From Candidatus Manganitrophaceae bacterium (GTDB taxonomy: Bacteria; Nitrospirota; Nitrospiria; SBBL01; Manganitrophaceae): a stretch of DNA of 64,000 bases. Below the pieces are notes generated by a model that made no database searches, was not told where the DNA came from, and was given only the letters and a program-made list of their open reading frames with translations. Below are positions 1 to 64,000 of this stretch, piece after piece. Both the position numbers and the translations under genes were made by a program. How positions within the stretch are numbered: position 1 is the first letter of the stretch; every line of letters begins with the position of its first letter. The stretch covers positions 186,001 through 250,000 of the forward strand of contig JACQEZ010000001.1 of assembly GCA_016200325.1 (NCBI GenBank), read 5' to 3'.

Positions 1-109
1 CGGCGCGGCGAATATTGGTAATTAATTTATAATCTTTGCCGATCTGATAAATGATCGGATCTCGAATCTTCTCTTCCGGAAAAGTAATATGAACCTTCAG
101 GCTGGCCAA
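1..109 (-). CDS. NIL-domain protein, 5' part only
   Basis: Only the first 36 codons are in the window; the gene runs off the left edge. The visible N-terminus, (M)ASLKVHITFPEEKIRDP and onward, matches the start of NIL domains, small ferredoxin-fold domains found alone, on methionine ABC transporters and on 4Fe-4S proteins in sulfur-assimilation clusters. The start is TTG at 107-109, chosen because a full AGGAGG lies about 5 bases upstream and no ATG is near. It is the last visible gene of the minus-strand sulfur-carrier operon, 31 bases after the MoaD-like gene. In Wolinella and other bacteria NIL proteins accompany protein-thiocarboxylate pathways, so a role in sulfur transfer is likely but inferred. 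Whether it carries an iron-sulfur domain cannot be seen. Confidence 0.75.
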   Translation of the reverse strand, partial: MASLKVHITFPEEKIRDPIIYQIGKDYKLITNIRRA

Positions 110-140
110 TGATTCCTCCTTTGCATCGGTTCAGAGACCG

Positions 141-419
141 CTAAAACGATCCCCCTGCGATGGCTGGAACGATTGAGACCTCGTCTCCTTTTTTAACCGA
201 CGTCTTTATTCCTGCGTGAAATCGAATATCTTCCTCGTTCACATAGATATTCACGAATCGGCGGAGTTCTCCCTGCTCATCGCAAAGACGTTCCTTGAGG
301 CCGGGATAATCTTTGTCCAGTGTATCGATTAATGCGGCGATGGTCTCTCCGTCGGTGGTGACCTCTCCTTGACCTCCGGTCAGTTTACGGAGCGGGGTCG
401 GAATGCGAACTTTGATCAT
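141..419 (-). CDS. MoaD/ThiS-family sulfur-carrier protein with C-terminal tail
   Basis: 92-residue ubiquitin-like (beta-grasp) sulfur carrier beginning MIKVRIPTPLRKLTGGQ. Proteins of this family are adenylated on a C-terminal Gly-Gly by an E1-like enzyme and turned into a thiocarboxylate that gives sulfur to a biosynthetic enzyme. The Gly-Gly is present at residues 89-90 but is followed by Ser-Phe (AIAGGSF), so the C-terminus must be trimmed first, as for QbsE (GGCF) and HcyS. The ATG at 417-419 overlaps the upstream threonine-synthase-like stop as ATGA; a longer in-frame start lies inside that gene and is less likely. Position beside thrC- and NIL-like genes suggests a carrier for amino-acid sulfuration rather than molybdopterin; no moaE is visible. 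Confidence 0.9.
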   Translation of the reverse strand: MIKVRIPTPLRKLTGGQGEVTTDGETIAALIDTLDKDYPGLKERLCDEQGELRRFVNIYVNEEDIRFHAGIKTSVKKGDEVSIVPAIAGGSF

Positions 420-1684
420 TTTGCTCCTCTTTCTGTCTGTGGGGCCTCGCCTCCCGGAGCCCCTTTCAGCGCTTCTTGAAAGCTGGAGAGACTCGGCGAG
501 ATATGCCACGGCGCGCCGAGGGCCGGCGCGACCGCTTCCTGTGTCTTGAGGCCGTTCCCGGTAATATAAGCGACGACCGATTCCCCTTTTTTAAAGAGCC
601 CCTTCTGGGCCAATTTTTTAAGCACACCGACCGTGACCCCGCCGGCGGTCTCGGCAAAGACCCCTTCCGTCCGCGCCAACAGGGTCATCCCTTCGACGAC
701 TTCTTCATCAGTCACATGCTCGATCTGTCCGCTGCTTCCGAGGACGACTTTCAGTGCATAGAAGCCATCGGCCGGATTACCGATGGCGAGCGATTTGGCG
801 ATTGTTTTCGGCTTCACCGGTCGGATAAAATCCCGATTTTCTTTAAAAGCGGCGGCCACCGGGGAGCATCCTTCCGCTTGGGCGCCGTGAATCCGCGTCT
901 TCACGTTTGAGACAAAGCCGAGCTCTTCGAATTCATGAAACCCCTTTGAGATTTTCGTCAGCAGCGATCCCGATGCAATCGGAACGACGACATGGTCCGG
1001 GGTCCGCCAGCCGAGCTGCTCGACCGTTTCATACGCCAACGTTTTGGATCCCTCGGAGTAGTAGGGGCGGATGTTGATGTTGACGAAGGCCCATGGATAT
1101 TCTCCGGCGATCTCGCTGCAGAGCCGATTGACGTCATCATAATTTCCATCCACCGCCACCACATTCGGCTTGTAAATAAGATTTCCCAATACCTTTCCGG
1201 CTTCCAGATCGGACGGGATGAAAACGAAACAGCGAAGCCGCGCCTCGGCGGCGTGTGCCGAGACCGAGTTGGCCAGGTTGCCGGTCGAAGCGCAGGCGAC
1301 CGTGTCGAAGCCGAGCTCTTTCGCGCGGGTCAGAGCGACCGCAACGACCCGGTCTTTGAAGGAGAGGGTCAGGCAGTTGACGGTGTCGTTTTTTAGATAG
1401 AGATAATCGAGCCCTAACTCCGCCCCGAGGTTCTTCGCATGAATCAGCGGCGTGAAGCCGGCGTTTAAGCCGACGGTCGGTTCTCCCTCGATCGGAAGCA
1501 GGTCCTGATATCGCCAGAGGCTCTTTGGTCCACGAAGGATTTTCTCCTTCGAGATTTGTGTCTTGATGACATCGTAATTGTAGGAGACCTCTAACGGTCC
1601 AAAGCAGAATTCACAAACGTGAAGCGCTACAGCGGGATAGGTCTTGCCGCACTCTTTGCACTTCAACCCCTTCATCTTGCTCAT
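416..1684 (-). CDS. thrC: Threonine-synthase-like PLP enzyme with N-terminal zinc ribbon
   Basis: About 422 residues. The N-terminus has four cysteines (residues 9, 12, 24, 27; CKEC and CEFC) forming a zinc ribbon, followed by a fold-type II PLP enzyme with SFKDR (PLP lysine about residue 110), CASTGN and a C-terminal TGNGLK, as in threonine synthases acting on O-phosphohomoserine. The loop before the lysine reads NCLTLSFKDR where ordinary threonine synthases have NPTGSFKDR, and the phosphate-cup NAGN and EPASA motifs are replaced by ASGS and ETAGG-like sequence. Start: ATG at 1684 with GGG about 9 bases upstream; TTG at 1693 is possible. It overlaps the MoaD-like gene by 4 bases, so a sulfur-transfer role on a homoserine phosphate substrate is conceivable (inference). 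Confidence 0.82.
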   Translation of the reverse strand: MSKMKGLKCKECGKTYPAVALHVCEFCFGPLEVSYNYDVIKTQISKEKILRGPKSLWRYQDLLPIEGEPTVGLNAGFTPLIHAKNLGAELGLDYLYLKNDTVNCLTLSFKDRVVAVALTRAKELGFDTVACASTGNLANSVSAHAAEARLRCFVFIPSDLEAGKVLGNLIYKPNVVAVDGNYDDVNRLCSEIAGEYPWAFVNINIRPYYSEGSKTLAYETVEQLGWRTPDHVVVPIASGSLLTKISKGFHEFEELGFVSNVKTRIHGAQAEGCSPVAAAFKENRDFIRPVKPKTIAKSLAIGNPADGFYALKVVLGSSGQIEHVTDEEVVEGMTLLARTEGVFAETAGGVTVGVLKKLAQKGLFKKGESVVAYITGNGLKTQEAVAPALGAPWHISPSLSSFQEALKGAPGGEAPQTERGAK

Positions 1685-1770
1685 CGAGATCAACCCTGGT
1701 TCAGGCTAAATAAAACAAAACCTCATCGCCGGCAACACCGGCTGAGGGCGAAAGTCGTTTACGTCGGGTT

Positions 1771-2610
1771 CTAGGGATTCATCCCGTGTGATTGGGCTGC
1801 CGCGGCCGGATTGATGTCACAAACAGGCGGCGCCTCCGCTTCCAACGTTTTGAGGGTGGGATCAGTGCCGCAGAGAGGACAATTCGGATTTTTTCGAATC
1901 GGAACCTCCCGGAACTGGGTCCGGAGGGCATCGTATTTCAAAATTCGATCGGTGAGCGGTTTTCCGATCCCGAGAATCAACTTCAGGACTTCGGTTCCTT
2001 GAAGGGTCCCGACCAATCCGGCAAGCGCCCCCAATACACCCGCTTCTTGACAGGTCGGAATCAGCCCCGAAGGAGGCGGCTCCGGAAAGATGCAGCGGTA
2101 GCAGGCGCTCGTGCCGGGAAGAATGGTGAAGATCTGTCCTTCAAACCGGAGAATCCCGGCGTGGATGAGCGGTTTCTTCGCAAAAAAGGCGGCGTCGTTG
2201 ATAAGGAATTTGGCCGGGAAATTGTCGGTTCCGTCGATGACATAGTCAAAGGCGCTAAAGATTTTCAGCGCATTCTCGGCGCTTAGATTTTCCTGATAGG
2301 GAATGACCGTCACGTCCGGGTTGATCGCAACCATCTTCTCTTGGGCCGAGAGGACCTTGGGCCGGCCGATGTCGGAAGTATGGTGAATCACCTGGCGCTG
2401 CAGGTTGGAGAGATCAACGGCATCGGCATCGATTAATCCGACGGTGCCGACCCCGGCCGCGGCGAGATAGAGCGCAATCGGCGACCCCAGGCCGCCGGCG
2501 CCGACGATGAGGACCTTCGCCTGGCCAATTTTTTTCTGCCCCTTGCCGCCGACCCCTTCGAGAATAATGTGCCGGCTATATCGGACAAGCTGTTCTTCTG
2601 TAAAGGCCAT
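1771..2610 (-). CDS. moeB: E1-like sulfur-carrier adenylyltransferase (MoeB/ThiF family)
   Basis: 279 residues. These enzymes adenylate the C-terminal glycine of ThiS/MoaD-type carriers. The N-terminus RYSRHIIL is typical of MoeB, the nucleotide-binding GAGGLG is at residues 37-42, the catalytic region has DGTDNF, Cys187 (TCQEAGVLG) matches the conserved MoeB cysteine, and two CxxC pairs (170/173, 244/247) bind zinc. No C-terminal rhodanese domain is present, so sulfur must be delivered by another protein. It lies 86 bases after thrC in chromosome order and 10 bases from cysK. As the only E1 enzyme visible in the window it may serve both carriers of this operon and the distant ThiS at 37835; that sharing is inferred. 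Confidence 0.93.
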   Translation of the reverse strand: MAFTEEQLVRYSRHIILEGVGGKGQKKIGQAKVLIVGAGGLGSPIALYLAAAGVGTVGLIDADAVDLSNLQRQVIHHTSDIGRPKVLSAQEKMVAINPDVTVIPYQENLSAENALKIFSAFDYVIDGTDNFPAKFLINDAAFFAKKPLIHAGILRFEGQIFTILPGTSACYRCIFPEPPPSGLIPTCQEAGVLGALAGLVGTLQGTEVLKLILGIGKPLTDRILKYDALRTQFREVPIRKNPNCPLCGTDPTLKTLEAEAPPVCDINPAAAAQSHGMNP

Positions 2611-2620
2611 ACTTCCTTCT

Positions 2621-3544
2621 TTAGATATTGAAATATTTTTCGATGCTGATGTAGCGCTCGCCGGTGTCGGGAAGGATCGTCACGACCGTTTTCCCCTTCC
2701 CGAGCTCTTTGGCGATCTGCTGCGCGGCCAGAGCGTTGGCGCCGGAGGAGATCCCGACCAAGAGCCCTTCTTGCCGTGCAAGGAGTTTCGCCGTTTTATA
2801 CGCGTCATCATCGGTGACGGTGATCACCCGATCGATGATCTTCCGATTTAACACATTCGGGATGAACCCGGCGCCGATTCCCTGAATTTTGTGCGGCCCC
2901 GGCTCTCCTCCCGAGAGGACGGGAGAGGCGGATGGCTCGACCGCGACGATCAGCGTTTTCGGATTTCTTGTCTTCAGCACCTCGCCGACACCTGTGATCG
3001 TTCCGCCCGTGCCGACCCCGACCACGAAGGCATCGACCTCTCCATTCAGCGCCTCTAAAATTTCAGGCCCGGTGGTCTTCCGATGAACTTCCGGGTTGGC
3101 CGGGTTCGCGAACTGATTCGGCATGAAGTAGTCGGGATTCTGTTCGATGATGCTCTCGGACTCTTTGATCGCGCCGCGCATCCCCTCCCACGCGGGGGTG
3201 AGGACCAACTGCGCCCCGTAAGAGGAGAGGAGGCTCGCCCGCTCCATGCTCATCGACTCAGGCATCACCAAAATTAATTTATAGCCGCGAACGGCTGCCA
3301 CCAGCGCCAGCCCGATGCCGGTGTTCCCGCTGGTCGGCTCAACCATCGTTCCGCCGGGCTGTAGTTTTCCGGAGCGTTCGGCGGCCTCGATCATGCTGAG
3401 GCAAATCCGGTCTTTGACACTTCCGCCGGGGTTGAAAAATTCCACCTTGGCGAAAATACGGGCACTCTGATTGTCCGCCAGCCGATTCAATTGAACCAGC
3501 GGGGTCTGTCCGATCAGCTCGGTCACATTCGGATGCAATTTCAT
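2621..3544 (-). CDS. cysK: Cysteine synthase (CysK/CysM family)
   Basis: 307-residue PLP enzyme making cysteine from O-acetylserine (or O-phosphoserine) and a sulfide source. Visible motifs: IGQTPLVQL at the N-terminus, NPGGSVKDR with the PLP lysine (residue 44), [10 protein letters not shown] for substrate binding, the glycine loop [10 protein letters not shown] and a C-terminal SSGAN with PDTGERY. Start taken as the ATG at 3544, which has GGGA 9 bases upstream; a TTG five codons earlier is possible. The gene lies between the ThiS-like carrier and moeB, the arrangement of cysO-cysM systems in which a protein thiocarboxylate, not free sulfide, supplies sulfur. Which acceptor it uses cannot be told from sequence alone. 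Confidence 0.93.
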
Positions 3545-3577
3545 TAATAAATGTCCCAACGAGGGTTTACGAGCTCA

Positions 3578-3799
3578 TTAGCTGCGCATTTTTGTTTGCG
3601 ACGCCCCGCCTCCCATAAAGAAGAGGAATTCAATTTCGTCCCCTTCTTGGATGCGGGTGCTGCTTAAGGTGGAACGGTCGACCATTTTTGAATTTAATTC
3701 GACGGTGACCATTCGCGGTTCAATGTTCTTTACTTTGAGAAGATCAAAAAGGGTCGTTTCTTGGGTCTCTTCCTGTTTCCCATTGATTTTAATGCGCAT
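3578..3799 (-). CDS. ThiS-like sulfur-carrier protein with C-terminal tail
   Basis: 73-residue beta-grasp sulfur carrier, first gene of the minus-strand operon. It starts MRIKINGKQEETQE and has the ThiS-like end EGDEIEFLFFMGGG at residues 52-65, but eight more residues (ASQTKMRS) follow the glycines, so the protein as encoded cannot be adenylated by its E1 enzyme without proteolysis. The ATG at 3797-3799 is preceded by AAGGAAAGGGG. It sits 33 bases before cysK, so its likely role is sulfur donor for cysteine synthesis with the moeB product as activator; thiamin synthesis has its own ThiS at 37835. A carrier role is well supported, the exact pathway is inferred. Confidence 0.88.
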   Translation of the reverse strand: MRIKINGKQEETQETTLFDLLKVKNIEPRMVTVELNSKMVDRSTLSSTRIQEGDEIEFLFFMGGGASQTKMRS

Positions 3800-3821
3800 G
3801 ACCCCTTTCCTTGACAGCTAT

Positions 3822-3851
3822 TTTGGATCGGTGCTATTTGGATCGGTGCTA
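3822..3851. repeat. Perfect tandem 15-bp repeat upstream of the sulfur-carrier operon
   Basis: Two adjacent identical copies of TTTGGATCGGTGCTA (3822-3836 and 3837-3851) lie 23-52 bases upstream of the ThiS-like start, next to a TATATA that could be part of the minus-strand promoter. Position suggests an operator or a slippage repeat; no known regulator site was recognised. Confidence 0.7.
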
Positions 3852-4320
3852 TATAGAGTAATCCGTTTACCGATGAATATGAAAAACTATCAAATAACCC
3901 CCTTGAATGTCAAGGCATTTTCGGATGTCCAGCGAAGCCGGCGAGTTTCGGAAGGGAATCGAACGGTTGCATTCAATCCCCTCGTCGTGGGTCGGGAATC
4001 AATTCGTGTCATTCATGGCACCGGAAACGACTTGAGAAGAGATTTTTCTTCTCTAAGTAGCGGGCCGTCAACCGCGGCAAAGATAATTTTTTTTTGAGGG
4101 GAGTCGTCCGCTTAATAAAATTTAAACCTATCCGTTGGGCTTTAGAAAAACTGACACCGCTATAGATGGCCCCTCGGCAGAAACTCAAAGCGGGTCCGAT
4201 CATCATCCCATTCATAAAACCTCTTCTGAATCAACCAGTTCAGGAGTCGTTGCCCCCCTCTGTTTCCCTTTTTTGATTCTATGTCATAGCGGTATCCTCT
4301 TTAAAAGCATATCCGTTTTT
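3852..4320. other. Intergenic region without a recognised gene
   Basis: No open reading frame with a plausible start and family resemblance was seen. It holds a perfect inverted repeat CCTTGA-ATG-TCAAGG (3901-3915), a seven-base-pair hairpin GAGAAGA/TCTTCTC (4034-4053) and an A/T-rich tract near 4086-4096. It separates two divergent operons and probably holds the unseen or weak promoter of the minus-strand sulfur operon. Confidence 0.5.
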
Positions 4321-4323
4321 CCC

Positions 4324-4351
4324 TTGACAAAGTGAGAGTGTAGGGTATAAT
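4324..4351 (+). promoter_or_regulatory. Strong sigma-70-type promoter of the dcw cluster
   Basis: Perfect -35 TTGACA (4324-4329) and perfect -10 TATAAT (4346-4351) with a 16-base spacer, giving a start near 4358. It is the only strong promoter found before the 18-kb division and cell-wall cluster. The MraZ boxes start directly downstream, so initiation and operator binding should compete. Confidence 0.9.
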
Positions 4352-4361
4352 TCCCATCGGA

Positions 4362-4386
4362 GTGGGATGAAGTGGGATAACATGGG
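4362..4386 (+). promoter_or_regulatory. MraZ operator: three TGGG boxes at 10-base spacing
   Basis: GTGGG (4362-4366), GTGGG (4372-4376) and ATGGG (4382-4386) repeat exactly every 10 bases. In E. coli, Mycoplasma and others MraZ represses its own operon by binding TGGG repeats at this spacing. The third box overlaps the GGGAG that serves as mraZ ribosome-binding site, so the operator reaches into the translation start. Confidence 0.85.
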
Positions 4387-4394
4387 AGCAAAGG

Positions 4395-4838
4395 GTGTTC
4401 CTGGGAAAGTTTCAGCATACGATCGATTCCAAAGGGCGCTTGAGCGTTCCGGTTAAATTCCGCGAGCTCTTAAACGCGCATTCCAATGGAACGGTGATTA
4501 TTACAAGTGACCTGGATCCTTGCCTGGCCGCTTATCCGCTTCCCGAGTGGAACTTAATGATCGAGAAAGCAAAAAAGCTGCCGACCATGGATCGCGGAGT
4601 GAAAAATTTTCTCCGCTTCTTTTATTCCCGAGCAACGGAGTGTCCGCTCGATAAGCAAGGACGGATCCTCCTCCCTCCCGCCCTTCGTGAATATGCGCAG
4701 GTTACTGCCGATGTGGTCATGGTGGGACTTGAAAATAAATTCGAGATTTGGCACCCACAGAAGTGGCAGGATAACGAAGCCCTGGTCACGGAAAACACCG
4801 ACCAGATCCAGGAGGCGCTGGCCAGCCTCGGGATGTAG
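4395..4838 (+). CDS. mraZ: Transcriptional regulator MraZ
   Basis: 147 residues, the normal length. MraZ is a ring-forming DNA-binding protein with two SpoVT-AbrB (MraZ) domains; here FLGKFQHTIDSKGRLSVP opens the first (residues 2-19) and ATECPLDKQGRILLPPALR opens the second (about 80-99). The arginines of the repeated DxKGR motif that contact DNA are present in both copies. Start is GTG at 4395 with GGGAG six bases upstream. It is first gene of the dcw cluster and likely represses it through the three TGGG boxes just upstream. The 114-base gap to rsmH has no clear terminator. Confidence 0.97.
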   Translation: MFLGKFQHTIDSKGRLSVPVKFRELLNAHSNGTVIITSDLDPCLAAYPLPEWNLMIEKAKKLPTMDRGVKNFLRFFYSRATECPLDKQGRILLPPALREYAQVTADVVMVGLENKFEIWHPQKWQDNEALVTENTDQIQEALASLGM

Positions 4839-4952
4839 CGGGAAGCAGGTCGCCTGTGCGGGGCGGTTCGACGGTGCCCCACCAAAATCCTAAATAGCAC
4901 CACCACCCAGTTACGGAATACCCTTCAGGCAATGTAGAAAGTACCTGCAGCG

Positions 4953-5897
4953 ATGGCGGAACCGGTGTTCTCTGAAAAAATTAACGAAGGGGAAGGGACC
5001 CATCAACCTGTTCTCGTGCAGGAGGTGCTCGCCGCTCTCGGCTGTCAGCCGCATGCCCAAAAAACCTATCTCGATTGTACGGTCGGTTTGGGGGGACACG
5101 CAGAAGCCATCCTCGCTGCAACCGCACCGGACGGAAGGGTGATTGGGCTCGATCGGGATGAAGCGGCGCTCGCCTTGGCCGAGCGGCGGCTTCGCCCCTA
5201 CCAAGACCGGTTGCTCCTTCGGAAAGGTTCCTTAAAGGCCCTTTCAGAAACGGCCCGAGATCTGAATTTGAATGAGGTGGATGGAATCCTCTTCGATCTC
5301 GGCGTCTCCTCCATGCAGCTTGATCAAGCAGAGCGGGGATTTTCTTTCCAGAAGCCGGGCCCGCTCGATATGCGGATGGACCGCGCCCAAGAAGAGACGG
5401 CGGCCGACCTCGTCAATCACGCTTCTGAACGACAACTGTTCGAGATCATCCGAAGCTACGGAGAAGAGCGGTGGGCGAAGCGGATCGCCGAAGCGGTCGT
5501 CCGGCGTCGCTCGGAAGAGGGGGAGATCCGCCGAACCGAGGAGCTGGAGGGGGTGATCTGGCGGGCAGTTCCGGCCCGAGAGCGGCATGGCCGGATTCAT
5601 CCGGCGACGAGGACGTTCCAGGCGCTCCGGATGGCGGTGAATCAAGAGCTGCCGGAGCTGGAGGCGGGGTTAAACGCAGCCCTCTCCCTTTTGGCGATCG
5701 GGGGCCGGTTGGTTGTCATCTCCTTCCATTCATTGGAAGACCGCCTTGTAAAGCAATCGTTCAAGAGATGGGGGGCTGAAGAGCCGCGCCGTTTCACCAA
5801 TCTCTATAAAAAACCGATCCGACCGAGAGACGAAGAGAGCGCGCGGAATCCGCGGGCGCGGAGTGCAAAGCTTCGGGCCTTGGAGCGGGCGGCATAG
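4953..5897 (+). CDS. rsmH: 16S rRNA (cytosine-1402-N4)-methyltransferase RsmH
   Basis: 314 residues, typical for the family. RsmH (MraW) methylates N4 of C1402 in the 16S rRNA P-site using S-adenosylmethionine. Motifs: HQPVLVQEVL near the N-terminus, the SAM-binding DCTVGLGGHAEAIL (about residues 43-56), ILFDLGVSSMQLD, and RTFQALRMAVNQEL followed by VVISFHSLEDR near the C-terminus. Start ATG at 4953 has only a weak ribosome site; the N-terminal reading MAEPVFSEKINEGEGTHQPV places the conserved HQPVL at residue 18, so the start is acceptable. Ends nine bases before ftsL. Confidence 0.97.
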   Translation: MAEPVFSEKINEGEGTHQPVLVQEVLAALGCQPHAQKTYLDCTVGLGGHAEAILAATAPDGRVIGLDRDEAALALAERRLRPYQDRLLLRKGSLKALSETARDLNLNEVDGILFDLGVSSMQLDQAERGFSFQKPGPLDMRMDRAQEETAADLVNHASERQLFEIIRSYGEERWAKRIAEAVVRRRSEEGEIRRTEELEGVIWRAVPARERHGRIHPATRTFQALRMAVNQELPELEAGLNAALSLLAIGGRLVVISFHSLEDRLVKQSFKRWGAEEPRRFTNLYKKPIRPRDEESARNPRARSAKLRALERAA

Positions 5898-5906
5898 GGG
5901 AAAGAG

Positions 5907-6239
5907 ATGCGGCGATTTGAATTTAGACTGGTTTTCCTGGTTCTGGGAGGAGCGATCCTCCTTTTGGCGTTTCTCTCCCTGTGGCAGCGAAATCAGATGA
6001 TCCACCTCGGCTATGAGATCGAGCAGCTTCACCAACAGAAGGTCGAATTGCAGCGAATTCATCGTGGGCTGATGGTCGAGGCGGAGAGCTTAAGGGCCAT
6101 TGAACGGGTGGAACAGATTGCAATTCAACAGTTAAAAATGTCCCCGGCGCTTCCTCAACAACGGGTCTACTTGCAGCAAGAAAAGGAAATCGGCGGACGC
6201 TCGCCCGATCCCGGAAAAGGGGGGCGCCGTAATGATTAA
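5907..6239 (+). CDS. ftsL: Cell division protein FtsL
   Basis: 110-residue bitopic membrane protein with a short cytoplasmic N-terminus, one transmembrane segment (about residues 7-25) and a periplasmic heptad-like helix (about 30-75, with EIEQLHQQKVELQ), as in FtsL, which with FtsB and FtsQ activates the FtsWI synthase. Sequence identity in this family is low, so the call rests on size, topology and the invariant position between rsmH and ftsI. It overlaps ftsI by eight bases, implying translational coupling. Confidence 0.85.
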   Translation: MRRFEFRLVFLVLGGAILLLAFLSLWQRNQMIHLGYEIEQLHQQKVELQRIHRGLMVEAESLRAIERVEQIAIQQLKMSPALPQQRVYLQQEKEIGGRSPDPGKGGRRND

Positions 6240-8121
6240 AAGGCGTGTCCCCAGTTCGCGCCGGGCGCCGCTATTATGGGTCGCCTCCCTCTTGAGCGTC
6301 GGTTTTGTCCTCGTGGCGGTCCGGTTGGTGATCCTTCAGGCGTTCCAGCATGAGGCCTGGTCGAAACGGGCCGATCGCGAGCATGAGAAGAACATCTCCA
6401 TCGAGGCGGAACGGGGCACCATCTACGACCGAAACGGAAACATCCTCGCCATGAATGTGGAAGTCCCATCGGTCTATGCCGTCCCCACCGAAATTCGAGA
6501 TCCTGCTGCGGTCTCTCGGAAATTGGCGCCGATCTTGGATCTCGATCCAAAGGGATTAACAAAACGGCTGACCGACGGAAAGAATTTTGCTTGGGTTGCC
6601 CGTAAGATCGATCCGGCAAAAGCAGAGCAGATCCGCAAACATTCGATGGAAGGAATCGGTTTTGTCACGGAGAGCCAGCGCTTTTATCCTAAGCGGGCCC
6701 TCTTCGGCCATCTCCTCGGGTTCGCCGGCCTCGACAATCACGGCTTAGAAGGGGTCGAGCGGAAGTACGACACGACTCTGCGCGGAGAGAAAGGGTGGAT
6801 CGTGCTGGAGCGCGATGCCCATGGGAAATCGATCTTCCCCAAAGGGATCGACTACATCGCCCCTTCTCGCGGTAAAGATCTTTATCTGACGGTCGATGAG
6901 GTGATCCAGCATATCAGCGAGCGGGAGCTCGACCGGATTGTGGAGAAGAAACATGCCAAGGGGGGAACGGTCATCGTCATGGACCCTTGGAGCGGAGAGA
7001 TCCTTGCGATGGCGGTCCGGCCGAGGTTCAATCCGAACGCCGTACAGATGCATCAGCCCTCCGAATGGCGCAATCGCGCCATCACCGACGCCTATGAGCC
7101 CGGTTCGACTTTTAAAATCGTGACCGCTTCTGCGGCCCTTGAAGAGAAGGTGGTCGATCCGAACGAAATGATCGATTGTGAACAGGGGGCCTATCCGGTT
7201 TTTGGGACGGTGATTCACGACCATGAGCCGGTCGGGGTGGTCTCTTTTCGCCAGGTGATCGCAAAGTCAAGCAACATTGGGACGGCCAAGGTGGCGCAGC
7301 GGCTCGGTGAAAAACGGCTCTCCAGCTACATCCAGGCCTTCGGCTTCGGCGAGCGCCTGGGGATCGATCTGCTGGGAGAAGCCCCCGGCTTGGTCCGCAC
7401 CCCCGACCAGTGGTCGAAGCGCTCGCTTGCGTCGATGGCCATCGGGCAGGAGATCGGCGTCACTCCCCTTCAGGTGATCTCGGCGGTGTCGGTCGTCGCG
7501 AACGGCGGATGGCTGATGACCCCGCACCTGGTCCGTCAGGTCAAAGAGGTCAACCTGCGGCAGGTCGGCGGCGAGGGACGGGTCATTAAGGAATCGGGCG
7601 CGGAGGTCCGCAGACGAGTGATCTCAGAGGGGACCGCCCGCGAGATGGTCCGAATCTTACAGGGGGTCGTCTCCAAGTCGGGCACCGGCGGCAAGGCGGC
7701 GATTCCCGGCTACCTGGTGGCGGGGAAGACCGGCACCGCCCAAAAGATCGACCCGGCGACCGGCCGCTACTCGGCGCACGACTTTGTCAGCTCTTTTGTC
7801 GGATTTGCTCCGGCAGACGCTCCCGCCGTCGCCATCCTGGTCATGGTCGATGAGCCGGAAGGGGAGGCCTGGGGAGGAAGTGTGGCGGCGCCGGTCTTCT
7901 CCGCCGTCGGAAGCGAGGTGTTGCACTACCTGAAGGTCCCCCCCCAACCACCGCTCGGCGAGCAGCTATTGACCGCGTCGATGACACTCCAGGAAGAGCG
8001 GGAGATCGAGGTGAAAAAGAAGCGTTCCGGTGTCGTCCGAAAAACAGCTTCAAACCCGCTTTCCGAGGTGATCGCCTGGAACGGTCCGGGGGGAGCGAGA
8101 GAAGGCAAGGATCATCGTTGA
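6232..8121 (+). CDS. ftsI: Septal peptidoglycan transpeptidase FtsI (PBP3)
   Basis: 629-residue class B penicillin-binding protein that cross-links septal peptidoglycan with FtsW. One transmembrane anchor (about 13-35), a PBP dimerisation domain starting ERGTIYDRNGNILA, and the transpeptidase domain with SxxK at 292-295 (STFK), SxN at 346-348 (SSN) and KTG at 499-501. No PASTA repeats follow; a basic, low-complexity tail of about 60 residues ends the protein. ATG at 6232 lies within the ftsL end. Stop overlaps the murE TTG. Confidence 0.97.
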   Translation: MIKRRVPSSRRAPLLWVASLLSVGFVLVAVRLVILQAFQHEAWSKRADREHEKNISIEAERGTIYDRNGNILAMNVEVPSVYAVPTEIRDPAAVSRKLAPILDLDPKGLTKRLTDGKNFAWVARKIDPAKAEQIRKHSMEGIGFVTESQRFYPKRALFGHLLGFAGLDNHGLEGVERKYDTTLRGEKGWIVLERDAHGKSIFPKGIDYIAPSRGKDLYLTVDEVIQHISERELDRIVEKKHAKGGTVIVMDPWSGEILAMAVRPRFNPNAVQMHQPSEWRNRAITDAYEPGSTFKIVTASAALEEKVVDPNEMIDCEQGAYPVFGTVIHDHEPVGVVSFRQVIAKSSNIGTAKVAQRLGEKRLSSYIQAFGFGERLGIDLLGEAPGLVRTPDQWSKRSLASMAIGQEIGVTPLQVISAVSVVANGGWLMTPHLVRQVKEVNLRQVGGEGRVIKESGAEVRRRVISEGTAREMVRILQGVVSKSGTGGKAAIPGYLVAGKTGTAQKIDPATGRYSAHDFVSSFVGFAPADAPAVAILVMVDEPEGEAWGGSVAAPVFSAVGSEVLHYLKVPPQPPLGEQLLTASMTLQEEREIEVKKKRSGVVRKTASNPLSEVIAWNGPGGAREGKDHR

Positions 8122-9629
8122 AATTAAATGAGTGGCTCGATCTTTTTGCGGCCAAAGAGGTCGTCGGCCCGACGGAGCTGGAGATCAACGACATTGCTTC
8201 CGATTCAAGGAAGGTGAGACCGGGCGGCCTTTTTGTGGCAACGGTCGGGACCCGACAAGACGGCCGCCTCTTTATCGCGGAGGCGATTGCGCAGGGCGCC
8301 GCCGTTGTGGTTGCAGAGGGGCCGCTTCCATCGAGGGAGCAGACGGCCGGAAAGGCCGGTCGGCCGGTGACCTATATCGAAGTCGACCAGGTGCGCCGGG
8401 CGCTGGCGCATCTTGCTTCTTACTTTTATGGAAATCCAACCGACGGGCTCCATCTGATCGGTGTGACCGGAACCAATGGAAAGACCACGACCGCCTTTTT
8501 AACGCAAGCGCTCTTGCGGGCCGGTCAGTTTAAAACGGGATTGCTGGGGACCGTTCAGTTCGACTTGGGAGGAACGGTCCGACCGGCGACCCACACGACG
8601 CCGGGGGCGCTGGAGCTGCACGCCCTCTTTGGCGAGATGCGCGGGGCCGGTGCAACCCATGTCGTCATGGAGGTCTCCTCCCATGCGCTCGATCAAGGAC
8701 GGGTGGAGGGGTGCTGGTTCGATGCGGCGATCTTTACGAACCTCACGCAAGATCACCTCGATTATCATGGGACGCTGGAGGCGTATTTTGCCGCCAAACG
8801 TCGGCTTTTCGAGCAGACCGGAATGGCGATCGTGAATGTCGACGACCCTTGGGGGCGGCGGCTTCGGGAAGAGATCCCGAACCGGAGTTGGAGTTACGGG
8901 CTTGGGCCCGAGGCCGATTTCTATCCGACATCGATCGAGAGCGATCTGGCAGGAATTCGGATGACGGTCCAGAGTCCCAAAGGGACGCTGCAAATTCAGT
9001 CGCCCCTCGTCGGCCGATACAATGTCCACAATCTTCTCGCCGCGATCGCGGCGGGGATGGCGCTGGAGCTCTCGAAAGAGCAGATCGTCGCCGGGGTTGC
9101 GGCGATGTCGGGGGTGCCGGGGCGTTTTGAGAAGATCGACGGCGGACAAAATTTTTGGGTCATTGTCGATTATGCCCACACCGACGATGCCTTGACCCGC
9201 TTGCTTCAGGCGGTGACCGATCTTTCCCCTCGGAGAATTATCACCATCTTCGGCTGCGGTGGCGACCGCGACCGAGGAAAGCGGCCGAAGATGGGAGCGG
9301 TCTCCGCGCGCTACAGCGATATCACGCTCTTGACCTCCGACAATCCCCGGAGCGAGGCGCCACTCGCCATCCTTCAGGAAATCGAGGCGGGGCTCAAGGA
9401 AGAAGATCCCGCCGCCCGGTATGAGATCATCGAGAACCGGCGCGAGGCGATCGGTCGGGCGGTCGACCTGGCCACAGAAGGGGATGCGGTCGTAATCGCC
9501 GGTAAGGGACATGAAGATTATCAGGTCATCGGAGAGAAGCGCTTCCCCTTTGACGACCGCGAGGTGGCGCGGGCGGCTCTCACGGCTCTAAAAGGAAAAG
9601 CGGGGAGAGGGGAGGAAGGAAGGATCTGA
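8118..9629 (+). CDS. murE: UDP-MurNAc-L-Ala-D-Glu:meso-diaminopimelate ligase MurE
   Basis: 503 residues. Adds the third amino acid of the peptidoglycan stem in the cytoplasm using ATP. P-loop GTNGKTTT at 118-125, Mur-ligase motif VDYAHTDDAL near 350, and DNPR at 408-411, the signature for meso-diaminopimelate rather than lysine; the organism therefore most likely has DAP-type peptidoglycan. Start is TTG at 8118, overlapping the ftsI stop as TTGA, with AAGG about 9 bases upstream; no ATG gives the conserved N-terminus. Confidence 0.97.
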   Translation: MKLNEWLDLFAAKEVVGPTELEINDIASDSRKVRPGGLFVATVGTRQDGRLFIAEAIAQGAAVVVAEGPLPSREQTAGKAGRPVTYIEVDQVRRALAHLASYFYGNPTDGLHLIGVTGTNGKTTTAFLTQALLRAGQFKTGLLGTVQFDLGGTVRPATHTTPGALELHALFGEMRGAGATHVVMEVSSHALDQGRVEGCWFDAAIFTNLTQDHLDYHGTLEAYFAAKRRLFEQTGMAIVNVDDPWGRRLREEIPNRSWSYGLGPEADFYPTSIESDLAGIRMTVQSPKGTLQIQSPLVGRYNVHNLLAAIAAGMALELSKEQIVAGVAAMSGVPGRFEKIDGGQNFWVIVDYAHTDDALTRLLQAVTDLSPRRIITIFGCGGDRDRGKRPKMGAVSARYSDITLLTSDNPRSEAPLAILQEIEAGLKEEDPAARYEIIENRREAIGRAVDLATEGDAVVIAGKGHEDYQVIGEKRFPFDDREVARAALTALKGKAGRGEEGRI

Positions 9630-9668
9630 GGGTCCTCTTCCTGATCGCCTCTTGTCCTGGGTTGTTTA

Positions 9669-11105
9669 ATGAAGATGTGGACGATTGAAACAATTTTATC
9701 GGGGAGCGAAGGGATCTTGAAAGGGGGAGCGCTTTCTTCAGAGATCGCCGGCTTCTCAATTGATACCCGAACCATCCGTCCCGGGGAACTCTTCATCGCT
9801 TTAAAGGGGCCCCGCTTCGACGGACATGATTTCATCGCGCCGGCGATGGCGCGGGGGGCGGCGGGCGCAATGGTCTCCCGTGCGGCGTTCGAAGCGCGGA
9901 ACAAAGAGTGGCAGGCTTACCTTGATCGTGCCGGGTTCGTCCTGGTTCACGATCCGTTGGAGGCGCTCCAGGCGATGGCGACCTGGCACCGGAACCGGTT
10001 TCAGGTTCCATTGATCGGCGTCACCGGGAGCAACGGGAAGACGACGACCAAAGAGATGATCGCGGCGATTTTATCCCGGCGCGGGGCGGTCTTGAAAAAT
10101 GAGGGGAATTTGAATAATCATATCGGTCTCCCTCTCTCAGTGCTTCGTTTGAATGCCGACCATCGCGCGGCGGTGCTGGAGATTGGGATCAGCCAAAAAG
10201 GGGAGATGCAACGGCTCTGCGAGATTGCCCGGCCGACGGTCGGCGTCATCACCAATATCGGCCCGGCCCATCTCGAGTTTTTGGGGAGCCTTGCCGGCGT
10301 TGCCGAGGAAAAAGGAAAGCTCTTTGAGTCGGTTGGAGCCGAAGGGACCGCCGTGATCAACCTCGATGATCCCCATCTCGCCTCTTGGGAAGGACGCGCT
10401 TCAAACCGCACGACCTTCTCGCTGGAGCATCCGGCCGATGTGACCGGGGCCGATCTTCGCCAGGCGGGGTCTGGAATCGGCTTCACGCTTCGGATCGCTC
10501 GAACCGGCGAGGAGGGAGAGATTCTCCTCGCGACGTCGGGGCGGCACCAGGCCTATAACGCCCTTGCTGCGGCCGCAGTCGCTTCGAGCTTAGGATATCG
10601 GTTGGATGAAATCGGCGCAGGGCTCGGCGCTTTCCGTCCGGTGGCGCTCCGAGCGGAGCTCCTGGAGGTGAATGGAAAGACGATTTTGCTCGACGCCTAC
10701 AATGCGAATCCGGCGTCGATGAAGGCGGCGCTCGAAATGCTCGGCACCTTTGTTGCGCCGAAGCGGGGCGCCCCCAGAAAAGTAGCGATCCTCGGAGATA
10801 TGCTCGAGCTGGGGGCGCATTCGGAGAGGGCCCATCGGGAGATCGGACGATATGCGGCGGCGAAGGGGGTCGATCTGCTCCTCACCGTGGGGCAGTGGGC
10901 GGAGCAGGTGGCGGAGGGGGCGCGACATGCCGGATTGTCCGCCGACGCCGTTCACGCTTATGCCGACCTTCTTTCGCTTGAAAAGGGATTGATTCCACAG
11001 CTCCGTGAGGGAGATGTGTTGTTGATTAAAGGATCGCGGGGGATGCGAATGGAGGCGCTTCTCCCCTCGCTTGGCGTGCAAAGGGCGGAGAAGGGTCACA
11101 ACTGA
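9669..11105 (+). CDS. murF: UDP-MurNAc-tripeptide:D-Ala-D-Ala ligase MurF
   Basis: 478 residues. Adds D-Ala-D-Ala to make the UDP-MurNAc-pentapeptide. N-terminal uridine-binding domain with [16 protein letters not shown] (about 30-45), ATP-binding [13 protein letters not shown] at about 117-129, the central [14 protein letters not shown] motif specific for MurF, and [10 protein letters not shown] in the C-terminal domain. ATG at 9669 follows a 39-base gap from murE. Its TGA overlaps the mraY ATG by one base (TGATG), a coupled stop-start. Confidence 0.97.
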
Positions 11106-12181
11106 TGCTCTACGAGTTGCTCTATCCGCTCCACACGACCTATTCGTTCTTCAACGTTTTTCGTTATATCACCTTCCGGACGATTTATGCGGTGGTGACC
11201 GCCCTGGTGATCTCCTTTCTGATCGGAGATTGGGTCACCGAGATGCTTCGGAAGTACCAGATCGGCCAGCAGATCCGGAGCGACGGGCCGAAGTCGCACA
11301 TGAGCAAATCGGGGACGCCGACGATGGGGGGGATTCTGATCCTCACGGCGATCCTGGTGTCGACGCTCCTCTGGGCCGATTTGAAGAATCGATACGTTTG
11401 GCTCGCCATCTTCACGACGGTTGGATTTGGCGCGATCGGATTTGCGGACGACTATCTGAAATGCATTCGGAAGAATTCAAAGGGGCTCCTTCCCCGTTAC
11501 AAATTCAGCCTTCAGGTGCTTGTGGCGTTGATCGTTGCGCTGGGGGTCTACCGCTCTGCGGCTTACTCCCCGATCTTATCGATCCCCTTTTTCAAAAACA
11601 TCACCCCCGATTTGGGGCCGTTTTATATTCCATTCGCGATTCTGGTGATCGTCGGCGCGTCGAATGCGGTCAACCTCACCGACGGGCTCGATGGCCTGGT
11701 GATCGGGCCGTTCACCGTGGCGGCGGTCTCTTATACGATCGTCGCCTATGTCACCGGCCATCGGACGCTGTCGGAGTATCTGCTGATCCCGCACATCGAC
11801 GGCGCGGGGGAGCTGTCGGTCTTCTGCGGCGCGATGATCGGGGCCGGTCTCGGATTTCTTTGGTACAACGCCTATCCGGCGTCGATCTTTATGGGCGACG
11901 TCGGGTCGCTTCCGCTCGGCGCGGCGCTAGGGACGGTGGCGGTGATCTCAAAACACGAGCTGCTCTTGACGCTGGTCGGGGGGATCTTTGTGGTGGAGGC
12001 CCTTTCGGTGATCTTCCAAGTCGCCTCGTTCAAATCGAGCGGGAAGCGGGTCTTTCTGATGGCGCCGATCCATCACCACTTCGAGCTCAAGGGATGGAAA
12101 GAGACGAAGATCGTGGTGCGCTTCTGGATCATCTCGATTATCTTGGCGCTGCTCAGTTTGAGCACACTGAAGTTGAGGTAA
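11105..12181 (+). CDS. mraY: Phospho-N-acetylmuramoyl-pentapeptide transferase MraY
   Basis: 358-residue polytopic membrane enzyme (about ten transmembrane helices) that transfers phospho-MurNAc-pentapeptide to undecaprenyl phosphate, making lipid I. Conserved cytoplasmic motifs are visible: [21 protein letters not shown] with the paired aspartates, [20 protein letters not shown] and the C-terminal [11 protein letters not shown]. Length and topology are normal. One-base overlap with murF; murD follows after about 50 bases. Confidence 0.98.
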
Positions 12182-12230
12182 TGTGAGGCGAAGGGAAGAA
12201 ATACGGACCCGTCCGCGGGTTGAGGATGGA

Positions 12231-13586
12231 ATGGCAACGTCGTTTCGAGGGAAAAAAGGGGTCGTCGTCGGGATGGGGGAGAGCGGGGCTGCCGCCGCCG
12301 CGCTCCTCGTCCGCGAGGGGGCGGCGGTGCTCGTTACGGACGATCGCCGGAAGGAGATCCCCGCCGCACTCCGAGGGTTGACGGAAGGGGAGGGCCCGGG
12401 GACGATCCGCTTCCGTCTGGGGGACCGACCGACAGAAGAGCTCCTCTCGGCCGACTTCATCGTCATCAGCCCCGGCGTTCCGCGGGAGACCCTTCCGCTG
12501 CAGGCGCTGCAGATCCGGAAGATCCCGATCCTCGGCGAGATCGAGCTGGCCTCGACCTTTCTGACCGCCCCGATCATCGCCATTACCGGGACCAATGGCA
12601 AAAGCACCGTCACCACCCTGGTCGGAGAGATTTTGAAGGAGGGGGGGTGGAAGGTTTTCGTCGGCGGGAATCTCGGCACGCCCCTTTCGGAGGCGGTCTC
12701 GAAGGTCTGGGATTTCGTCGTGGTGGAGGTGAGCTCCTTTCAGCTCGAGACGATTCGAACCTTTCGCCCGCGGATCGCCGCATTGCTCAATGTCACCCCC
12801 GACCACCTCGATCGTTATCCCGATTTTCAATCGTATCGGGAAGCAAAGTGGCGGATTTTTGAAAACCAGTCGGAAGGAGACCATGCCGTCCTCAATCAAG
12901 ACGATCCGGGAGCGTTGCCCTCTTTCTTGAAGCCCGAGGGGGTTTTCTTCAGCCGCGGATCGGTTCCCCGACGGGGGGTTTATCTGAGGGAAGGAGAGAT
13001 CCTCTCCAACCTTTGGGGGGAGCCGCAGCCGATTCTCCGCCTGGAAGCGCTGAAGATCAAAGGATCGCACAATGTCGAGAATGCGATGGCGGCCGCAGCG
13101 ATCACCCTCCTCTGCGGCAGCTCGGTCGAGCAGATCGCCCAGGCGCTGACCCGCTTCAAAGGATTGCCGCACCGGATGGAAACCGTCCGGGAGGTGCGGG
13201 GGGTGAAATACATCGACGATTCGAAGGGGACAAACGTCGGCGCGGTCATCAAATCGCTGGAGGGCTTCACCGTCCCGGTCGTCCTCATCGCCGGTGGAAA
13301 AGACAAAGGGAGCGACTTCGGACCGCTGCGCGATTCGGTTCTAAAAAAGGTCAAGCGGCTGATCTTGCTCGGAGAGGCGCAGGAGAAGCTTGCTCGCTGC
13401 TTTTTGGACCATCCGGCGGTGGAGCGGGTCGATTCCATGGAGCAGGCCGTCGCGCGGGCGGCGGCGGCGGCAACACCGGGCGATGTCGTTCTCCTCTCGC
13501 CGGCCTGTGCCAGCTTTGATCTTTTTCGAGATTACCGGCACCGAGGGGAGGTCTTCAAAAAAGAGGTGGAAGGGCTGTCCGCATGA
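12231..13586 (+). CDS. murD: UDP-MurNAc-L-Ala:D-glutamate ligase MurD
   Basis: 451 residues from the ATG at 12231, chosen over the GTG at 12183 because GAGG lies five bases upstream and the protein then begins directly with the Rossmann segment KKGVVVGMGESG. It adds D-glutamate to UDP-MurNAc-L-Ala. ATP-binding ITGTNGKSTVTT, the central EVSSFQLETI and LNVTPDHLDRYP, and the C-terminal DDSKGTNVGA and SPACASFDLF motifs are all present. Overlaps ftsW by four bases (ATGA). Confidence 0.97.
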   Translation: MATSFRGKKGVVVGMGESGAAAAALLVREGAAVLVTDDRRKEIPAALRGLTEGEGPGTIRFRLGDRPTEELLSADFIVISPGVPRETLPLQALQIRKIPILGEIELASTFLTAPIIAITGTNGKSTVTTLVGEILKEGGWKVFVGGNLGTPLSEAVSKVWDFVVVEVSSFQLETIRTFRPRIAALLNVTPDHLDRYPDFQSYREAKWRIFENQSEGDHAVLNQDDPGALPSFLKPEGVFFSRGSVPRRGVYLREGEILSNLWGEPQPILRLEALKIKGSHNVENAMAAAAITLLCGSSVEQIAQALTRFKGLPHRMETVREVRGVKYIDDSKGTNVGAVIKSLEGFTVPVVLIAGGKDKGSDFGPLRDSVLKKVKRLILLGEAQEKLARCFLDHPAVERVDSMEQAVARAAAAATPGDVVLLSPACASFDLFRDYRHRGEVFKKEVEGLSA

Positions 13587-14758
13587 GGGTAATGTCGGAG
13601 TGGGGGCGATCGATTTTAGCGGGGCGGACCCGTCCGGGGGCCGGCGATCCCGTTCTTCTGATGATCGCTTTTCTTCTTGGATTGATCGGATTGGTGATGA
13701 TCTACAGCGCCAGCGGTATCTTGGCGGGAAAACATTATAACGACTCAGCCTTCTTCCTGAAGCGGCAGCTTGTTTGGATGGGAATCGGCCTGGTGGGGCT
13801 GACCGTTGCAGCCCGAATCGACCTCGATCGGCTCCGCGGATGGATCGCGCCGTTGACGCTGTTGGTTTTTGCTTTGCTGATCGCAGTCCTCCTCCCCGGC
13901 GTGGGGTCGGAGATCAACGGCTCCCGCCGATGGCTTCGGCTCGGGCCGCTGGCGTTTCAGCCATCGGAGGCGGCGAAGCTTTTTACCATTCTCTATCTGA
14001 GCAACTATGTTGCCCGCCGCGGCGACCAGCTGCGCGATTTTTTCGAAGGGGTCGGTCCGGCGCTGATCCTCATCGGTCTGGAGTTGGCCTTGATCTTGGT
14101 GGAGCCCGATCTCGGGATGACGGTTACGGTGCTGATGCTGGCGGCGATGCTTCTCCTGGTGGGAGGCGTTTCCATCAAGCACCTCGCCTCGATCGGGTTG
14201 TTGATGATTCCGCTGGTTCTCTATTGGATTCTAAAGACCCCTTACCGGCGGGAGCGGGTGATGGCCTATCTCCACCCTTGGGACAACTCGTCGTCGAGCG
14301 GTTTTCAGATGATTCAGTCGTATCTTGCGTTGGGAAGTGGGGGGATCGCCGGGAACGGTTTGGGAGAAGGACGGCAGAAGCTCTTCTTCCTTCCGGAGCC
14401 GCATACCGATTTTATCTTCGCGCTGATTGGAGAAGAGCTCGGCCTGATCGGGACCCTCTTCCTCCTCTTTCTCTATATCGCCCTGCTCTGGAAAGGGACG
14501 CAGATCGCACTGGCGATCGAAGATCCCTTTCGCCGGATGCTGGGGACCGGGATGACGTTGATGATGACGCTGCCGGCGCTGTTGAACATGGGAGTGGTGA
14601 CCGGCCTGCTGCCGACGAAAGGGCTCGCGCTGCCGTTCGTCAGCTACGGCGGCTCCTCGCTTTTGATGAACTGTGTCGCGATCGGATTCCTCTTCAATGT
14701 GTCGCGGGAGGCGAAAGCCGGTTCCGGAAGGACCGCGGTCCAGGGAGGGAGGGGGTGA
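13583..14758 (+). CDS. ftsW: Septal peptidoglycan glycosyltransferase FtsW
   Basis: 391-residue SEDS-family polymerase with about ten membrane helices that polymerises lipid II with FtsI. Visible: YSASGI in the first helix, QPSEAAKL, the essential periplasmic acidic region (EPDLGMT), NSSSSGFQMIQSYLALGSGG, PEPHTDFIFALIGEELG and the terminal PFVSYGGSSLL. Within the dcw cluster between murD and murG, so septal rather than lateral; its paralogue rodA is at 53641. ATG at 13583 overlaps murD; its stop overlaps the murG start. Confidence 0.96.
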   Translation: MRVMSEWGRSILAGRTRPGAGDPVLLMIAFLLGLIGLVMIYSASGILAGKHYNDSAFFLKRQLVWMGIGLVGLTVAARIDLDRLRGWIAPLTLLVFALLIAVLLPGVGSEINGSRRWLRLGPLAFQPSEAAKLFTILYLSNYVARRGDQLRDFFEGVGPALILIGLELALILVEPDLGMTVTVLMLAAMLLLVGGVSIKHLASIGLLMIPLVLYWILKTPYRRERVMAYLHPWDNSSSSGFQMIQSYLALGSGGIAGNGLGEGRQKLFFLPEPHTDFIFALIGEELGLIGTLFLLFLYIALLWKGTQIALAIEDPFRRMLGTGMTLMMTLPALLNMGVVTGLLPTKGLALPFVSYGGSSLLMNCVAIGFLFNVSREAKAGSGRTAVQGGRG

Positions 14759-15831
14759 GGGTGATCATCGCCGGCGGGGGAACAGGCGGGCATCTCTATC
14801 CGGGAATCGCCCTCGCGCAGACCTTTCAGCATCGCCAAGAGGCGCGGATCCTCTTCATTGGAACCGCTCAAGGGATGGAGGCGAAGCTCCTTCCCGAAAA
14901 GGGATTTGCTTTCGCGGCGATTTCGGCGAAGGGGTTTGTCGGAAAAGGGCTCTCCGCCCGTCTGAAATCGCTTTTTCTCGTCCCGGTGGGACTGATGCAG
15001 TCGATTTCGATTCTGAGAAGCTTTTCCCCTCACCTCGTCATCGGGATCGGCGGGTATGCCGCCGGCCCGGTCTTGTTGGCGGCGGTGCTGTTGAAGATCA
15101 AGCGGGTGATCCTGGAGCCGAACCTCGTTCCGGGGCTCGCCAATAAATTGGTCGCCCCTTGGGTTGATCTGGCGGTGATCGCTTTTGATGAATCCCGCGC
15201 CTATTTAAAATCGAAGCGCTTTCTGCGTGCCGGCGTGCCGGTCCGTCCCGAGATCGTTCAAGCGGGAACGCTTCAAAAAAGGCCGGCCTCGAACGGAATG
15301 CAAACTCTTCTCGTGCTGGGAGGGAGCCAAGGAGCGCACTCGATCAACCGGGCGATGGTTGCCGCCCTCCCGCATCTGAAGAAGAGATTGCTTCGGATCG
15401 TCCACCAGACCGGTCAGCGCGATTCAGCCGAAGTTCGCGCGGCGTATGCGCAGGCCGGCGTTCCGGCGCGGGTCGAGCCGTTTATTCAGGATATGGCGTC
15501 GGTCTATGCGGAGGCCGATCTGATCGTCAGCCGGGCCGGCGCCGGGACCCTGGCGGAGTTGGGTGCGGTCGGAAAGCCATCGATTTTGATCCCCTATCCA
15601 TTGGCGACCGGCCATCAGGAGAAGAACGGGGCGGCGTTTGTCGCCGCCGGTGCCTCGGAGATGATTCTCGACCGCGATCTCAACGGGGAGCGGCTGGCCG
15701 AACGAATGATCTTTCTCCTTTCCGATCCAAGCCGTCTCTCCGAGATGGCCGAGGCGGCGCGCCGGCAGGGACACCCGCACTCGGCGGAGGAGATCGCGGA
15801 AGCGTGCTTTGAATTGGTCGGGAGGAATTAA
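14755..15831 (+). CDS. murG: UDP-GlcNAc:lipid I N-acetylglucosaminyltransferase MurG
   Basis: 358 residues from the GTG at 14755, which overlaps the ftsW stop as GTGA and follows a purine-rich GGGAGGGAGG ribosome site. MurG adds GlcNAc to lipid I to make lipid II at the inner membrane face. The N-terminal RVIIAGGGTGGHLYPGIAL (residues 2-20) is the diagnostic G-loop, with IGIGGYAAGP and the C-terminal SRAGAGTLAELGAVGKPSI and PYPLATGHQEKNG motifs of GT-B glycosyltransferases. Confidence 0.97.
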   Translation: MRVIIAGGGTGGHLYPGIALAQTFQHRQEARILFIGTAQGMEAKLLPEKGFAFAAISAKGFVGKGLSARLKSLFLVPVGLMQSISILRSFSPHLVIGIGGYAAGPVLLAAVLLKIKRVILEPNLVPGLANKLVAPWVDLAVIAFDESRAYLKSKRFLRAGVPVRPEIVQAGTLQKRPASNGMQTLLVLGGSQGAHSINRAMVAALPHLKKRLLRIVHQTGQRDSAEVRAAYAQAGVPARVEPFIQDMASVYAEADLIVSRAGAGTLAELGAVGKPSILIPYPLATGHQEKNGAAFVAAGASEMILDRDLNGERLAERMIFLLSDPSRLSEMAEAARRQGHPHSAEEIAEACFELVGRN

Positions 15832-15837
15832 ATTGCA

Positions 15838-15906
15838 GATTGCTGATTGCGGGATACGGATTGAAAAAACCTTTCTTTCCCTGTTTTTATTCCGCAATCC
15901 ACAATC
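15838..15906. repeat. Imperfect inverted repeat between murG and murC
   Basis: GATTGCTGATTGCGG (15838-15852) pairs with CCGCAATCCACAATC (15892-15906) at 13 of 15 positions; further word-like repeats (GCAGATTGCTGATTG) flank the left arm. It fills the only sizeable gap inside this part of the cluster. A dispersed palindromic element is more likely than a terminator, as no T-run follows. Confidence 0.6.
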
Positions 15907-15923
15907 AGAAACCCGAAATCGAT

Positions 15924-17288
15924 ATGTTTCGTAAAGTTCAACATATTCATTTCGTCGGGATTGGCGGGGCCGGGATGAGCGGGATCGCAGAGGTGTTGCT
16001 GAACATGGGGTTTCGGGTGAGCGGATCGGACCGGGCCGAATCGGAGCAGACGCGACGGCTCGCCGCGATGGGCGGAACGATCCAGATCGGGCACGCGCCC
16101 GGAAATATCGAGGGGGCCGAAGTCCTCGTTTATTCCTCGGCGGTCCGGCCCGATAATGTCGAGCTGGTCGCCGCCCGCCAGCAGAAGGTTCCGGTGATCC
16201 CCCGCGCGGAGATGCTCGCCGAGTTGATGCGGCTTCGCTACGGCATTGCCGTCGCCGGCGCGCACGGCAAGACGACCACGACCACCATGGTCGCAACCGT
16301 CCTGGCCGAAGGGGGGCTCGATCCGACGGCGGTCATCGGCGGGAAGGTCAACAGCTTCGGCGGACATGCGAAGAAGGGGGAGGGCGATTTCCTGGTGGCG
16401 GAGGCCGATGAGAGCGATGGATCGTTTCTAAAGCTCTCGCCGACCGTGGCGGTGGTGACGACGATCGACCGGGAGCACCTCGATTACTATCGGACGTTCG
16501 AGGCGATCCAGGCGACCTTTCTCAGCTTCATCAACAAAATCCCCTTTTATGGATTGGCGGTCCTCTGCGGCGAGGATCGGGCGATTGCCGAGCTCCTTCC
16601 ACGGGTCGAAAAGCGCCACCTGACCTATGGCACCGCTTCCCATCTCGACTTGGTGGCGGAAGAGATGACGTTCCAGCCTTGGAAGACCACCTTCAAAGCG
16701 CGCTTCCGGGGGGAGCCGCTCGGCCGATTCGATCTGCCGGTGCCGGGCCGCCACAACGTTCTCAATGCCCTTGCGGCGATCGCGGTTGGGCTGGAATTGG
16801 AAATCCCGGTCGAATCGATCCGAAAAGGGCTGCACGGCTATCGCGGGGTGGAGCGGCGCTTTCAGCTCCAGGGAGAGAAAGACGGTGTCCTCGTCATCGA
16901 CGATTATGGACATCACCCGACCGAAATCCGAGCGACCCTCGCGGCGGCGAAGCGCGGATGGAATACCGAGGTACTCGTTATTTTCCAGCCGCACCGCTAC
17001 ACCCGAACGCGCGATCTGCTCGAGGATTTGACGACGGCGTTTGCCGACGCCGATCAGCTGATTCTCACCGAGATCTATCCGGCCGGCGAGCCGCCGATTC
17101 CGGGGATCGACGGCGAGCGGCTCTATCAGGCGGTGGCCGCGGCGGGTCATCCCGATGTGGTCTTTCTTCGCGACCGGTCGGAGATCGTTGCCGAAGCGCG
17201 GAAGCGGGCGACGCCGGGGATGATGGTCGTGACGCTCGGTGCCGGCGATATCTGGAAAATCGGGAAGACATTTTTAGAGGATAACTGA
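15924..17288 (+). CDS. murC: UDP-N-acetylmuramate:L-alanine ligase MurC
   Basis: 454 residues from ATG 15924 (an earlier in-frame start would read through the repeat and is rejected). MurC adds L-Ala to UDP-MurNAc. It begins FRKVQHIHFVGIGGAGMSG, the classical MurC N-terminus; ATP site AGAHGKTTTTTM, then the DESDGSFL motif, PGRHNVLNALAA and the DDYGHHPTEI motif of the C-terminal domain. No ddl or murB fusion. murB follows after 45 bases. Confidence 0.97.
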   Translation: MFRKVQHIHFVGIGGAGMSGIAEVLLNMGFRVSGSDRAESEQTRRLAAMGGTIQIGHAPGNIEGAEVLVYSSAVRPDNVELVAARQQKVPVIPRAEMLAELMRLRYGIAVAGAHGKTTTTTMVATVLAEGGLDPTAVIGGKVNSFGGHAKKGEGDFLVAEADESDGSFLKLSPTVAVVTTIDREHLDYYRTFEAIQATFLSFINKIPFYGLAVLCGEDRAIAELLPRVEKRHLTYGTASHLDLVAEEMTFQPWKTTFKARFRGEPLGRFDLPVPGRHNVLNALAAIAVGLELEIPVESIRKGLHGYRGVERRFQLQGEKDGVLVIDDYGHHPTEIRATLAAAKRGWNTEVLVIFQPHRYTRTRDLLEDLTTAFADADQLILTEIYPAGEPPIPGIDGERLYQAVAAAGHPDVVFLRDRSEIVAEARKRATPGMMVVTLGAGDIWKIGKTFLEDN

Positions 17289-17333
17289 CGGCAGCGGGGA
17301 GATCTTGCTCCCCCATTCTTACGTTTTTTAGCG

Positions 17334-18257
17334 GTGCAGATGATCCTCACGGAGAGAAAAGTGGTCTCGATTAAAAAGGCGCTCAATGGCTATCCGGGCG
17401 AAGTACGCTTCGCGGAGCCGATGGCGCCCTATACGTCGCTGAAGGTCGGCGGGCCGGCCGAGGCGATGGTCTTTCCGGAGTCGGTCTCGGAGGTTGTTTT
17501 TTTGATCTTGCGAATCGCCCACGAGCGGCTCCCCTATTTCATCTTAGGCGGCGGGAGCAATCTGATCGTCGGAGATGGCGGGGTTCCGGCGGTGGTGATC
17601 CATTTGAATCGGTTGAATCGCATTTCCTATGAGGAAGAGGGGCTGCTTTTGGCGGAAGCGGGTGTCTCATATCCCAAATTGGCGACCGAGGCGATGGCGT
17701 TGGGGCTCTCCGGGCTGGAGTTTGCCGCGGGGATTCCGGGCACCGTCGGCGGAGCGGTCGCGATGAACGCCGGAATTCCGGGCGAAGAGACCGCCGCCGT
17801 GCTCCAGGAGGTCTCCCTCGTCGATGAGGCAGGCGATCTCCGAACGTTGTCCAAGGAGACGATCCGATTCGAATATCGGACAGCGGCGCTCCCGAAGGGG
17901 ATCATCGTCTCGGCGGCGTTCCGGCTGACGCCGGCGCCGGCGGAGCAGGTCGAGGAGAAACTGCGGCGGCTCCTCAAGCGACGCCGGGAGACGCAGCCGC
18001 TTGCCTTCCCCAACGTCGGCTCGGTCTTCAAGAATCCTCCAGGCGATTTTGCCGGAAGGTTGGTCGAGTCGGTCGGTCTGAAAGGACACCAGATCGGCGA
18101 TGCACAGATCTCCGAGCGGCATGGCAATTTCATCGTCAACCTCGGCCAGGCAAAGGCGGGCGATGTTCTCGCCCTGGTTGAATTAATGCAAACACGGGTG
18201 AAAGCGCAGTGTGGAATCGATCTGGCGCTGGAAGCCAAAGTGGTGGGATCGATTTGA
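17334..18257 (+). CDS. murB: UDP-N-acetylenolpyruvoylglucosamine reductase MurB
   Basis: 307 residues. FAD enzyme that reduces UDP-GlcNAc-enolpyruvate to UDP-MurNAc with NADPH. Motifs: APYTSLKVGGPAE, LGGGSNLIVGDGGVP, EFAAGIPGTVGGAVAMNAG for FAD binding and NVGSVFKNP with the catalytic serine near residue 228; GSVFKNP suggests the type II (Bacillus-like) form. The start is GTG 17334 or ATG 17340, neither with a clear ribosome site; the difference is two residues. One base separates its stop from the ddl start. Confidence 0.96.
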   Translation: MQMILTERKVVSIKKALNGYPGEVRFAEPMAPYTSLKVGGPAEAMVFPESVSEVVFLILRIAHERLPYFILGGGSNLIVGDGGVPAVVIHLNRLNRISYEEEGLLLAEAGVSYPKLATEAMALGLSGLEFAAGIPGTVGGAVAMNAGIPGEETAAVLQEVSLVDEAGDLRTLSKETIRFEYRTAALPKGIIVSAAFRLTPAPAEQVEEKLRRLLKRRRETQPLAFPNVGSVFKNPPGDFAGRLVESVGLKGHQIGDAQISERHGNFIVNLGQAKAGDVLALVELMQTRVKAQCGIDLALEAKVVGSI

Positions 18258-18258
18258 G

Positions 18259-19191
18259 ATGGCGTTAGAACCTTTTTTGGGAAAACGGATCGGTGTATTG
18301 ATGGGAGGGATGTCCGCCGAGCGGGAGGTCTCGCTCCGAAGCGGTCGGGCGATCGCGGCGGCGCTGGAGCGGCTCGGCTATCTGCAGGTACCGATCGACG
18401 TCGACACCGACGCGGCGCAGACCCTCCGCGAGGCGCGGATCGAAGTCGCTTTTATCGCCTTGCACGGCCGCTATGGAGAAGATGGAGCAATCCAAGGGAT
18501 GCTGGAGGTGATGCAGATTCCTTATACCGGATCGGGTCTCTTGGCCAGTGCGCTGGGGATGGACAAGATCGCCTCTCACGGACTGTTTCAGTCGCACGGC
18601 CTCCCCGTTCCCGACTTCTTTGTATTGACTGAAGAGGGACAGACGAGGTTCCGAATCGATCGCCTCCCGTTCGGTTTTCCGGTCGTGGTGAAACCGGCGA
18701 TGGAGGGATCGAGCGTCGGAGTGACGATTGTCTCGGCAGCGGGGGAGATTGATGCCGCGCTCAAAGAAGCCTTTCGCTATGGCCCCCGGATTCTGATCGA
18801 ACGATACATCCCGGGTCGTGAGGTCCAGGTGGGAATCTTGGGAGGCAAGGCGCTTGGGGCGATTGAGATCCGCTCGAAGACGACCTTCTACGACTACACG
18901 GCGAAATATGTTCCGGGGATGTCGGAGCATCTCTTTCCGGCGCCCCTTTCGGCCGAGGTTTACAAAACGGTCCTCGACTGTGGGCTTCGGGCCCATCAGG
19001 CGTTGGGCTGCAGCGGCTACAGCCGGGTCGATCTGCGTGTCGATCCGGAGATGCGGCCCTATCTGCTCGAGGTGAACACCCTGCCGGGGATGACGGAGAC
19101 GAGCCTGCTTCCGGAGATCGCGCGCGGGGTCGGCATCGATTTCGATCAGCTGGTAGAACAGATTTTAGAGACAGCGGGATTAGGAAAGTAG
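18259..19191 (+). CDS. ddl: D-alanine:D-alanine ligase
   Basis: 310-residue ATP-grasp enzyme supplying D-Ala-D-Ala for MurF. Start ATG at 18259 lies one base past the murB TGA; a longer in-frame reading inside murB is rejected. Visible motifs: RIGVLMGGMSAEREVSLRSG at the N-terminus, HGRYGEDGAIQGMLE with PYTGSGLLASALGMDK, VVKPAMEGSSVGV, and the C-terminal LEVNTLPGMTETSLLP. The tyrosine in PYTGS-type and the serine of EREVSLRS agree with D-Ala rather than D-lactate specificity. Confidence 0.97.
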   Translation: MALEPFLGKRIGVLMGGMSAEREVSLRSGRAIAAALERLGYLQVPIDVDTDAAQTLREARIEVAFIALHGRYGEDGAIQGMLEVMQIPYTGSGLLASALGMDKIASHGLFQSHGLPVPDFFVLTEEGQTRFRIDRLPFGFPVVVKPAMEGSSVGVTIVSAAGEIDAALKEAFRYGPRILIERYIPGREVQVGILGGKALGAIEIRSKTTFYDYTAKYVPGMSEHLFPAPLSAEVYKTVLDCGLRAHQALGCSGYSRVDLRVDPEMRPYLLEVNTLPGMTETSLLPEIARGVGIDFDQLVEQILETAGLGK

Positions 19192-19224
19192 ACCCGACTT
19201 CGGTCTTGTCAGAATGGAATTTAA

Positions 19225-20055
19225 ATGAGAGCGATTGCGATTCAGCGGAATAGAAAGCGACGGGTCCGGTTCTCCTGGGCGAAGATGGTTGCCTGGGGAC
19301 GGCCGGTGCTCTTTGCACTCCTGTTGGGCGGCCTGTTCTTCGGCCTTTATGCCGGGAGCCGGCGGCTCGCCACGGCGCCCTTCTTTGAGGTGAGGGAGAT
19401 CCGGTGGCAAGGCCTGCGTCATTTAAAAGAAGCAGAGATGACGGCGCGCTTCCGGTCGATCTTGGGGCGAAATCTCTTTCGGCTCGACCTCGCCGACATT
19501 CAGGGGCAGCTTCAGGCGAATCCGTGGGTCAAAGAGGCGGTGGTTCGAAAAGATTTTCCCGATCAGCTGACCTTCATCGTGACCGAGCGGGTCCCGACCG
19601 CGGTCGAGATCGAGGCGTCGCGTGGGCCGATCCTCCGCGATCAAGAGGGGGCTATTCTGGAGCGGGGGGGAACTCCCCCGGAAGCGTTGCCGCGGCTCCT
19701 TCATTATAATCCGGCCTCCTATGCCAAGGGGCTGCAACTCGCCTCCTTTCTCTCCGAGTCGCTCAAGCGAGAGGCGGCCGACGGCCGACCGGCGTTTGTC
19801 GTCGACCTGGCCGACCCGGAAGACCTGGTGGTTCATCTGTCGGAGGGGGTGCTCCATTTCGGCGAAGGGGACTATCTGGAGCGCTGGCAGCGTTTTCTTG
19901 AAATTCGGTCGGATCTGGAACGGCGGGGAATTGCAAATCGAGAGATCGATCTCCGTTTTCAGAAAAAAGTGGTCGTGAAAGGAGGGTTCACTCGCGGCAG
20001 GGGAGGGGTGGATCTGCCAGGATGGTCGGGCGATCAGCGGAAGAGTTCGTTTTAA
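19225..20055 (+). CDS. ftsQ: Cell division protein FtsQ
   Basis: 276 residues: basic cytoplasmic N-terminus, one membrane helix (about 29-46), then a POTRA domain (about 52-120, FEVREIRWQGLRHLKE through VKEAVVRKDFPDQLTFIV) and a beta domain ending near residue 250. FtsQ links FtsL/FtsB to the divisome in the periplasm. The last 25 residues are rich in glycine and arginine and are not conserved. Position between ddl and ftsA supports the call. Confidence 0.93.
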   Translation: MRAIAIQRNRKRRVRFSWAKMVAWGRPVLFALLLGGLFFGLYAGSRRLATAPFFEVREIRWQGLRHLKEAEMTARFRSILGRNLFRLDLADIQGQLQANPWVKEAVVRKDFPDQLTFIVTERVPTAVEIEASRGPILRDQEGAILERGGTPPEALPRLLHYNPASYAKGLQLASFLSESLKREAADGRPAFVVDLADPEDLVVHLSEGVLHFGEGDYLERWQRFLEIRSDLERRGIANREIDLRFQKKVVVKGGFTRGRGGVDLPGWSGDQRKSSF

Positions 20056-20126
20056 TCGGCAATAGTGTCGGGCCGCCACGGCCGACCGGTGAGGGGGCTT
20101 GAACGAGCCCGCTCAAGGAGGATCTC

Positions 20127-21359
20127 TTGGCAAAGCGTGACAACATTTTGGTCGGACTCGATGTCGGAACGACGAAGATCTGCGCCATCGTCGGCGAGGT
20201 CGTCGATGAGAAGCGGATCGATATCGTCGGGATCGGGACCCACCCCTCAAAAGGATTGAAAAAGGGGATGGTGGTCAACATCGAAAGCACCGTCGAGTCG
20301 ATCAAGCGGGCGGTCGAGGAGGCCGAGCTGATGGCGGGGGTCGAGATCAATGCGGTTTATACCGGCATCGCGGGGGGCCATATCAAAGGGCTCAACAGCC
20401 GCGGCGTCATCGCCGTCAAAGACCATGAGGTGACCCGGGCCGACATCGCGCGGGTGATCGACGCCGCGAAGGCGGTCGCGATTCCGATGGATCGAGAGAT
20501 CCTTCATGTTCTTCCGCAGGAGTTTATCGTTGACAGTCAAGACGGGATCAAAGACCCGCTCGGGATGTCGGGGGTGCGGCTCGAAGCAGAGGTCCACATC
20601 ATCACCGGGCTCGTCACCTCCGCACAAAATATCGTGAAGAGCATCAATCGGGCCGGATTGCAGATGTCGGAGATGATCCTCCAGCCGCTCGCCTCCAGCG
20701 AAGCGGTCCTGACGCCGGAGGAGCGGGAGCTGGGGGTCGTCATGGTCGACATCGGCGGCGGGACGACCGACATCGCCACCTTTATCGAGGGGAGTGTCCG
20801 GCACACGGCGGTTTTGGCGGTCGGGGGGAGCCACTTTACGAATGACATCGCCATCGGATTACGGACCCCGCCGGCGGATGCCGAGAAGATCAAGATTAAA
20901 TATGGCTGCGCCTCCACCGAGATGGTGAAAGACAATGAGACGATTGAGGTGCCGAGCGTGGGGGGGCGTCCGCCGCGGGTCCTCTCGCGCCAGCTGCTGG
21001 CCGAGATCATCGAGCCGCGGGCCGAGGAGATCTTTATGCTGGTGGCGCGCGAGATCGAACGAATGGGTTTTGAAGATCGGGTCGCCTCCGGCGTGGTCAT
21101 CACGGGAGGAACCTCTTGTTTAAACGGAATGGTTGAGGTGGCCGAGCGGGTGCTCGGCCTTCCGGTCCGCCGCGGCATTCCGGCGGGGATGGGGGGACTG
21201 ATCGACGTGGTTGGAAGCCCGATGTATGCGACCGGCGCGGGGCTGATCCTTTATGCATTTAGGAATCAAGAAAAAGAAGATCATCGCAGGGGAGGAAAGG
21301 GCAATCTGCTTCAGCGGATCAGGAGCCAGATGAAAAGTTGGGTGAAGGAGTTCTTTTAA
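20127..21359 (+). CDS. ftsA: Cell division actin-like protein FtsA
   Basis: 410 residues, normal length. FtsA is an actin-fold ATPase that tethers FtsZ to the membrane. N-terminal phosphate motif ILVGLDVGTTKICAIVGE, the 1C SHS2 subdomain (about 85-165), [11 protein letters not shown] for phosphate 2 and the adenosine-region VITGGTSCLNG. The C-terminus QRIRSQMKSWVKEFF is the expected amphipathic membrane helix. Start is TTG at 20127 with a full AAGGAGG about 6 bases upstream. Confidence 0.97.
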   Translation: MAKRDNILVGLDVGTTKICAIVGEVVDEKRIDIVGIGTHPSKGLKKGMVVNIESTVESIKRAVEEAELMAGVEINAVYTGIAGGHIKGLNSRGVIAVKDHEVTRADIARVIDAAKAVAIPMDREILHVLPQEFIVDSQDGIKDPLGMSGVRLEAEVHIITGLVTSAQNIVKSINRAGLQMSEMILQPLASSEAVLTPEERELGVVMVDIGGGTTDIATFIEGSVRHTAVLAVGGSHFTNDIAIGLRTPPADAEKIKIKYGCASTEMVKDNETIEVPSVGGRPPRVLSRQLLAEIIEPRAEEIFMLVAREIERMGFEDRVASGVVITGGTSCLNGMVEVAERVLGLPVRRGIPAGMGGLIDVVGSPMYATGAGLILYAFRNQEKEDHRRGGKGNLLQRIRSQMKSWVKEFF

Positions 21360-21431
21360 AAACAATTCAGGGTCTTGATCCGAAGATGAAGGTTGCTTCA
21401 TCCCGAATCGACTCAAAAGAAGGAGGTCTGG

Positions 21432-22574
21432 ATGTTTCTCTTTGATGAGGAGGAACAAGATGCGACATCGGCGAGGATCAAAGTCGTCGGGGTCGGAGGG
21501 GGAGGCTGCAATGCGGTCAACAGCATGATTCATTGCGGTCTCCAGGGGGTCGATTTCATAGCGGCCAATACCGATATCCAAGCGCTGACGCTGAATCGGG
21601 CGGCAAACAAAATTCAGCTCGGCACCAAGCTGACGCGCGGTCTGGGGGCCGGGGCGAGACCGCAGGTCGGCCGGGAGTCGGCGCTGGAGACGGTCGATCA
21701 GATTCGTGAGGCGCTGGCCGGCGCCGACATGGTTTTTGTCACCGCCGGAATGGGGGGCGGCACCGGCACCGGCGCCGCCCCGATCATCGCCAACATCGCC
21801 AAAGAGATGGGGGCGCTGACGGTCGGCGTGGTGACCAAGCCGTTTCAATTTGAAGGGGCACGGCGCTCCCATCAGGCGGAAGAGGGGGTCTTCGAGATGA
21901 AAAAGGCCTGCCATACCGTCATTATCATCCCGAACCAGCGTCTTCTCAATGTCGTGGAGAAGGGGACGCCGCTTCGCTCTTCGTTCATGGTGGTCGACGA
22001 CATCCTCCGGCAGGCGGTCCAAGGGATCTCCGATCTGATTACGACCCCCGGTTTGGTCAACGTCGATTTTGCCGATGTCCGGACGATCATGTCTCACACC
22101 GGCCGCGCTGTGATGGGGATGGGGATTTCAAAAGGAGAAAATCGGGCGGTCGATGCGGCACAGAAAGCGATCTCCAGCCCCTTGCTGGAGGACAGCTCGA
22201 TCGAGGGGGCGCGCGGTGTGCTGATCAATATTACCGGCGGTCCCGATCTTTCACTCGGCGAAGTCGATGAGGCGTCGTCGATTATTCAGAAAACGGTTGA
22301 TCCGGAGGCGAACATTATTTTCGGATCGGTGATCTCGGAAAGCTTGACCGATGAAATCAAGGTGACGGTGATTGCGACCGGCTTTGAAGAAAACGAGCGG
22401 CGCGAAGAGACGACCGACGGCGAGGGCCGCCCGATGAAGCGGGGAAACCCGAAGTCGCTCGACCGCGGAAACTATTTAAGAAAAGTGGTTCGTGAGGGGG
22501 GTAAAGAGGTCATCCGAATGGAGGGGGACGACGAGTGGGACGTCCCGGCATTTTTAAGGAAGCAGGCCGACTAG
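21432..22574 (+). CDS. ftsZ: Cell division GTPase FtsZ
   Basis: 380 residues from the ATG at 21432, which has AAGGAGG five bases upstream; an in-frame ATG 13 codons earlier lacks a site. FtsZ polymerises into the Z-ring. Tubulin signature [11 protein letters not shown]-terminal [13 protein letters not shown]7-loop [11 protein letters not shown] with the catalytic aspartate, and a C-terminal peptide [12 protein letters not shown] that binds FtsA and other partners. The linker is short. Last canonical gene of the dcw cluster. Confidence 0.98.
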
Positions 22575-22664
22575 CCGAGGAGGGAACCGGTCTTTGGTGT
22601 CGGAATTCTGGAAAAAGGGAAACGCGCTCTTCTTAATCCGACCTTCTCTATGGAGGGAGAAGCC

Positions 22665-23423
22665 ATGGCCATTCTTACGCAGATGCAACCGTATCAGTGG
22701 GTTCAAAATAGCGGCGAAGGATATATCGTTCTTCCGAAATTAAGCCACCCGGGGGTGTTCCACTTCTTCGGGACCCGTTTCCTCTCCGATCCCGGCACCG
22801 TTCAAACCGGACCGGAGAGGATTGCATCGATGATCCGTCTCCGGCAGGTCCATGGAGACCGGATCTGTCCTGTTCCTGAAGAGGCGCCGGAGATGAAGAG
22901 CCCTTCCGAAGAGGTCTGGGCGGGCGATGCGCTGGTCACCCACCGTCCGTATGAGCTGATTACGGTGCGGACTGCAGATTGTGTTCCGGTCCTTCTCTAC
23001 GATCCGATTCGGCGGGTTGTCTCGGCGACGCACGCCGGTTGGCGGGGAACGGTGTTGAACATCGCAGGGAAGGCGGTGCAAGAGATGACGGTCCGGTATG
23101 GTTCCGATCCGAACCTCCTCCTCGCCGGGATCGGCCCCTGCATCGGTCCCTGTTGTTACGAGGTGGGAAAAGAGGTCTGGGGAGAGGTCGAGCGAAAATT
23201 TGCGCCTGGGGCGGACGTGGTATTCCACGAAGGGGATGGAAAGGCCAAGCTCGATCTGGCGCGGCTGAATGCATTGCAGCTGATTCAGGCCGGACTTCAA
23301 GCCGACAAGATCGCCTTCTCCGGCCTCTGCACCGCCTGTCTTCCGGGACTTTTTTATTCTTATCGCCGGGATGGAAAGAAGATGGGAAATATGATCAGCG
23401 GAATCATGCTCGCCGAGGCCTGA
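22665..23423 (+). CDS. pgeF: Purine nucleoside phosphorylase-like, multicopper-oxidase-fold protein (PgeF/YfiH family)
   Basis: 252 residues from ATG 22665, chosen because GGAGG at 22652-22656 would serve it; the ATG at 22650 overlaps that site. Family members are purine nucleoside phosphorylases and adenosine deaminases; E. coli YfiH/PgeF corrects peptidoglycan precursors with a wrong first amino acid. Zinc-site motifs are seen: RQVHGD, HAGWRGTV and GPCIGPCCYEVG, and a C-terminal GLCTAC. Genes of this family often follow ftsZ, which fits a link to cell-wall quality control. Confidence 0.92.
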   Translation: MAILTQMQPYQWVQNSGEGYIVLPKLSHPGVFHFFGTRFLSDPGTVQTGPERIASMIRLRQVHGDRICPVPEEAPEMKSPSEEVWAGDALVTHRPYELITVRTADCVPVLLYDPIRRVVSATHAGWRGTVLNIAGKAVQEMTVRYGSDPNLLLAGIGPCIGPCCYEVGKEVWGEVERKFAPGADVVFHEGDGKAKLDLARLNALQLIQAGLQADKIAFSGLCTACLPGLFYSYRRDGKKMGNMISGIMLAEA

Positions 23424-23442
23424 CCGAGGGTGGGCTGATCCG

Positions 23443-24138
23443 ATGAAAGCGGTGGCGCAACGCGTCGATCAGATTGTAAAAAGAGTTCGGGAGGCGGCTC
23501 GCCGCGCGGGGCGGAATGCCGAGGAGATCACCTTGGTTGCCGCCTCGAAAGGGGTCGATGTCGGCCCCATCCGGGAGGCGGCGGCGGCGGGGATCGCCGT
23601 CTTCGGCGAGAATCGGGTCCAGGAAGCGCGGGCTAAATTTGTCGATTTTATCAATGGCGGCCTCTTCTCGGAGAGAGAGCCGGTTTCGGTCGATTTGATC
23701 GGACCGCTTCAGACGAACAAGGTCAAGCAGGCGGTCGGCTTCTTTTCAAAAATTCACTCCATCGACTCCCTTCGCCTGGCCGAGAAGGTTGCACAGGAGG
23801 CGGAGCGGCGGGGGATCATCCAGTCGGTATTGATTGAAGTGAACGTCGGAGGGGAAGCGAGCAAACATGGCGTCTCCGTCGCGGAGGTGCCGGCGTTGGT
23901 GGCGGCGCTCCGGAGGCTCCCTTCCCTCTCCCTCGAGGGGCTAATGACCGTTCCACCGCCGACTGCCGATCCGGAGGGGGCGCGCCCTTTTTTTTCAACG
24001 TTGCGGCGGCTGGGGGAGGATCTTGGCTTGCAGCGCTTCTCAATGGGGATGTCGGCCGACTTTGAGATCGCGATCGAAGAGGGGGCCACCTCGGTTCGGA
24101 TCGGAACGGCGCTCTTCGGGCCGAGAAGAAAAGGATAG
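23443..24138 (+). CDS. yggS: PLP homeostasis protein, YggS/PROSC family
   Basis: 231-residue, single-domain alanine-racemase-like barrel that binds pyridoxal phosphate and buffers its level in the cytoplasm. PLP lysine 36 in LVAASKGVD, then [20 protein letters not shown], and the phosphate-binding [22 protein letters not shown] near the C-terminus. Stands between pgeF and proC, an arrangement common in Gram-negative and Gram-positive bacteria. Confidence 0.95.
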
Positions 24139-24181
24139 AAAGAAGACCGGCCAGGGCAATTAGGAGAGAGAAGCCAGGAGC

Positions 24182-24217
24182 CAGAATTCAGAAGAAACGA
24201 TTTTATTCTGACTTCTG
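24182..24217. repeat. Hairpin-forming inverted repeat between yggS and proC
   Basis: CAGAATTCAGAA (24182-24193) and TTCTGACTTCTG (24206-24217) pair at 11 of 12 positions around a 12-base loop, with related word repeats (GCCAGGAGCCAG) just before. The style, short repeated words in both orientations, resembles the element at 15838-15906. No T-run follows, so it is not an obvious terminator. Confidence 0.65.
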
Positions 24218-24243
24218 TGCATTTTGAATGCTGATGGACTGAA

Positions 24244-25074
24244 ATGAAAAAACAATCCACTAAACTTCCGACGCGGCTTTCCTTTCTCGGGTCGGGGAAC
24301 ATGGCCGAGGCAATCATGAAGGGGGTGCTCGCCGCCGGACTCTTTAAGGCGGGGGATCTGCTCGCCTCGGATGTTTCGGAGGCGCGGCTTAAATTAATCC
24401 ACCAAAAATATGGGATCCGGACGACACGAAACAACCGAGAGGCGGTGCGCGAAGGGGACCTCGTCGTCCTGGGGGTTAAACCGACCGTCGTCGACAGCGT
24501 GTTGGCCGAGATCAAATCGGAGTTGAAAGAAAAGTTGCTCGTCTCGGTGGCCGCCGGCATTCCCCTCTCACGGCTGGCGGCGAGTCTGGAGAGAGAAGCG
24601 AAGATCATCCGGGCGATGCCGAATGCGCCGGCGTTGGTTCAGGCGGGGGCGACGGTCCTCTCGCCCGGCAAAGGGGTGGCGCAGGAGACGCTCGATCTGG
24701 TCCTTCAAATCTTCAACTCGATCGGAAAGAGTTGGCTGTTGGAAGAGCGTTACCTCGATGCGGTGACCGGCCTCTCGGGAAGCGGCCCGGCTTTTGTCTT
24801 CGTGATGATCGAAGCGATGGCGGATGGCGGGGTGAAGAGCGGGCTCTCCCGTGAAGTGGCGCTCTCGCTGGCAACGCAGACCGTTCTGGGGGCGGCCCAG
24901 ATGGCGCTGCAGACCGGAGAGCATCCGGCGCGGCTGAAAGATTTCGTCGCCTCCCCAGGCGGGACGACGATCGCGGGTCTCCATAAACTCGAAGAGGGGA
25001 AGATCCGGTCGGCCTTCATCTCGGCGGTCGAGGCGGCAACGCGGCGTTCGGAGGAATTGGGAAGAAGTAAGTAA
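24244..25074 (+). CDS. proC: Pyrroline-5-carboxylate reductase
   Basis: 276 residues. Last step of proline synthesis: reduces pyrroline-5-carboxylate with NAD(P)H. N-terminal Rossmann motif [35 protein letters not shown], and the C-terminal [16 protein letters not shown] and [17 protein letters not shown] motifs. Start ATG at 24244 after the hairpin repeat. It lies in the yggS-proC-yggT-divIVA order often seen after ftsZ. Confidence 0.97.
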
Positions 25075-25188
25075 GAATAACCCGAAAAATACGGGATAAA
25101 GTGCCAAATTTCGTCATGACATGGTATATTATCTTCTGCGACGGGCGGTGAAAACAGAGCAGTTGGGTAGAGCGGGTAAGGAGAGGCG

Positions 25189-25488
25189 ATGTTCATTGCG
25201 GCAAATTTTGTTTCTGCGCTGGCCACGGTCGTGGACACACTGCTTAACTTCTATATGTGGGTCATTATTATCCGGGCGCTCCTCTCTTGGGTCAACCCTG
25301 ATCCATACAATCCAATCGTTCAGTTCCTTTATAAAATCACCGAGCCGGTTCTCTACCCGATTCGACGGATGATGGGAACCTATAATATCGGCATTGACCT
25401 CTCGCCGATGCTCGTCATCCTCTTGATCGTTTTTTTAAGGCAGTTTTTGGTCAGCTCGCTTTACGAACTTGCAATCCGCCTTCGGTAA
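25189..25488 (+). CDS. yggT: YggT-family membrane protein
   Basis: 99 residues with two membrane helices (about 12-31 and 66-88) and the family motif RALLSWVNPDPYNPIVQFLYKITEPVLYPIRR in the loop (positions about 29-60). YggT proteins (YlmG in plants and Bacillus) take part in osmotic tolerance or in distribution of division or nucleoid material; the exact role is unknown. Located between proC and divIVA, as in many bacteria. Confidence 0.92.
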   Translation: MFIAANFVSALATVVDTLLNFYMWVIIIRALLSWVNPDPYNPIVQFLYKITEPVLYPIRRMMGTYNIGIDLSPMLVILLIVFLRQFLVSSLYELAIRLR

Positions 25489-25535
25489 CGAAGGTGGGGC
25501 CGGGAAAGAAGTCCCCGCCCCAAGGAGGGTGCACG

Positions 25536-26015
25536 ATGAAATATACACCGATCGATATTCGCCAGTTGACCTTCTCCGTCGGCTTCCGCGGCTATGCCAC
25601 CGGGGAGGTCAATGCGTTTTTAGAGAGCCTTGCCACCGAGATTGAAGAGGTCTTGAAGGAAAATGCCGATCTTCGGGAACGGGTGGAAGAGCAAGGGGGA
25701 CAGATTGCGGAGCTGAAGAAAGCGGAGGGGGCGCTTACCACTACATTGCTCATGGCGCAGAAGGCGATCGAGGAGATGAAACGGAGCGCACAAAAAGAAG
25801 GGGAATTGATCATCCGCCAAGCAGAGCTGCGCGCCGAGGAGATCAGCCGATCGGCGGTCAAAGAGGGCACGCAACTTCACGGGGAGATCCTCCGCCTTCG
25901 GCAGCAGCGCGACTTTTTTGTTGAGAAGGTCCGTTCCTTGATGCAAAATCTTGAAAAAACATTGCAGTGGGAAGAAGAGAAGGCGGCCGATAAGGAAGGA
26001 GAGCCGTCTGTCTGA
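25536..26015 (+). CDS. divIVA: DivIVA-domain protein
   Basis: 159 residues from ATG 25536 with a strong AAGGAGG eight bases upstream. Starts YTPIDIRQLTFSVGFRGY, the DivIVA lipid-binding head with the conserved FxxxxRGY, followed by EVNAFLESLATEIEE and a long coiled coil to about residue 145. DivIVA proteins sense membrane curvature and organise division or polar growth. In a Gram-negative-type cell this family is less usual but occurs in Nitrospirota and deltaproteobacterial groups. Confidence 0.93.
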   Translation: MKYTPIDIRQLTFSVGFRGYATGEVNAFLESLATEIEEVLKENADLRERVEEQGGQIAELKKAEGALTTTLLMAQKAIEEMKRSAQKEGELIIRQAELRAEEISRSAVKEGTQLHGEILRLRQQRDFFVEKVRSLMQNLEKTLQWEEEKAADKEGEPSV

Positions 26016-26098
26016 GAGCGGTGGGTTCGGTATCCAGGAATATTTTATGAAGTGGACGGAAGAGGGATCATCCACCTGCACATCGATCAGGAGGAGAG

Positions 26099-26383
26099 AT
26101 GAGTTACTACGTCTATATTACTCAGGAGAACGACTGTTTCATCGCCGATGTCCCTGCGTTGCCGGGATGCCGGACGCTCGGACGAAGTGAAGCGGAGGTC
26201 ATGGAGAACATTCGCGACGTCGTCCGAGGATATCTCCAGAACTTGCGAAGAAGAAACCGGGCCTTACCGAAAGTAAAGGTGGTCAAGCTCTCCGGACCGG
26301 CCTCTTTTTCACGGGGCGGACCGGTGGAGCGCTCTTTAATTCCAATTACGTCTGAAAATGGAATCTCCGGTCCGGCCCTATAA
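26099..26383 (+). CDS. HicB-like (UPF0150) protein, no HicA partner
   Basis: 94 residues. The first 45 residues (YYVYITQENDCFIADVPALPGC, then TLGRSEAEVMENIRDVVRGYL) are the partial RNase H fold of HicB antitoxins. There is no helix-turn-helix or ribbon-helix-helix after it, and no hicA-like gene next to it on either strand. The C-terminal 35 residues are unstructured-looking. AGGAGG stands five bases before the ATG. A solitary, possibly housekeeping member of the family is more likely than a toxin-antitoxin system. Its end overlaps the yggU-like start by 26 bases. Confidence 0.8.
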   Translation: MSYYVYITQENDCFIADVPALPGCRTLGRSEAEVMENIRDVVRGYLQNLRRRNRALPKVKVVKLSGPASFSRGGPVERSLIPITSENGISGPAL

Positions 26384-26666
26384 GTCGGGCTCCCTCCTTC
26401 ACCTGCGTGTTTCACCGAACGCATCCCGGGATGGTGTGGAAAGTTGCATCGGGGGGATGCTTCGGCTAAAATTAAGGGCAGTCCCTGCGGAAGGGGCCGC
26501 CAATGCGGCCTGCCTTCGTTTTTTAGCCGATTTATTTGATTTTCCAAAATCCCGACTGGAAATGGTCCGCGGGGAGAAATCTAGAGAGAAGTGGATTTGG
26601 TTTAAGGAAGTCGATACGGCGCTTTTAAATCTGAAGCTGGAAAAATTGAGGGTGGAGTGGCGGTGA
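26358..26666 (+). CDS. yggU: YggU/DUF167 family protein
   Basis: 102 residues. The family's core is visible: LLHLRVSPNASRDGV (residues 12-26), then LKLRAVPAEGAANAACLRFLADLF, and GEKSREKWIWF. These small alpha/beta proteins have no established biochemical role, though they are widespread near yggT and yggS. The ATG at 26358 lies within the HicB-like gene, and the stop overlaps the start of the following transpeptidase gene, so all three are probably translated together. Confidence 0.9.
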   Translation: MESPVRPYKSGSLLHLRVSPNASRDGVESCIGGMLRLKLRAVPAEGAANAACLRFLADLFDFPKSRLEMVRGEKSREKWIWFKEVDTALLNLKLEKLRVEWR

Positions 26667-27904
26667 GAGCAGCGGGTGGTCGTGGCGTATGGGTGGCGGG
26701 GCTGATTGTATTCGGCCTCGTGAGTTTGCTTTTTCTAGAGGGAGGGGGATTGGGAGGTTTTTTTGAAGATCCCCTCCAGAACACCCCCTTTGCCCTGGTT
26801 GAGGAGGGTGTTCGAATCAAAGGCGCTCTTCCTCCGCTCGACCACACCGAGCGCGGCAAGTACGTCTCCCGTTTTCCAAATGGGGTGACCGCCGTTTATA
26901 CCTATGATGCAGCACTTCAGCAGGCGATGGAAAATTACTTCAAACGTTATGGAGTCCCCTATGGGGTCTTTGTTGCGATGGATCCGAACACCGGCCGGGT
27001 TTTGGCATCGGTCGAATATTCTGCCGACAATCCCCGCGCCGAGCACCTTGCACTCCGAGCGACTTATCCGGCCGCGTCGATCTTCAAGCTGGTGACCGCC
27101 TCCGCGGCGATCGAAGAGAAAAAAGCGAATCCCGAGACCGAAATTACCTATCATGGCGGGCTCTACCGGATGGGGCCGCGAAATTGGATCGATAACCCGA
27201 AGCGCGATAAGTTAAAGATCACCATTGCCGATGCCTTGGCGAAATCGTGCAATGTCGCCTTTGCCAAAATCGCTCTTCGCTGGCTGGATGTGCCGACCCT
27301 TCAGAGTTATGCAGAGCGGTTCCAATTTAATCGTGCCATCCCCTTTGAACTGCCGATGCAGGTCAGCCGGATGGAGATTGAAAACAGCGAGCGCGGATTG
27401 GCCCGCACGGCCGCCGGATTCGGCGAGGTCGGCCTCTCCCCGCTTCATGGGGCGATGATCGGCTCCGCCATCGCAAACGACGGCATCATGATGTCCCCCT
27501 GCATGATTGATCAACTCTCCGATGCCAATGGAACGAAGCTGTATGAGTGCCAGCCGAAGATTTTCTCCACGGTCATCTCCGCGGAGACGGCGCAGTCGCT
27601 TCGGGAGATGATGGCGATGACGGTTATTAAAGGAACCTCACGAAAAGCCTTCCGACTCAAGCGGCGTGGCGCCACCCTCCGGGGTATTACGATCGGCGGG
27701 AAGACCGGCTCCCTCACCGGAGAAGATCCCCCCGGCAAATACAGCTGGTTTGTCGGGATGGCGCCGCTCGAAGACCCTGAGATTGTTGTCGCCGTCATGC
27801 TCATCAACCACTCCAAATGGAAGATCAAAGCTTCCCAGGCGGCCAGAGAAGGTTTTGACGCTTATTTCCAGGGGGAAAATCTCCGAAAGGTCGCCAACCA
27901 ATAA
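26657..27904 (+). CDS. Small penicillin-binding protein (transpeptidase domain)
   Basis: 415 residues: a membrane anchor (about 10-28), about 70 residues of unassigned sequence, then a class B-type transpeptidase with SxxK at 141-144 (SIFK), SxN at 197-199 (SCN) and KTG at 349-351. The usual PBP dimerisation domain is missing, so it is shorter than FtsI or PBP2. Possible roles are a dedicated cross-linker or a D,D-peptidase; sequence does not decide. Start GTG 26657 or GTG 26663, following GAGGG. Last gene of this plus-strand run. Confidence 0.88.
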   Translation: MAVRAAGGRGVWVAGLIVFGLVSLLFLEGGGLGGFFEDPLQNTPFALVEEGVRIKGALPPLDHTERGKYVSRFPNGVTAVYTYDAALQQAMENYFKRYGVPYGVFVAMDPNTGRVLASVEYSADNPRAEHLALRATYPAASIFKLVTASAAIEEKKANPETEITYHGGLYRMGPRNWIDNPKRDKLKITIADALAKSCNVAFAKIALRWLDVPTLQSYAERFQFNRAIPFELPMQVSRMEIENSERGLARTAAGFGEVGLSPLHGAMIGSAIANDGIMMSPCMIDQLSDANGTKLYECQPKIFSTVISAETAQSLREMMAMTVIKGTSRKAFRLKRRGATLRGITIGGKTGSLTGEDPPGKYSWFVGMAPLEDPEIVVAVMLINHSKWKIKASQAAREGFDAYFQGENLRKVANQ

Positions 27905-27930
27905 CGCTTCTTTCCGAGTCGCCCGATCGG

Positions 27931-28395
27931 TCAGGCGATTCTCGCTTTCTTGAGTTGAACCTCTCCTTCGCTTAGAAAGAGCCTTTTCCGCTCAAGCAGC
28001 TTCTCGATTTCGCCGATGTCTTGATAGGTTTGATAAGCTTGCGTCTCGAAGAAAAATTTAAGAGGGGAATGATTCCCCGCCGCTTCAACCCCTTCCTGAT
28101 AAATCTGAAGTCCCGACCGTTCCAACTCCAGATCAAACTGCAGCATCTCTTTTAGCTCGGCGCTCTGTTTAATCGGATAACCCTCGACGCTCGGCACCCC
28201 GCCGAGGGTGACGATATGCTCGCCGATCTCTCTTGCCTGATTAAACGCGTTCCGGCTCCGGTCTCGAAAGAAATCGGCATACATCTTCCGATCGATCCCC
28301 TGAACCAAAAAGCTATGCTGGAGATATTGAATGGTTGAAGCATATTCGATCTGTAAGGCTTGATTGAGAACCTGAAGGACCTGTTTCATATCCAT
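27931..28395 (-). CDS. Ferritin-like protein with altered ferroxidase site
   Basis: 154-residue four-helix protein similar to bacterioferritin through MKQVLQVLNQALQIEYAST and VTLGGVP. By hand alignment with E. coli Bfr, Glu17 and Glu92 match ligands Glu18 and Glu94, but Ala50 and Gln53 replace Glu51 and His54, and no histidine stands at the His130 position (sequence YQDIGEIE). It may be a degenerate iron-storage subunit, a different diiron or non-metal four-helix protein, or a scaffolding subunit. Its ATG overlaps no other gene; the upstream divergent gene is the DUF4091 protein. GTGA-type runs of G precede the start. Confidence 0.78.
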   Translation of the reverse strand: MDMKQVLQVLNQALQIEYASTIQYLQHSFLVQGIDRKMYADFFRDRSRNAFNQAREIGEHIVTLGGVPSVEGYPIKQSAELKEMLQFDLELERSGLQIYQEGVEAAGNHSPLKFFFETQAYQTYQDIGEIEKLLERKRLFLSEGEVQLKKARIA

Positions 28396-28430
28396 CGGTG
28401 ACCCCCCCCATATTAGTTATTAATTCGTTT

Positions 28431-28460
28431 ATTCTATTGAATCGATCGAGAACGAATCAA
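28431..28460 (-). promoter_or_regulatory. Putative promoter of the ferritin-like gene
   Basis: On the minus strand TTGATT (28455-28460) and TAGAAT (28431-28436) are separated by 18 bases, about 35 bases before the start codon. Confidence 0.5.
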
Positions 28461-28489
28461 GGACGATCTGCATCTCACCCGCGCCCTAT

Positions 28490-28519
28490 TTGACACCCGT
28501 TTTAGAAACTCTCTATCAT
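28490..28519 (+). promoter_or_regulatory. Promoter of the DUF4091 gene
   Basis: TTGACA (28490-28495) and TATCAT (28514-28519) with an 18-base spacer, about 45 bases before the start codon at 28563; divergent from the ferritin-like gene. Confidence 0.7.
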
Positions 28520-28562
28520 AGACGAAGGATTCATCTGAGAACGGACGCCAGGGGAGGTCTGA

Positions 28563-30566
28563 ATGAGTTATAAAAAGGTGGGGTGGCTGACATGGCTCTT
28601 TTTATTTTTCTCCTCTTCCGCATTCGGCCAGGCAATCTGGTGGGAGAGCGGAATGGTCAAGTTGCGCGCGGCCAACGGCGGGGAGGAGGGAGATCCGGTC
28701 CCGAAGCAGGCCGACCTTTGCCAAGAGGAGAAGTGCCTGAAGGGGGGGGTTCGGATTTCAGCGGCGCAGAACGAATTCGAACCGTTCCAGATCTTCATTG
28801 CCGCTTCGGAGCAGGATTTGCGCCAGGTTGATGTGACGATCAGTGATCTGGTCAGAGAAGGTGAGAAAGAGGGCTATCGCATCCCCGCCAAGCTGCCGGG
28901 GCCGATCATGGTCTACCGGGAGCATTACATCGAGATCGAGAAGCCGAGTACCACCGAGGCGCAACGCGGGGCATGGCCCGATGCGCTGATCCCGAAGGTC
29001 GATGAATATTTCGGCGAGCGTCGATCGATTCCGGGCGAGGGGCGTCCAGCCTTTCCCTTCGACATCCCGCGGGGGAGAAAACAGGGGGTCTGGGTCGATC
29101 TCTATGTCCCGCCCGATGCCCCGCCCGGCGTCTACGCCGGGACGGCGACGGTGACCCTCGGCGAAAAGAAGGGGGCGGTCATCCCGATTCATCTCACCGT
29201 CCTCCCTTTCCGTCTCCCCTCGAGCCCGTCGCTTCGGACCGCCTATGCGGTCGGGATCACGGAGATTGGAAGGGGACATGATTGGGACGATCCCCGCGCG
29301 AACATCCGGGGATTTGTCAGCGATGAACGAACCAGTGAGCTGGTCTGCCTCTATACAAAAGCGCTGCTGCTCCATCGGCTGACCAACGAGAGCACCGTCT
29401 GGCCCCCTCCGCGATGGGACAAGAATCGGGGGGAGATGAAGTGGGTCTTTCCGGAGGGAAAGACGACCTGCCCTGAGAAATACCCGGAGTTTTTGAATGG
29501 GATCAACTCCCTTCCCGGCGGCAAGCTCAAGGGAGCCCGAGTCACCTCGGTTCGGCTGCGCGACGGCTACGGCTTCAAAGACCCCGACCGGTACAACCCC
29601 GAAAAACTCAATGCCGATTATTATAAAGCGTATGTCCAATACTTTTCCCGACAAGGATGGCTTGATCGGCTCTTTGACTACACTTGGGACGAGCCGAAGT
29701 TTTTATACCAGCGGACAACGAAGCGGCGGGAGTGTTGGAACGTGGAAGAGGTGAAGGAGCGTCCCGACACCGACTGGGACAAGATCAAACGGCGCGCCGA
29801 ATTTCTTCACAAGAACGCCCCCGGCTTAAAATTAATGGTGACAACCGATCGCCAGGCGGCGGAGACCTGCTTCGACCGGCTTTTCCAAACCAAGGGGGTC
29901 GAAAAGTACATCGACATCTGGACCGTCGGGATCACCCGGATGGACGGCAAGCCGACCTCGGACACCTACAATCGAAATTTCCGGACGACCTATGACGCCG
30001 GCTTCATCGGCCAAGGAAAAGAGCTCTGGTGGTACCACGCCTGCGGATCGCACGGCTGCGGCGATGGATCGGAGAAAGGATGGCCGACGGTCATGGTCGA
30101 CCTTCCGTCCGTCTCCACCCGGATTTTCGAGTGGCTGACCTATCTCTACAATACATCGGGAGAGCTCTACTATGAGACGGTCTTCCAATATCCTTACTCA
30201 TATAAGGTGGTGAAGGGATCGGATGGCAAGGAGTCGAAAAGCGCCGACCGGAACCCGTTCGAGCAGGTCTATTATTTCGGCGGCCAGGGGGACGGCGTTC
30301 TCTTTTATCCGGGGCGGCCCGACTATGTCGGCGGAACGAAACATATCCCGATCGAGTCGATCCGTTTGAAGCTGATCCGCGAGGGGATGGAAGATTACGA
30401 ATATCTCAAGCTGGCCGAGGCGAAGAAGGGGAGGGCCTGGATCGAGTCGGAGGTCTTGCCGCTGTTAAAGGAGGACGATCGAACGCCGCTCAATGTCTAT
30501 CACTGGAGCCACCGGCCCGAGCGGCTGATCGAGGCGCGAGAGAAGCTGATCGAGGCGCTTCGATAG
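28563..30566 (+). CDS. Secreted DUF4091 putative glycoside hydrolase
   Basis: 667 residues with a signal peptide (basic MSYKK, hydrophobic GWLTWLFLFF, cleavage after SSSAFGQA). The middle holds a beta-sandwich region (about 70-230) typical of this family, and the C-terminal half a TIM-barrel-like region with LFDYTWDEP (about 376), a D-x-E-type acidic pair like catalytic residues in GH123-clan enzymes, then the DUF4091 domain ending IRLKLIREGMEDYEYLKL (about 595-612). The family resembles GH123 N-acetylgalactosaminidases; substrate is unknown. GGGAGG stands before the ATG and the gene has its own promoter. A carbohydrate-active role is inferred. Confidence 0.8.
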   Translation: MSYKKVGWLTWLFLFFSSSAFGQAIWWESGMVKLRAANGGEEGDPVPKQADLCQEEKCLKGGVRISAAQNEFEPFQIFIAASEQDLRQVDVTISDLVREGEKEGYRIPAKLPGPIMVYREHYIEIEKPSTTEAQRGAWPDALIPKVDEYFGERRSIPGEGRPAFPFDIPRGRKQGVWVDLYVPPDAPPGVYAGTATVTLGEKKGAVIPIHLTVLPFRLPSSPSLRTAYAVGITEIGRGHDWDDPRANIRGFVSDERTSELVCLYTKALLLHRLTNESTVWPPPRWDKNRGEMKWVFPEGKTTCPEKYPEFLNGINSLPGGKLKGARVTSVRLRDGYGFKDPDRYNPEKLNADYYKAYVQYFSRQGWLDRLFDYTWDEPKFLYQRTTKRRECWNVEEVKERPDTDWDKIKRRAEFLHKNAPGLKLMVTTDRQAAETCFDRLFQTKGVEKYIDIWTVGITRMDGKPTSDTYNRNFRTTYDAGFIGQGKELWWYHACGSHGCGDGSEKGWPTVMVDLPSVSTRIFEWLTYLYNTSGELYYETVFQYPYSYKVVKGSDGKESKSADRNPFEQVYYFGGQGDGVLFYPGRPDYVGGTKHIPIESIRLKLIREGMEDYEYLKLAEAKKGRAWIESEVLPLLKEDDRTPLNVYHWSHRPERLIEAREKLIEALR

Positions 30567-30604
30567 CCGCGGAGGCGGCCATTTCTCTCACTCTCCACGT
30601 GTGT

Positions 30605-30610
30605 TATAAT
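30605..30610 (+). promoter_or_regulatory. Putative -10 element before lemA
   Basis: Perfect TATAAT with no good -35 at the right distance. It would start transcription about 10-12 bases before or at the ATG at 30619, which favours the internal TTG at 30655 as translation start. Confidence 0.45.
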
Positions 30611-30618
30611 CACCCCCT

Positions 30619-31239
30619 ATGCGGAAAATAGCGCCGGAGGGGGGCTCGATACCATTGAGAAAAATAAATTATTTTAAAGGAATGTTTTTGCTCTGCCTTT
30701 TTGCCCTCGCCGGGTGCGGTTACAATACGCTCCAGGGGATGGATGAGGAGGTAAACGCCGCCTGGTCGGAGGTGCAGAACCAGTATCAGCGTCGATTCGA
30801 CCTCATTCCAAACCTGGTTGAGACGGTGAAGGGATTCGCCACCCAGGAGAAGGAGGTCCTCACACAGGTGGTCGAGGCGCGATCGAAGGTCGGACAGATG
30901 AAGATCTCGCCGGAGATCACCAAAGATCCGGAGGCCTTTAAAAAGTTCGAGCAGGCGCAGGGGGAGCTCTCGGGGGCGCTCTCCCGCCTGATGGTCGTGG
31001 TCGAGCGCTATCCGGAGCTGCGATCGAACGAGAACTTTCTCACCCTGCAGTCGCAGCTCGAGGGGACGGAGAATCGGATCGCCGTCTCCCGGCGCGACTA
31101 CATTCAGTCGGTCCGCCGATATAATACCGCCGTCCGCGCCTTCCCGACCAATCTCACCGCCAAATATTTGGGTTTGAGGGTTCGGGAGAACTTCAGCGCG
31201 GAGAAGGGGGCTCAGGAAGCGCCCAAGGTGAAGTTTTAA
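30619..31239 (+). CDS. lemA: LemA-family lipoprotein
   Basis: 206 residues from the ATG at 30619, or 194 from TTG 30655, which fits a standard lipoprotein signal (KINYFKGMFLLCLFALAGC; lipobox cysteine about residue 33 of the long form). The body is an all-helical LemA domain with NAAWSEVQNQYQRRFDLIPNLVETVKG and VSRRDYIQSVRRYNTAVRAFPTN. LemA proteins are found next to TPM-domain proteins, as here. Function is not settled; links to envelope stress and antigen display have been described in other bacteria. Confidence 0.9.
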   Translation: MRKIAPEGGSIPLRKINYFKGMFLLCLFALAGCGYNTLQGMDEEVNAAWSEVQNQYQRRFDLIPNLVETVKGFATQEKEVLTQVVEARSKVGQMKISPEITKDPEAFKKFEQAQGELSGALSRLMVVVERYPELRSNENFLTLQSQLEGTENRIAVSRRDYIQSVRRYNTAVRAFPTNLTAKYLGLRVRENFSAEKGAQEAPKVKF

Positions 31240-31243
31240 TCGG

Positions 31244-32134
31244 GTGAAGATGCAGCGATGGTTCTGGACGATCTTCTTCCCCCTTTGGCTTGCGGCCATG
31301 ACGCTCCCGGCTTGGGCCGCCCTTGAGGTTCCCCGCCTCCAAGGCCGGGTCAATGACCAGGCCCACCTGCTCACCCCCGAGCAGGCCGCTGCATTGGAGG
31401 CGCAGCTCCGCGCCTACGAAGAGAAGACGACCAATCAAATTGCGCTGTTGACCCTTCCGAGCTTAGAAGGGGAGTCGCTGGAAGCGTTCTCGATCAAGGT
31501 GGGACGGGAGTGGCAGCTCGGCCAAGCGAAGCGGAACAACGGCGTCCTCCTCCTCATCGCCGCTAAGGAACGAGCGGTCCGGATCGAGGTCGGTTATGGC
31601 CTTGAAGGGGCGTTGACCGACGCGCAAAGCAGTATCATCATCCGAAACATTATGGTCCCGGCCTTTCGCCAAGGTGATTTCGATCGGGGAATTCGAGACG
31701 GTGTCGGCGCCATTGAGAAGGCGATCGCCGGGGAGTTCACCGCCCCGCCCACCGAGACCCCCTCCCGATCGCGCGATAACTTCAACGAGCTCTTCTCGCT
31801 CGGATTGATCTTCATTGTCCTCTTCTCTTCATTCTTATCGTACCTTCCCTTTTATGTGACCGGCTTTGTCGGGGCGATCCTCGGCGGGGTCATCGGCTCC
31901 TTTTTGATCGGGAGGGTCCTCCTTGCCGCCGGAATCGGTTTTGTCGCAGGGATTGTTCTATCGGTTCTCTTCCGAGGCTCGGGAGGCGGGCCGGGCAGTG
32001 GATTGGGAGGGAGGGGGTATCGCGGTACCGGCTGGTCGTCCGGCGGGGGATGGGGCGGCGGGGGAGATTCCGGAGGAGGCTTCTCAGGAGGGGGAGGAAG
32101 CTTCGGCGGTGGCGGGGCTTCCGGAAGATGGTAA
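31244..32134 (+). CDS. TPM-domain membrane protein (YgcG family)
   Basis: 296 residues: signal peptide (cleavage near AWAALEV), TPM domain (about 30-165; VNDQAHLLTPEQAAALEAQL, then TTNQIALLTLPSLEGES), two or three membrane helices (about 183-245) and a glycine/serine-rich tail from about 250 with many SGGG repeats. Normal architecture for the YgcG family; the TPM domain is known as a phosphatase or chaperone of thylakoid and membrane complexes. Start GTG 31244 or ATG 31250, four bases after lemA; operon with the next gene. Confidence 0.9.
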   Translation: MKMQRWFWTIFFPLWLAAMTLPAWAALEVPRLQGRVNDQAHLLTPEQAAALEAQLRAYEEKTTNQIALLTLPSLEGESLEAFSIKVGREWQLGQAKRNNGVLLLIAAKERAVRIEVGYGLEGALTDAQSSIIIRNIMVPAFRQGDFDRGIRDGVGAIEKAIAGEFTAPPTETPSRSRDNFNELFSLGLIFIVLFSSFLSYLPFYVTGFVGAILGGVIGSFLIGRVLLAAGIGFVAGIVLSVLFRGSGGGPGSGLGGRGYRGTGWSSGGGWGGGGDSGGGFSGGGGSFGGGGASGRW

Positions 32135-32153
32135 GGGGTGAGAGCGGTTAAAT

Positions 32154-32789
32154 ATGAAAGAGGCTGAAGCGTTTTTTACGGCGGAGGAGAAGGAGCGGAT
32201 TCGGCAGGCGGTGGTCCGTGCGGAGGCCCGCTCCTCCGGGGAGATCGTCCCGATGGTGGTCGATCAGAGCGGGCACTACATTCAATTCGCCCTGACCGGC
32301 GCCATCTTCTTTGCCTTTTTGGTCGCCGTGGTCTGGATGACGATCTGGCGTCCGGTCACCGCGCCGCAACTTCTGCTGATTGAGCTCTTCGCCTTTTGGG
32401 TCGCTTTCTTCCTCATCCAGCGGATCCGCCGGCTCTGGTCGTGGCTGGTGCCGGAGTCTTTGAAAGAGCGGGTCGTCCGTCGCCGGGCGCTGGAAGGTTT
32501 TTATGCCCACCGGCTTCACGAGACACGGGACCAGACCGGGGTGCTGATCCTTCTCTCCCTCATGGAGCATCGGGTTGAGCTGCTGGCCGATGCCGGGATT
32601 CATCAGCGGGTTTCGCCGGAGATCTGGGAGCGGCTCGTTCAACAGATCGCCTCCGGCGTGAAAGAAGGGCGGCCCGTCGAGGGGCTGGCGCAGGCGATTG
32701 ACGCTTGCGGAGCACTCCTCGCCGAGCACTTTCCAAGACGGGCGGACGATATCAATGAACTTCCGAACGACCTCCAAATCGACCCGTAA
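32154..32789 (+). CDS. Second TPM-domain protein
   Basis: 211 residues with no signal peptide. The N-terminal half has KERIRQAVVRAEARSSGEIVPMVVDQ of the TPM domain, split by two membrane helices (about 44-62 and 66-84), and the C-terminal half HETRDQTGVLILLSLMEHRVELLADAGIHQ completes the domain in the cytoplasm or periplasm. LemA-TPM-TPM trios are common in bacteria and their products probably act together at the envelope. Ends three bases before a convergent gene. Confidence 0.88.
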   Translation: MKEAEAFFTAEEKERIRQAVVRAEARSSGEIVPMVVDQSGHYIQFALTGAIFFAFLVAVVWMTIWRPVTAPQLLLIELFAFWVAFFLIQRIRRLWSWLVPESLKERVVRRRALEGFYAHRLHETRDQTGVLILLSLMEHRVELLADAGIHQRVSPEIWERLVQQIASGVKEGRPVEGLAQAIDACGALLAEHFPRRADDINELPNDLQIDP

Positions 32790-32792
32790 ATC

Positions 32793-35615
32793 TTAGCTGC
32801 CGCCGTTCGTGGTCAGAATCAAATCACCCGATCCGGCGATCCAACCCTGTTGATCGTCTACAAAGTAAACCCCGAAAAGATCATTGCGTGTCCCGCTGGG
32901 GAGCCGCTGCCAGCTTTTCCCGCCGTCGGTCGTTTTAAACAGCGTTCCGGTAAAGCCGACGAGCCATCCTTTCAATGGGTCGATGAAGAAGAGATTGGTC
33001 AGGGTCAAACTGGTCCCGGTCGTCGCTTTGGTCCAGGTTACGCCGTGATTTTCGGTTCGCATCAACCCCCCGCCGCGGCCCGCCGCCCAGCCGGAGTTCC
33101 CGATCATCTGGAAGGTGTGGAACCGTCCGGTATCGGGAAGGAGTTTGGCCGGATCGGTGATCCGATTCTCAACGCGTGAATCATGGACGATGGAAGTTCG
33201 GATGTCCCAAGTGAGGCCGTCATCGGTTGTATGCGCGATGATCGCCTCCGGATTGCATGGCTCGCAGCAGCCGCCGGCGACGAAGACGTCATTACTATCG
33301 GACGGATTGACCGAGAGGCCGAAGAGGTGTCCCCCCATCGTAGTAAGCACGGTACCGCTGGGTGTGGTGCAGGTACCATCTTTCGTCGTAAACTTCCAAT
33401 TGTCCTTAAATTGGAGGAGCTGCCACGTGTTTCCGCCATCTTTGGTTTTGTAGACGGTCCGGAAACGTCCGACGGCCCAGCCGTTCTTGTCATCAATAAA
33501 TTGAATTCCACGAAGATAGATGCCTGCTTTCGGGCACTCATAACAATCTTCGGCATACGCATCGACCGTTTGTTCCGTCCAGGTCGCCCCGCCGTCTTCC
33601 GTGTGGAGGATCAGGCTCGGCTGCCCAATCGCCCATCCTTTTAATGGCGTAAGGAAGAAGAGGGCATAGAGGTTGATAATGCTTGTGCGGATGCAATGTG
33701 CCGTCGCCGGATCTTCGGCCCAAGTGCCGTCGGGATTTTTGTTGCAGAGTCGGGCCGGATTTGAAAGATGGGTCCAGTGGATGTCTTTTTTCCAATCTTT
33801 GACCTGCTGTGTCCAGGTCGTCCCACCCGTGTCGGTTCGGAAAATCCGGCCATTGCTCCCGACCGTCCAGCCGGTCTTTGAATTAATAAAGAAAGGACCA
33901 TAGAGCTCGGAGGTGGTGGTCTGGTTTTGAACCACCGCTTTTCCGTCCGATGAGGTGAAGGTGATGATGCCGTAATCGCCGACGCTCCAGGCGCCGCTCC
34001 CCTCCGAAGCGGCAACCGCTCTGAGGGAGAGGGCGGTTCCCGAGGCGGCGGCGGTCCAGTTTGCCCCATCAAACCGAAGAAGCGTTCCTTTCTCCCCGAC
34101 GGCCCACCCTTTCAGATCGGCGGTGATGCGAAGGGCGGTGAGGTTCACGGTGGTGACGGAGATCGTCGCCCAATGTGCGCCGCCGTCGTTCGTCTCCAGC
34201 AGGGCGCCGGCATCCCCGACCGCCCAGCCTCGGTTTCTATCGAAAAAATCGATCTGTCGGATCGGTGAGGAAAAGGTAAAAATCGGGGTCCACGGGTCTC
34301 CGCCAGTGTCTGTTTTAAGGAGGACCTTTCCCGGACCGGTTGCCCATCCATGCTGGGTGTCGACGAAGTCGACCGTGGTCAGCTCTGAAGCCACCCCGCT
34401 CTGCTGCGGCTTCCATGTTTTTCCGCCATCATCGGTGGTCAGAATGGCCCCGCCGCCCCCCACGGCCCATCCTTTCGACACGTCGAGGAAGTGGATCGCT
34501 TTTAAAACACCCGGGAGGGTGGAGAGGGTTGTTCCTCCCCACGATTTTCCGCCGTCGACGGTCTTGATAATTACATTTGCAAAGGTGTTTGTCCCGGACG
34601 GCTCGCCGCCGACGGCAAAGCCGGTCTGCGCATCGACAAAAGCAATTCCATAGAGGGATTGAGAGGTGCCGCTTTCCTGGAGGGCCCAATTGCTCCCGGC
34701 ATCGGAGGTGGTCACGATCAGTCCATGTTCTCCTACCGCCCAGGCATGATTAGAGACGGCATCGGCACCGAAGAGGTTTTGATTAAAGCGATTGCCCATC
34801 TCTTTTATCCAAGGAGAGGATGCTGGAAGCGGTGTAGCGCGGGTGACGAATTGACCTGAGTAAGCCTGGGTGAGCCGATTTTTGGCGAGGTCGGTGATTT
34901 CGTCCGTCACCCTGAGATGATAAAGACTATTAAGGCGGAGTTGGACGTTGGGTGAAAAGGTGACGATCATACATGAAGAATCGCATGTGATCGTGCCGGC
35001 CACCGGTGTCGAATCCCCATCTAACGTCAGCAAGATTTGATCGCTCAGACTGTCCGAGTTGATCCCTTCATCGAAGGTCAGAGTGATCAGTGCGTCCTGA
35101 TTGACACCGGCCGCATTGTTTGCCGGAAGGACCGATTTAAGGGTCGGTGGCGTGGTGTCCCCCACAGGAGGCGGGGCCGATGTCGTTGTAAAGGTCCAAG
35201 AGATGGGGGTCGGAAGGGCATTCCCGGCAAGATCGGCGACCTGATCAATCGTGACCATATAGGGGGTATTAAATAGAAGCGGCGACTGAGGGGTCAGCGT
35301 AATTTCGCGGCAGGGCGTGTCGCAATGGACATCAATGGAGACGGCTGAGTCTTCGGAGAAGGTCAGCCGGACGTGATCGGCCAGGTTCGATGAATTAATC
35401 GGCTCATCAAAGGCGATTCGGACCGGCGCGTTCGGGGAGACTCCTTTTTCCGCCGGTGCCGGGGAGCGGGTCACAAGTTGAGGAGGGGTGGCGTCACTGC
35501 TTGGGGGGGGTGGATTGGGAGCAGGACTACTCTGCGATGATCCTCCGCTGCCGCAGCCAAGTAAAAGTAAGCCGATAAAAATGAGTGTGAAAAAATTGGT
35601 CCAATATGATCTCAT
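32793..35615 (-). CDS. Lipoprotein with two Ig-like domains and a YCF48-type beta-propeller
   Basis: 940 residues from the ATG at 35615 (an in-frame ATG at 35627 is possible). A lipobox (TLIFIGLLLLGC) anchors it to a membrane. After a proline-rich linker come two Big_5/SbsA-type Ig-like domains (about 35-150 and 155-260), then about 14 repeats with consensus GWAVGxxGxIxxTxDGGxTW from about 270 to the end. These YCF48/BNR-like repeats form beta-propeller blades; 14 is two seven-bladed rings. In YCF48 relatives the propeller helps assemble membrane complexes, but here an extracellular adhesin or sensor role is equally possible. Convergent with the TPM gene. Confidence 0.85.
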   Translation of the reverse strand: MRSYWTNFFTLIFIGLLLLGCGSGGSSQSSPAPNPPPPSSDATPPQLVTRSPAPAEKGVSPNAPVRIAFDEPINSSNLADHVRLTFSEDSAVSIDVHCDTPCREITLTPQSPLLFNTPYMVTIDQVADLAGNALPTPISWTFTTTSAPPPVGDTTPPTLKSVLPANNAAGVNQDALITLTFDEGINSDSLSDQILLTLDGDSTPVAGTITCDSSCMIVTFSPNVQLRLNSLYHLRVTDEITDLAKNRLTQAYSGQFVTRATPLPASSPWIKEMGNRFNQNLFGADAVSNHAWAVGEHGLIVTTSDAGSNWALQESGTSQSLYGIAFVDAQTGFAVGGEPSGTNTFANVIIKTVDGGKSWGGTTLSTLPGVLKAIHFLDVSKGWAVGGGGAILTTDDGGKTWKPQQSGVASELTTVDFVDTQHGWATGPGKVLLKTDTGGDPWTPIFTFSSPIRQIDFFDRNRGWAVGDAGALLETNDGGAHWATISVTTVNLTALRITADLKGWAVGEKGTLLRFDGANWTAAASGTALSLRAVAASEGSGAWSVGDYGIITFTSSDGKAVVQNQTTTSELYGPFFINSKTGWTVGSNGRIFRTDTGGTTWTQQVKDWKKDIHWTHLSNPARLCNKNPDGTWAEDPATAHCIRTSIINLYALFFLTPLKGWAIGQPSLILHTEDGGATWTEQTVDAYAEDCYECPKAGIYLRGIQFIDDKNGWAVGRFRTVYKTKDGGNTWQLLQFKDNWKFTTKDGTCTTPSGTVLTTMGGHLFGLSVNPSDSNDVFVAGGCCEPCNPEAIIAHTTDDGLTWDIRTSIVHDSRVENRITDPAKLLPDTGRFHTFQMIGNSGWAAGRGGGLMRTENHGVTWTKATTGTSLTLTNLFFIDPLKGWLVGFTGTLFKTTDGGKSWQRLPSGTRNDLFGVYFVDDQQGWIAGSGDLILTTNGGS

Positions 35616-35800
35616 TGATGCCCCCATCTTGCAAGTATTTGCATCTTTTATGCAAGAAGGTGAGCTCAATGTAAGAGAACCCACCCTCTTTATGATATTT
35701 AAAATTGACCGGCAGCGACTCTAACCCATCCGGGTGATACTAAAAAGCAAGAGTTATACCGAAGAATATTGCAATATTATTTAATAGGTCTTGGCAGAGA

Positions 35801-35839
35801 AAATAAAAGGCCCTCCCGAGCTGGGAAGGCCTTTTATTT
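35801..35839 (-). terminator. Rho-independent terminator
   Basis: Arms AAATAAAAGGCCCTCCC (35801-35817) and GGGAAGGCCTTTTATTT (35823-35839) form a 17-base-pair stem with one mismatch and a five-base loop. On the minus strand it follows the stop of the lipoprotein gene at 35853 and ends in a T-rich stretch; its symmetry allows action in both directions. Confidence 0.88.
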
Positions 35840-35852
35840 AGAATGGCATTGC

Positions 35853-37100
35853 TTAACTACATGCTTTCGCGTCGTTGCACTTGGCAAAATCCTGTGCCGT
35901 TCCGTCCGGGTTTACGACATGGACTCCCCCGGTGCTGGTGAAAGTGACTGTTGCGGTTCCGGTCGCTCCGGTGACCGTCATCACCCCTCCGATTGGACAA
36001 TCACCGTCTGAATTTATATCGATCGGCGTGGTTGTCGCAAGGGTGACCTCGCCGCCCAGACAAGGAGAGCTGAGCTTTCCATTGATGGTGACCGTGTCGG
36101 CCGTGATGATACCATCGGTATCCTCAGTAATCTGCTCATGGATGATAAGATTATTGAAGGTGACGGAAATGTCATTGGTATTATCAATCAAATCATCTTC
36201 AGCAATCGTTCCAGAAACGATTGTATTGGTGGTGTCCGTTGCATCGTTAAATAATGGAGAGGCCGAGTCGTTGCTGGCGAACGCCGCGATCAGTATCGTC
36301 TCATGAAGGTTGGAGACGGTTACGACCTCACTGTGATCATCTGCAGTGTCAGTCGGTGTGCCGTTGTCGTCCTTAGTCGTGAGGGTCATCGCTGTGATAT
36401 CGACCGTTCCTGCGGTATTTCTTCCAAAGCTATCCGGTGTATTTAATGCGATCACCATCTGTCCATTAATCCCAAATTGGGAGGTTATCACTCCTGAGGC
36501 ATCCTTTTGTGTAAAACTGAAGCCACTGCTACCGGTGCTGACGTCAGTGTTGCTGGGGTTAAACCCGGTTCGATCAACGGTAGGGTCACCGTGAAAATTG
36601 TTATCGGTTTCCTGCACCGTCATCGTTCCGTCAAAAGTGAAGGACCCTAAGACCGTATTATTCGGACCAGGAAAATTAACCACACAATTCGAGGCGGTGG
36701 TGGTTGTCGTTAATGTGGGTGGTACCCAGCTTTCAGACGTGCTGCCGGTGCCTCCCTGAGCGGCGTTCGAGCAGGTAAGATTCGTCGTTGCATGGAGAGA
36801 TTTGGCCTTCATTAATCCCTTCCATGCCGCAGCTGTCCCACCCAACTTACGATTTAAGGAAGGTTTACTAATACTGGAGGGAAGAGCGCCGCCCGAAAGG
36901 CCGAAACTCGTAATGCTCAAGGCTGTATTCGTCACTGCAGTTCCTGTGGCGGCTGCTTTGGAGCCGGTGGTGGCTGTGGGCGTCCCACCGCCGGAGCTGC
37001 TCGATGAGCCGCCCCCCCCGCCGCAGCCGTGAATCAGGAGTGCCATTGAAAGAACGGTGATGAGTGCTGTGCCGAGCTTCTTCATTCTGGGACAGAACAT
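35853..37100 (-). CDS. Putative lipoprotein of unknown function
   Basis: 415 residues. A signal peptide with lipobox (ALITVLSMALLIHGC) is followed by a glycine/serine-rich stretch and then a region rich in Thr, Ser, Asn, Asp and Gly with no recognised domain; four cysteines near the C-terminus (SSPCLGG, GDCPIGG, KCNDAKAC) and others at about 109 and 141 could pair. Base composition looks more AT-rich than the neighbours. It starts at ATG 37100 with AGGAGG six bases upstream. Expressed from its own promoter and closed by the terminator, so a single-gene unit. Confidence 0.82.
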   Translation of the reverse strand: MFCPRMKKLGTALITVLSMALLIHGCGGGGGSSSSSGGGTPTATTGSKAAATGTAVTNTALSITSFGLSGGALPSSISKPSLNRKLGGTAAAWKGLMKAKSLHATTNLTCSNAAQGGTGSTSESWVPPTLTTTTTASNCVVNFPGPNNTVLGSFTFDGTMTVQETDNNFHGDPTVDRTGFNPSNTDVSTGSSGFSFTQKDASGVITSQFGINGQMVIALNTPDSFGRNTAGTVDITAMTLTTKDDNGTPTDTADDHSEVVTVSNLHETILIAAFASNDSASPLFNDATDTTNTIVSGTIAEDDLIDNTNDISVTFNNLIIHEQITEDTDGIITADTVTINGKLSSPCLGGEVTLATTTPIDINSDGDCPIGGVMTVTGATGTATVTFTSTGGVHVVNPDGTAQDFAKCNDAKACS

Positions 37101-37163
37101 AGTGCTCCTCCTTCAGATTGTAGACTCCGGTCATTAATAGGAACTTTAGGAAAAACGTCGCGA

Positions 37164-37192
37164 AGTATATCAGAACAAAATTGTGCGTACAA
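37164..37192 (-). promoter_or_regulatory. Promoter of the unknown lipoprotein gene
   Basis: On the minus strand TTGTAC (37187-37192) and TATACT (37164-37169) are 17 bases apart. It is back to back with the promoter of the response-regulator gene, 12 bases away. Confidence 0.7.
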
Positions 37193-37204
37193 GGCGGAGT
37201 CACC

Positions 37205-37233
37205 TTGCAATATGAGGAGCGATTCCTTATAAT
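37205..37233 (+). promoter_or_regulatory. Promoter of the response-regulator gene
   Basis: TTGCAA (37205-37210) and perfect TATAAT (37228-37233) with a 17-base spacer, giving a leader of about 85 bases. Confidence 0.7.
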
Positions 37234-37325
37234 TCGTGAGGGTGCCCAAACCGCAGGAAGTGGATCTTTTATCGTCTGCGTCTGTTCTAATGAAGCGCAG
37301 CCGAAAGATTTCAGGAGATTGTTTG

Positions 37326-37727
37326 ATGATTAAGATTCGGATCTTAATTGCCGATGACCATTTTGATACGGTTCAAATCTCGAAAGTCATTTTAGAGAGT
37401 GAGCACTATCACGTCGATACCGTTTTCGACAGTGAGTCGGTCCTCACCAAAGTGCTCGAGGAGAAACCGTCTTTGATCCTGCTCGATATGATGCTCCCCA
37501 AGATGGGCGGCCTTGAGGTTTGCCGAAGACTGAAGCAAGGCCGTGCCACTTCTTCAATTCCGGTAATGATGGTTACGGCAAAATCCGACCCGGAAGCCCG
37601 TGCCGGCGCCGTTGCGGCGGGCGCGGATGCCTATCTGCTCAAACCCTTCGACCCTTCCACCCTGGTGGAGAGGGTAAATGAGATTCTTCATCGGCTCCCG
37701 TCCCTCCCGTTGACACACGACCGCTAG
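37326..37727 (+). CDS. Single-domain response regulator
   Basis: 133-residue CheY-like receiver with no output domain. Acidic pair Asp10/Asp11 (LIADD), phosphoacceptor Asp54 (LLLDMMLP), switch Thr84 (VTAKS) and Lys106 (LLKPFDP) are all intact. ATG at 37326 has AGGAG eight bases upstream; an earlier in-frame start has no site. No histidine kinase is nearby, so its partner is elsewhere. Divergent from the unknown lipoprotein with which it shares a short promoter region. Confidence 0.9.
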   Translation: MIKIRILIADDHFDTVQISKVILESEHYHVDTVFDSESVLTKVLEEKPSLILLDMMLPKMGGLEVCRRLKQGRATSSIPVMMVTAKSDPEARAGAVAAGADAYLLKPFDPSTLVERVNEILHRLPSLPLTHDR

Positions 37728-37769
37728 AGAAGATTGCACTCACGCGCAGCCGTCAAGTCAGATAAATCG

Positions 37770-37799
37770 TTGACAACTTTTTTCTTTCTATACTATACT
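37770..37799 (+). promoter_or_regulatory. Promoter of the thiS-thiG-thiE operon
   Basis: TTGACA (37770-37775) and TATACT (37794-37799) with an 18-base spacer. The leader is then only about 28 bases, too short for a TPP riboswitch. Confidence 0.75.
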
Positions 37800-37834
37800 G
37801 ACAGGTACTTTAAAGCGGTCCTTGAGAGGCTTGA

Positions 37835-38047
37835 ATGCAGGTGACCGTAAACGGCGTCCGGCAAGAGATTCCGGCGGAAACAAACATCTTAGAACTGCTT
37901 GCTCAGTTGAACGTCCAGCCCGAACGGGTTGCGGTTGAGATCAATCTTCAGGTAATACATCGCCAGCAATACAATCGCGTTCCCCTGAAAGAGGGGGATC
38001 AGATTGAGATTATCGGTTTCGTGGGGGGAGGAAGTTTATGCCGGTAG
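37835..38047 (+). CDS. thiS: Thiamin sulfur-carrier ThiS with C-terminal tail
   Basis: 70-residue ubiquitin-like carrier of sulfur for the thiazole ring. Begins [16 protein letters not shown] and ends [14 protein letters not shown] at residues 53-66, but four more residues (SLCR) follow the Gly-Gly-Gly. They exist because the reading frame continues into thiG, whose ATG it overlaps by ten bases. To be adenylated, the tail must be removed. No ThiF is next to it; the moeB product at 1771 is one candidate. Confidence 0.93.
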
Positions 38048-38817
38048 ACCGCCCTTTGGTCGTAGGGAATATCGAATTCCGCTCCCGCTTGATTGTGGGA
38101 ACCGGAAAATATAAGTCTTTTGAGGAGACCAAGAAGGCCATTGAGGCTTCCGGCGCGGACTGTGTGACCGTGGCGGTCCGTCGCGTCAATATCTTGGACC
38201 GCGCTCAAGAAAATCTGCTCGATTACCTCGACCCCAAGATTTATAAGATCCTTCCCAACACAGCGGGTTGTTATACGGCCGACGAGGCTGTCCGGACGGC
38301 ACGGCTGGCCCGTGCGGCCGGGATCTCCGACATGGTAAAGTTGGAGGTCATCGGAGACCCCAAGACACTCTTCCCCGACAATGAAGGGCTCCTGGAAGCA
38401 ACCCGGGTTCTGGTCAAAGAGGGGTTCACCGTTCTTCCCTATACAAATGATGACCCGATCATGGCCAGGAAGCTTCAAGATGCGGGCGCGGCGGTGGTGA
38501 TGCCGTTGGCTGCCCCGATCGGATCGGGCTTGGGAATCCGGAACCCCTATAATATTAGGATCATCCTTGAAACGATCTCCGTTCCGATCATCGTCGACGC
38601 GGGGGTGGGAATCGCTTCCGATGCGGCGATTGCGATGGAGCTCGGCTGCGATGGTGTTCTGATGAACACCGCCATCGCCGGTGCGGAGAATCCAATTCAG
38701 ATGGCTGAAGCGATGAATTACGCTGTTCGTGCCGGACGGCTTGCCTATCTGGCGGGGAGAATTCCGAAGAAGCTCTATGCTCAGGCGAGCAGTCCCGTCG
38801 AAGGGATGATCGAGTAG
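38038..38817 (+). CDS. thiG: Thiazole synthase ThiG
   Basis: 259 residues. Condenses deoxyxylulose phosphate, a glycine-derived imine and the sulfur of ThiS thiocarboxylate to form the thiazole phosphate of thiamin. Visible are [15 protein letters not shown], the catalytic-lysine segment [12 protein letters not shown] (Lys101), [14 protein letters not shown] and the phosphate-binding [18 protein letters not shown] and [17 protein letters not shown] at 38038 within the thiS end. ThiH or ThiO is not in the window. Confidence 0.97.
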
Positions 38818-38881
38818 CGCATTTTTTTCTCCTCCTCTTGTTGTTGCGGCGTACCTGTTTCGTTTTGGCTTCAAAAGAGGT

Positions 38882-39520
38882 ATGCCCTCAATCGATTTCA
38901 AAATCTATCTCATCGGTGATCGAACACAAACATCCGGACGTCCCCTGTCTCAAGTGATCCGGGAAGCGGGCCGGGCGGGAATTCGTGCGATTCAGTTTCG
39001 GGAGAAAGACCTCCCGCTGCGCGCTCAACTTCAACTTGCTTCGGAGATCCGCTCGGTCGCCAAACAACAGCGGATGCAGTTTTTTGTAAACGATCGCATC
39101 GACCTCTGCCTTGCGCTCGATGCGGAAGGGATTCATCTTCCCTCGTCGGGACTGCCGGTGGCGGTGGCGCGTGAGATGTTGGGGGGAAGCAAGCGGATCG
39201 GCGTCTCCTGTCACTCTCTGGAAGAGGTTCAGAGAGCCGAATTTGAAGGGGCCGATTTTGCCGTGTTGGGTCCGATCTATGAAACCCCTTCTAAACGTCC
39301 GTATGGTCCTCCGCTGGGAATCGACCTTTTTAGAAAGGTCCGACGTTCCACTGCGATTCCGCTCTTTGCAATCGGCGGCGTGGATCGATTAAGATTGAAA
39401 GAGCTCTTTGAGGCGGGAGCAGATGGCGTCGCGATGATCTCAGCGATTCTTTCTTCCTCCGATGTTTACCAAGCGTCTCAAGCGTTGATCGAGGAAATGG
39501 ATCGACTTCATTGGATTTAG
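38882..39520 (+). CDS. thiE: Thiamin-phosphate synthase ThiE
   Basis: 212-residue TIM barrel joining hydroxymethylpyrimidine diphosphate and thiazole phosphate to thiamin phosphate. IQFREKDLPLR, FVNDRIDLCLALDAEGIHLP, IGVSCHSLEE, DFAVLGPIYETPSK and the phosphate loop FAIGGVDR are the usual ThiE/TenI motifs; TPSK agrees with ThiE more than TenI. Follows thiG after 64 bases and probably shares its promoter. Confidence 0.92.
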   Translation: MPSIDFKIYLIGDRTQTSGRPLSQVIREAGRAGIRAIQFREKDLPLRAQLQLASEIRSVAKQQRMQFFVNDRIDLCLALDAEGIHLPSSGLPVAVAREMLGGSKRIGVSCHSLEEVQRAEFEGADFAVLGPIYETPSKRPYGPPLGIDLFRKVRRSTAIPLFAIGGVDRLRLKELFEAGADGVAMISAILSSSDVYQASQALIEEMDRLHWI

Positions 39521-39627
39521 ATGGACGCAGTGAGCGAAGCGTTCACCGGTGTGTCGATCTGGTTCGAAATTTTTTCTTATCGTGTCTGGTGGCAACAGTG
39601 AAATTGCCCCCGTTCTTGCTCTCGTAG

Positions 39628-39656
39628 TTGACCGTCATAGGAAGAGATGATAAAAT
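39628..39656 (+). promoter_or_regulatory. Promoter of the proteasome operon
   Basis: TTGACC (39628-39633) and TAAAAT (39651-39656) with a 17-base spacer; a start near 39663 would leave a leader of about 55 bases before mpa. It is the only good promoter seen before mpa, and the genes after it have gaps of 36 bases or less up to 47856. Confidence 0.75.
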
Positions 39657-39717
39657 TAGCTCCTGAGAGAAGAGGGAAATTTAACCTTCATGATCTCGGA
39701 GTTTGAGAGGAGCATTG

Positions 39718-41484
39718 ATGGGTGATTCAAAGAAAAATCAGGGGAAGTCGAATCCATTCAAAAATACGATGAAAAGACTCTCCGAGCAGTTTGGTGCCAG
39801 CGATTCAGAGACGAAGGTCATCGAGTACGAACGAGAGATCGAGAAATTGCTCGTTCAAGTTGCATCGATGGAACAGGAGCTGAAAGAGTTACGCCAATCA
39901 CGCACCCAACTGGAGCAGGCTTTCAAGCAGAATGAAAAGCTTGCAGCGGCCCTCGTAGAAGCGAAGAATCAAATCGAGGCGCTGAAAAAAGAGGTGGAGA
40001 AGTTAACGACCCCTCCCTCCAGTTATGCCATCTTCTCCGGGGCGAACGAGGATGGGACCGTCAATGTATTTGTTGCCGGCCGCAAGATGAAGGTGAACGT
40101 CCATCCGAATATTTCAACCCGGGATCTAAAGAGAGGCCAACAGGTCCTCCTCAACGAAGCGCTCAATGCGATCGAAGCATGTGAGTTCGACGTCCAGGGC
40201 GAAGTCGTCCGGATCAAAGATCTCCTCGATGAAAATCGCGCGATCGTGACCCTTCGCGCCGAAGAAGAACGGGTGGTCGAGCTTGCCGATCCGCTGCTGC
40301 GGGGAAGGCTGTCCGTGGGAGATCACCTCCTCTATGATGCGCGCTCCGGCTATGTTTTGGAAAAGCTTCCCAAGTCCGAAGTCGAGGAGGTCGTCCTCGA
40401 AGAGATTCCAGATGTAAACTATGATCATATCGGGGGACTTGAAGAGCAGATCGAATTGGTCCGGGACGCCGTGGAGCTTCCTTTCCTTCATCCCGAACTT
40501 TTTGCCGAGCATAAGCTCCTTCCGCCAAAAGGGATCCTTCTCTATGGACCGCCCGGATGCGGCAAGACCCTGATTGCCAAGGCGGTGGCCGCTTCCATCT
40601 CGAAGAAATTAGGAGACCGCTCTGGGAAGGAAATCCGGAGTTTCTTCCTTCATGTAAAGGGCCCGGAGCTCTTAAATAAATATGTGGGAGAGAGTGAGCG
40701 CCAGATCCGCGAGGTCTTTAAGAAAGCGAAGGAGCGCGCCGAGGCCGGGCATCCGGTTATCGTATTCTTTGATGAGATGGATGCCCTCTTTAGAACAAGG
40801 GGAAGCGGCATCTCATCCGATATGGAAGCGACGATTGTCCCGCAGTTCCTGTCGGAGATTGACGGGGTTGAGCGTCTTCGTAATGTCATCGTTATCGGCG
40901 CCAGCAATCGCCAAGACCTCCTCGATCCGGCCATTTTAAGAGCCGGTCGGCTCGACATTAGAATTAAAATCGAACGGCCCGATAAAAATGCGGCGGTTGC
41001 GATTTTTCATAAATATCTGACCGTAGATCTTCCGTTTCACCCTGAAGAGACGGCAAAGAATGCGGGTGATGTTAAAAAGGTGACGGAGCGTCTGATCCAA
41101 GAATCGGTCGAAGAGATGTATAGCGTCCGTGAAGAGAACAAATTCCTTGAGGCCACCTATGCCAATGGGGAGAAGGAGACATTCTACTTCAAAGACTTCG
41201 CCAGCGGTGCGATGATTGAAGGGGTCGTCTCCAGGGCGAAGAAGCATGCAATTAAACGGATGCTCGACACCGGGGTGAAAGGGCTTAAGCAAGAGGATCT
41301 CACCCGCGCGATCAGGGATGAATTTAAAGAGAACGAAGATCTTCCGAATACAACCAATCCGGATGATTGGGCGAAGATCGCCGGCCGGAAGAGCGAGAAG
41401 ATTATTCATATCCGTACCATGGCCGGAAGGGCAGCCGCCGATTCCAAAAAGATCGAAACAGTGACCACAGGACACTACCTATGA
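39718..41484 (+). CDS. mpa: Proteasome-activating AAA ATPase (Mpa/ARC)
   Basis: 588 residues from ATG 39718 with GAGAGGAG six bases upstream. It recognises Pup-tagged proteins, unfolds them and feeds the 20S proteasome. N-terminal coiled coil (about 30-97) that binds Pup, tandem OB domains (about 100-225), AAA module with Walker A GPPGCGKT (277-284), Walker B VIVFFDEMD (347-355) and the C-terminal GHYL (585-588), whose penultimate tyrosine docks on the proteasome alpha ring (M. tuberculosis ends QYL). All parts needed for a working unfoldase are present. Confidence 0.97.
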   Translation: MGDSKKNQGKSNPFKNTMKRLSEQFGASDSETKVIEYEREIEKLLVQVASMEQELKELRQSRTQLEQAFKQNEKLAAALVEAKNQIEALKKEVEKLTTPPSSYAIFSGANEDGTVNVFVAGRKMKVNVHPNISTRDLKRGQQVLLNEALNAIEACEFDVQGEVVRIKDLLDENRAIVTLRAEEERVVELADPLLRGRLSVGDHLLYDARSGYVLEKLPKSEVEEVVLEEIPDVNYDHIGGLEEQIELVRDAVELPFLHPELFAEHKLLPPKGILLYGPPGCGKTLIAKAVAASISKKLGDRSGKEIRSFFLHVKGPELLNKYVGESERQIREVFKKAKERAEAGHPVIVFFDEMDALFRTRGSGISSDMEATIVPQFLSEIDGVERLRNVIVIGASNRQDLLDPAILRAGRLDIRIKIERPDKNAAVAIFHKYLTVDLPFHPEETAKNAGDVKKVTERLIQESVEEMYSVREENKFLEATYANGEKETFYFKDFASGAMIEGVVSRAKKHAIKRMLDTGVKGLKQEDLTRAIRDEFKENEDLPNTTNPDDWAKIAGRKSEKIIHIRTMAGRAAADSKKIETVTTGHYL

Positions 41485-41519
41485 CCGGGTGAGCAGCAGC
41501 TATCGGAGGCCTCAGATCA

Positions 41520-42995
41520 ATGAAGAGAATACTGGGTACTGAAACTGAGTTTGGAATCGCCTCCAAAAACTCTGAATCAATTGATCCTGTTTCGAACTCC
41601 ATTTTCCTGGTCAACAGCTATCCCTATCTCCCCTCTTCTTCCGTGCTTTGGGACTACGAGAATGAAAACCCGCTTCTAGATGCGCGTGGTTTTGAAGCCG
41701 ACGGGGAGAGAGAGCGGCCCGGTCCGGAATATAATCGCCTTCTTAACAAGCTCCTTCCAAATGGAGGCCGTCTCTATGTGGACGGAGCACACCCCGAGTA
41801 TTCGACCCCAGAATGTACGAACGCCAGAGATCTGGTTGCCTTTGAAAAAGCGGGTGAGCGAATTTTAGAAGCCTGTCTTGAAATGGCAAGCCGGTTGAAG
41901 CCGGGCGAGAGTCGCTTCTCCATCTATAAGAATAACACCGACAGCAAGGGGAATAGCTACGGCTACCACGAAAATTATCTGGTCTCGCGGGAGCTCCCCT
42001 TTGAGAAAATTGTCGCGCAACTCACCCCTTTTTTCGTAACCCGCCAGGTCTTTGCCGGCGCCGGGAAGGTCGGCTCCGAAAACAAGACCGAAGCGGCGTC
42101 CTATCAAATCTCCCAGCGGGCCGATTTTTTCGAGGTGTGGGTTGACTTAAATACGATGGTCAAGCGGCCGATCATCAATACGCGCGACGAACCGCATGCG
42201 GATAGCAGCAAGTACCGTCGGCTCCATGTGATCGTCGGCGATGCCAATATGTCGGAGTTTACGACCTATCTTAAGGTCGGCACAACCTCTCTTGTTCTGG
42301 CGATGGTAGAAGAAGGACGAGAGGTCGAAGGGGTTGAGCTGGAGAATCCGGTCCGCGCAATCAAAGAGATTTCGCGTGATCTGACGCTGAAGAAAAAGAT
42401 AAAGCTTTTGAAAGGAGCGGAGTGGAGCGCCATTGAGATTCAGCGCGCCTATCTCGAGCAGGCTGAGATCCACTATGCGAAGAGCGACGATTCGGTGACC
42501 CGAGATCTCCTTGAGAAGTGGCGGATGGTGCTGGATAAGCTGCAGGAGGACCCGATGCAGCTCTCCCGGCATATTGACTGGGTCATTAAAAAAGAACTTA
42601 TTGAATCGTATATCCAACGCAAGGGATGTGATTGGAGAGATCCCCGTGTTTCAATGATGGACCTTCAATATCACGATGTAACCCAGGCGAAGGGACTTTA
42701 TTATGCGCTCGAACGCGGAAACTATGTAGAGCGTCTGATCACGAATGAGATTATCGCGGAAGCCCAGAATACGCCCCCGACCGATACGCGGGCCTTTTTC
42801 CGTGGGACCTGTCTTAAGAAGTTTCCGAAAGAGGTTTATGCCGCCAGCTGGAGCTCGATCTTATTTGATATCGGAAACAGCACGGTTAAGAAGGTTCCTC
42901 TGTTAGATCCGCTGAAGGGGAGTCAAGCCTTGGTCGGGCCTCTTTTAGAGGGAGCAAGGACCGCAGAGGAGCTGCTCGCCATTATTGCAACGTAA
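41520..42995 (+). CDS. dop: Deamidase/depupylase Dop
   Basis: 491 residues, glutamine-synthetase-like fold. GTETEFG (Glu8, Glu10) opens the ATP/metal site, Asp88 (VDGAHPEYSTPE) matches the catalytic aspartate, and between them lies the Dop-specific loop (about 46-76, DYENENPLLDARGFEADG) that is absent from PafA. Dop removes Pup from substrates and, where Pup ends in Gln, deamidates it. Here Pup already ends in Glu, so depupylation would be its main task. ATG 41520 is 10 bases after GGAGG; 35 bases after mpa. Confidence 0.96.
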   Translation: MKRILGTETEFGIASKNSESIDPVSNSIFLVNSYPYLPSSSVLWDYENENPLLDARGFEADGERERPGPEYNRLLNKLLPNGGRLYVDGAHPEYSTPECTNARDLVAFEKAGERILEACLEMASRLKPGESRFSIYKNNTDSKGNSYGYHENYLVSRELPFEKIVAQLTPFFVTRQVFAGAGKVGSENKTEAASYQISQRADFFEVWVDLNTMVKRPIINTRDEPHADSSKYRRLHVIVGDANMSEFTTYLKVGTTSLVLAMVEEGREVEGVELENPVRAIKEISRDLTLKKKIKLLKGAEWSAIEIQRAYLEQAEIHYAKSDDSVTRDLLEKWRMVLDKLQEDPMQLSRHIDWVIKKELIESYIQRKGCDWRDPRVSMMDLQYHDVTQAKGLYYALERGNYVERLITNEIIAEAQNTPPTDTRAFFRGTCLKKFPKEVYAASWSSILFDIGNSTVKKVPLLDPLKGSQALVGPLLEGARTAEELLAIIAT

Positions 42996-43006
42996 GGGGG
43001 TTTCCA

Positions 43007-43207
43007 ATGGCAAAACAGGAAAAAAAGAAAGAGAAGAAAAAAGAGTCGGATAAGAAAGAGGAAGCGGTTACTGCAAATCCGGAAGTAGTCGATAAGGGTA
43101 AAAAAATTAAGGAAGATCTTGACAAGCTCATGGATGAGATCGATGACGTTCTTGAAGAAAACGCAGAGGAATTCGTTAAAAATTATGTGCAAAAGGGAGG
43201 AGAATAG
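43007..43207 (+). CDS. pup: Prokaryotic ubiquitin-like protein Pup
   Basis: 66 residues, mostly disordered. The C-terminal half contains DEIDDVLEENAEEFVKNYVQ followed by KGGE, almost identical to actinobacterial Pup (M. tuberculosis DDVLEENAEDFVRAYVQKGGQ minus a few changes). The terminal residue is Glu, encoded GAA before the TAG, so it can be ligated by PafA directly. The N-terminus is unusually lysine-rich: 11 of the first 20 residues are Lys. It lies between dop and prcB, 11 bases after dop and overlapping the prcB GTG by one base. This is Pup, not the UBact type described from some other Nitrospirota. Confidence 0.96.
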   Translation: MAKQEKKKEKKKESDKKEEAVTANPEVVDKGKKIKEDLDKLMDEIDDVLEENAEEFVKNYVQKGGE

Positions 43208-44004
43208 TGTCGGAGTTCCGATTTCACGATCCGGGTCCCAGCTTCTATCAGCTATTGACGTCACAGCACCCTCAACTTTTGTCTTCGCTCCCAGGCCTTC
43301 TTCCATCTGAAAAAAAAGATTTATCGCAGATGCTCCCACACGGTACAACCGTTTTAGCCCTACGCTACCGGGATGGGGTCGTCATTGCGGGCGATCGAAT
43401 GGCCACGGAAGGTTATTCCGTCTCGGAGCGCCGGATTGAAAAGGTGCACAATTCCGATAAGTACTCCGCCATTGCCATTGCCGGCGCCGCCGGTCCTGCC
43501 TTGGAACTGACGCGTCTTTTTCGGATTGAATTAGAGCATTATGAAAAATTGGAAGGGGCGGAGCTGTCACTGGAAGGAAAGGCGAATAAGCTGTCGCAAA
43601 TGATCAAGGGTAATCTTCCGATGGCGATGCAGGGGTTGGTAGTGATTCCGATTTTTGCAGGGTATGACATTCGTCGCAACGTCGGCCGGATATTTAAATA
43701 TGATATCGCCGGCGGCCAATATGAAGAGATCGAATATTATGCAATCGGCTCCGGCGGAAGAGATGCGCGTGGAACCTTAAAAAAGATTTATAGCAAAGAC
43801 GCCGACCAAGACGGCGCCATCCGTGCCGCGTTGGAAGCATTGTACGATGCGTCCGAAGCCGATATCGCAACGGGGGGGCCTGATCTGATTCGAGGCATTT
43901 TCCCGACCGTAAAGGCGATCAGCGCGCAAGGTATCAGCGATATCTCGGATGCGGAGATCAAGCAGCTGCTCCAGGAGATGATTCAACGACAAGGGGGAGG
44001 ATAG
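43207..44004 (+). CDS. prcB: Proteasome beta subunit PrcB
   Basis: 265 residues. Ntn hydrolase with a 46-residue propeptide ending LPHG; autocleavage exposes Thr47 (TTVLALRYRDGVVIAGDR), the catalytic nucleophile, and the supporting Asp63 and Lys-equivalent lie in the following strands. GAAGPALELTRLF and YAIGSGGRDARGTLKK are typical of the family. GTG at 43207 has GGGAGG six bases upstream. Three bases separate it from prcA. Forms the inner rings of the 20S core. Confidence 0.96.
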   Translation: MSEFRFHDPGPSFYQLLTSQHPQLLSSLPGLLPSEKKDLSQMLPHGTTVLALRYRDGVVIAGDRMATEGYSVSERRIEKVHNSDKYSAIAIAGAAGPALELTRLFRIELEHYEKLEGAELSLEGKANKLSQMIKGNLPMAMQGLVVIPIFAGYDIRRNVGRIFKYDIAGGQYEEIEYYAIGSGGRDARGTLKKIYSKDADQDGAIRAALEALYDASEADIATGGPDLIRGIFPTVKAISAQGISDISDAEIKQLLQEMIQRQGGG

Positions 44005-44007
44005 CCG

Positions 44008-44688
44008 GTGGCAATGCCATACTATGTTTCACCTGAACAGGTGATGCAGGACAAAGCGGAGTATGCCAGAAAGGGCATTTCCAGAGGAAGATCGATTGTT
44101 GCGATGGAGTACGATCAAGGTATTTTGCTGGTCGCCGATAACCCAAGCTCCCTGAGCAAGATTTCCGAGATTTACGATAAAATCGCCTTCGCCGGGGCGG
44201 GCAAATATAGCGAGTTTGAAAATCTCCGGAAAGCGGGCATCCGCCATGCCGACATGAAAGGATATCTCTATAGCCGCGAGGATGTCACTGCGAAATCGCT
44301 GGCCAATTCCTACTCTCAATCGCTCGGTACGATTTTCAGCCAAGAGATGAAGCCGCTGGAGGTAGAGATTCTGGTGGTAGAGGTCGGGAGGGAGAGCGCG
44401 GGAAATGAGATGTATCGGATCTCGTTTGACGGAAGTATCTTCGATGAAAAAGGATTCACCGCGATTGGGGGGAAATCGGAGGCCCTGATCCTTCATTTGA
44501 AGAATCAATACCGTCGCGCTTCTTTAAAGGACGCGCTGCAACTTTCCGTCGAGGCGATTGAATCGGCCTACAATCAGACGACGAGCCCCGCGGGCTTAGA
44601 GGTCGCGACGTTGGATCGCGGGCGTCCCGGCCGGATGTTCCGGCGGCTTGGAGCAAAAGAATTGACGGAGCTGCTACAGAAAGAATAA
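44008..44688 (+). CDS. prcA: Proteasome alpha subunit PrcA
   Basis: 226 residues. Outer ring subunit of the 20S core; it lacks a catalytic threonine and carries the gating N-terminus, here MAMPYYVSPEQVMQDKAEYARKG. The family motifs GRSIVAMEYDQGILLVADN, KIAFAGAGKYSEFENLRKAGI and GSIFDEKGFTAIGGKSEAL are present. GTG at 44008 follows GGAGG by six bases. Six bases separate it from pafA. Confidence 0.96.
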   Translation: MAMPYYVSPEQVMQDKAEYARKGISRGRSIVAMEYDQGILLVADNPSSLSKISEIYDKIAFAGAGKYSEFENLRKAGIRHADMKGYLYSREDVTAKSLANSYSQSLGTIFSQEMKPLEVEILVVEVGRESAGNEMYRISFDGSIFDEKGFTAIGGKSEALILHLKNQYRRASLKDALQLSVEAIESAYNQTTSPAGLEVATLDRGRPGRMFRRLGAKELTELLQKE

Positions 44689-44694
44689 GGACGA

Positions 44695-46065
44695 ATGAAA
44701 AACCGAATTTTTGGTCTTGAAAACGAGTATGGATTGATCTTCTCCCCGAATGGAAAGGTCTATCTTCCGATGGAGAAGATCTTGGGCTATATTTTTGAAG
44801 GGTTGATCCCCAACAGCTGGCCGTCCAACGCCTTCTTGGTGAACGGGGCCCGTTTCTATCAAGACACCGGTTGTCATCCGGAGTATTCCACTCCGGAATG
44901 TGATAATATTTTTGACTTGGTGGTGCACGACAAAGCCGGAGAGCGGCTCCTGGAGTCGTGTCTTCCCATCGCGGAAAAGCGACTGAAGGAGGAGGGACTC
45001 TCCGGGGAGATTTACATCTTTAAAAATAACACCGACTCAATGGGAAACACCTATGGCTGCCATGAGAATTACCTCATGCGGCGCGATCTTGATTTTTGGA
45101 AGGTCACAGAACAGCTGATTCCCTTCTTCGTGACCCGGCAGATCTACAGCGGCTCCGGTAAGGTCCTGAAGGTCTCCGGAAAAAGCCACTACTTCATCTC
45201 GCAGCGGGCGCAACATATTCATGAGAAGACCTCGTCGTCGACGACCTCCTCCAGGAGCATCATCAACACGCGGGATGAGCCGCATGCCGATGCCGAAAAA
45301 TACCGCCGCCTCCATATCATCGTCGGCGACTCCAATATGTCGGAGTATGCAACCTATCTCAAGGTCGGAACGACGGCGCTGGTCCTCTCGATGATTGAAG
45401 AGGGCTTCAACGTCGTCGGATTGGAGCTGGAAGATCCGGTGAAGGCGATGCGGGAGATCTCGCGCGATCTGACCCTAAAAAAGCGGGTTCGCTTGGAAGG
45501 GGGAAAAGAGATGACTGCGATCGAGATCCAGCGGATCTACCTGGAGAAGGCGAAAGAGTATGTCGCTTCGGAAGATGAAGATGAGGTCAGCTACGATATT
45601 TTGGAGCGATGGGAGTATGTGCTCAACGAGCTTGAAGAAGATCCGAGCCGCCTTTCGCGCGAGCTCGACTGGGTCATCAAGAGAGAGCTGATCAGCTCTT
45701 ACATGGATCGGAAGGGGTGCGGCTGGGATGACCCGCGGGTGGCGATGATGGACCTTCAATATCATGATGTTAATCAAAGCCGCGGGCTTTATTCACTCTT
45801 GTGCCGCCAAGATATGGTGGAGCGGATTGCGACCGAGGAAGATATTCAACGTGCTGTCCAAAATCCGCCGCAGACGACCCGCGCAAAAGTCCGGGGCGAT
45901 TTTATCCGGTTTGCCAAAGAAAAGAACCGCTCCTACACCGTCGATTGGACTTACCTGAAATTGAATGGATACTGGGAAGAGACGATCCTCTGCATGGATC
46001 CATTCTGCTCCGCCAACCAGCGTGTAAAGGAACTCATTGCCGCCGCATCGCCTCCCAGCAAATAG
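44695..46065 (+). CDS. pafA: Pup-protein ligase PafA
   Basis: 456 residues. Uses ATP to join the C-terminal Glu of Pup to lysines on target proteins. FGLENEYGL (Glu9) and QDTGCHPEYSTPEC with Asp57, the catalytic base, are conserved, as are IFKNNTDSMGNTYGCHENYL, INTRDEPHADAEKYRRLHI and DLQYHDVNQSRGLY. The Dop-type loop is absent, which separates it from the paralogue at 41520. ATG at 44695. Confidence 0.97.
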   Translation: MKNRIFGLENEYGLIFSPNGKVYLPMEKILGYIFEGLIPNSWPSNAFLVNGARFYQDTGCHPEYSTPECDNIFDLVVHDKAGERLLESCLPIAEKRLKEEGLSGEIYIFKNNTDSMGNTYGCHENYLMRRDLDFWKVTEQLIPFFVTRQIYSGSGKVLKVSGKSHYFISQRAQHIHEKTSSSTTSSRSIINTRDEPHADAEKYRRLHIIVGDSNMSEYATYLKVGTTALVLSMIEEGFNVVGLELEDPVKAMREISRDLTLKKRVRLEGGKEMTAIEIQRIYLEKAKEYVASEDEDEVSYDILERWEYVLNELEEDPSRLSRELDWVIKRELISSYMDRKGCGWDDPRVAMMDLQYHDVNQSRGLYSLLCRQDMVERIATEEDIQRAVQNPPQTTRAKVRGDFIRFAKEKNRSYTVDWTYLKLNGYWEETILCMDPFCSANQRVKELIAAASPPSK

Positions 46066-46930
46066 TCCGATCGGGACGTTTATCCTCCGCCTCTTAGTTA
46101 TTATTTCCCTCTGTTCCACCCCGCTCACGGTAGTATCCCAAGCCGATGAGGCGACCCCGATTCAGGTCAAGCAGGGGGACATCGCCTATCTAACGCTTAA
46201 ACTGGAACCGGAAGTCCAATCGGTCAGGGGGAAATTCTTAAACGAGTCAATTCCCTTTTTTAAAAAGGGAGAAGGTGAATTCGCCGCCATCATCGGGATT
46301 GACCTCGCCCAAGCGGTCGGTCCGCAACCCCTCTCAGTGACCTGGAAAAAAGGGGGATCGATCGGAACCGAAAAGTATCTCCTCCATATTGTCCCCGCCT
46401 CCTTCGGGACGGAGAAGCTGACCCTTCCGAAGAAAATGGTCGATCTCGATCCGCCAACGCTGGCAAGGGTGGAGCGGGAGAAGCAACAGATGCTGACCCT
46501 CTTCGATACGAGCGCCGGGCAGCGGTTGTGGGAGGGGGATTTCGTTGTGCCGACCGAGGGAAAAATTCGGGGGAGCTTCGGCCAAAGCCGGATCATGAAT
46601 GGGCAGCCGCGGAATCCCCATACCGGCGAAGATATCAGCGCCCCGCTCGGCGCCCCGGTATTGGCATCAAACGGAGGGAAGGTCATCATGGTCGGCGACT
46701 ACTATTTCAATGGAAATTCGATTGTCATCGATCACGGCCTCGGCCTTTTTAGCATGTACTTTCACCTTTCCAAGATTGCCGTGAAGGAAGGGGATCAGGT
46801 CGTCAAAGGCCAGACGATCGGCTCCGTCGGCCAGTCCGGTCGGGCGACCGGCCCGCATCTGCATTGGGGGATGCGGCTCAACGGCGCTCGGGTCAATCCG
46901 TTCTCTTTGGTAGAGAAGAAGCTCGGCTGA
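46037..46930 (+). CDS. M23-family metallopeptidase (LytM/peptidoglycan endopeptidase)
   Basis: 297 residues from a TTG at 46037, which sits inside the pafA end (29-base overlap) and has AAAGGAA about five bases upstream. A signal-like hydrophobic segment (about 16-33) is followed by a beta domain and an M23 catalytic domain with HTGED (His195, Asp199) and HLH (His274, His276), all zinc and catalytic residues present. Such enzymes cut peptide bridges in peptidoglycan. Its frame overlap with pafA places it in the proteasome operon; a functional link is not known. Confidence 0.92.
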   Translation: MPPHRLPANSPIGTFILRLLVIISLCSTPLTVVSQADEATPIQVKQGDIAYLTLKLEPEVQSVRGKFLNESIPFFKKGEGEFAAIIGIDLAQAVGPQPLSVTWKKGGSIGTEKYLLHIVPASFGTEKLTLPKKMVDLDPPTLARVEREKQQMLTLFDTSAGQRLWEGDFVVPTEGKIRGSFGQSRIMNGQPRNPHTGEDISAPLGAPVLASNGGKVIMVGDYYFNGNSIVIDHGLGLFSMYFHLSKIAVKEGDQVVKGQTIGSVGQSGRATGPHLHWGMRLNGARVNPFSLVEKKLG

Positions 46931-46962
46931 ATCGGAAGATTCTCCGCCTTGCAGGAGTGAAG

Positions 46963-47523
46963 ATGCGCGAAAGTGGCATTCCTGAAAATCATCCTCTCCG
47001 TCTTTATTTTCTCATTTTGACGGAAAAGAATTTTCATCAAAAATTAAATTGGGCCGATCCTTTCGTCAGCGAGTATATCTCGAACCTGCTTCTCTATTTC
47101 ACCCGGACCGACGCGCTTTATGCCATCCGAAACAGCCAAGAAAGCCGGGTCGATACAGTTGCGGAAATGTTGATGGAAGGAGATCTGATGCTTCATGCCA
47201 AGACGATCGAGCGGGAGTGGGAGGTCCACCGCCACATCGGCGATTATACCCTGTTCATGAGCGGTCTTTTCCCGGAGTATTTAAAGCGGATTCAAATGGA
47301 TCAGAGCATCGTCCACCCTGATTTCTTGCTCGATTACGTTCGGATCGGAAAGCGGTCGTATCGGCGGGCGGCCGAATTCGACTATGGCCGCTTTAAAAAG
47401 TGGACCCTGCTCTACAAAAAGCTCGCTGAAAACTTTGAAATGTGCATCGCCGGTTTGGGATTGATTAAAGAGGAGTTGGAACGGACGCGAGAATGGCAGT
47501 TCAAAAAGCAAATTCTAAGCTGA
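46963..47523 (+). CDS. Unknown helical protein in the proteasome operon
   Basis: 186 residues from ATG 46963, with AGGAG seven bases upstream (an in-frame earlier ATG lacks a site). Sequence is rich in aromatic and charged residues, predicted mainly alpha-helical, no signal peptide and no membrane segment. I do not recognise a family. It begins RESGIPENHPLRLYFLI and ends LERTREWQFKKQILS. It lies between the M23 gene and the PilZ gene with short gaps, so is probably co-transcribed with the proteasome genes. Its function is unknown. Confidence 0.85.
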   Translation: MRESGIPENHPLRLYFLILTEKNFHQKLNWADPFVSEYISNLLLYFTRTDALYAIRNSQESRVDTVAEMLMEGDLMLHAKTIEREWEVHRHIGDYTLFMSGLFPEYLKRIQMDQSIVHPDFLLDYVRIGKRSYRRAAEFDYGRFKKWTLLYKKLAENFEMCIAGLGLIKEELERTREWQFKKQILS

Positions 47524-47526
47524 TCC

Positions 47527-47856
47527 ATGGAAAAAAGACAAAAGCAGCGTACGCTGAAGAGATTGTTCGTCCGGTTCGGCAACGAAAAACCGGAGCATAT
47601 CGGATTTACGCATGACCTCTCCGCAACCGGCATCTTCTTAAAGACCAACACCGTTTTTCCTCCCAATACCCGTCTTCAAATAGAGTTGACCCTGCCGGAC
47701 GAAACGGTCCTCTGCTGCCGCGGCATTGTCATGTGGGCAAAGCGCATTCCCCCTGCCTTAAATCGGATGGTCCAAAAACATGGAATGGGGGTCCGCCTTC
47801 TTGAAATTCCGGAGGCTTATAAAGCGCTGATCGATCGGCTCAATATTAAGTTGTAA
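47527..47856 (+). CDS. PilZ-domain protein
   Basis: 109 residues, a single PilZ domain. The c-di-GMP-binding RxxxR is present as RLFVR (about 12-16) and the second motif as DLSATGIF (about 29-36). The rest (FPPNTRLQIELTLPDE, CCRGIVMWAKRI) is the usual beta barrel. Likely binds cyclic di-GMP; the output partner is unknown. Three bases after the unknown protein, so the last gene of the proteasome operon; it meets the minus-strand SurA-like gene head to head at its end. Confidence 0.9.
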   Translation: MEKRQKQRTLKRLFVRFGNEKPEHIGFTHDLSATGIFLKTNTVFPPNTRLQIELTLPDETVLCCRGIVMWAKRIPPALNRMVQKHGMGVRLLEIPEAYKALIDRLNIKL

Positions 47857-47884
47857 GCGTGTTGAAGCTGAGCCCGCGGGAAAA

Positions 47885-48562
47885 TTAGAGGAGTTCTTCT
47901 TTTACGTTGATTGAGGCTTTTTGCCTCAAGGCGAGAGTGTAGCCGTTCAGCGCGCGTTGCTTCTTTTGGAAGAGAAGATCCGAGGCGGCACGGTCGGGAT
48001 CGGGGTTCGCGGGGTTGCTCTTTTTCGCTTCTTCCTCTTCGGTCGGGGTTAAAGCGACCGACTCTTTCACCAATGTCTTTGCTTTGTCGATCAGGAGCTC
48101 TTCCCGGTGTTGCCGTTCGAACCCTTCGGGGCTATAATGCTCGAGGGCGAGGACGCGGCGATAGAGGTCGGAATCAAATTTCCCCTCTTTTTGAAATCCG
48201 GGAAGCTGCGTAATCGATCGTTTCAGCTCTTCATCGCTGACCGCCAACTTCATCTGTTGAGCCTCGCGAAGCCAGAGCTTCCGATCGACCAGCTCATCGA
48301 TGACCCGTTTTCGGAGGTCTTTGTCATCATATTTGTCCTGAAAGATTTCCCGGTAAAAATTGGACGCATTCTGATAGGCGCGATGATATTCTTCAAGGTG
48401 AATCGGCGTGCGATCGACCTGGGCGATGGTGTTCTCGTTTTCATGACCTCCGCCGAATCCAACCCAGCCCATCGTCACAGTGAACGCAACCGCCAGTCCC
48501 CCCATAATGATCCGGAAGAACCAAGGATTTTCAATGGCCCCTTTTCGAATGACTTTCAGCAT
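47885..48562 (-). CDS. SurA/PpiD N-terminal-domain protein without PPIase domain
   Basis: 225 residues: basic N-terminus, one membrane helix (about 14-33), then a SurA_N-type helical domain (AQVDRTPIHLEEYHRAYQN, DDKDLRKRVIDELVDRKLWLREA and EELKRSITQLPGFQKEGKF). PpiD and SurA go on with parvulin PPIase domains; here the protein ends soon after, with a charged tail. It may be a chaperone of periplasmic or membrane-associated folding that relies on helix contacts alone. Convergent with the PilZ gene; start ATG 48562. Confidence 0.85.
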   Translation of the reverse strand: MLKVIRKGAIENPWFFRIIMGGLAVAFTVTMGWVGFGGGHENENTIAQVDRTPIHLEEYHRAYQNASNFYREIFQDKYDDKDLRKRVIDELVDRKLWLREAQQMKLAVSDEELKRSITQLPGFQKEGKFDSDLYRRVLALEHYSPEGFERQHREELLIDKAKTLVKESVALTPTEEEEAKKSNPANPDPDRAASDLLFQKKQRALNGYTLALRQKASINVKEELL

Positions 48563-48648
48563 TTCTCCTCCTGTTTGCGGGGGTCAGCATAACACCAGAT
48601 CTTCAAAAAAGCAACCTGATCCGCTTGATCACAATCACGACAATTTTC

Positions 48649-48676
48649 TTGAAACAATTTTTTTTTAAGTTATAAT
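48649..48676 (+). promoter_or_regulatory. Promoter before the RDD/mre gene run
   Basis: TTGAAA (48649-48654) and perfect TATAAT (48671-48676) with a 16-base spacer, about 17 bases before the RDD start, so a short leader. Confidence 0.7.
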
Positions 48677-48692
48677 CATCTATTTATGGCGA

Positions 48693-49175
48693 ATGATGGC
48701 TGAACGAAAGGTCCTTGGGTTGACGGAGCAGGACGAGGAGGTCGCCGGTCCTTGGGTTTATCCCAAAGCAAGCGTGCTTCATCGGGTGATCGCTAAATTT
48801 CTCGACTTTTTGATCATCGCCGCCATTTATGAAATTCCGCTTCGAGTCTCCTTCTTGGGCGGACTTTTCTACCTTTTAATCGCAGACGGTTTTGCCGAGG
48901 GGAGGAGCGTCGGAAAGCAGCTGATCGGTCTTCAAGCGATCACACCGACCACTCGGAAGAAGGCCTCCTTCAAAGAATCGATCATCCGCAATTTCCCACT
49001 GGCGATCGCCTATTTGATTTTTTACCTTCCTTATATCGGTTGGCTCTTTTCATCGATGATCGTCGGATTCGAATTGCTCTTAATGATTGGGAATCCCAAA
49101 GGGTTGCGTGTCGGAGATGAATTGGCCAAAACGCAGGTGCTCGACTATACTGTATTCGAATCCTTAGAAAAATAG
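48693..49175 (+). CDS. RDD-family membrane protein
   Basis: 160 residues. RDD proteins have an N-terminal RD in the first helix; here FLDFLII (about residues 36-42) follows VYPKASVLHRVIAK, with later helices (about 50-65, 96-115, 120-135). The DGFAEGRSVGKQLIGLQAI motif of the family is at about 64-82. Function of RDD proteins is unclear, often thought to be transport or membrane-related. It directly precedes mreB. Confidence 0.88.
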   Translation: MMAERKVLGLTEQDEEVAGPWVYPKASVLHRVIAKFLDFLIIAAIYEIPLRVSFLGGLFYLLIADGFAEGRSVGKQLIGLQAITPTTRKKASFKESIIRNFPLAIAYLIFYLPYIGWLFSSMIVGFELLLMIGNPKGLRVGDELAKTQVLDYTVFESLEK

Positions 49176-49181
49176 TTTTGA

Positions 49182-50240
<1,059 letters not shown>

Positions 50241-50301
50241 GCTGAAAGGTTTTCATGGTCATGGCAGCAGGCCTAATAAAAGGGTATTTCAGGAACACTC
50301 C

Positions 50302-51165
50302 GTGATTTCACGAATAGGTCGACGCATGATTCGTCGGAGAAGTATCTACAAGCGCTTCCTCGTCCTCTCCTTTGTCCTCGGCTTGACGATCATTTTCATC
50401 TCACCCGAACTCCAGAAGAAACCGCTCCGGTGGCTGGAAATTCCCATCGGCGGGCTCGTCTACTACGTTCAGAATGGGACGTCCTCGGTCTTGAACGGCG
50501 TCGGCGGAATTTGGAAGGGCTATGTCGGCCTCATTCATGTTCGGGAAGAGAATGAGCGTCTTCGGATAGAGATGGATCGGCTTCGGGGAGAGAACAATCA
50601 ACTGAAGGAAGACGGCGCGTTGGCCCAACGGCTTCAATCGATTTTAAATTATAAACAGAGTGTGCCGGTCGGCATGGTCACCGCGGGGGTGATCGGTCGA
50701 GAGCCGACCCACTGGTATCGAAGTGTGATCATCAATAAAGGCGATGCCGACGGGATCAAAGTCGATATGGGGGTCATCACCCCGCAAGGGGTGGTGGGGA
50801 AGATCATCAAGACCGGACCCCATCATGCCCAGGTTCTTTTGATGACCGATCGAAGCAGCGCCGTCGCCGCCGTGGTTCAGCGCACCCGCGATGAGGGGAT
50901 CGTCCAGGGGATGGAGGAGGGGACGCTTCGGCTGAAGTACCTTCCTCATTTTTCGGAGGTCACGGTGGGAGATGCGGTCGTTACCTCCGGCTTGGAGGGG
51001 AGTTTTATAAAAGGGCTGAAGATCGGTGAGATCGAGAAGGTCGAGAAGAAAGAACATGAGCTCTTTCTTCAGGTTAAATTGGCCCCCCAGATCGATTTTG
51101 GGAAATTGGAAGAGGTCTTGATCATCACCTCTACCGCCGAGAAGGGCGGGAAAGCGGGTTCTTAA
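50302..51165 (+). CDS. mreC: Rod-shape-determining protein MreC
   Basis: 287 residues: short cytoplasmic part, membrane helix (about 18-34), periplasmic coiled coil (about 62-98, REENERLRIEMDRLRGENNQLKE) and two beta-barrel domains with the MreC signature GVVGKIIKTGPHHAQVLLMTD. Bitopic scaffold that activates PBP2/RodA. GTG at 50302 has AGGA about 7 bases upstream; ATG 50326 is possible. Confidence 0.95.
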   Translation: MISRIGRRMIRRRSIYKRFLVLSFVLGLTIIFISPELQKKPLRWLEIPIGGLVYYVQNGTSSVLNGVGGIWKGYVGLIHVREENERLRIEMDRLRGENNQLKEDGALAQRLQSILNYKQSVPVGMVTAGVIGREPTHWYRSVIINKGDADGIKVDMGVITPQGVVGKIIKTGPHHAQVLLMTDRSSAVAAVVQRTRDEGIVQGMEEGTLRLKYLPHFSEVTVGDAVVTSGLEGSFIKGLKIGEIEKVEKKEHELFLQVKLAPQIDFGKLEEVLIITSTAEKGGKAGS

Positions 51166-51219
51166 GATGCCGCGGAGCAGTCCGAATCGAACCGACCTGG
51201 AAAAGGAAACCGGGCTAAA

Positions 51220-51756
51220 ATGAGATGGCTCTCCCGAATCGTCATTTTCCTCCTATTAATCCCGGCGCAGACCCTTCTGCTGGAGCAGATCAAGATCGGC
51301 GGGATTAAGCCGGACCTGGCTTTGATTCTCGTCTATTGCTTCGGCTGGGCCGGCGGTGAGGTACGCGGACTCCTGTGGGGGGTCGCTTTGGGAGGGCTCG
51401 TCGATTTTTTTTCGATCGGCCTGTTGAGCGTCAATTTTTTTTTAAAAATGGTCATCGGTTTCACGGTCGGGATGTTGGGGAGGTCTTTACTCAACCTCTC
51501 TTTTTTGTGGAATACCCTGATTTTCTTTTTCGTCTCGATCCTTCATGATCTCCTCGGCACGCTGATCATCGAAGGGGTGGGCGAAGGGGGTCTCTTTCCG
51601 ATGATTCATCGCGAGATGATCGGAAGGGCATTTTATAATTCTTTCTTTGCGGCCGGTCTGTTATTTCTCTTTGCAAAGAGAAGGGCTGAGAAAGGGACAA
51701 TCGATCATGCGGGAATCCTATTTACCCCAGGAGGAAACCCGGGATCTGCAGACTAG
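51220..51756 (+). CDS. mreD: Rod-shape-determining protein MreD
   Basis: 178-residue hydrophobic protein with about five or six membrane helices. The family's weak signature LKPDLALILVYCFGWAGGE-type helix and GLVDFFSIGLLSVNFF are visible. Ends inside the mrdA gene: 50 bases overlap, which suggests coupled translation. Identified by topology and by its position between mreC and mrdA. Confidence 0.9.
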   Translation: MRWLSRIVIFLLLIPAQTLLLEQIKIGGIKPDLALILVYCFGWAGGEVRGLLWGVALGGLVDFFSIGLLSVNFFLKMVIGFTVGMLGRSLLNLSFLWNTLIFFFVSILHDLLGTLIIEGVGEGGLFPMIHREMIGRAFYNSFFAAGLLFLFAKRRAEKGTIDHAGILFTPGGNPGSAD

Positions 51757-53590
51757 GATCTATTGGCTCTTCGGCCTGATCATTTTAGCCTTGTTCGGTC
51801 TTCTCCTCCGCGCTTGGTATCTGCAGATCGTCAAGGGAAAGTTCTACCTTGAAATGTCCGAGAACAACCGGATGCGGGTGGTGGAGACCCCTCCTCCCCG
51901 CGGCCTCATCTACGATCGGAACGGAAACCTCCTCGTCAACAACGTCCCGAGCTTCAACCTCTATGTCGTTCTCGGCGACATGCCGAATCAGTCGCACGTC
52001 CTTCCCCGTCTCGCCACTCTGATCGGCATGTCGGAAGAGGAGCTGAAGCGCCGCGTCACGATCAAAAAAGAAGATCCCTTTTTTCCGATCAAAATAAAAG
52101 ATGACCTTACGATGCGTGAAGTGGCGGTGGTCGAGGGGCATGGATTGGACCTCCCCGGCGTGAAGATCGAGGCCGAATTCAAACGAAACGCGATCTACGG
52201 GACGCTGGCGGCCCACCTGCTCGGCTATGTCGGAGAGATCTCCCAGGTGCAGATGGAATCTCACAACTATTCCGAGATCGGCCGGGGGGCGATCATCGGC
52301 CAATATGGGATTGAACAGACCTTCGATTCGATTATCCGGGGGACTCCCGGGCAGAAGGGGATTGAAGTCGATGCGCTGGGCCACGAAATACGCGTGCTGA
52401 AGGTGAAAGAGCCGATGCGCGGAGATGATATTTTCTTGTCGCTCGACCTCAACCTCCAAAAAGTCTCCGAGGAGGCGCTTGGTTTGCAGAGCGGGGCGAT
52501 CGTCGCGATGGACCCGAAGAACGGCGACATTCTTGCCATGGTGAGTCACCCCGCCTTTAATCCGAATCTTCTCTCCCAGGGGGCGAGCTCCCGCGCCTGG
52601 GATGCCCTTCTCAAAGATGAGGGGCGGCCGCTGACCAACCGGATCATCCACGGGCAATACCCTCCCGGATCGACCTTCAAAATCGTCATGAGCGCCGCGC
52701 TCTTGGAGACGAAAGAGGTGACCCCCGCGAACCGGATCGAATGCCGTGGTTTTCTCCCCTTTGGAAACAGGCATTTTAAAGACTGGAAAAAAGGGGGGCA
52801 TGGGTCGGTGGACCTCTACCGGGCAATGGTCGAGTCGTGCGACGTCTATTATTACGAGATGGGAAATCGGCTCGGAATCGATACGATCGCGAGATTCTCG
52901 CATCTCTTCGGTTTGGGACAGCCGACCGGGGTGGAGCTCTCCTCGGAGAAGGGGGGCTTGATCCCGAGCACCGACTGGAAGCGGCAGGTTCGGAAAGAGC
53001 CGTGGTATCCGGGGGAGACCCTCTCCGTTTCGATCGGACAGGGGTATGTCACGGTGACGCCGCTTCAGCAGGCGATGATGATCAGCACCGTCGCCAGCTC
53101 CGGGGTGCTCCATCAGCCGAAACTGCTCAGGAAGATCCGGGATCAGGAAACCGGATCGGTCCAAGAGGTTCCGACCCCTGAGGGAAAACGAATTCCGGTT
53201 TCGGCCGAAACCTTTCGCGTGATCCAGAACGCCTTGGCCGGGGTCGTCTCCGAACCGCATGGGACCGCCTATGGATCAAGATCGAAATTCGTTTCGATGG
53301 GAGGAAAAACCGGAACCGCCCAGGTGATCGGAATGAAGGGGGGTGTCCATGGAAAGCTTCCCGACAAGTTCAACGACCATGCTTGGTTCGTCGCCTTCGC
53401 GCCGGTGGAAGATCCAAAGATTGCAGTCGTGGTCCTGGTGGAAAATGGGGGTCATGGCGGGTCGGCGGCTGCGCCGCTCGCTAGAAAAGTCATCGAGGGG
53501 TATCTCAACGTGGTTCCTCCGGGAACCTCTCCCGACTCGATAACGGTCAAAAGCCCGGCGCCCGTTCCGTCGATTCCGGATGAGGGTTAA
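51707..53590 (+). CDS. mrdA: Elongasome transpeptidase PBP2
   Basis: 627 residues from ATG 51707, inside the mreD end, after AAAGGG. Class B PBP cross-linking side-wall peptidoglycan with RodA. Membrane anchor (about 18-38), dimerisation domain from TPPPRGLIYDRNGNLLV, transpeptidase domain with STFK at 322-325, SCD at 377-379 (the SxD form typical of PBP2) and KTG at 534-536. Part of the mre operon, distinct from FtsI at 6232. Confidence 0.97.
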   Translation: MRESYLPQEETRDLQTRIYWLFGLIILALFGLLLRAWYLQIVKGKFYLEMSENNRMRVVETPPPRGLIYDRNGNLLVNNVPSFNLYVVLGDMPNQSHVLPRLATLIGMSEEELKRRVTIKKEDPFFPIKIKDDLTMREVAVVEGHGLDLPGVKIEAEFKRNAIYGTLAAHLLGYVGEISQVQMESHNYSEIGRGAIIGQYGIEQTFDSIIRGTPGQKGIEVDALGHEIRVLKVKEPMRGDDIFLSLDLNLQKVSEEALGLQSGAIVAMDPKNGDILAMVSHPAFNPNLLSQGASSRAWDALLKDEGRPLTNRIIHGQYPPGSTFKIVMSAALLETKEVTPANRIECRGFLPFGNRHFKDWKKGGHGSVDLYRAMVESCDVYYYEMGNRLGIDTIARFSHLFGLGQPTGVELSSEKGGLIPSTDWKRQVRKEPWYPGETLSVSIGQGYVTVTPLQQAMMISTVASSGVLHQPKLLRKIRDQETGSVQEVPTPEGKRIPVSAETFRVIQNALAGVVSEPHGTAYGSRSKFVSMGGKTGTAQVIGMKGGVHGKLPDKFNDHAWFVAFAPVEDPKIAVVVLVENGGHGGSAAAPLARKVIEGYLNVVPPGTSPDSITVKSPAPVPSIPDEG

Positions 53591-53640
53591 GGCGATCGAC
53601 GTCGGCGAACGGTTTTTAGAACGCTTGAAAGGAAATTCGA

Positions 53641-54756
53641 ATGATTGATCGGAGAAGCATCGCCGGTTATGATTGGCTCCTCTTTGTGGTGGTCATTCTG
53701 ATCTTGGGAATGGGGGTCCTCTCGATTTACAGCGTCACCTTTGCGCCCGCCGCGATGCGGACACCCCTTTATATCAAGCAGGTTTACTGGATTGTGCTCG
53801 GCTGGGTGGTCTTCCTGGTGATGGCCTGGATCGACTACCACGAAATTGCACGGTTTGCCTATCCGATCTATGCCGTGACGGTCGTCTTGCTGCTGGCGGT
53901 GTTGGTCATGGGACGCAGCGCCCAGGGGGCGCAGCGATGGCTTTCCCTCGGTTTTATGTCGATCCAGCCGTCGGAGCTGGCGAAGATCAGCCTCCTGCTC
54001 GTCTCGGCAAAATATTTCTCCGATTATTATCCCAAGAGAGGGTTGAATTTCAGGCAGCTGCTGCTGCCGGGAGGGCTCGTCCTCTTTCCGATGCTGCTTA
54101 TCTTAAAGCAGCCCGATCTCGGCACCGCCCTGGCGGTCTCCTCCGTCTTCTTCGCCATGGTGCTGGTGATCGGCTTCCGATCCAAATTCTTGATCTACTC
54201 GTCGCTTCTCTCACTGATGATGTTTCCCTTCCTCTGGCAATTTTTTTGGAATCATCTGAAGGACTATCAACGCGAGCGGCTTCGAACCTTTATCGATCCG
54301 ACCAACGACCCGATGGGAACCGGCTACCATATCATTCAGTCGAAGATTGCGGTCGGATCGGGGGGGCTTTTTGGAAAGGGCCTCTTTGGGGGAACGCAGA
54401 GCCAGCTGAAATTTCTGCCGGAGAGCCACACCGATTTTATCTTCTCTGTTTTCTCCGAAGAGTGGGGATTTGTCGGGATCGTCGTCCTCTTTGTCCTCTT
54501 TTTCTTCTTGGTCCTTTGGGGAATTGAGATCGCCTACAAGGCGAAGGATGCGTTGGGATCGCTTCTGGCCGTCGGCGTTGTCGGATTGATTTCGTTCTAC
54601 TTTCTGGTCAATGTCGGAATGACGCTGGGGGTCATGCCGGTCGTCGGCGTTCCCCTTCCGCTGATGAGCTATGGGGGAACATCGATGGTCACCACCATGG
54701 GCTTGCTTGGCCTTCTTTTCAATGTTAAATTAAGACGATTTATGCTATTTTATTAG
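53641..54756 (+). CDS. rodA: Rod-shape SEDS polymerase RodA
   Basis: 371 residues, SEDS family with about ten membrane helices. Polymerises lipid II with PBP2 along the side wall. Motifs: YSVTFAPAAMRTP, IQPSELAKISLLL, KQPDLGTALAVSS, DPTNDPMGTGYHIIQSKIAVGSGGLFGKGL, PESHTDFIFSVFSEEWGF and PLMSYGGTSMV. Presence in the mre operon separates it from ftsW at 13583. Confidence 0.96.
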   Translation: MIDRRSIAGYDWLLFVVVILILGMGVLSIYSVTFAPAAMRTPLYIKQVYWIVLGWVVFLVMAWIDYHEIARFAYPIYAVTVVLLLAVLVMGRSAQGAQRWLSLGFMSIQPSELAKISLLLVSAKYFSDYYPKRGLNFRQLLLPGGLVLFPMLLILKQPDLGTALAVSSVFFAMVLVIGFRSKFLIYSSLLSLMMFPFLWQFFWNHLKDYQRERLRTFIDPTNDPMGTGYHIIQSKIAVGSGGLFGKGLFGGTQSQLKFLPESHTDFIFSVFSEEWGFVGIVVLFVLFFFLVLWGIEIAYKAKDALGSLLAVGVVGLISFYFLVNVGMTLGVMPVVGVPLPLMSYGGTSMVTTMGLLGLLFNVKLRRFMLFY

Positions 54757-54885
54757 GATTGATCATGGGGGACGGAGCGGAAAAACGACACTGAAGAAAC
54801 CGGCGGTCGCGTCGCGGATCGAACCCTCTCCACGCTTTTAACGTTCCCCTTATCCCACCCTTTCTGCCATTTTAAGAGGATTACT

Positions 54886-56439
54886 ATGTCGATAGAGATT
54901 GTCATTAATTCTACCCGCGAAGAGACCCGGGTGGCGCTGCTCGAAAACAAAATCGTAACCGAACTTTATTTTGACCGAAAGAAAGACCGCGGCATCGTCG
55001 GCAATGTCTATAAAGGAAAAGTGGTCAAAGTGCTGCCGGGGATGCAGGCCGCTTTCGTCGATATCGCCACGGAAAAGGCCGCGTTCCTCTATGTCGCCGA
55101 TGTAATGACCAACATGGACGACTACTCCCATATGATGGAAGAGGCCGAGGAGGTTGAGGAAGAGCCGCTCGAATTCGACGAGAATGCCGAAACGGCAACC
55201 CAAGTGCCGGTCATGACCCGTCCGAAAAAGGGGGGCTCTCAGACGATCGAGGACCTGCTTCAAGAAGGGCAGGAGGTGGTCGTTCAGGTGTCGAAGGAGC
55301 CGATCGGGACCAAAGGCCCGCGCGTCACGACGTACATCTCGCTTCCTGGCCGCTACCTCGTTTATATGCCGACGGTGAACCATGTCGGCGTCTCCCGCCG
55401 GATTGGGCGGGACGATGAACGTCATCGGCTCAAAGACATGATCATGCGGCTCAGAAAGCCGGGGGCCGGCTATATCGTCCGGACCGTCAGCGATGGCATC
55501 ACAGAGGAAGAATTTAAGCAGGACATCGAATTTTTGGAAGTGGTCTGGCAGAACATTCTCAAGAAGCGTGAGAAACTTCCCGCGCCGGTGCTGCTTCACA
55601 CCGATTTGGACCTGGTCTTTCGGACCGTCCGCGACCTCTTTACCAAAGATGTCGATAAGCTGACGATCGATTCAAAATTGGAATATGAGCGGATCAAGGA
55701 GTTCGTCGGCACCTACCTTCCCACTTTCCTCACCCGTGTGGAGCTCTGGGACAAAGATGAGCCGATCTACGACGCCTATGGTCTGGAGATGGAGATCTCC
55801 AAGGCGAAGAACCGGCGGGTCTGGTTGAAGTCGGGTGGATACATCGTCGTCGATCACGCCGAGGCGCTCACCGTCATCGATGTCAACACCGGCCGCTACG
55901 TCGGCAAACGCGACCTCGAAGAGACAATCTTAAAGACCAATTTGGAAGCGGTCAAGGAGATTTCCTATCAGCTCCGCCTCCGGAACATCGGCGGGATCAT
56001 TATCATCGATTTCATCGACATGGAAAAGGAGAAGAACCGAGAGAAGGTCTTCAACGCACTCCATGACGCGATGAGCAGCGACAAAGCCCGGACGCACATT
56101 TTGAAGATCTCGGAGCTGGGGCTGGTCCAGATGTCGCGCGAGCGGACGCGGGAAGACATTTTAAGAATTCTCTGCGAGCCCTGTCCCTATTGCGAGGGGA
56201 GAGGCTACACCAAGTCGCCGACCACGATGTGCTACGAGATTTTCCGGGAAATTCGCCGGATCGGATCTTCTCCGAGGGATAAAAAGATCATCATCGGGGT
56301 TCATCCGACCGTCGCGAATCTCCTCTATGACGAAGAGCGGCATGGGGTCGAGGAGTTGGAGCGGGAATATCATAAAAAGATTATCATCAAAGCCGATTCC
56401 AACCTCCACATCGAACAATACGACATCGTAACCCTTTAA
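54886..56439 (+). CDS. rng: Ribonuclease G/E family endoribonuclease
   Basis: 517 residues. Endoribonuclease acting in rRNA maturation and mRNA decay. N-terminal S1 domain (about 35-130; NVYKGKVVKVLPGMQAAFVDI) contains an acidic insertion (about 86-115), then the catalytic domain with TVIDVNTGRYVGKRD, IIIDFIDMEKEKNR and the Zn-link CEPCPYCEGRG (near residue 426). No C-terminal degradosome scaffold, so RNase G type. AGAGGA precedes ATG 54886 by about 6 bases. A hairpin follows its stop. Confidence 0.95.
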   Translation: MSIEIVINSTREETRVALLENKIVTELYFDRKKDRGIVGNVYKGKVVKVLPGMQAAFVDIATEKAAFLYVADVMTNMDDYSHMMEEAEEVEEEPLEFDENAETATQVPVMTRPKKGGSQTIEDLLQEGQEVVVQVSKEPIGTKGPRVTTYISLPGRYLVYMPTVNHVGVSRRIGRDDERHRLKDMIMRLRKPGAGYIVRTVSDGITEEEFKQDIEFLEVVWQNILKKREKLPAPVLLHTDLDLVFRTVRDLFTKDVDKLTIDSKLEYERIKEFVGTYLPTFLTRVELWDKDEPIYDAYGLEMEISKAKNRRVWLKSGGYIVVDHAEALTVIDVNTGRYVGKRDLEETILKTNLEAVKEISYQLRLRNIGGIIIIDFIDMEKEKNREKVFNALHDAMSSDKARTHILKISELGLVQMSRERTREDILRILCEPCPYCEGRGYTKSPTTMCYEIFREIRRIGSSPRDKKIIIGVHPTVANLLYDEERHGVEELEREYHKKIIIKADSNLHIEQYDIVTL

Positions 56440-56448
56440 TCAGGTGGG

Positions 56449-56474
56449 TCGGGTGGGTGTCCTTTCCCACCCGA
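56449..56474 (+). terminator. Putative terminator after rng
   Basis: TCGGGTGGG (56449-56457) and CCCACCCGA (56466-56474) form a nine-base-pair GC-rich stem with an eight-base loop ten bases after the rng stop. It is followed by TCGTTCTATCC rather than a clean T-run, so efficiency may be low. Confidence 0.6.
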
Positions 56475-56659
56475 TCGTTCTATCCTCTCATGTCTGAATG
56501 ATATATTTTGCATGTTTTAGGAAGGTAATTGCATAACCTACTGTTTGCCATCTCCCCCTCTATACACAGAATCGTTGACAATTGATAAATCAATCGGCCC
56601 CGTTATTGCAATTTTCCCTCCCTGCTGTAGGCCAGCCGGCCTGCCGTAGGGGGGATACA

Positions 56660-59056
56660 TTGTTCCAAAGAACACGGTTCCAATTATTGCTGTTGCTCGC
56701 CGCGCTTTTTCTTTCCGCCTGTGGAAGCGGCGGCGGAGGCCAGCCGGCCGGTCCGGGGGTCGCCGCGGTGAACCCCGCCGATCAGGCGACCAACGTTCCC
56801 GTTGATTCTTCGGTTCAGGCAAAATTCTCGACCAAGGTCGATCCGGTCACGGTGAACGAGAAGAACTTTTTTATCCTTGATACGACGGGTCAGATGGCCG
56901 GCGCGGTGACCTATGAAGATGACACCGCCGTCTTCAAGCCGAGCCAGCCCTTGGGGAAGGGAAAGCAGTACAGCGCCGTGCTGACCACCGGAATCAAAGA
57001 CCTCGACGGGGTCGCCCTCTCATCCAACTTCACCTGGTCTTTCAGCACGGAAGGGACACCGGGAAACGATACGACGGCTCCCACCGTCATCTCAACCATT
57101 CCTCAGGACAGTGACACAGATGTTCCGGTCGATGCGCCGATCCTCGTCATTTTTTCAGAATCGATCAACCCCAGCACCCTCAACGCGCAGACCTTTTTTG
57201 TTAAAGGAATCACCGGGGCGATTGTCTACGACGATGCAACCCACCGGGCCAGGCTGACCCCTTCAAAGCCGCTTGCCTTCTCCACAACCTATCAGGTGAC
57301 CCTCACAAAAGGAATCACCGATGCGGCTGGAAATCCGCTCGCCGCCGATCAGACCTGGGAGTTCACGACCCGCCGAAACCCGGACACGGCTCCCCCTCGG
57401 GTTGTTACTGAAATTCCAGCCGACAAAGCAACCGGCGTTGCCACCAATACGAAGATCTCGGTCACGTTCGATGAGAATGTCGATGACTCGAGTCTCCGCA
57501 CCCGGTTTATCCTGAACGATCTGACCGGGGCGACTATCCCGACGACCTTTACTTACGACCAGAATTCAAAAACCGGCACGCTGGCTCCGACAGCGCTTCT
57601 TGAATCTAATAAAACTTATAATGTCGCCGTGAAAAGCGGGGTCACCGATCTCAGCGGCAATGCGACACCGAGCGATACGAATTGGTCCTTTACGACGCTG
57701 AATATAGATACCACTCCGCCGACGGTTTCGGCTAGAACGCCTGCTCCGGATGCAGTCTCCGTTCCGGTGAGGAGCCCAATCACGGTGACATTCAGCGAGC
57801 CAATCGACTCGGCAACGTTGACCGGCAATTTTATTGTTACAAGTCAATCGGGCAATCCGGCTGGACAGATTAATTATGATGCCACATTGAATAAAGCGAC
57901 TTTTGTTCCGGCTTCTCATTTAAAATATAATACCGTCTATAGGGTTTTATTGAAAAATCCTGTGATTCCAGGGAGTGCGATCAAAGACCTGGCCGGGAAT
58001 AATCTGGCTGACCCAGGCTGGTCGTTCACGACGGTCGATGCGCCCGTGATATCCAGCAAATCCCCTGATGTAAATGCGCAAAACGTTCCAACAAATACTA
58101 CCATCCAGGCTACCTTTAATCATTCGATGAACGCGGCGACCATCAATTTAAATAGCTTTAAGGTCGTAGTTGATAATTCTAACCCGGTAAGTTCTGTGGA
58201 CGGCTTAGTGGGATATGACGATAGTCGGCATCAGGCCACATTTACCCCCACAAATTCATTGGCGCCTAATACAACCTATCGTGTAACATTGACTACTGCG
58301 ATTGAAGACGCGGCCGGAAATCCGCTTGAGAGCGATGTAACAGACTGGACATTTACAACCGCACAGCCCCTGGATTCTCCTCCAACGGTTAACAAAGCCA
58401 CTAGCAATCCGCCAGACGGGGCCACCAATGTTTCTATTAATATATCGAGTATCATCGTTCGATTCGACCGCCCGGTTGACAAGAACAGTGTTCAGGGCCA
58501 CTTCCTAATTTCGCCCCCAGTAAATGGTTCTCTCTGCCCCGACCTTAGTTGTCCCGATCCGCAAACGATTGTCTTTAATGTACAGGGGCCGTTGAGTTAT
58601 GACACACCATACACAGTGACTTTAGATGTAGGGATTCGCTCTGCCTCGGGAGCAGCCACTGGGGGGACGCAGGAGCTACACTTCAGGACCGAAGCCGCTC
58701 CCGATACGACCCCGCCGACGGTGGTTCATACCGATCCCACCGATCAGTCGACCAATGTCCCGTCGGACGATCAGAATCCGCTCCTCATCCGCGTTGACTT
58801 CAGCGAGGCGGTCGCGCCCGCGTCGGTGACGCCCACTTCCTTCCATGTCCAGCGGATCGAGTCGGAGTTCGACAAGCCCGATTTCCCAGGTAGCTATACC
58901 TTCAGTGGTGCGACGGTGACCTTTACCCCCTCTACCCATTATCGCAAAGGGAAAACCTATCAGGTCACCTTGACGGCCGAGATCACCGACTTGGCCGGAA
59001 ACCAGCTCCAAGCCCCTGTCATGCCTGTCGTCTTTTCATTTAACATCGCCCCGTGA
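56660..59056 (+). CDS. Lipoprotein with seven tandem Ig-like (Big_5/SbsA) domains
   Basis: 798 residues from TTG 56660, after a run of G (AGGGGGG) about five bases upstream; an earlier in-frame ATG at 56582 has no site. Lipobox LAALFLSAC anchors it, followed by a glycine-rich linker. Seven repeats of about 100 residues follow, each starting DTTPPTV-like and NVPVDSxI and ending WSFTT, the Big_5/SbsA-type Ig-like fold often seen in surface-layer and adhesion proteins. No enzyme domain. Repeats 4 to 6 are encoded in more AT-rich DNA than the rest. Confidence 0.88.
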   Translation: MFQRTRFQLLLLLAALFLSACGSGGGGQPAGPGVAAVNPADQATNVPVDSSVQAKFSTKVDPVTVNEKNFFILDTTGQMAGAVTYEDDTAVFKPSQPLGKGKQYSAVLTTGIKDLDGVALSSNFTWSFSTEGTPGNDTTAPTVISTIPQDSDTDVPVDAPILVIFSESINPSTLNAQTFFVKGITGAIVYDDATHRARLTPSKPLAFSTTYQVTLTKGITDAAGNPLAADQTWEFTTRRNPDTAPPRVVTEIPADKATGVATNTKISVTFDENVDDSSLRTRFILNDLTGATIPTTFTYDQNSKTGTLAPTALLESNKTYNVAVKSGVTDLSGNATPSDTNWSFTTLNIDTTPPTVSARTPAPDAVSVPVRSPITVTFSEPIDSATLTGNFIVTSQSGNPAGQINYDATLNKATFVPASHLKYNTVYRVLLKNPVIPGSAIKDLAGNNLADPGWSFTTVDAPVISSKSPDVNAQNVPTNTTIQATFNHSMNAATINLNSFKVVVDNSNPVSSVDGLVGYDDSRHQATFTPTNSLAPNTTYRVTLTTAIEDAAGNPLESDVTDWTFTTAQPLDSPPTVNKATSNPPDGATNVSINISSIIVRFDRPVDKNSVQGHFLISPPVNGSLCPDLSCPDPQTIVFNVQGPLSYDTPYTVTLDVGIRSASGAATGGTQELHFRTEAAPDTTPPTVVHTDPTDQSTNVPSDDQNPLLIRVDFSEAVAPASVTPTSFHVQRIESEFDKPDFPGSYTFSGATVTFTPSTHYRKGKTYQVTLTAEITDLAGNQLQAPVMPVVFSFNIAP

Positions 59057-59131
59057 CCTCTTTTCTTCACCCTGGTTTAGGATCGTGCACGCGGCAGCGC
59101 TCGATTCACCTTTTAGCGCGAGCGGTCATGC

Positions 59132-59159
59132 TTGACACCCCTCCCGGCTCCTGTATAAT
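59132..59159 (+). promoter_or_regulatory. Promoter of the dprA-topA run
   Basis: Perfect TTGACA (59132-59137) and TATAAT (59154-59159) with a 16-base spacer; leader of about 22 bases to dprA at 59189. Confidence 0.88.
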
Positions 59160-59188
59160 AAGCCCCCATTTCTCCAAGGGGGAGGCCG

Positions 59189-60274
59189 ATGGAGCGGTAT
59201 CGCGGCTGGCTGGCATTGAAGCGGGTGACCGGAATCGGGAATGTCGTCTACAGGCGGCTGCTCGATCGATTCAAAACCCCGGAGGGGGTCCTTGGCGCGT
59301 CGGCGGAGTCGCTGCTCACCGTCCATGGGGTCTCTGAAGAAGTCGCTCGGGAGATCTGTACCTTCAATGCATTTGACCAGGTCGATCTGGAGCTGGAGAA
59401 GATCTCTGCCGAAGGGATCTCACTTCTTTCCATTCAGGACCCTGATTATCCTCCTTTATTAGCGGCGATTCACGATCCGCCTCCCCTCCTTTATATCAAA
59501 GGACAGCTCGGGGAGGCCGATCCTTATCCGATCGCCGTCGTCGGAACCCGGCACCCGACCCACTATGGAAAGACGGTTGGAGACCGACTCTGCCGCGACA
59601 TGGCCGAGCAGGGGATGACGATCGTCAGCGGCTTTGCGCGGGGAATCGATGCTGTTGCCCACAAAGCGGCGTTGGCGGCGAAGGGACGGACGATCGCGGT
59701 GCTTGGATCGGGGATCGATCAGATGTATCCCCCCGAGCATCAAGCGCTGTCGGTCGAAATCGCCGAGCAGGGGGCGGTGATCTCCGAATTCCCGATGGGA
59801 TCGCCGCCCGAGGCGTATCACTTTCCCCAGCGCAACCGGATCATCAGCGGACTCTCGCTCGGTTGCCTGGTGGTCGAGGCGGCACGCGACAGCGGCTCGT
59901 TGATCACCGCCCGGCTGGCGCTGGAGCAGGGGCGCGAGGTCTTCGCCGTTCCGGGCTCGATCGGCTCTGAGATGAGCCGAGGGACCCATCAACTGATCCG
60001 CTCCGGCGCGAAGCTGGTGGAAGGAATCGATGATATCCTGGAGGAGGTCCTCCCGCAGCTCAGGAGGAGGCCGAGGGGACCGGCCGCACCGGAGCCTCAC
60101 CTCGAAGGGGGGGAGAAAAAAATTTATGACCTCCTCAGCTTTGAGCCGAAGCACATCGACCGGCTGATCGAGGAGAGTGCGCTGACCATCCCCCTCACCT
60201 CCGTGCTTCTCCTCTCGCTCGAACTCAAGGGGGTGGCCCGCCAACTCAATGGACAGTTTTATGTTAGAATATAA
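59189..60274 (+). CDS. dprA: DNA-processing protein DprA
   Basis: 361 residues. Binds single-stranded DNA and loads RecA during natural transformation. N-terminal helix-hairpin-helix-like part (ALKRVTGIGNVVYRRLLD), Rossmann domain with AVVGTRHPTHYGKTVGDRLC, SGFARGIDAVAHKAAL, VLGSGIDQMYPPEH and VVEAARDSGSLITARLALEQGREVFAVPG, and a C-terminal winged-helix remnant (about 305-361). Start ATG 59189; 29 bases before topA. Confidence 0.95.
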   Translation: MERYRGWLALKRVTGIGNVVYRRLLDRFKTPEGVLGASAESLLTVHGVSEEVAREICTFNAFDQVDLELEKISAEGISLLSIQDPDYPPLLAAIHDPPPLLYIKGQLGEADPYPIAVVGTRHPTHYGKTVGDRLCRDMAEQGMTIVSGFARGIDAVAHKAALAAKGRTIAVLGSGIDQMYPPEHQALSVEIAEQGAVISEFPMGSPPEAYHFPQRNRIISGLSLGCLVVEAARDSGSLITARLALEQGREVFAVPGSIGSEMSRGTHQLIRSGAKLVEGIDDILEEVLPQLRRRPRGPAAPEPHLEGGEKKIYDLLSFEPKHIDRLIEESALTIPLTSVLLLSLELKGVARQLNGQFYVRI

Positions 60275-60303
60275 AGGAACTTCAATTTAAGAGGGACGGA
60301 TCA

Positions 60304-62619
60304 TTGGCTAAAGCAACGAAAAAGAAAGGCGAATCAGGCAAAAAAGCCAAGTCGCTGGTCATCGTCGAATCTCCTTCCAAAGCGAAGACGATCTCGAAAT
60401 ACCTTGGGAAGAAGTTCGAGGTGATGGCCTCTGTCGGCCATGTCAAAGACCTTCCCAAATCGAAGTTCGGCATCGACATCGATCACGACTTCGAGCCGGA
60501 ATATGCCGTGATTAAGGGAAAGGCGAAAGTCCTCTCCGAGATCAAGAAGGCGGCAAAATTGGCCGACAAAATTTACCTTGCACCCGACCCCGATCGGGAA
60601 GGGGAGGCGATCGCCTGGCATATCGCCCAAGAGCTCAAGACGCGCAACGGCGACGTCTACCGGGTTCTTTTCAACGAGATTACCGAAAAGGCGATCCGGC
60701 AGGCGATGGAGTCGCCCGGCAGCGTTGATATGAAGCGGGTGAACGCCCAGCAGGCGCGCCGGGTGCTCGATCGGATTGTCGGTTATCGGATCAGCCCGCT
60801 TCTGTGGGAGAAGGTCCGGCGGGGGCTCTCCGCCGGCCGGGTTCAGTCGGTGGCGGTCCGTCTGATCTGCGAGCGGGAAGCGATTGTCCAGGCGTTCGTT
60901 CCGGTGGAATATTGGAGTGTAACGGCAAAGCTGCTTGGGGCGAACCCTCCCCCTTTCCTCGCCCGGCTCCTCTCCCGCGCCGGGTCGGCGATTGAGATGG
61001 GAAACGAGACGCAGGCCCAGGCGGTGGTCGATCACCTTCGGTCCCAGACCTTTGTCGTCTCTAAGATTGAGAAAAAAGAGCGGAAGCGGAATCCGACCCC
61101 TCCTTTCAGCACCAGCCGGCTGCAGCAAGAGGCGGCCCGGAAGCTTCGGTTTACCCCGAAGAAAACCATGATGTTGGCGCAGCAGCTCTATGAAGGGGTC
61201 GAGACCCGCGCCGAAGGGGCGGTCGGTCTGATCACCTATATGAGAACCGACTCGGTCCGCGTCTCGCCCGACTTTCAGCAAGAGACGGCAGGGTGGATCC
61301 GCGAGAAGTACGGAGAGAACTATGTCCCCGAGACCCCTCCGGTTTATAAGAGCAAAAAAGGGGCGCAGGAAGGGCATGAAGCGATCCGCCCGACCTCGCT
61401 CGCCCGCGATCCGGAGCTGGTCAAGGACGACCTCACCCGCGATCAATACATGCTCTACAAATTGATTTGGAATCGGTTCGTCGCCAGCCAGATGACCCCG
61501 GCGGTCTTCGACGTCACCCGGATCGATATCACCGCCGGCGATTTTCTCCTCCGCGCCTCCGGTTCGATCATCAAGTTCCCCGGCTTCTCCATCGTCTACA
61601 TGGAGGGAACCGAAGAGGGGATCCCGCAAGAGAAAAAAGAGGGGGAGGAGGCGGACGAGGCCTCCGACGAGGCGGTGATCCTGCCGGAGCTGACGGTCGG
61701 TGAGCGCCTCACCCTGCAATCGCTCGATCCGAAGCAGCACTTTACCCAGCCGCCCCCCCGGTACAATGAGGCGCTCCTCATTCATGACCTCGAAGAGAAG
61801 GGGATCGGACGGCCGAGCACCTATGCCTCGATCATCTCGACGATTCAGGATCGGAAATATATCGAGAAGCGCGAGGCGCGTTTCTATCCGACCGAATTGG
61901 GAAAGGTCGTCAACGAGCTGCTGATCCAGCACTTCCCGGAAGTGGTCAATGTCGAGTTCACCGCCCGGATGGAGAGCGAGCTCGATGAGATTGAAGAGGG
62001 GGAAAAAGAGTGGGTCGAGACGGTCCGTGGCTTCTACGAGCCGTTCAGCAAGAGTTTCGACCGCGCGGCGGTCGAGATGCGCGACGTCAAGCGGGAGGAG
62101 ACCCCGACCGACCTGACCTGCGAGAAGTGCAGCAAGCCGATGGTGATCAAGTGGGGCCGATTCGGCCGCTTCATCGCCTGCTCCGGCTACCCCGACTGCA
62201 AAAATACGAAGGAGTTCGTCGAGACCGACCACGGAGTCGAAGTGGTGGAGAAAGAGGTTGCGACGAACGAGGTTTGCGAGAAGTGCAGCAAGCCGATGGT
62301 CATCAAAAACGGCCGGTACGGCCGCTTCATGGCCTGCTCCGGTTATCCCGAATGCGAGAACACCAAGGCGATCAGCACCGGCGTCACCTGTCCCGAAGAG
62401 GGATGCGGCGGCAGCCTGATCGAAAAGCGGACCCGGCGGGGAAAGAACTTCTTCGCCTGCAATCGCTACCCGAAATGTAAATTCGCCCTCTGGGATCGTC
62501 CGACCCCCCGCGCCTGCCCCGAATGCAAGGCGCCGTTCCTCCTCGAGAAGCGCGACTCGGGCGGCGGCGTGAAGGTCGTCTGCCGCAACGAAGAGTGCGG
62601 CTACGAAGATGCCGGTTGA
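60304..62619 (+). CDS. topA: DNA topoisomerase I
   Basis: 771 residues. Relaxes negative supercoils through a tyrosine-DNA link. TOPRIM domain with VIVESPSKAKTI and APDPDREGEA (about 94-102), catalytic Tyr312 in GLITYMRTDSVRVS, and four C-terminal Cys4 zinc ribbons (CEKCSKPMVI twice, CPEEGCGG, CPECKAPF). Start TTG 60304 with GAGGGA about 7 bases upstream. Follows dprA as in many bacteria, and is followed by a structured element and trmFO. Confidence 0.97.
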   Translation: MAKATKKKGESGKKAKSLVIVESPSKAKTISKYLGKKFEVMASVGHVKDLPKSKFGIDIDHDFEPEYAVIKGKAKVLSEIKKAAKLADKIYLAPDPDREGEAIAWHIAQELKTRNGDVYRVLFNEITEKAIRQAMESPGSVDMKRVNAQQARRVLDRIVGYRISPLLWEKVRRGLSAGRVQSVAVRLICEREAIVQAFVPVEYWSVTAKLLGANPPPFLARLLSRAGSAIEMGNETQAQAVVDHLRSQTFVVSKIEKKERKRNPTPPFSTSRLQQEAARKLRFTPKKTMMLAQQLYEGVETRAEGAVGLITYMRTDSVRVSPDFQQETAGWIREKYGENYVPETPPVYKSKKGAQEGHEAIRPTSLARDPELVKDDLTRDQYMLYKLIWNRFVASQMTPAVFDVTRIDITAGDFLLRASGSIIKFPGFSIVYMEGTEEGIPQEKKEGEEADEASDEAVILPELTVGERLTLQSLDPKQHFTQPPPRYNEALLIHDLEEKGIGRPSTYASIISTIQDRKYIEKREARFYPTELGKVVNELLIQHFPEVVNVEFTARMESELDEIEEGEKEWVETVRGFYEPFSKSFDRAAVEMRDVKREETPTDLTCEKCSKPMVIKWGRFGRFIACSGYPDCKNTKEFVETDHGVEVVEKEVATNEVCEKCSKPMVIKNGRYGRFMACSGYPECENTKAISTGVTCPEEGCGGSLIEKRTRRGKNFFACNRYPKCKFALWDRPTPRACPECKAPFLLEKRDSGGGVKVVCRNEECGYEDAG

Positions 62620-62680
62620 TTTTGTCTCTCTCCTTCCGTAGAATAAACAAACGCTCAGTGTAAAAACGACTTTTAACTGT

Positions 62681-62739
62681 AGGGGCACGGTGAATCCCGA
62701 AGCAAACGCTTCCGGGACCCTAAAGCGGGCCGTGCCCCT
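62681..62739. repeat. Nested hairpin element between topA and trmFO
   Basis: Outer arms AGGGGCACGG (62681-62690) and CCGTGCCCCT (62730-62739) are perfectly complementary; inside them TCCCGAAGC (62695-62703) pairs with GCTTCCGGGA (62708-62717) with one bulged base. It may be a dispersed palindromic repeat, a small RNA or an attenuator; the T-rich CCTTATTTAAT after the right arm allows partial termination. Confidence 0.65.
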
Positions 62740-62769
62740 CCTTATTTAATGATAGGTATCGAATCGATC

Positions 62770-64000
62770 ATGTCTGATACGGATAAGAAGCTCATCGTCA
62801 TCGGCGGGGGCTTGGCCGGCTCCGAGGCGGCCTGGCAGGCGGCGCAGCGGGGGGTCTCGGTTGTCCTCTATGAAATGCGGCCGGTCCGGCAGACGCCGGC
62901 GCATAAAACCGGAGATCTGGCCGAACTGGTCTGCAGCAATTCGCTCGGCTCGCTCGATCCGAACAGCGCGCCCGGCCTCTTGAAAGAAGAGATGCGGCGG
63001 CTCGGCTCGTTGATCGTCCGTTCGGGAGAGGCGGCGCGGGTTCCGGCCGGGGCGGCGCTCGCGGTCGACCGGGCGCTTTTCTCGAAGGAGATCACCGACG
63101 CGCTCCGGAGCCATCCAAAAATCACGATCTTGCATGAAGAGGTCAAAGAGATCCCGTCGGAGGGGGTGGTGGTGATGGCGACCGGCCCGCTGACGTCGGA
63201 CGGTTTGGGCGCGTCGCTTCGGATGTTGACCCGCGCCGACTATCTCTATTTCTTCGACGCCATCTCGCCGATCATCGATGCGGAGAGCATCAACACCGAC
63301 GTCGTCTTCCGCGCCTCCCGCTACGACAAGGGGGGGGATGACTACCTCAACTGCCCGATGGACGAGGCCCAATATGATGCCTTCTACGCCGCGCTGATGG
63401 GGGGAGAGAAGGTCGAGGCGAAGGAGTTTGAGAAGGTCCCCTATTTCGAAGGGTGTCTGCCGATCGAAGTGCTGGCGGAGCGGGGGCGGCTCACCCCGGT
63501 GTTCGGGCCGATGAAGCCGGTCGGCCTGGTCGATCCGAAGGGCGGCAAAGAGCCGTTCGCCGTCGTCCAGCTCCGGTCGGAGAACCAGTTCGGCAGCTGC
63601 TACAACATGGTCGGTTTTCAGACGAAGCTGAAGTGGCCGGAGCAGAAGCGGGTTTTCCGGATGATCCCCGGCTTGGAGCAGGCCGAATTTCTCCGGCTCG
63701 GAAGCCTCCACCGGAATACCTTTATCAATGCACCGCGGCTCCTGACCGAGACGCTCCAGATCCGGACCCGACCCGGTCTCTTCATGGCGGGCCAGATCGT
63801 CGGGGTCGAGGGGTATGTCGAGTCGGCGGCGATGGGCGGCTTGGCCGGAATCAATGCGGCGCGGCTCCTTCAGGGGGAGAAGACGGTGATCCCTCCGAAG
63901 ACGACTGCGCATGGGGCGCTGATTCAATACATCACACAGAGCCACCCCGCCTTCTTCCAGCCGATGAACACCAACTTCGGCCTCTTCCCACCGCTGGAAC
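62770..64000 (+). CDS. trmFO: tRNA methyltransferase TrmFO, 5' part
   Basis: 410 codons are in the window and the frame is open at the right edge. TrmFO uses FAD and methylenetetrahydrofolate to methylate U54 in the tRNA T-loop. FAD-binding [20 protein letters not shown] follows the start, then [57 protein letters not shown] and [21 protein letters not shown], all diagnostic. ATG 62770 puts the FAD motif at residue 6-13; an in-frame ATG 21 bases earlier exists but has no ribosome site. Confidence 0.95.

Follow-up and report, generated by a model that had tools for sequence, protein, structure and literature searches.

An M23 peptidase gene behind pafA in the Pup-proteasome locus of Manganitrophaceae and other Nitrospiria, and two neighbouring genes with looser ties to it

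The window, a stretch of 64,000 nucleotides from the 4.2 Mb genome of a Candidatus Manganitrophaceae bacterium, carries a complete Pup-proteasome cassette on one strand in the order Mpa-Dop-Pup-PrcB-PrcA-PafA, and all six proteins score above their NCBIfam cut-offs. The gene for the proteasomal ATPase, mpa/arc (39703..41484, + strand; TIGR03689, 735.9 bits, cut-off 504.75), is followed on the same strand by the depupylase/deamidase gene dop (41520..42995; TIGR03688, 583.3 bits, cut-off 492.3), pup (43007..43207; PF05639, 1.1e-21; TIGR03687, 64 bits, cut-off 41.45), the proteasome beta subunit gene prcB (43207..44004; TIGR03690, 311.1 bits, cut-off 191.9), the alpha subunit gene prcA (44008..44688; TIGR03691, 308.5 bits, cut-off 139.05) and the Pup ligase gene pafA (44695..46065; TIGR03686, 572 bits, cut-off 551.3). 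The neighbours upstream of mpa are presumably ThiG and ThiE, and a candidate cassette promoter (39628..39656, + strand) reads TTGACC-17-TAAAAT with a TG before the second hexamer, agreeing at 10 of 12 consensus positions, a match that by itself is no evidence of function. Downstream, a gene for an M23 (LytM-type) peptidase (46037..46930, + strand; PF01551, 9.5e-32) starts with TTG inside pafA, which it overlaps by 29 bases. After a gap of 32 bases comes the gene for a predicted all-helical protein of 186 residues, here called U186 (46963..47523, + strand), with the motif HPLR...HIGD..LF...FP...G..SY, and 3 bases further on lies a gene for a PilZ-domain protein (47527..47856, + strand; PF07238, 1.1e-11). 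A convergent gene for a SurA_N-type protein (47885..48562, - strand; PF13624, 4.4e-39) forms the right border of the block, and beyond it lie the genes for an RDD protein and for what we take to be MreB and MreC. An earlier note on this DNA had already given this gene content, the spacers of 32 and 3 bases and the TTG with which M23 begins within pafA, and its coordinates are exact. The genome also has a second proteasome operon of the UBact type, a system reportedly first described in earlier work, with a small gene between dop2 and prcB2 (PF20513, 2.5e-18). UBact is named in PMC11354881, and as a known system it was dropped as a novelty.

The three open reading frames behind pafA were compared with three loci of the same genus (L083, L184 and L185; f, G and L label the families, genomes and loci of the compared set), a fourth, L209, giving the same numbers as L083 and probably coming from the same genome. 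Amino acid identities are 67-71% for M23, 79-80% for U186 and 72-77% for PilZ, and in all three genes the differences are concentrated at third codon positions (31/16/78, 27/18/73 and 26/20/75 by codon position for U186). The pafA-M23 overlap is 26 bases in these loci, the M23-U186 gap varies (30, 42 and 96 bases), and exactly 3 bases separate U186 from PilZ in every one of them. U186 and PilZ are adjacent in six of six genus genomes, that of the window included, with M23 ahead of them in five and the sixth cut at the contig start. The third-position bias and the constant 3-base gap argue that M23, U186 and PilZ are real genes in a conserved order rather than chance open reading frames.

The M23 domain scores 109.5 bits against a Pfam cut-off of 28.7, and the protein contains the catalytic HxxxD and HxH, which are the defining motifs of M23 peptidases; the residues H195, D199, H243, H274 and H276 do not vary among the 25 sequences compared, that of the window included. 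The nearest solved structures are 2hsi (4.3e-46) and the 6jmx series (4e-38), the latter being, we assume, Pgp3. Within NCBIfam the nearest model is likewise Pgp3 (NF052530, E 8.5e-56 over residues 38-294), although at 189 bits against a cut-off of 300 the protein is a relative of Pgp3 and not Pgp3 proper. Its gene also differs from the Pgp3 kind by its position behind pafA. A structure model built from the single sequence reached a pLDDT of only 31.2 and was discarded. The protein is probably a peptidoglycan endopeptidase, as predicted from its domain and motifs, and its N terminus, judged by eye, resembles a signal peptide. Judging from its family, it would be exported by way of this signal peptide to act in the periplasm, where it would cut the peptide cross-links of peptidoglycan during growth as related M23 enzymes do. 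Since the proteasome works in the cytosol, shared expression or inherited position is the likeliest link between the two, not physical partnership.

Our phylum set comprised 395 genomes, 163 within the class and 232 outside it, and 98 of the class genomes were used for the M23 and PilZ counts. M23 relatives at E<=1e-40 occur in 94 of the 98 (absent at that threshold from G406, G018, G185 and G206), and in 91 of these 94 the gene lies behind the cassette. In 81 it is found 3177-4820 bases beyond the Pup-ligase match on the same strand, as expected from the dop-to-M23 spacing of the window, this placement being by distance to the match, with pafA itself read in only some of the 81. Of the remaining 13, ten showed pafA immediately upstream on inspection, two are cut by contig ends (G102 and G312), and G183 (f3) is the one true exception, its M23 gene lying behind a gene labelled by eye as response-regulator-like, without pafA. 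The 91 genomes span 12 families (f1, f2, f4-f10, f13, f44 and f45), and the pair was seen as well in four further genomes belonging to f11 and f12, which brings the families to 14. In one genome of f4 (G403) pafA and M23 stand together on one contig and Mpa-Dop-Pup-PrcB-PrcA on another, and all 11 cassettes read from f5, f6, f11 and f12, in which pup is not part of the cassette, keep the pair. That M23 has stayed behind pafA in 14 families, and in cassettes lacking pup as well, is more than inertia alone would lead one to expect and could mean a functional tie.

The junction itself was compared in 31 rows, two of which (L032 and L084) represent one genome. A start codon for M23 lies ahead of the PafA stop in 23 of the 31. 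It is a TTG at -26/-29 from the stop in all four f1 rows, all four f2 rows, one of the two f7 rows and the f44 row, with AGGA or GGAGG 5-6 bases upstream in eight of these ten, a recurrence that supports the TTG start of M23. An ATG at -4 serves all five f5 rows, the f13 row, one f6 row and one f8 row, and the rest of the 23 have other start codons. The eight rows with no start ahead of the stop are six of the seven f10 rows, the f9 row and one f8 row; their first start falls 5 to 29 bases downstream of the stop or is lacking, and three f10 rows have no ATG, GTG or TTG anywhere in the open frame. Most junctions, though not all, thus offer a start inside pafA, and because it precedes the PafA stop in 23 of 31 rows M23 is probably a translationally coupled tail gene, read through from pafA. 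In a motif scan of the region, forward promoter-like sites were absent from 40964 to 46661, and 46000-47900 contained no terminator-like site on the forward strand. Weak forward promoter-like sites fall inside mpa (40936), M23 (46661) and U186 (47017), and forward terminator-like sites within mpa (40619) and where prcA begins (44008). Single hits mean little, however, given that the scan returned 13 promoter-like sites where 5.8 were expected, and 7 terminator-like sites where the expectation was 11.7. The earlier note had placed all three genes under the proteasome promoter. The stretch free of promoter-like sites and the lack of terminator-like sites around the three genes fit the read-through that this presupposes, although the read-through is deduced from sequence only, and co-transcription of the cassette with its tail genes is plausible. 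The adjacency in 91 of 94 genomes, the M23 starts lying within pafA in 23 of 31 junction rows, and the persistence of the pair in G403 and in the 11 cassettes without pup all speak for a functional coupling, in which selection would favour expressing a wall hydrolase together with pupylation and the proteasome across the class, for example to raise protein turnover and envelope remodelling jointly in stasis or starvation.

Evidence from beyond the class weighs against such a coupling. M23 occurs in 113 of the 232 outside genomes, and 92 of these 113 have no Pup match, so the peptidase is independent of the proteasome there; conversely, none of the five outside-class Pup loci read (two from f14 and one each from f21, f22 and f26) has M23 beside pafA. 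Thiamine genes, moreover, lie at the opposite end of most cassettes read, so that genes without any obvious connection to proteolysis also belong to the block, and on balance we regard selected coupling as unlikely. Another possible history is that M23 tends to tail thiamine operons, that the cassette takes the same spot, and that the two are neighbours through an inherited position. In f15, M23 follows a thiH-thiG-thiE-thiC run in all three loci read and none of the five genomes has a Pup-ligase match, and thiG-thiE precede the proteasome genes in most cassettes read, including those of f14 and f21 in which M23 is absent. In the M23 tree, however, f15 is nested among f21 rows, and the three f21 M23 loci read lie away from thi genes, so that the arrangement in f15 looks like a separate event and not an ancestral one; several cassettes, among them three of four f2 loci, have no thi genes within reach. 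We consider this positional history possible but unlikely. The class rows do not form one clean clade in that tree, since an f14 row of unusual composition (G011) is placed within them, with weak support.

U186, which the earlier note had described as a helical protein of no recognised family that might be a Pup adaptor, retains the first two of these descriptions. It has no significant match in Pfam or NCBIfam, its sequence profile reached a best E of 0.12 against the PDB, a tblastn search of plasmids gave no match, and Pfam applied to 22 of its relatives returned five families, each matched by one member, with a best E of 0.053. AlphaFold2 predicts a helical protein with a mean pLDDT of 80.8 (the five models range from 50.7); Foldseek found no PDB match at E<=0.001, and the best VIA-align result (Z 7.0, rmsd 3.0 over 88 residues) is of a kind common for helical models. 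Across 29 diverse sequences no change is seen at H10, R13, Y38, E85, G93, D94, G129 or Y133, and H89 and H91 are each kept in 28; this conservation points to a functional site, possibly around E85/H89/D94. U186 is an undescribed conserved protein family. Among the best 80 of 423 relatives, named ones include those of Candidatus Manganitrophus GAC4 (81% identical) and a Manganitrophaceae MAG (79%), and all titles refer to Nitrospira, Nitrospirae or Nitrospiria kin or to Manganitrophus, except for two entries titled 'uncultured Nitrosospira sp.'

The gene comes directly after M23 in f1, f7 and f13; in f10 a ThiD-like gene separates the two. Its recurrence there in four families shows that it is not a one-off passenger. 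This position is what favours U186 as a proteasome adaptor, activator or Pup-pathway factor, but its distribution argues strongly the other way. U186 matches occur in 165 of the 395 phylum genomes, 142 of the 163 in the class and 23 of the 232 outside, or perhaps 22 outside, since G007 was counted at E 1e-4 and gave no match in the profile search. The 21 class genomes without U186 all have a Pup match, and eight of eight order-mates sampled lack U186 and keep Pup. Outside the class, Pup occurs in 26 of 232 genomes and both genes in only one (G034 of f26, which is 77% complete, has U186 on a 6.8 kb contig and could be mis-binned), so that 22 of the 23 carriers are without Pup. In f5 and f6 U186 stands beside MurJ, MGMT, DTD and asparaginase-type genes, and the named loci among the best 80 of 423 relatives, a sample rich in Nitrospira, show 73 by such genes and seven by the proteasome, U186 being unlinked to the proteasome in Nitrospira and its kin. 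Known proteasome activators dock by a GQYL-type tail, and Mpa in the window ends in GHYL. U186 has no GQYL/HbYX-type C terminus: it ends in KKQILS in the window, mostly in LN in class relatives, and in GGTE or GGTG in the three outside rows. As U186 and Pup can each occur without the other, and the loci of Nitrospira and its kin lie by MurJ/DTD genes, a dedicated Pup adaptor is unlikely, and we hold a role of U186 in the Pup pathway to be extremely improbable. Our data suggest instead a cytosolic housekeeping protein, which would have its own task with or without a proteasome, and the family should not be annotated as proteasomal from its position here.

The PilZ protein is, as the earlier note proposed, a predicted c-di-GMP sensor. 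Its domain is over the PF07238 cut-off, it carries RxxxR (8-12) and DxSxxG (30-35), instances of the RxxxR and (D/N)xSxxG motifs that define c-di-GMP binding in PilZ receptors, and both are kept in eight of eight sequences aligned; for TIGR02266 it stays below the cut-off (49.6 against 68.7 bits). It is thus predicted to be an ordinary c-di-GMP receptor. Of the 98 class genomes, 20 have relatives at E<=1e-8, and in seven of the 20 the gene lies behind U186, namely in the six genus genomes and in G360 (f13); the M23-U186-PilZ order recurs in one f13 genome, and in G368 (f7) PilZ stands beside ThiG at the opposite end of the cassette. Its link to the proteasome is weak. The SurA gene directly follows M23, with no U186 or PilZ between, in two of four f2 loci and in the f44 locus, and this, together with the eight order-mates lacking U186, argues that the cassette can do without U186 and PilZ at its side. 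The conserved neighbourhood by which the earlier note proposed to judge its operon accordingly holds nearly class-wide for M23, in part for U186 and poorly for PilZ.

The three genes are all conserved, but they are not one unit. We think it probable that they are of two sorts, M23 an old tail gene of the operon, and U186 and PilZ passengers ahead of the mre shape genes, sitting between these and the proteasome operon. In this class M23 has probably closed the Pup-proteasome operon for a long time, and may be kept there by shared expression or by position. A stronger version, which we regard as very unlikely, would make the pupylation machinery and the exported endopeptidase a single regulatory unit, in which translation of pafA doses the wall cutter and so matches protein turnover to wall growth, with a c-di-GMP receptor added in some families. 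To our knowledge, little has been established about the role of the proteasome in Gram-negative bacteria. The class includes nitrite and, probably, manganese oxidisers, and the nearly class-wide pafA-M23 pair provides a testable indication of possible coordination between wall remodelling and proteasome expression in these bacteria. A search of the open-access literature, which excludes most subscription journals, found nothing joining proteasome, M23 and Nitrospira, or Manganitrophus and the proteasome.

Compared with known systems, the PilZ protein shares its domain and both motifs with PilZ c-di-GMP receptors and differs only in genomic place. Pup gene loci, including that of Leptospirillum, have been described (PMC2588565; PMC3511204), and the order Mpa/Arc-Dop-Pup-PrcB-PrcA-PafA seen here is the same as in the known loci of actinobacteria and Leptospirillum. 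Whereas an M23 gene in this place goes unmentioned in the accessible parts of those papers (PMC3511204; PMC2588565), the present class carries one directly behind pafA in nearly all of the genomes compared.

The proteasome genes of the window form part of a wider block, thiG-thiE-proteasome-M23-(U186)-(PilZ)-SurA-RDD-mreB-mreC (38038-51165), whose gene order is collinear in loci of the window's own family (f1) and of families f7 and f13; gene-finding on the f13 locus of this thiG-to-mreC block gave no match for RDD. Proteasome and cell-shape genes are therefore neighbours of long standing in part of the class Nitrospiria. The reading frames of M23, MreB and SurA are in pieces in the loci of Manganitrophus GAC4 and its twin (L082 and L186), which may reflect sequencing errors.

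When the cassette loci L188-L195 and L230-L232 were set against the Pup loci L169-L174, pup proved to be absent between dop and prcB in f5, f6, f11 and f12 (11/11 loci read), and in f5, f6 and f12 the gene lies away from the cassette in all six Pup loci read. In these four families, pup lies outside the operon and M23 stays in position. The cassette is split in one f4 genome (G403; L198, L225, L244), with pafA and M23 on one contig and Mpa-Dop-Pup-PrcB-PrcA on another, and pafA was not found within ~15 kb downstream of the latter genes.

Four Pup-ligase matches per genome were obtained in 64 of the 98 class genomes. The window's own genome carries a second, divergent proteasome operon, Mpa2-Dop2-UBact-PrcB2-PrcA2-PafA2, which lies on another contig (G000:C18, about 47605-54181; L200:5605-12181). 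Its five large proteins (Mpa2, Dop2, PrcB2, PrcA2 and PafA2) all fall under the Pup-system NCBIfam cut-offs, and its small UBact gene (L200:8971-9138) matches Pfam UBact at 2.5e-18. This genome holds the Pup and UBact systems side by side.
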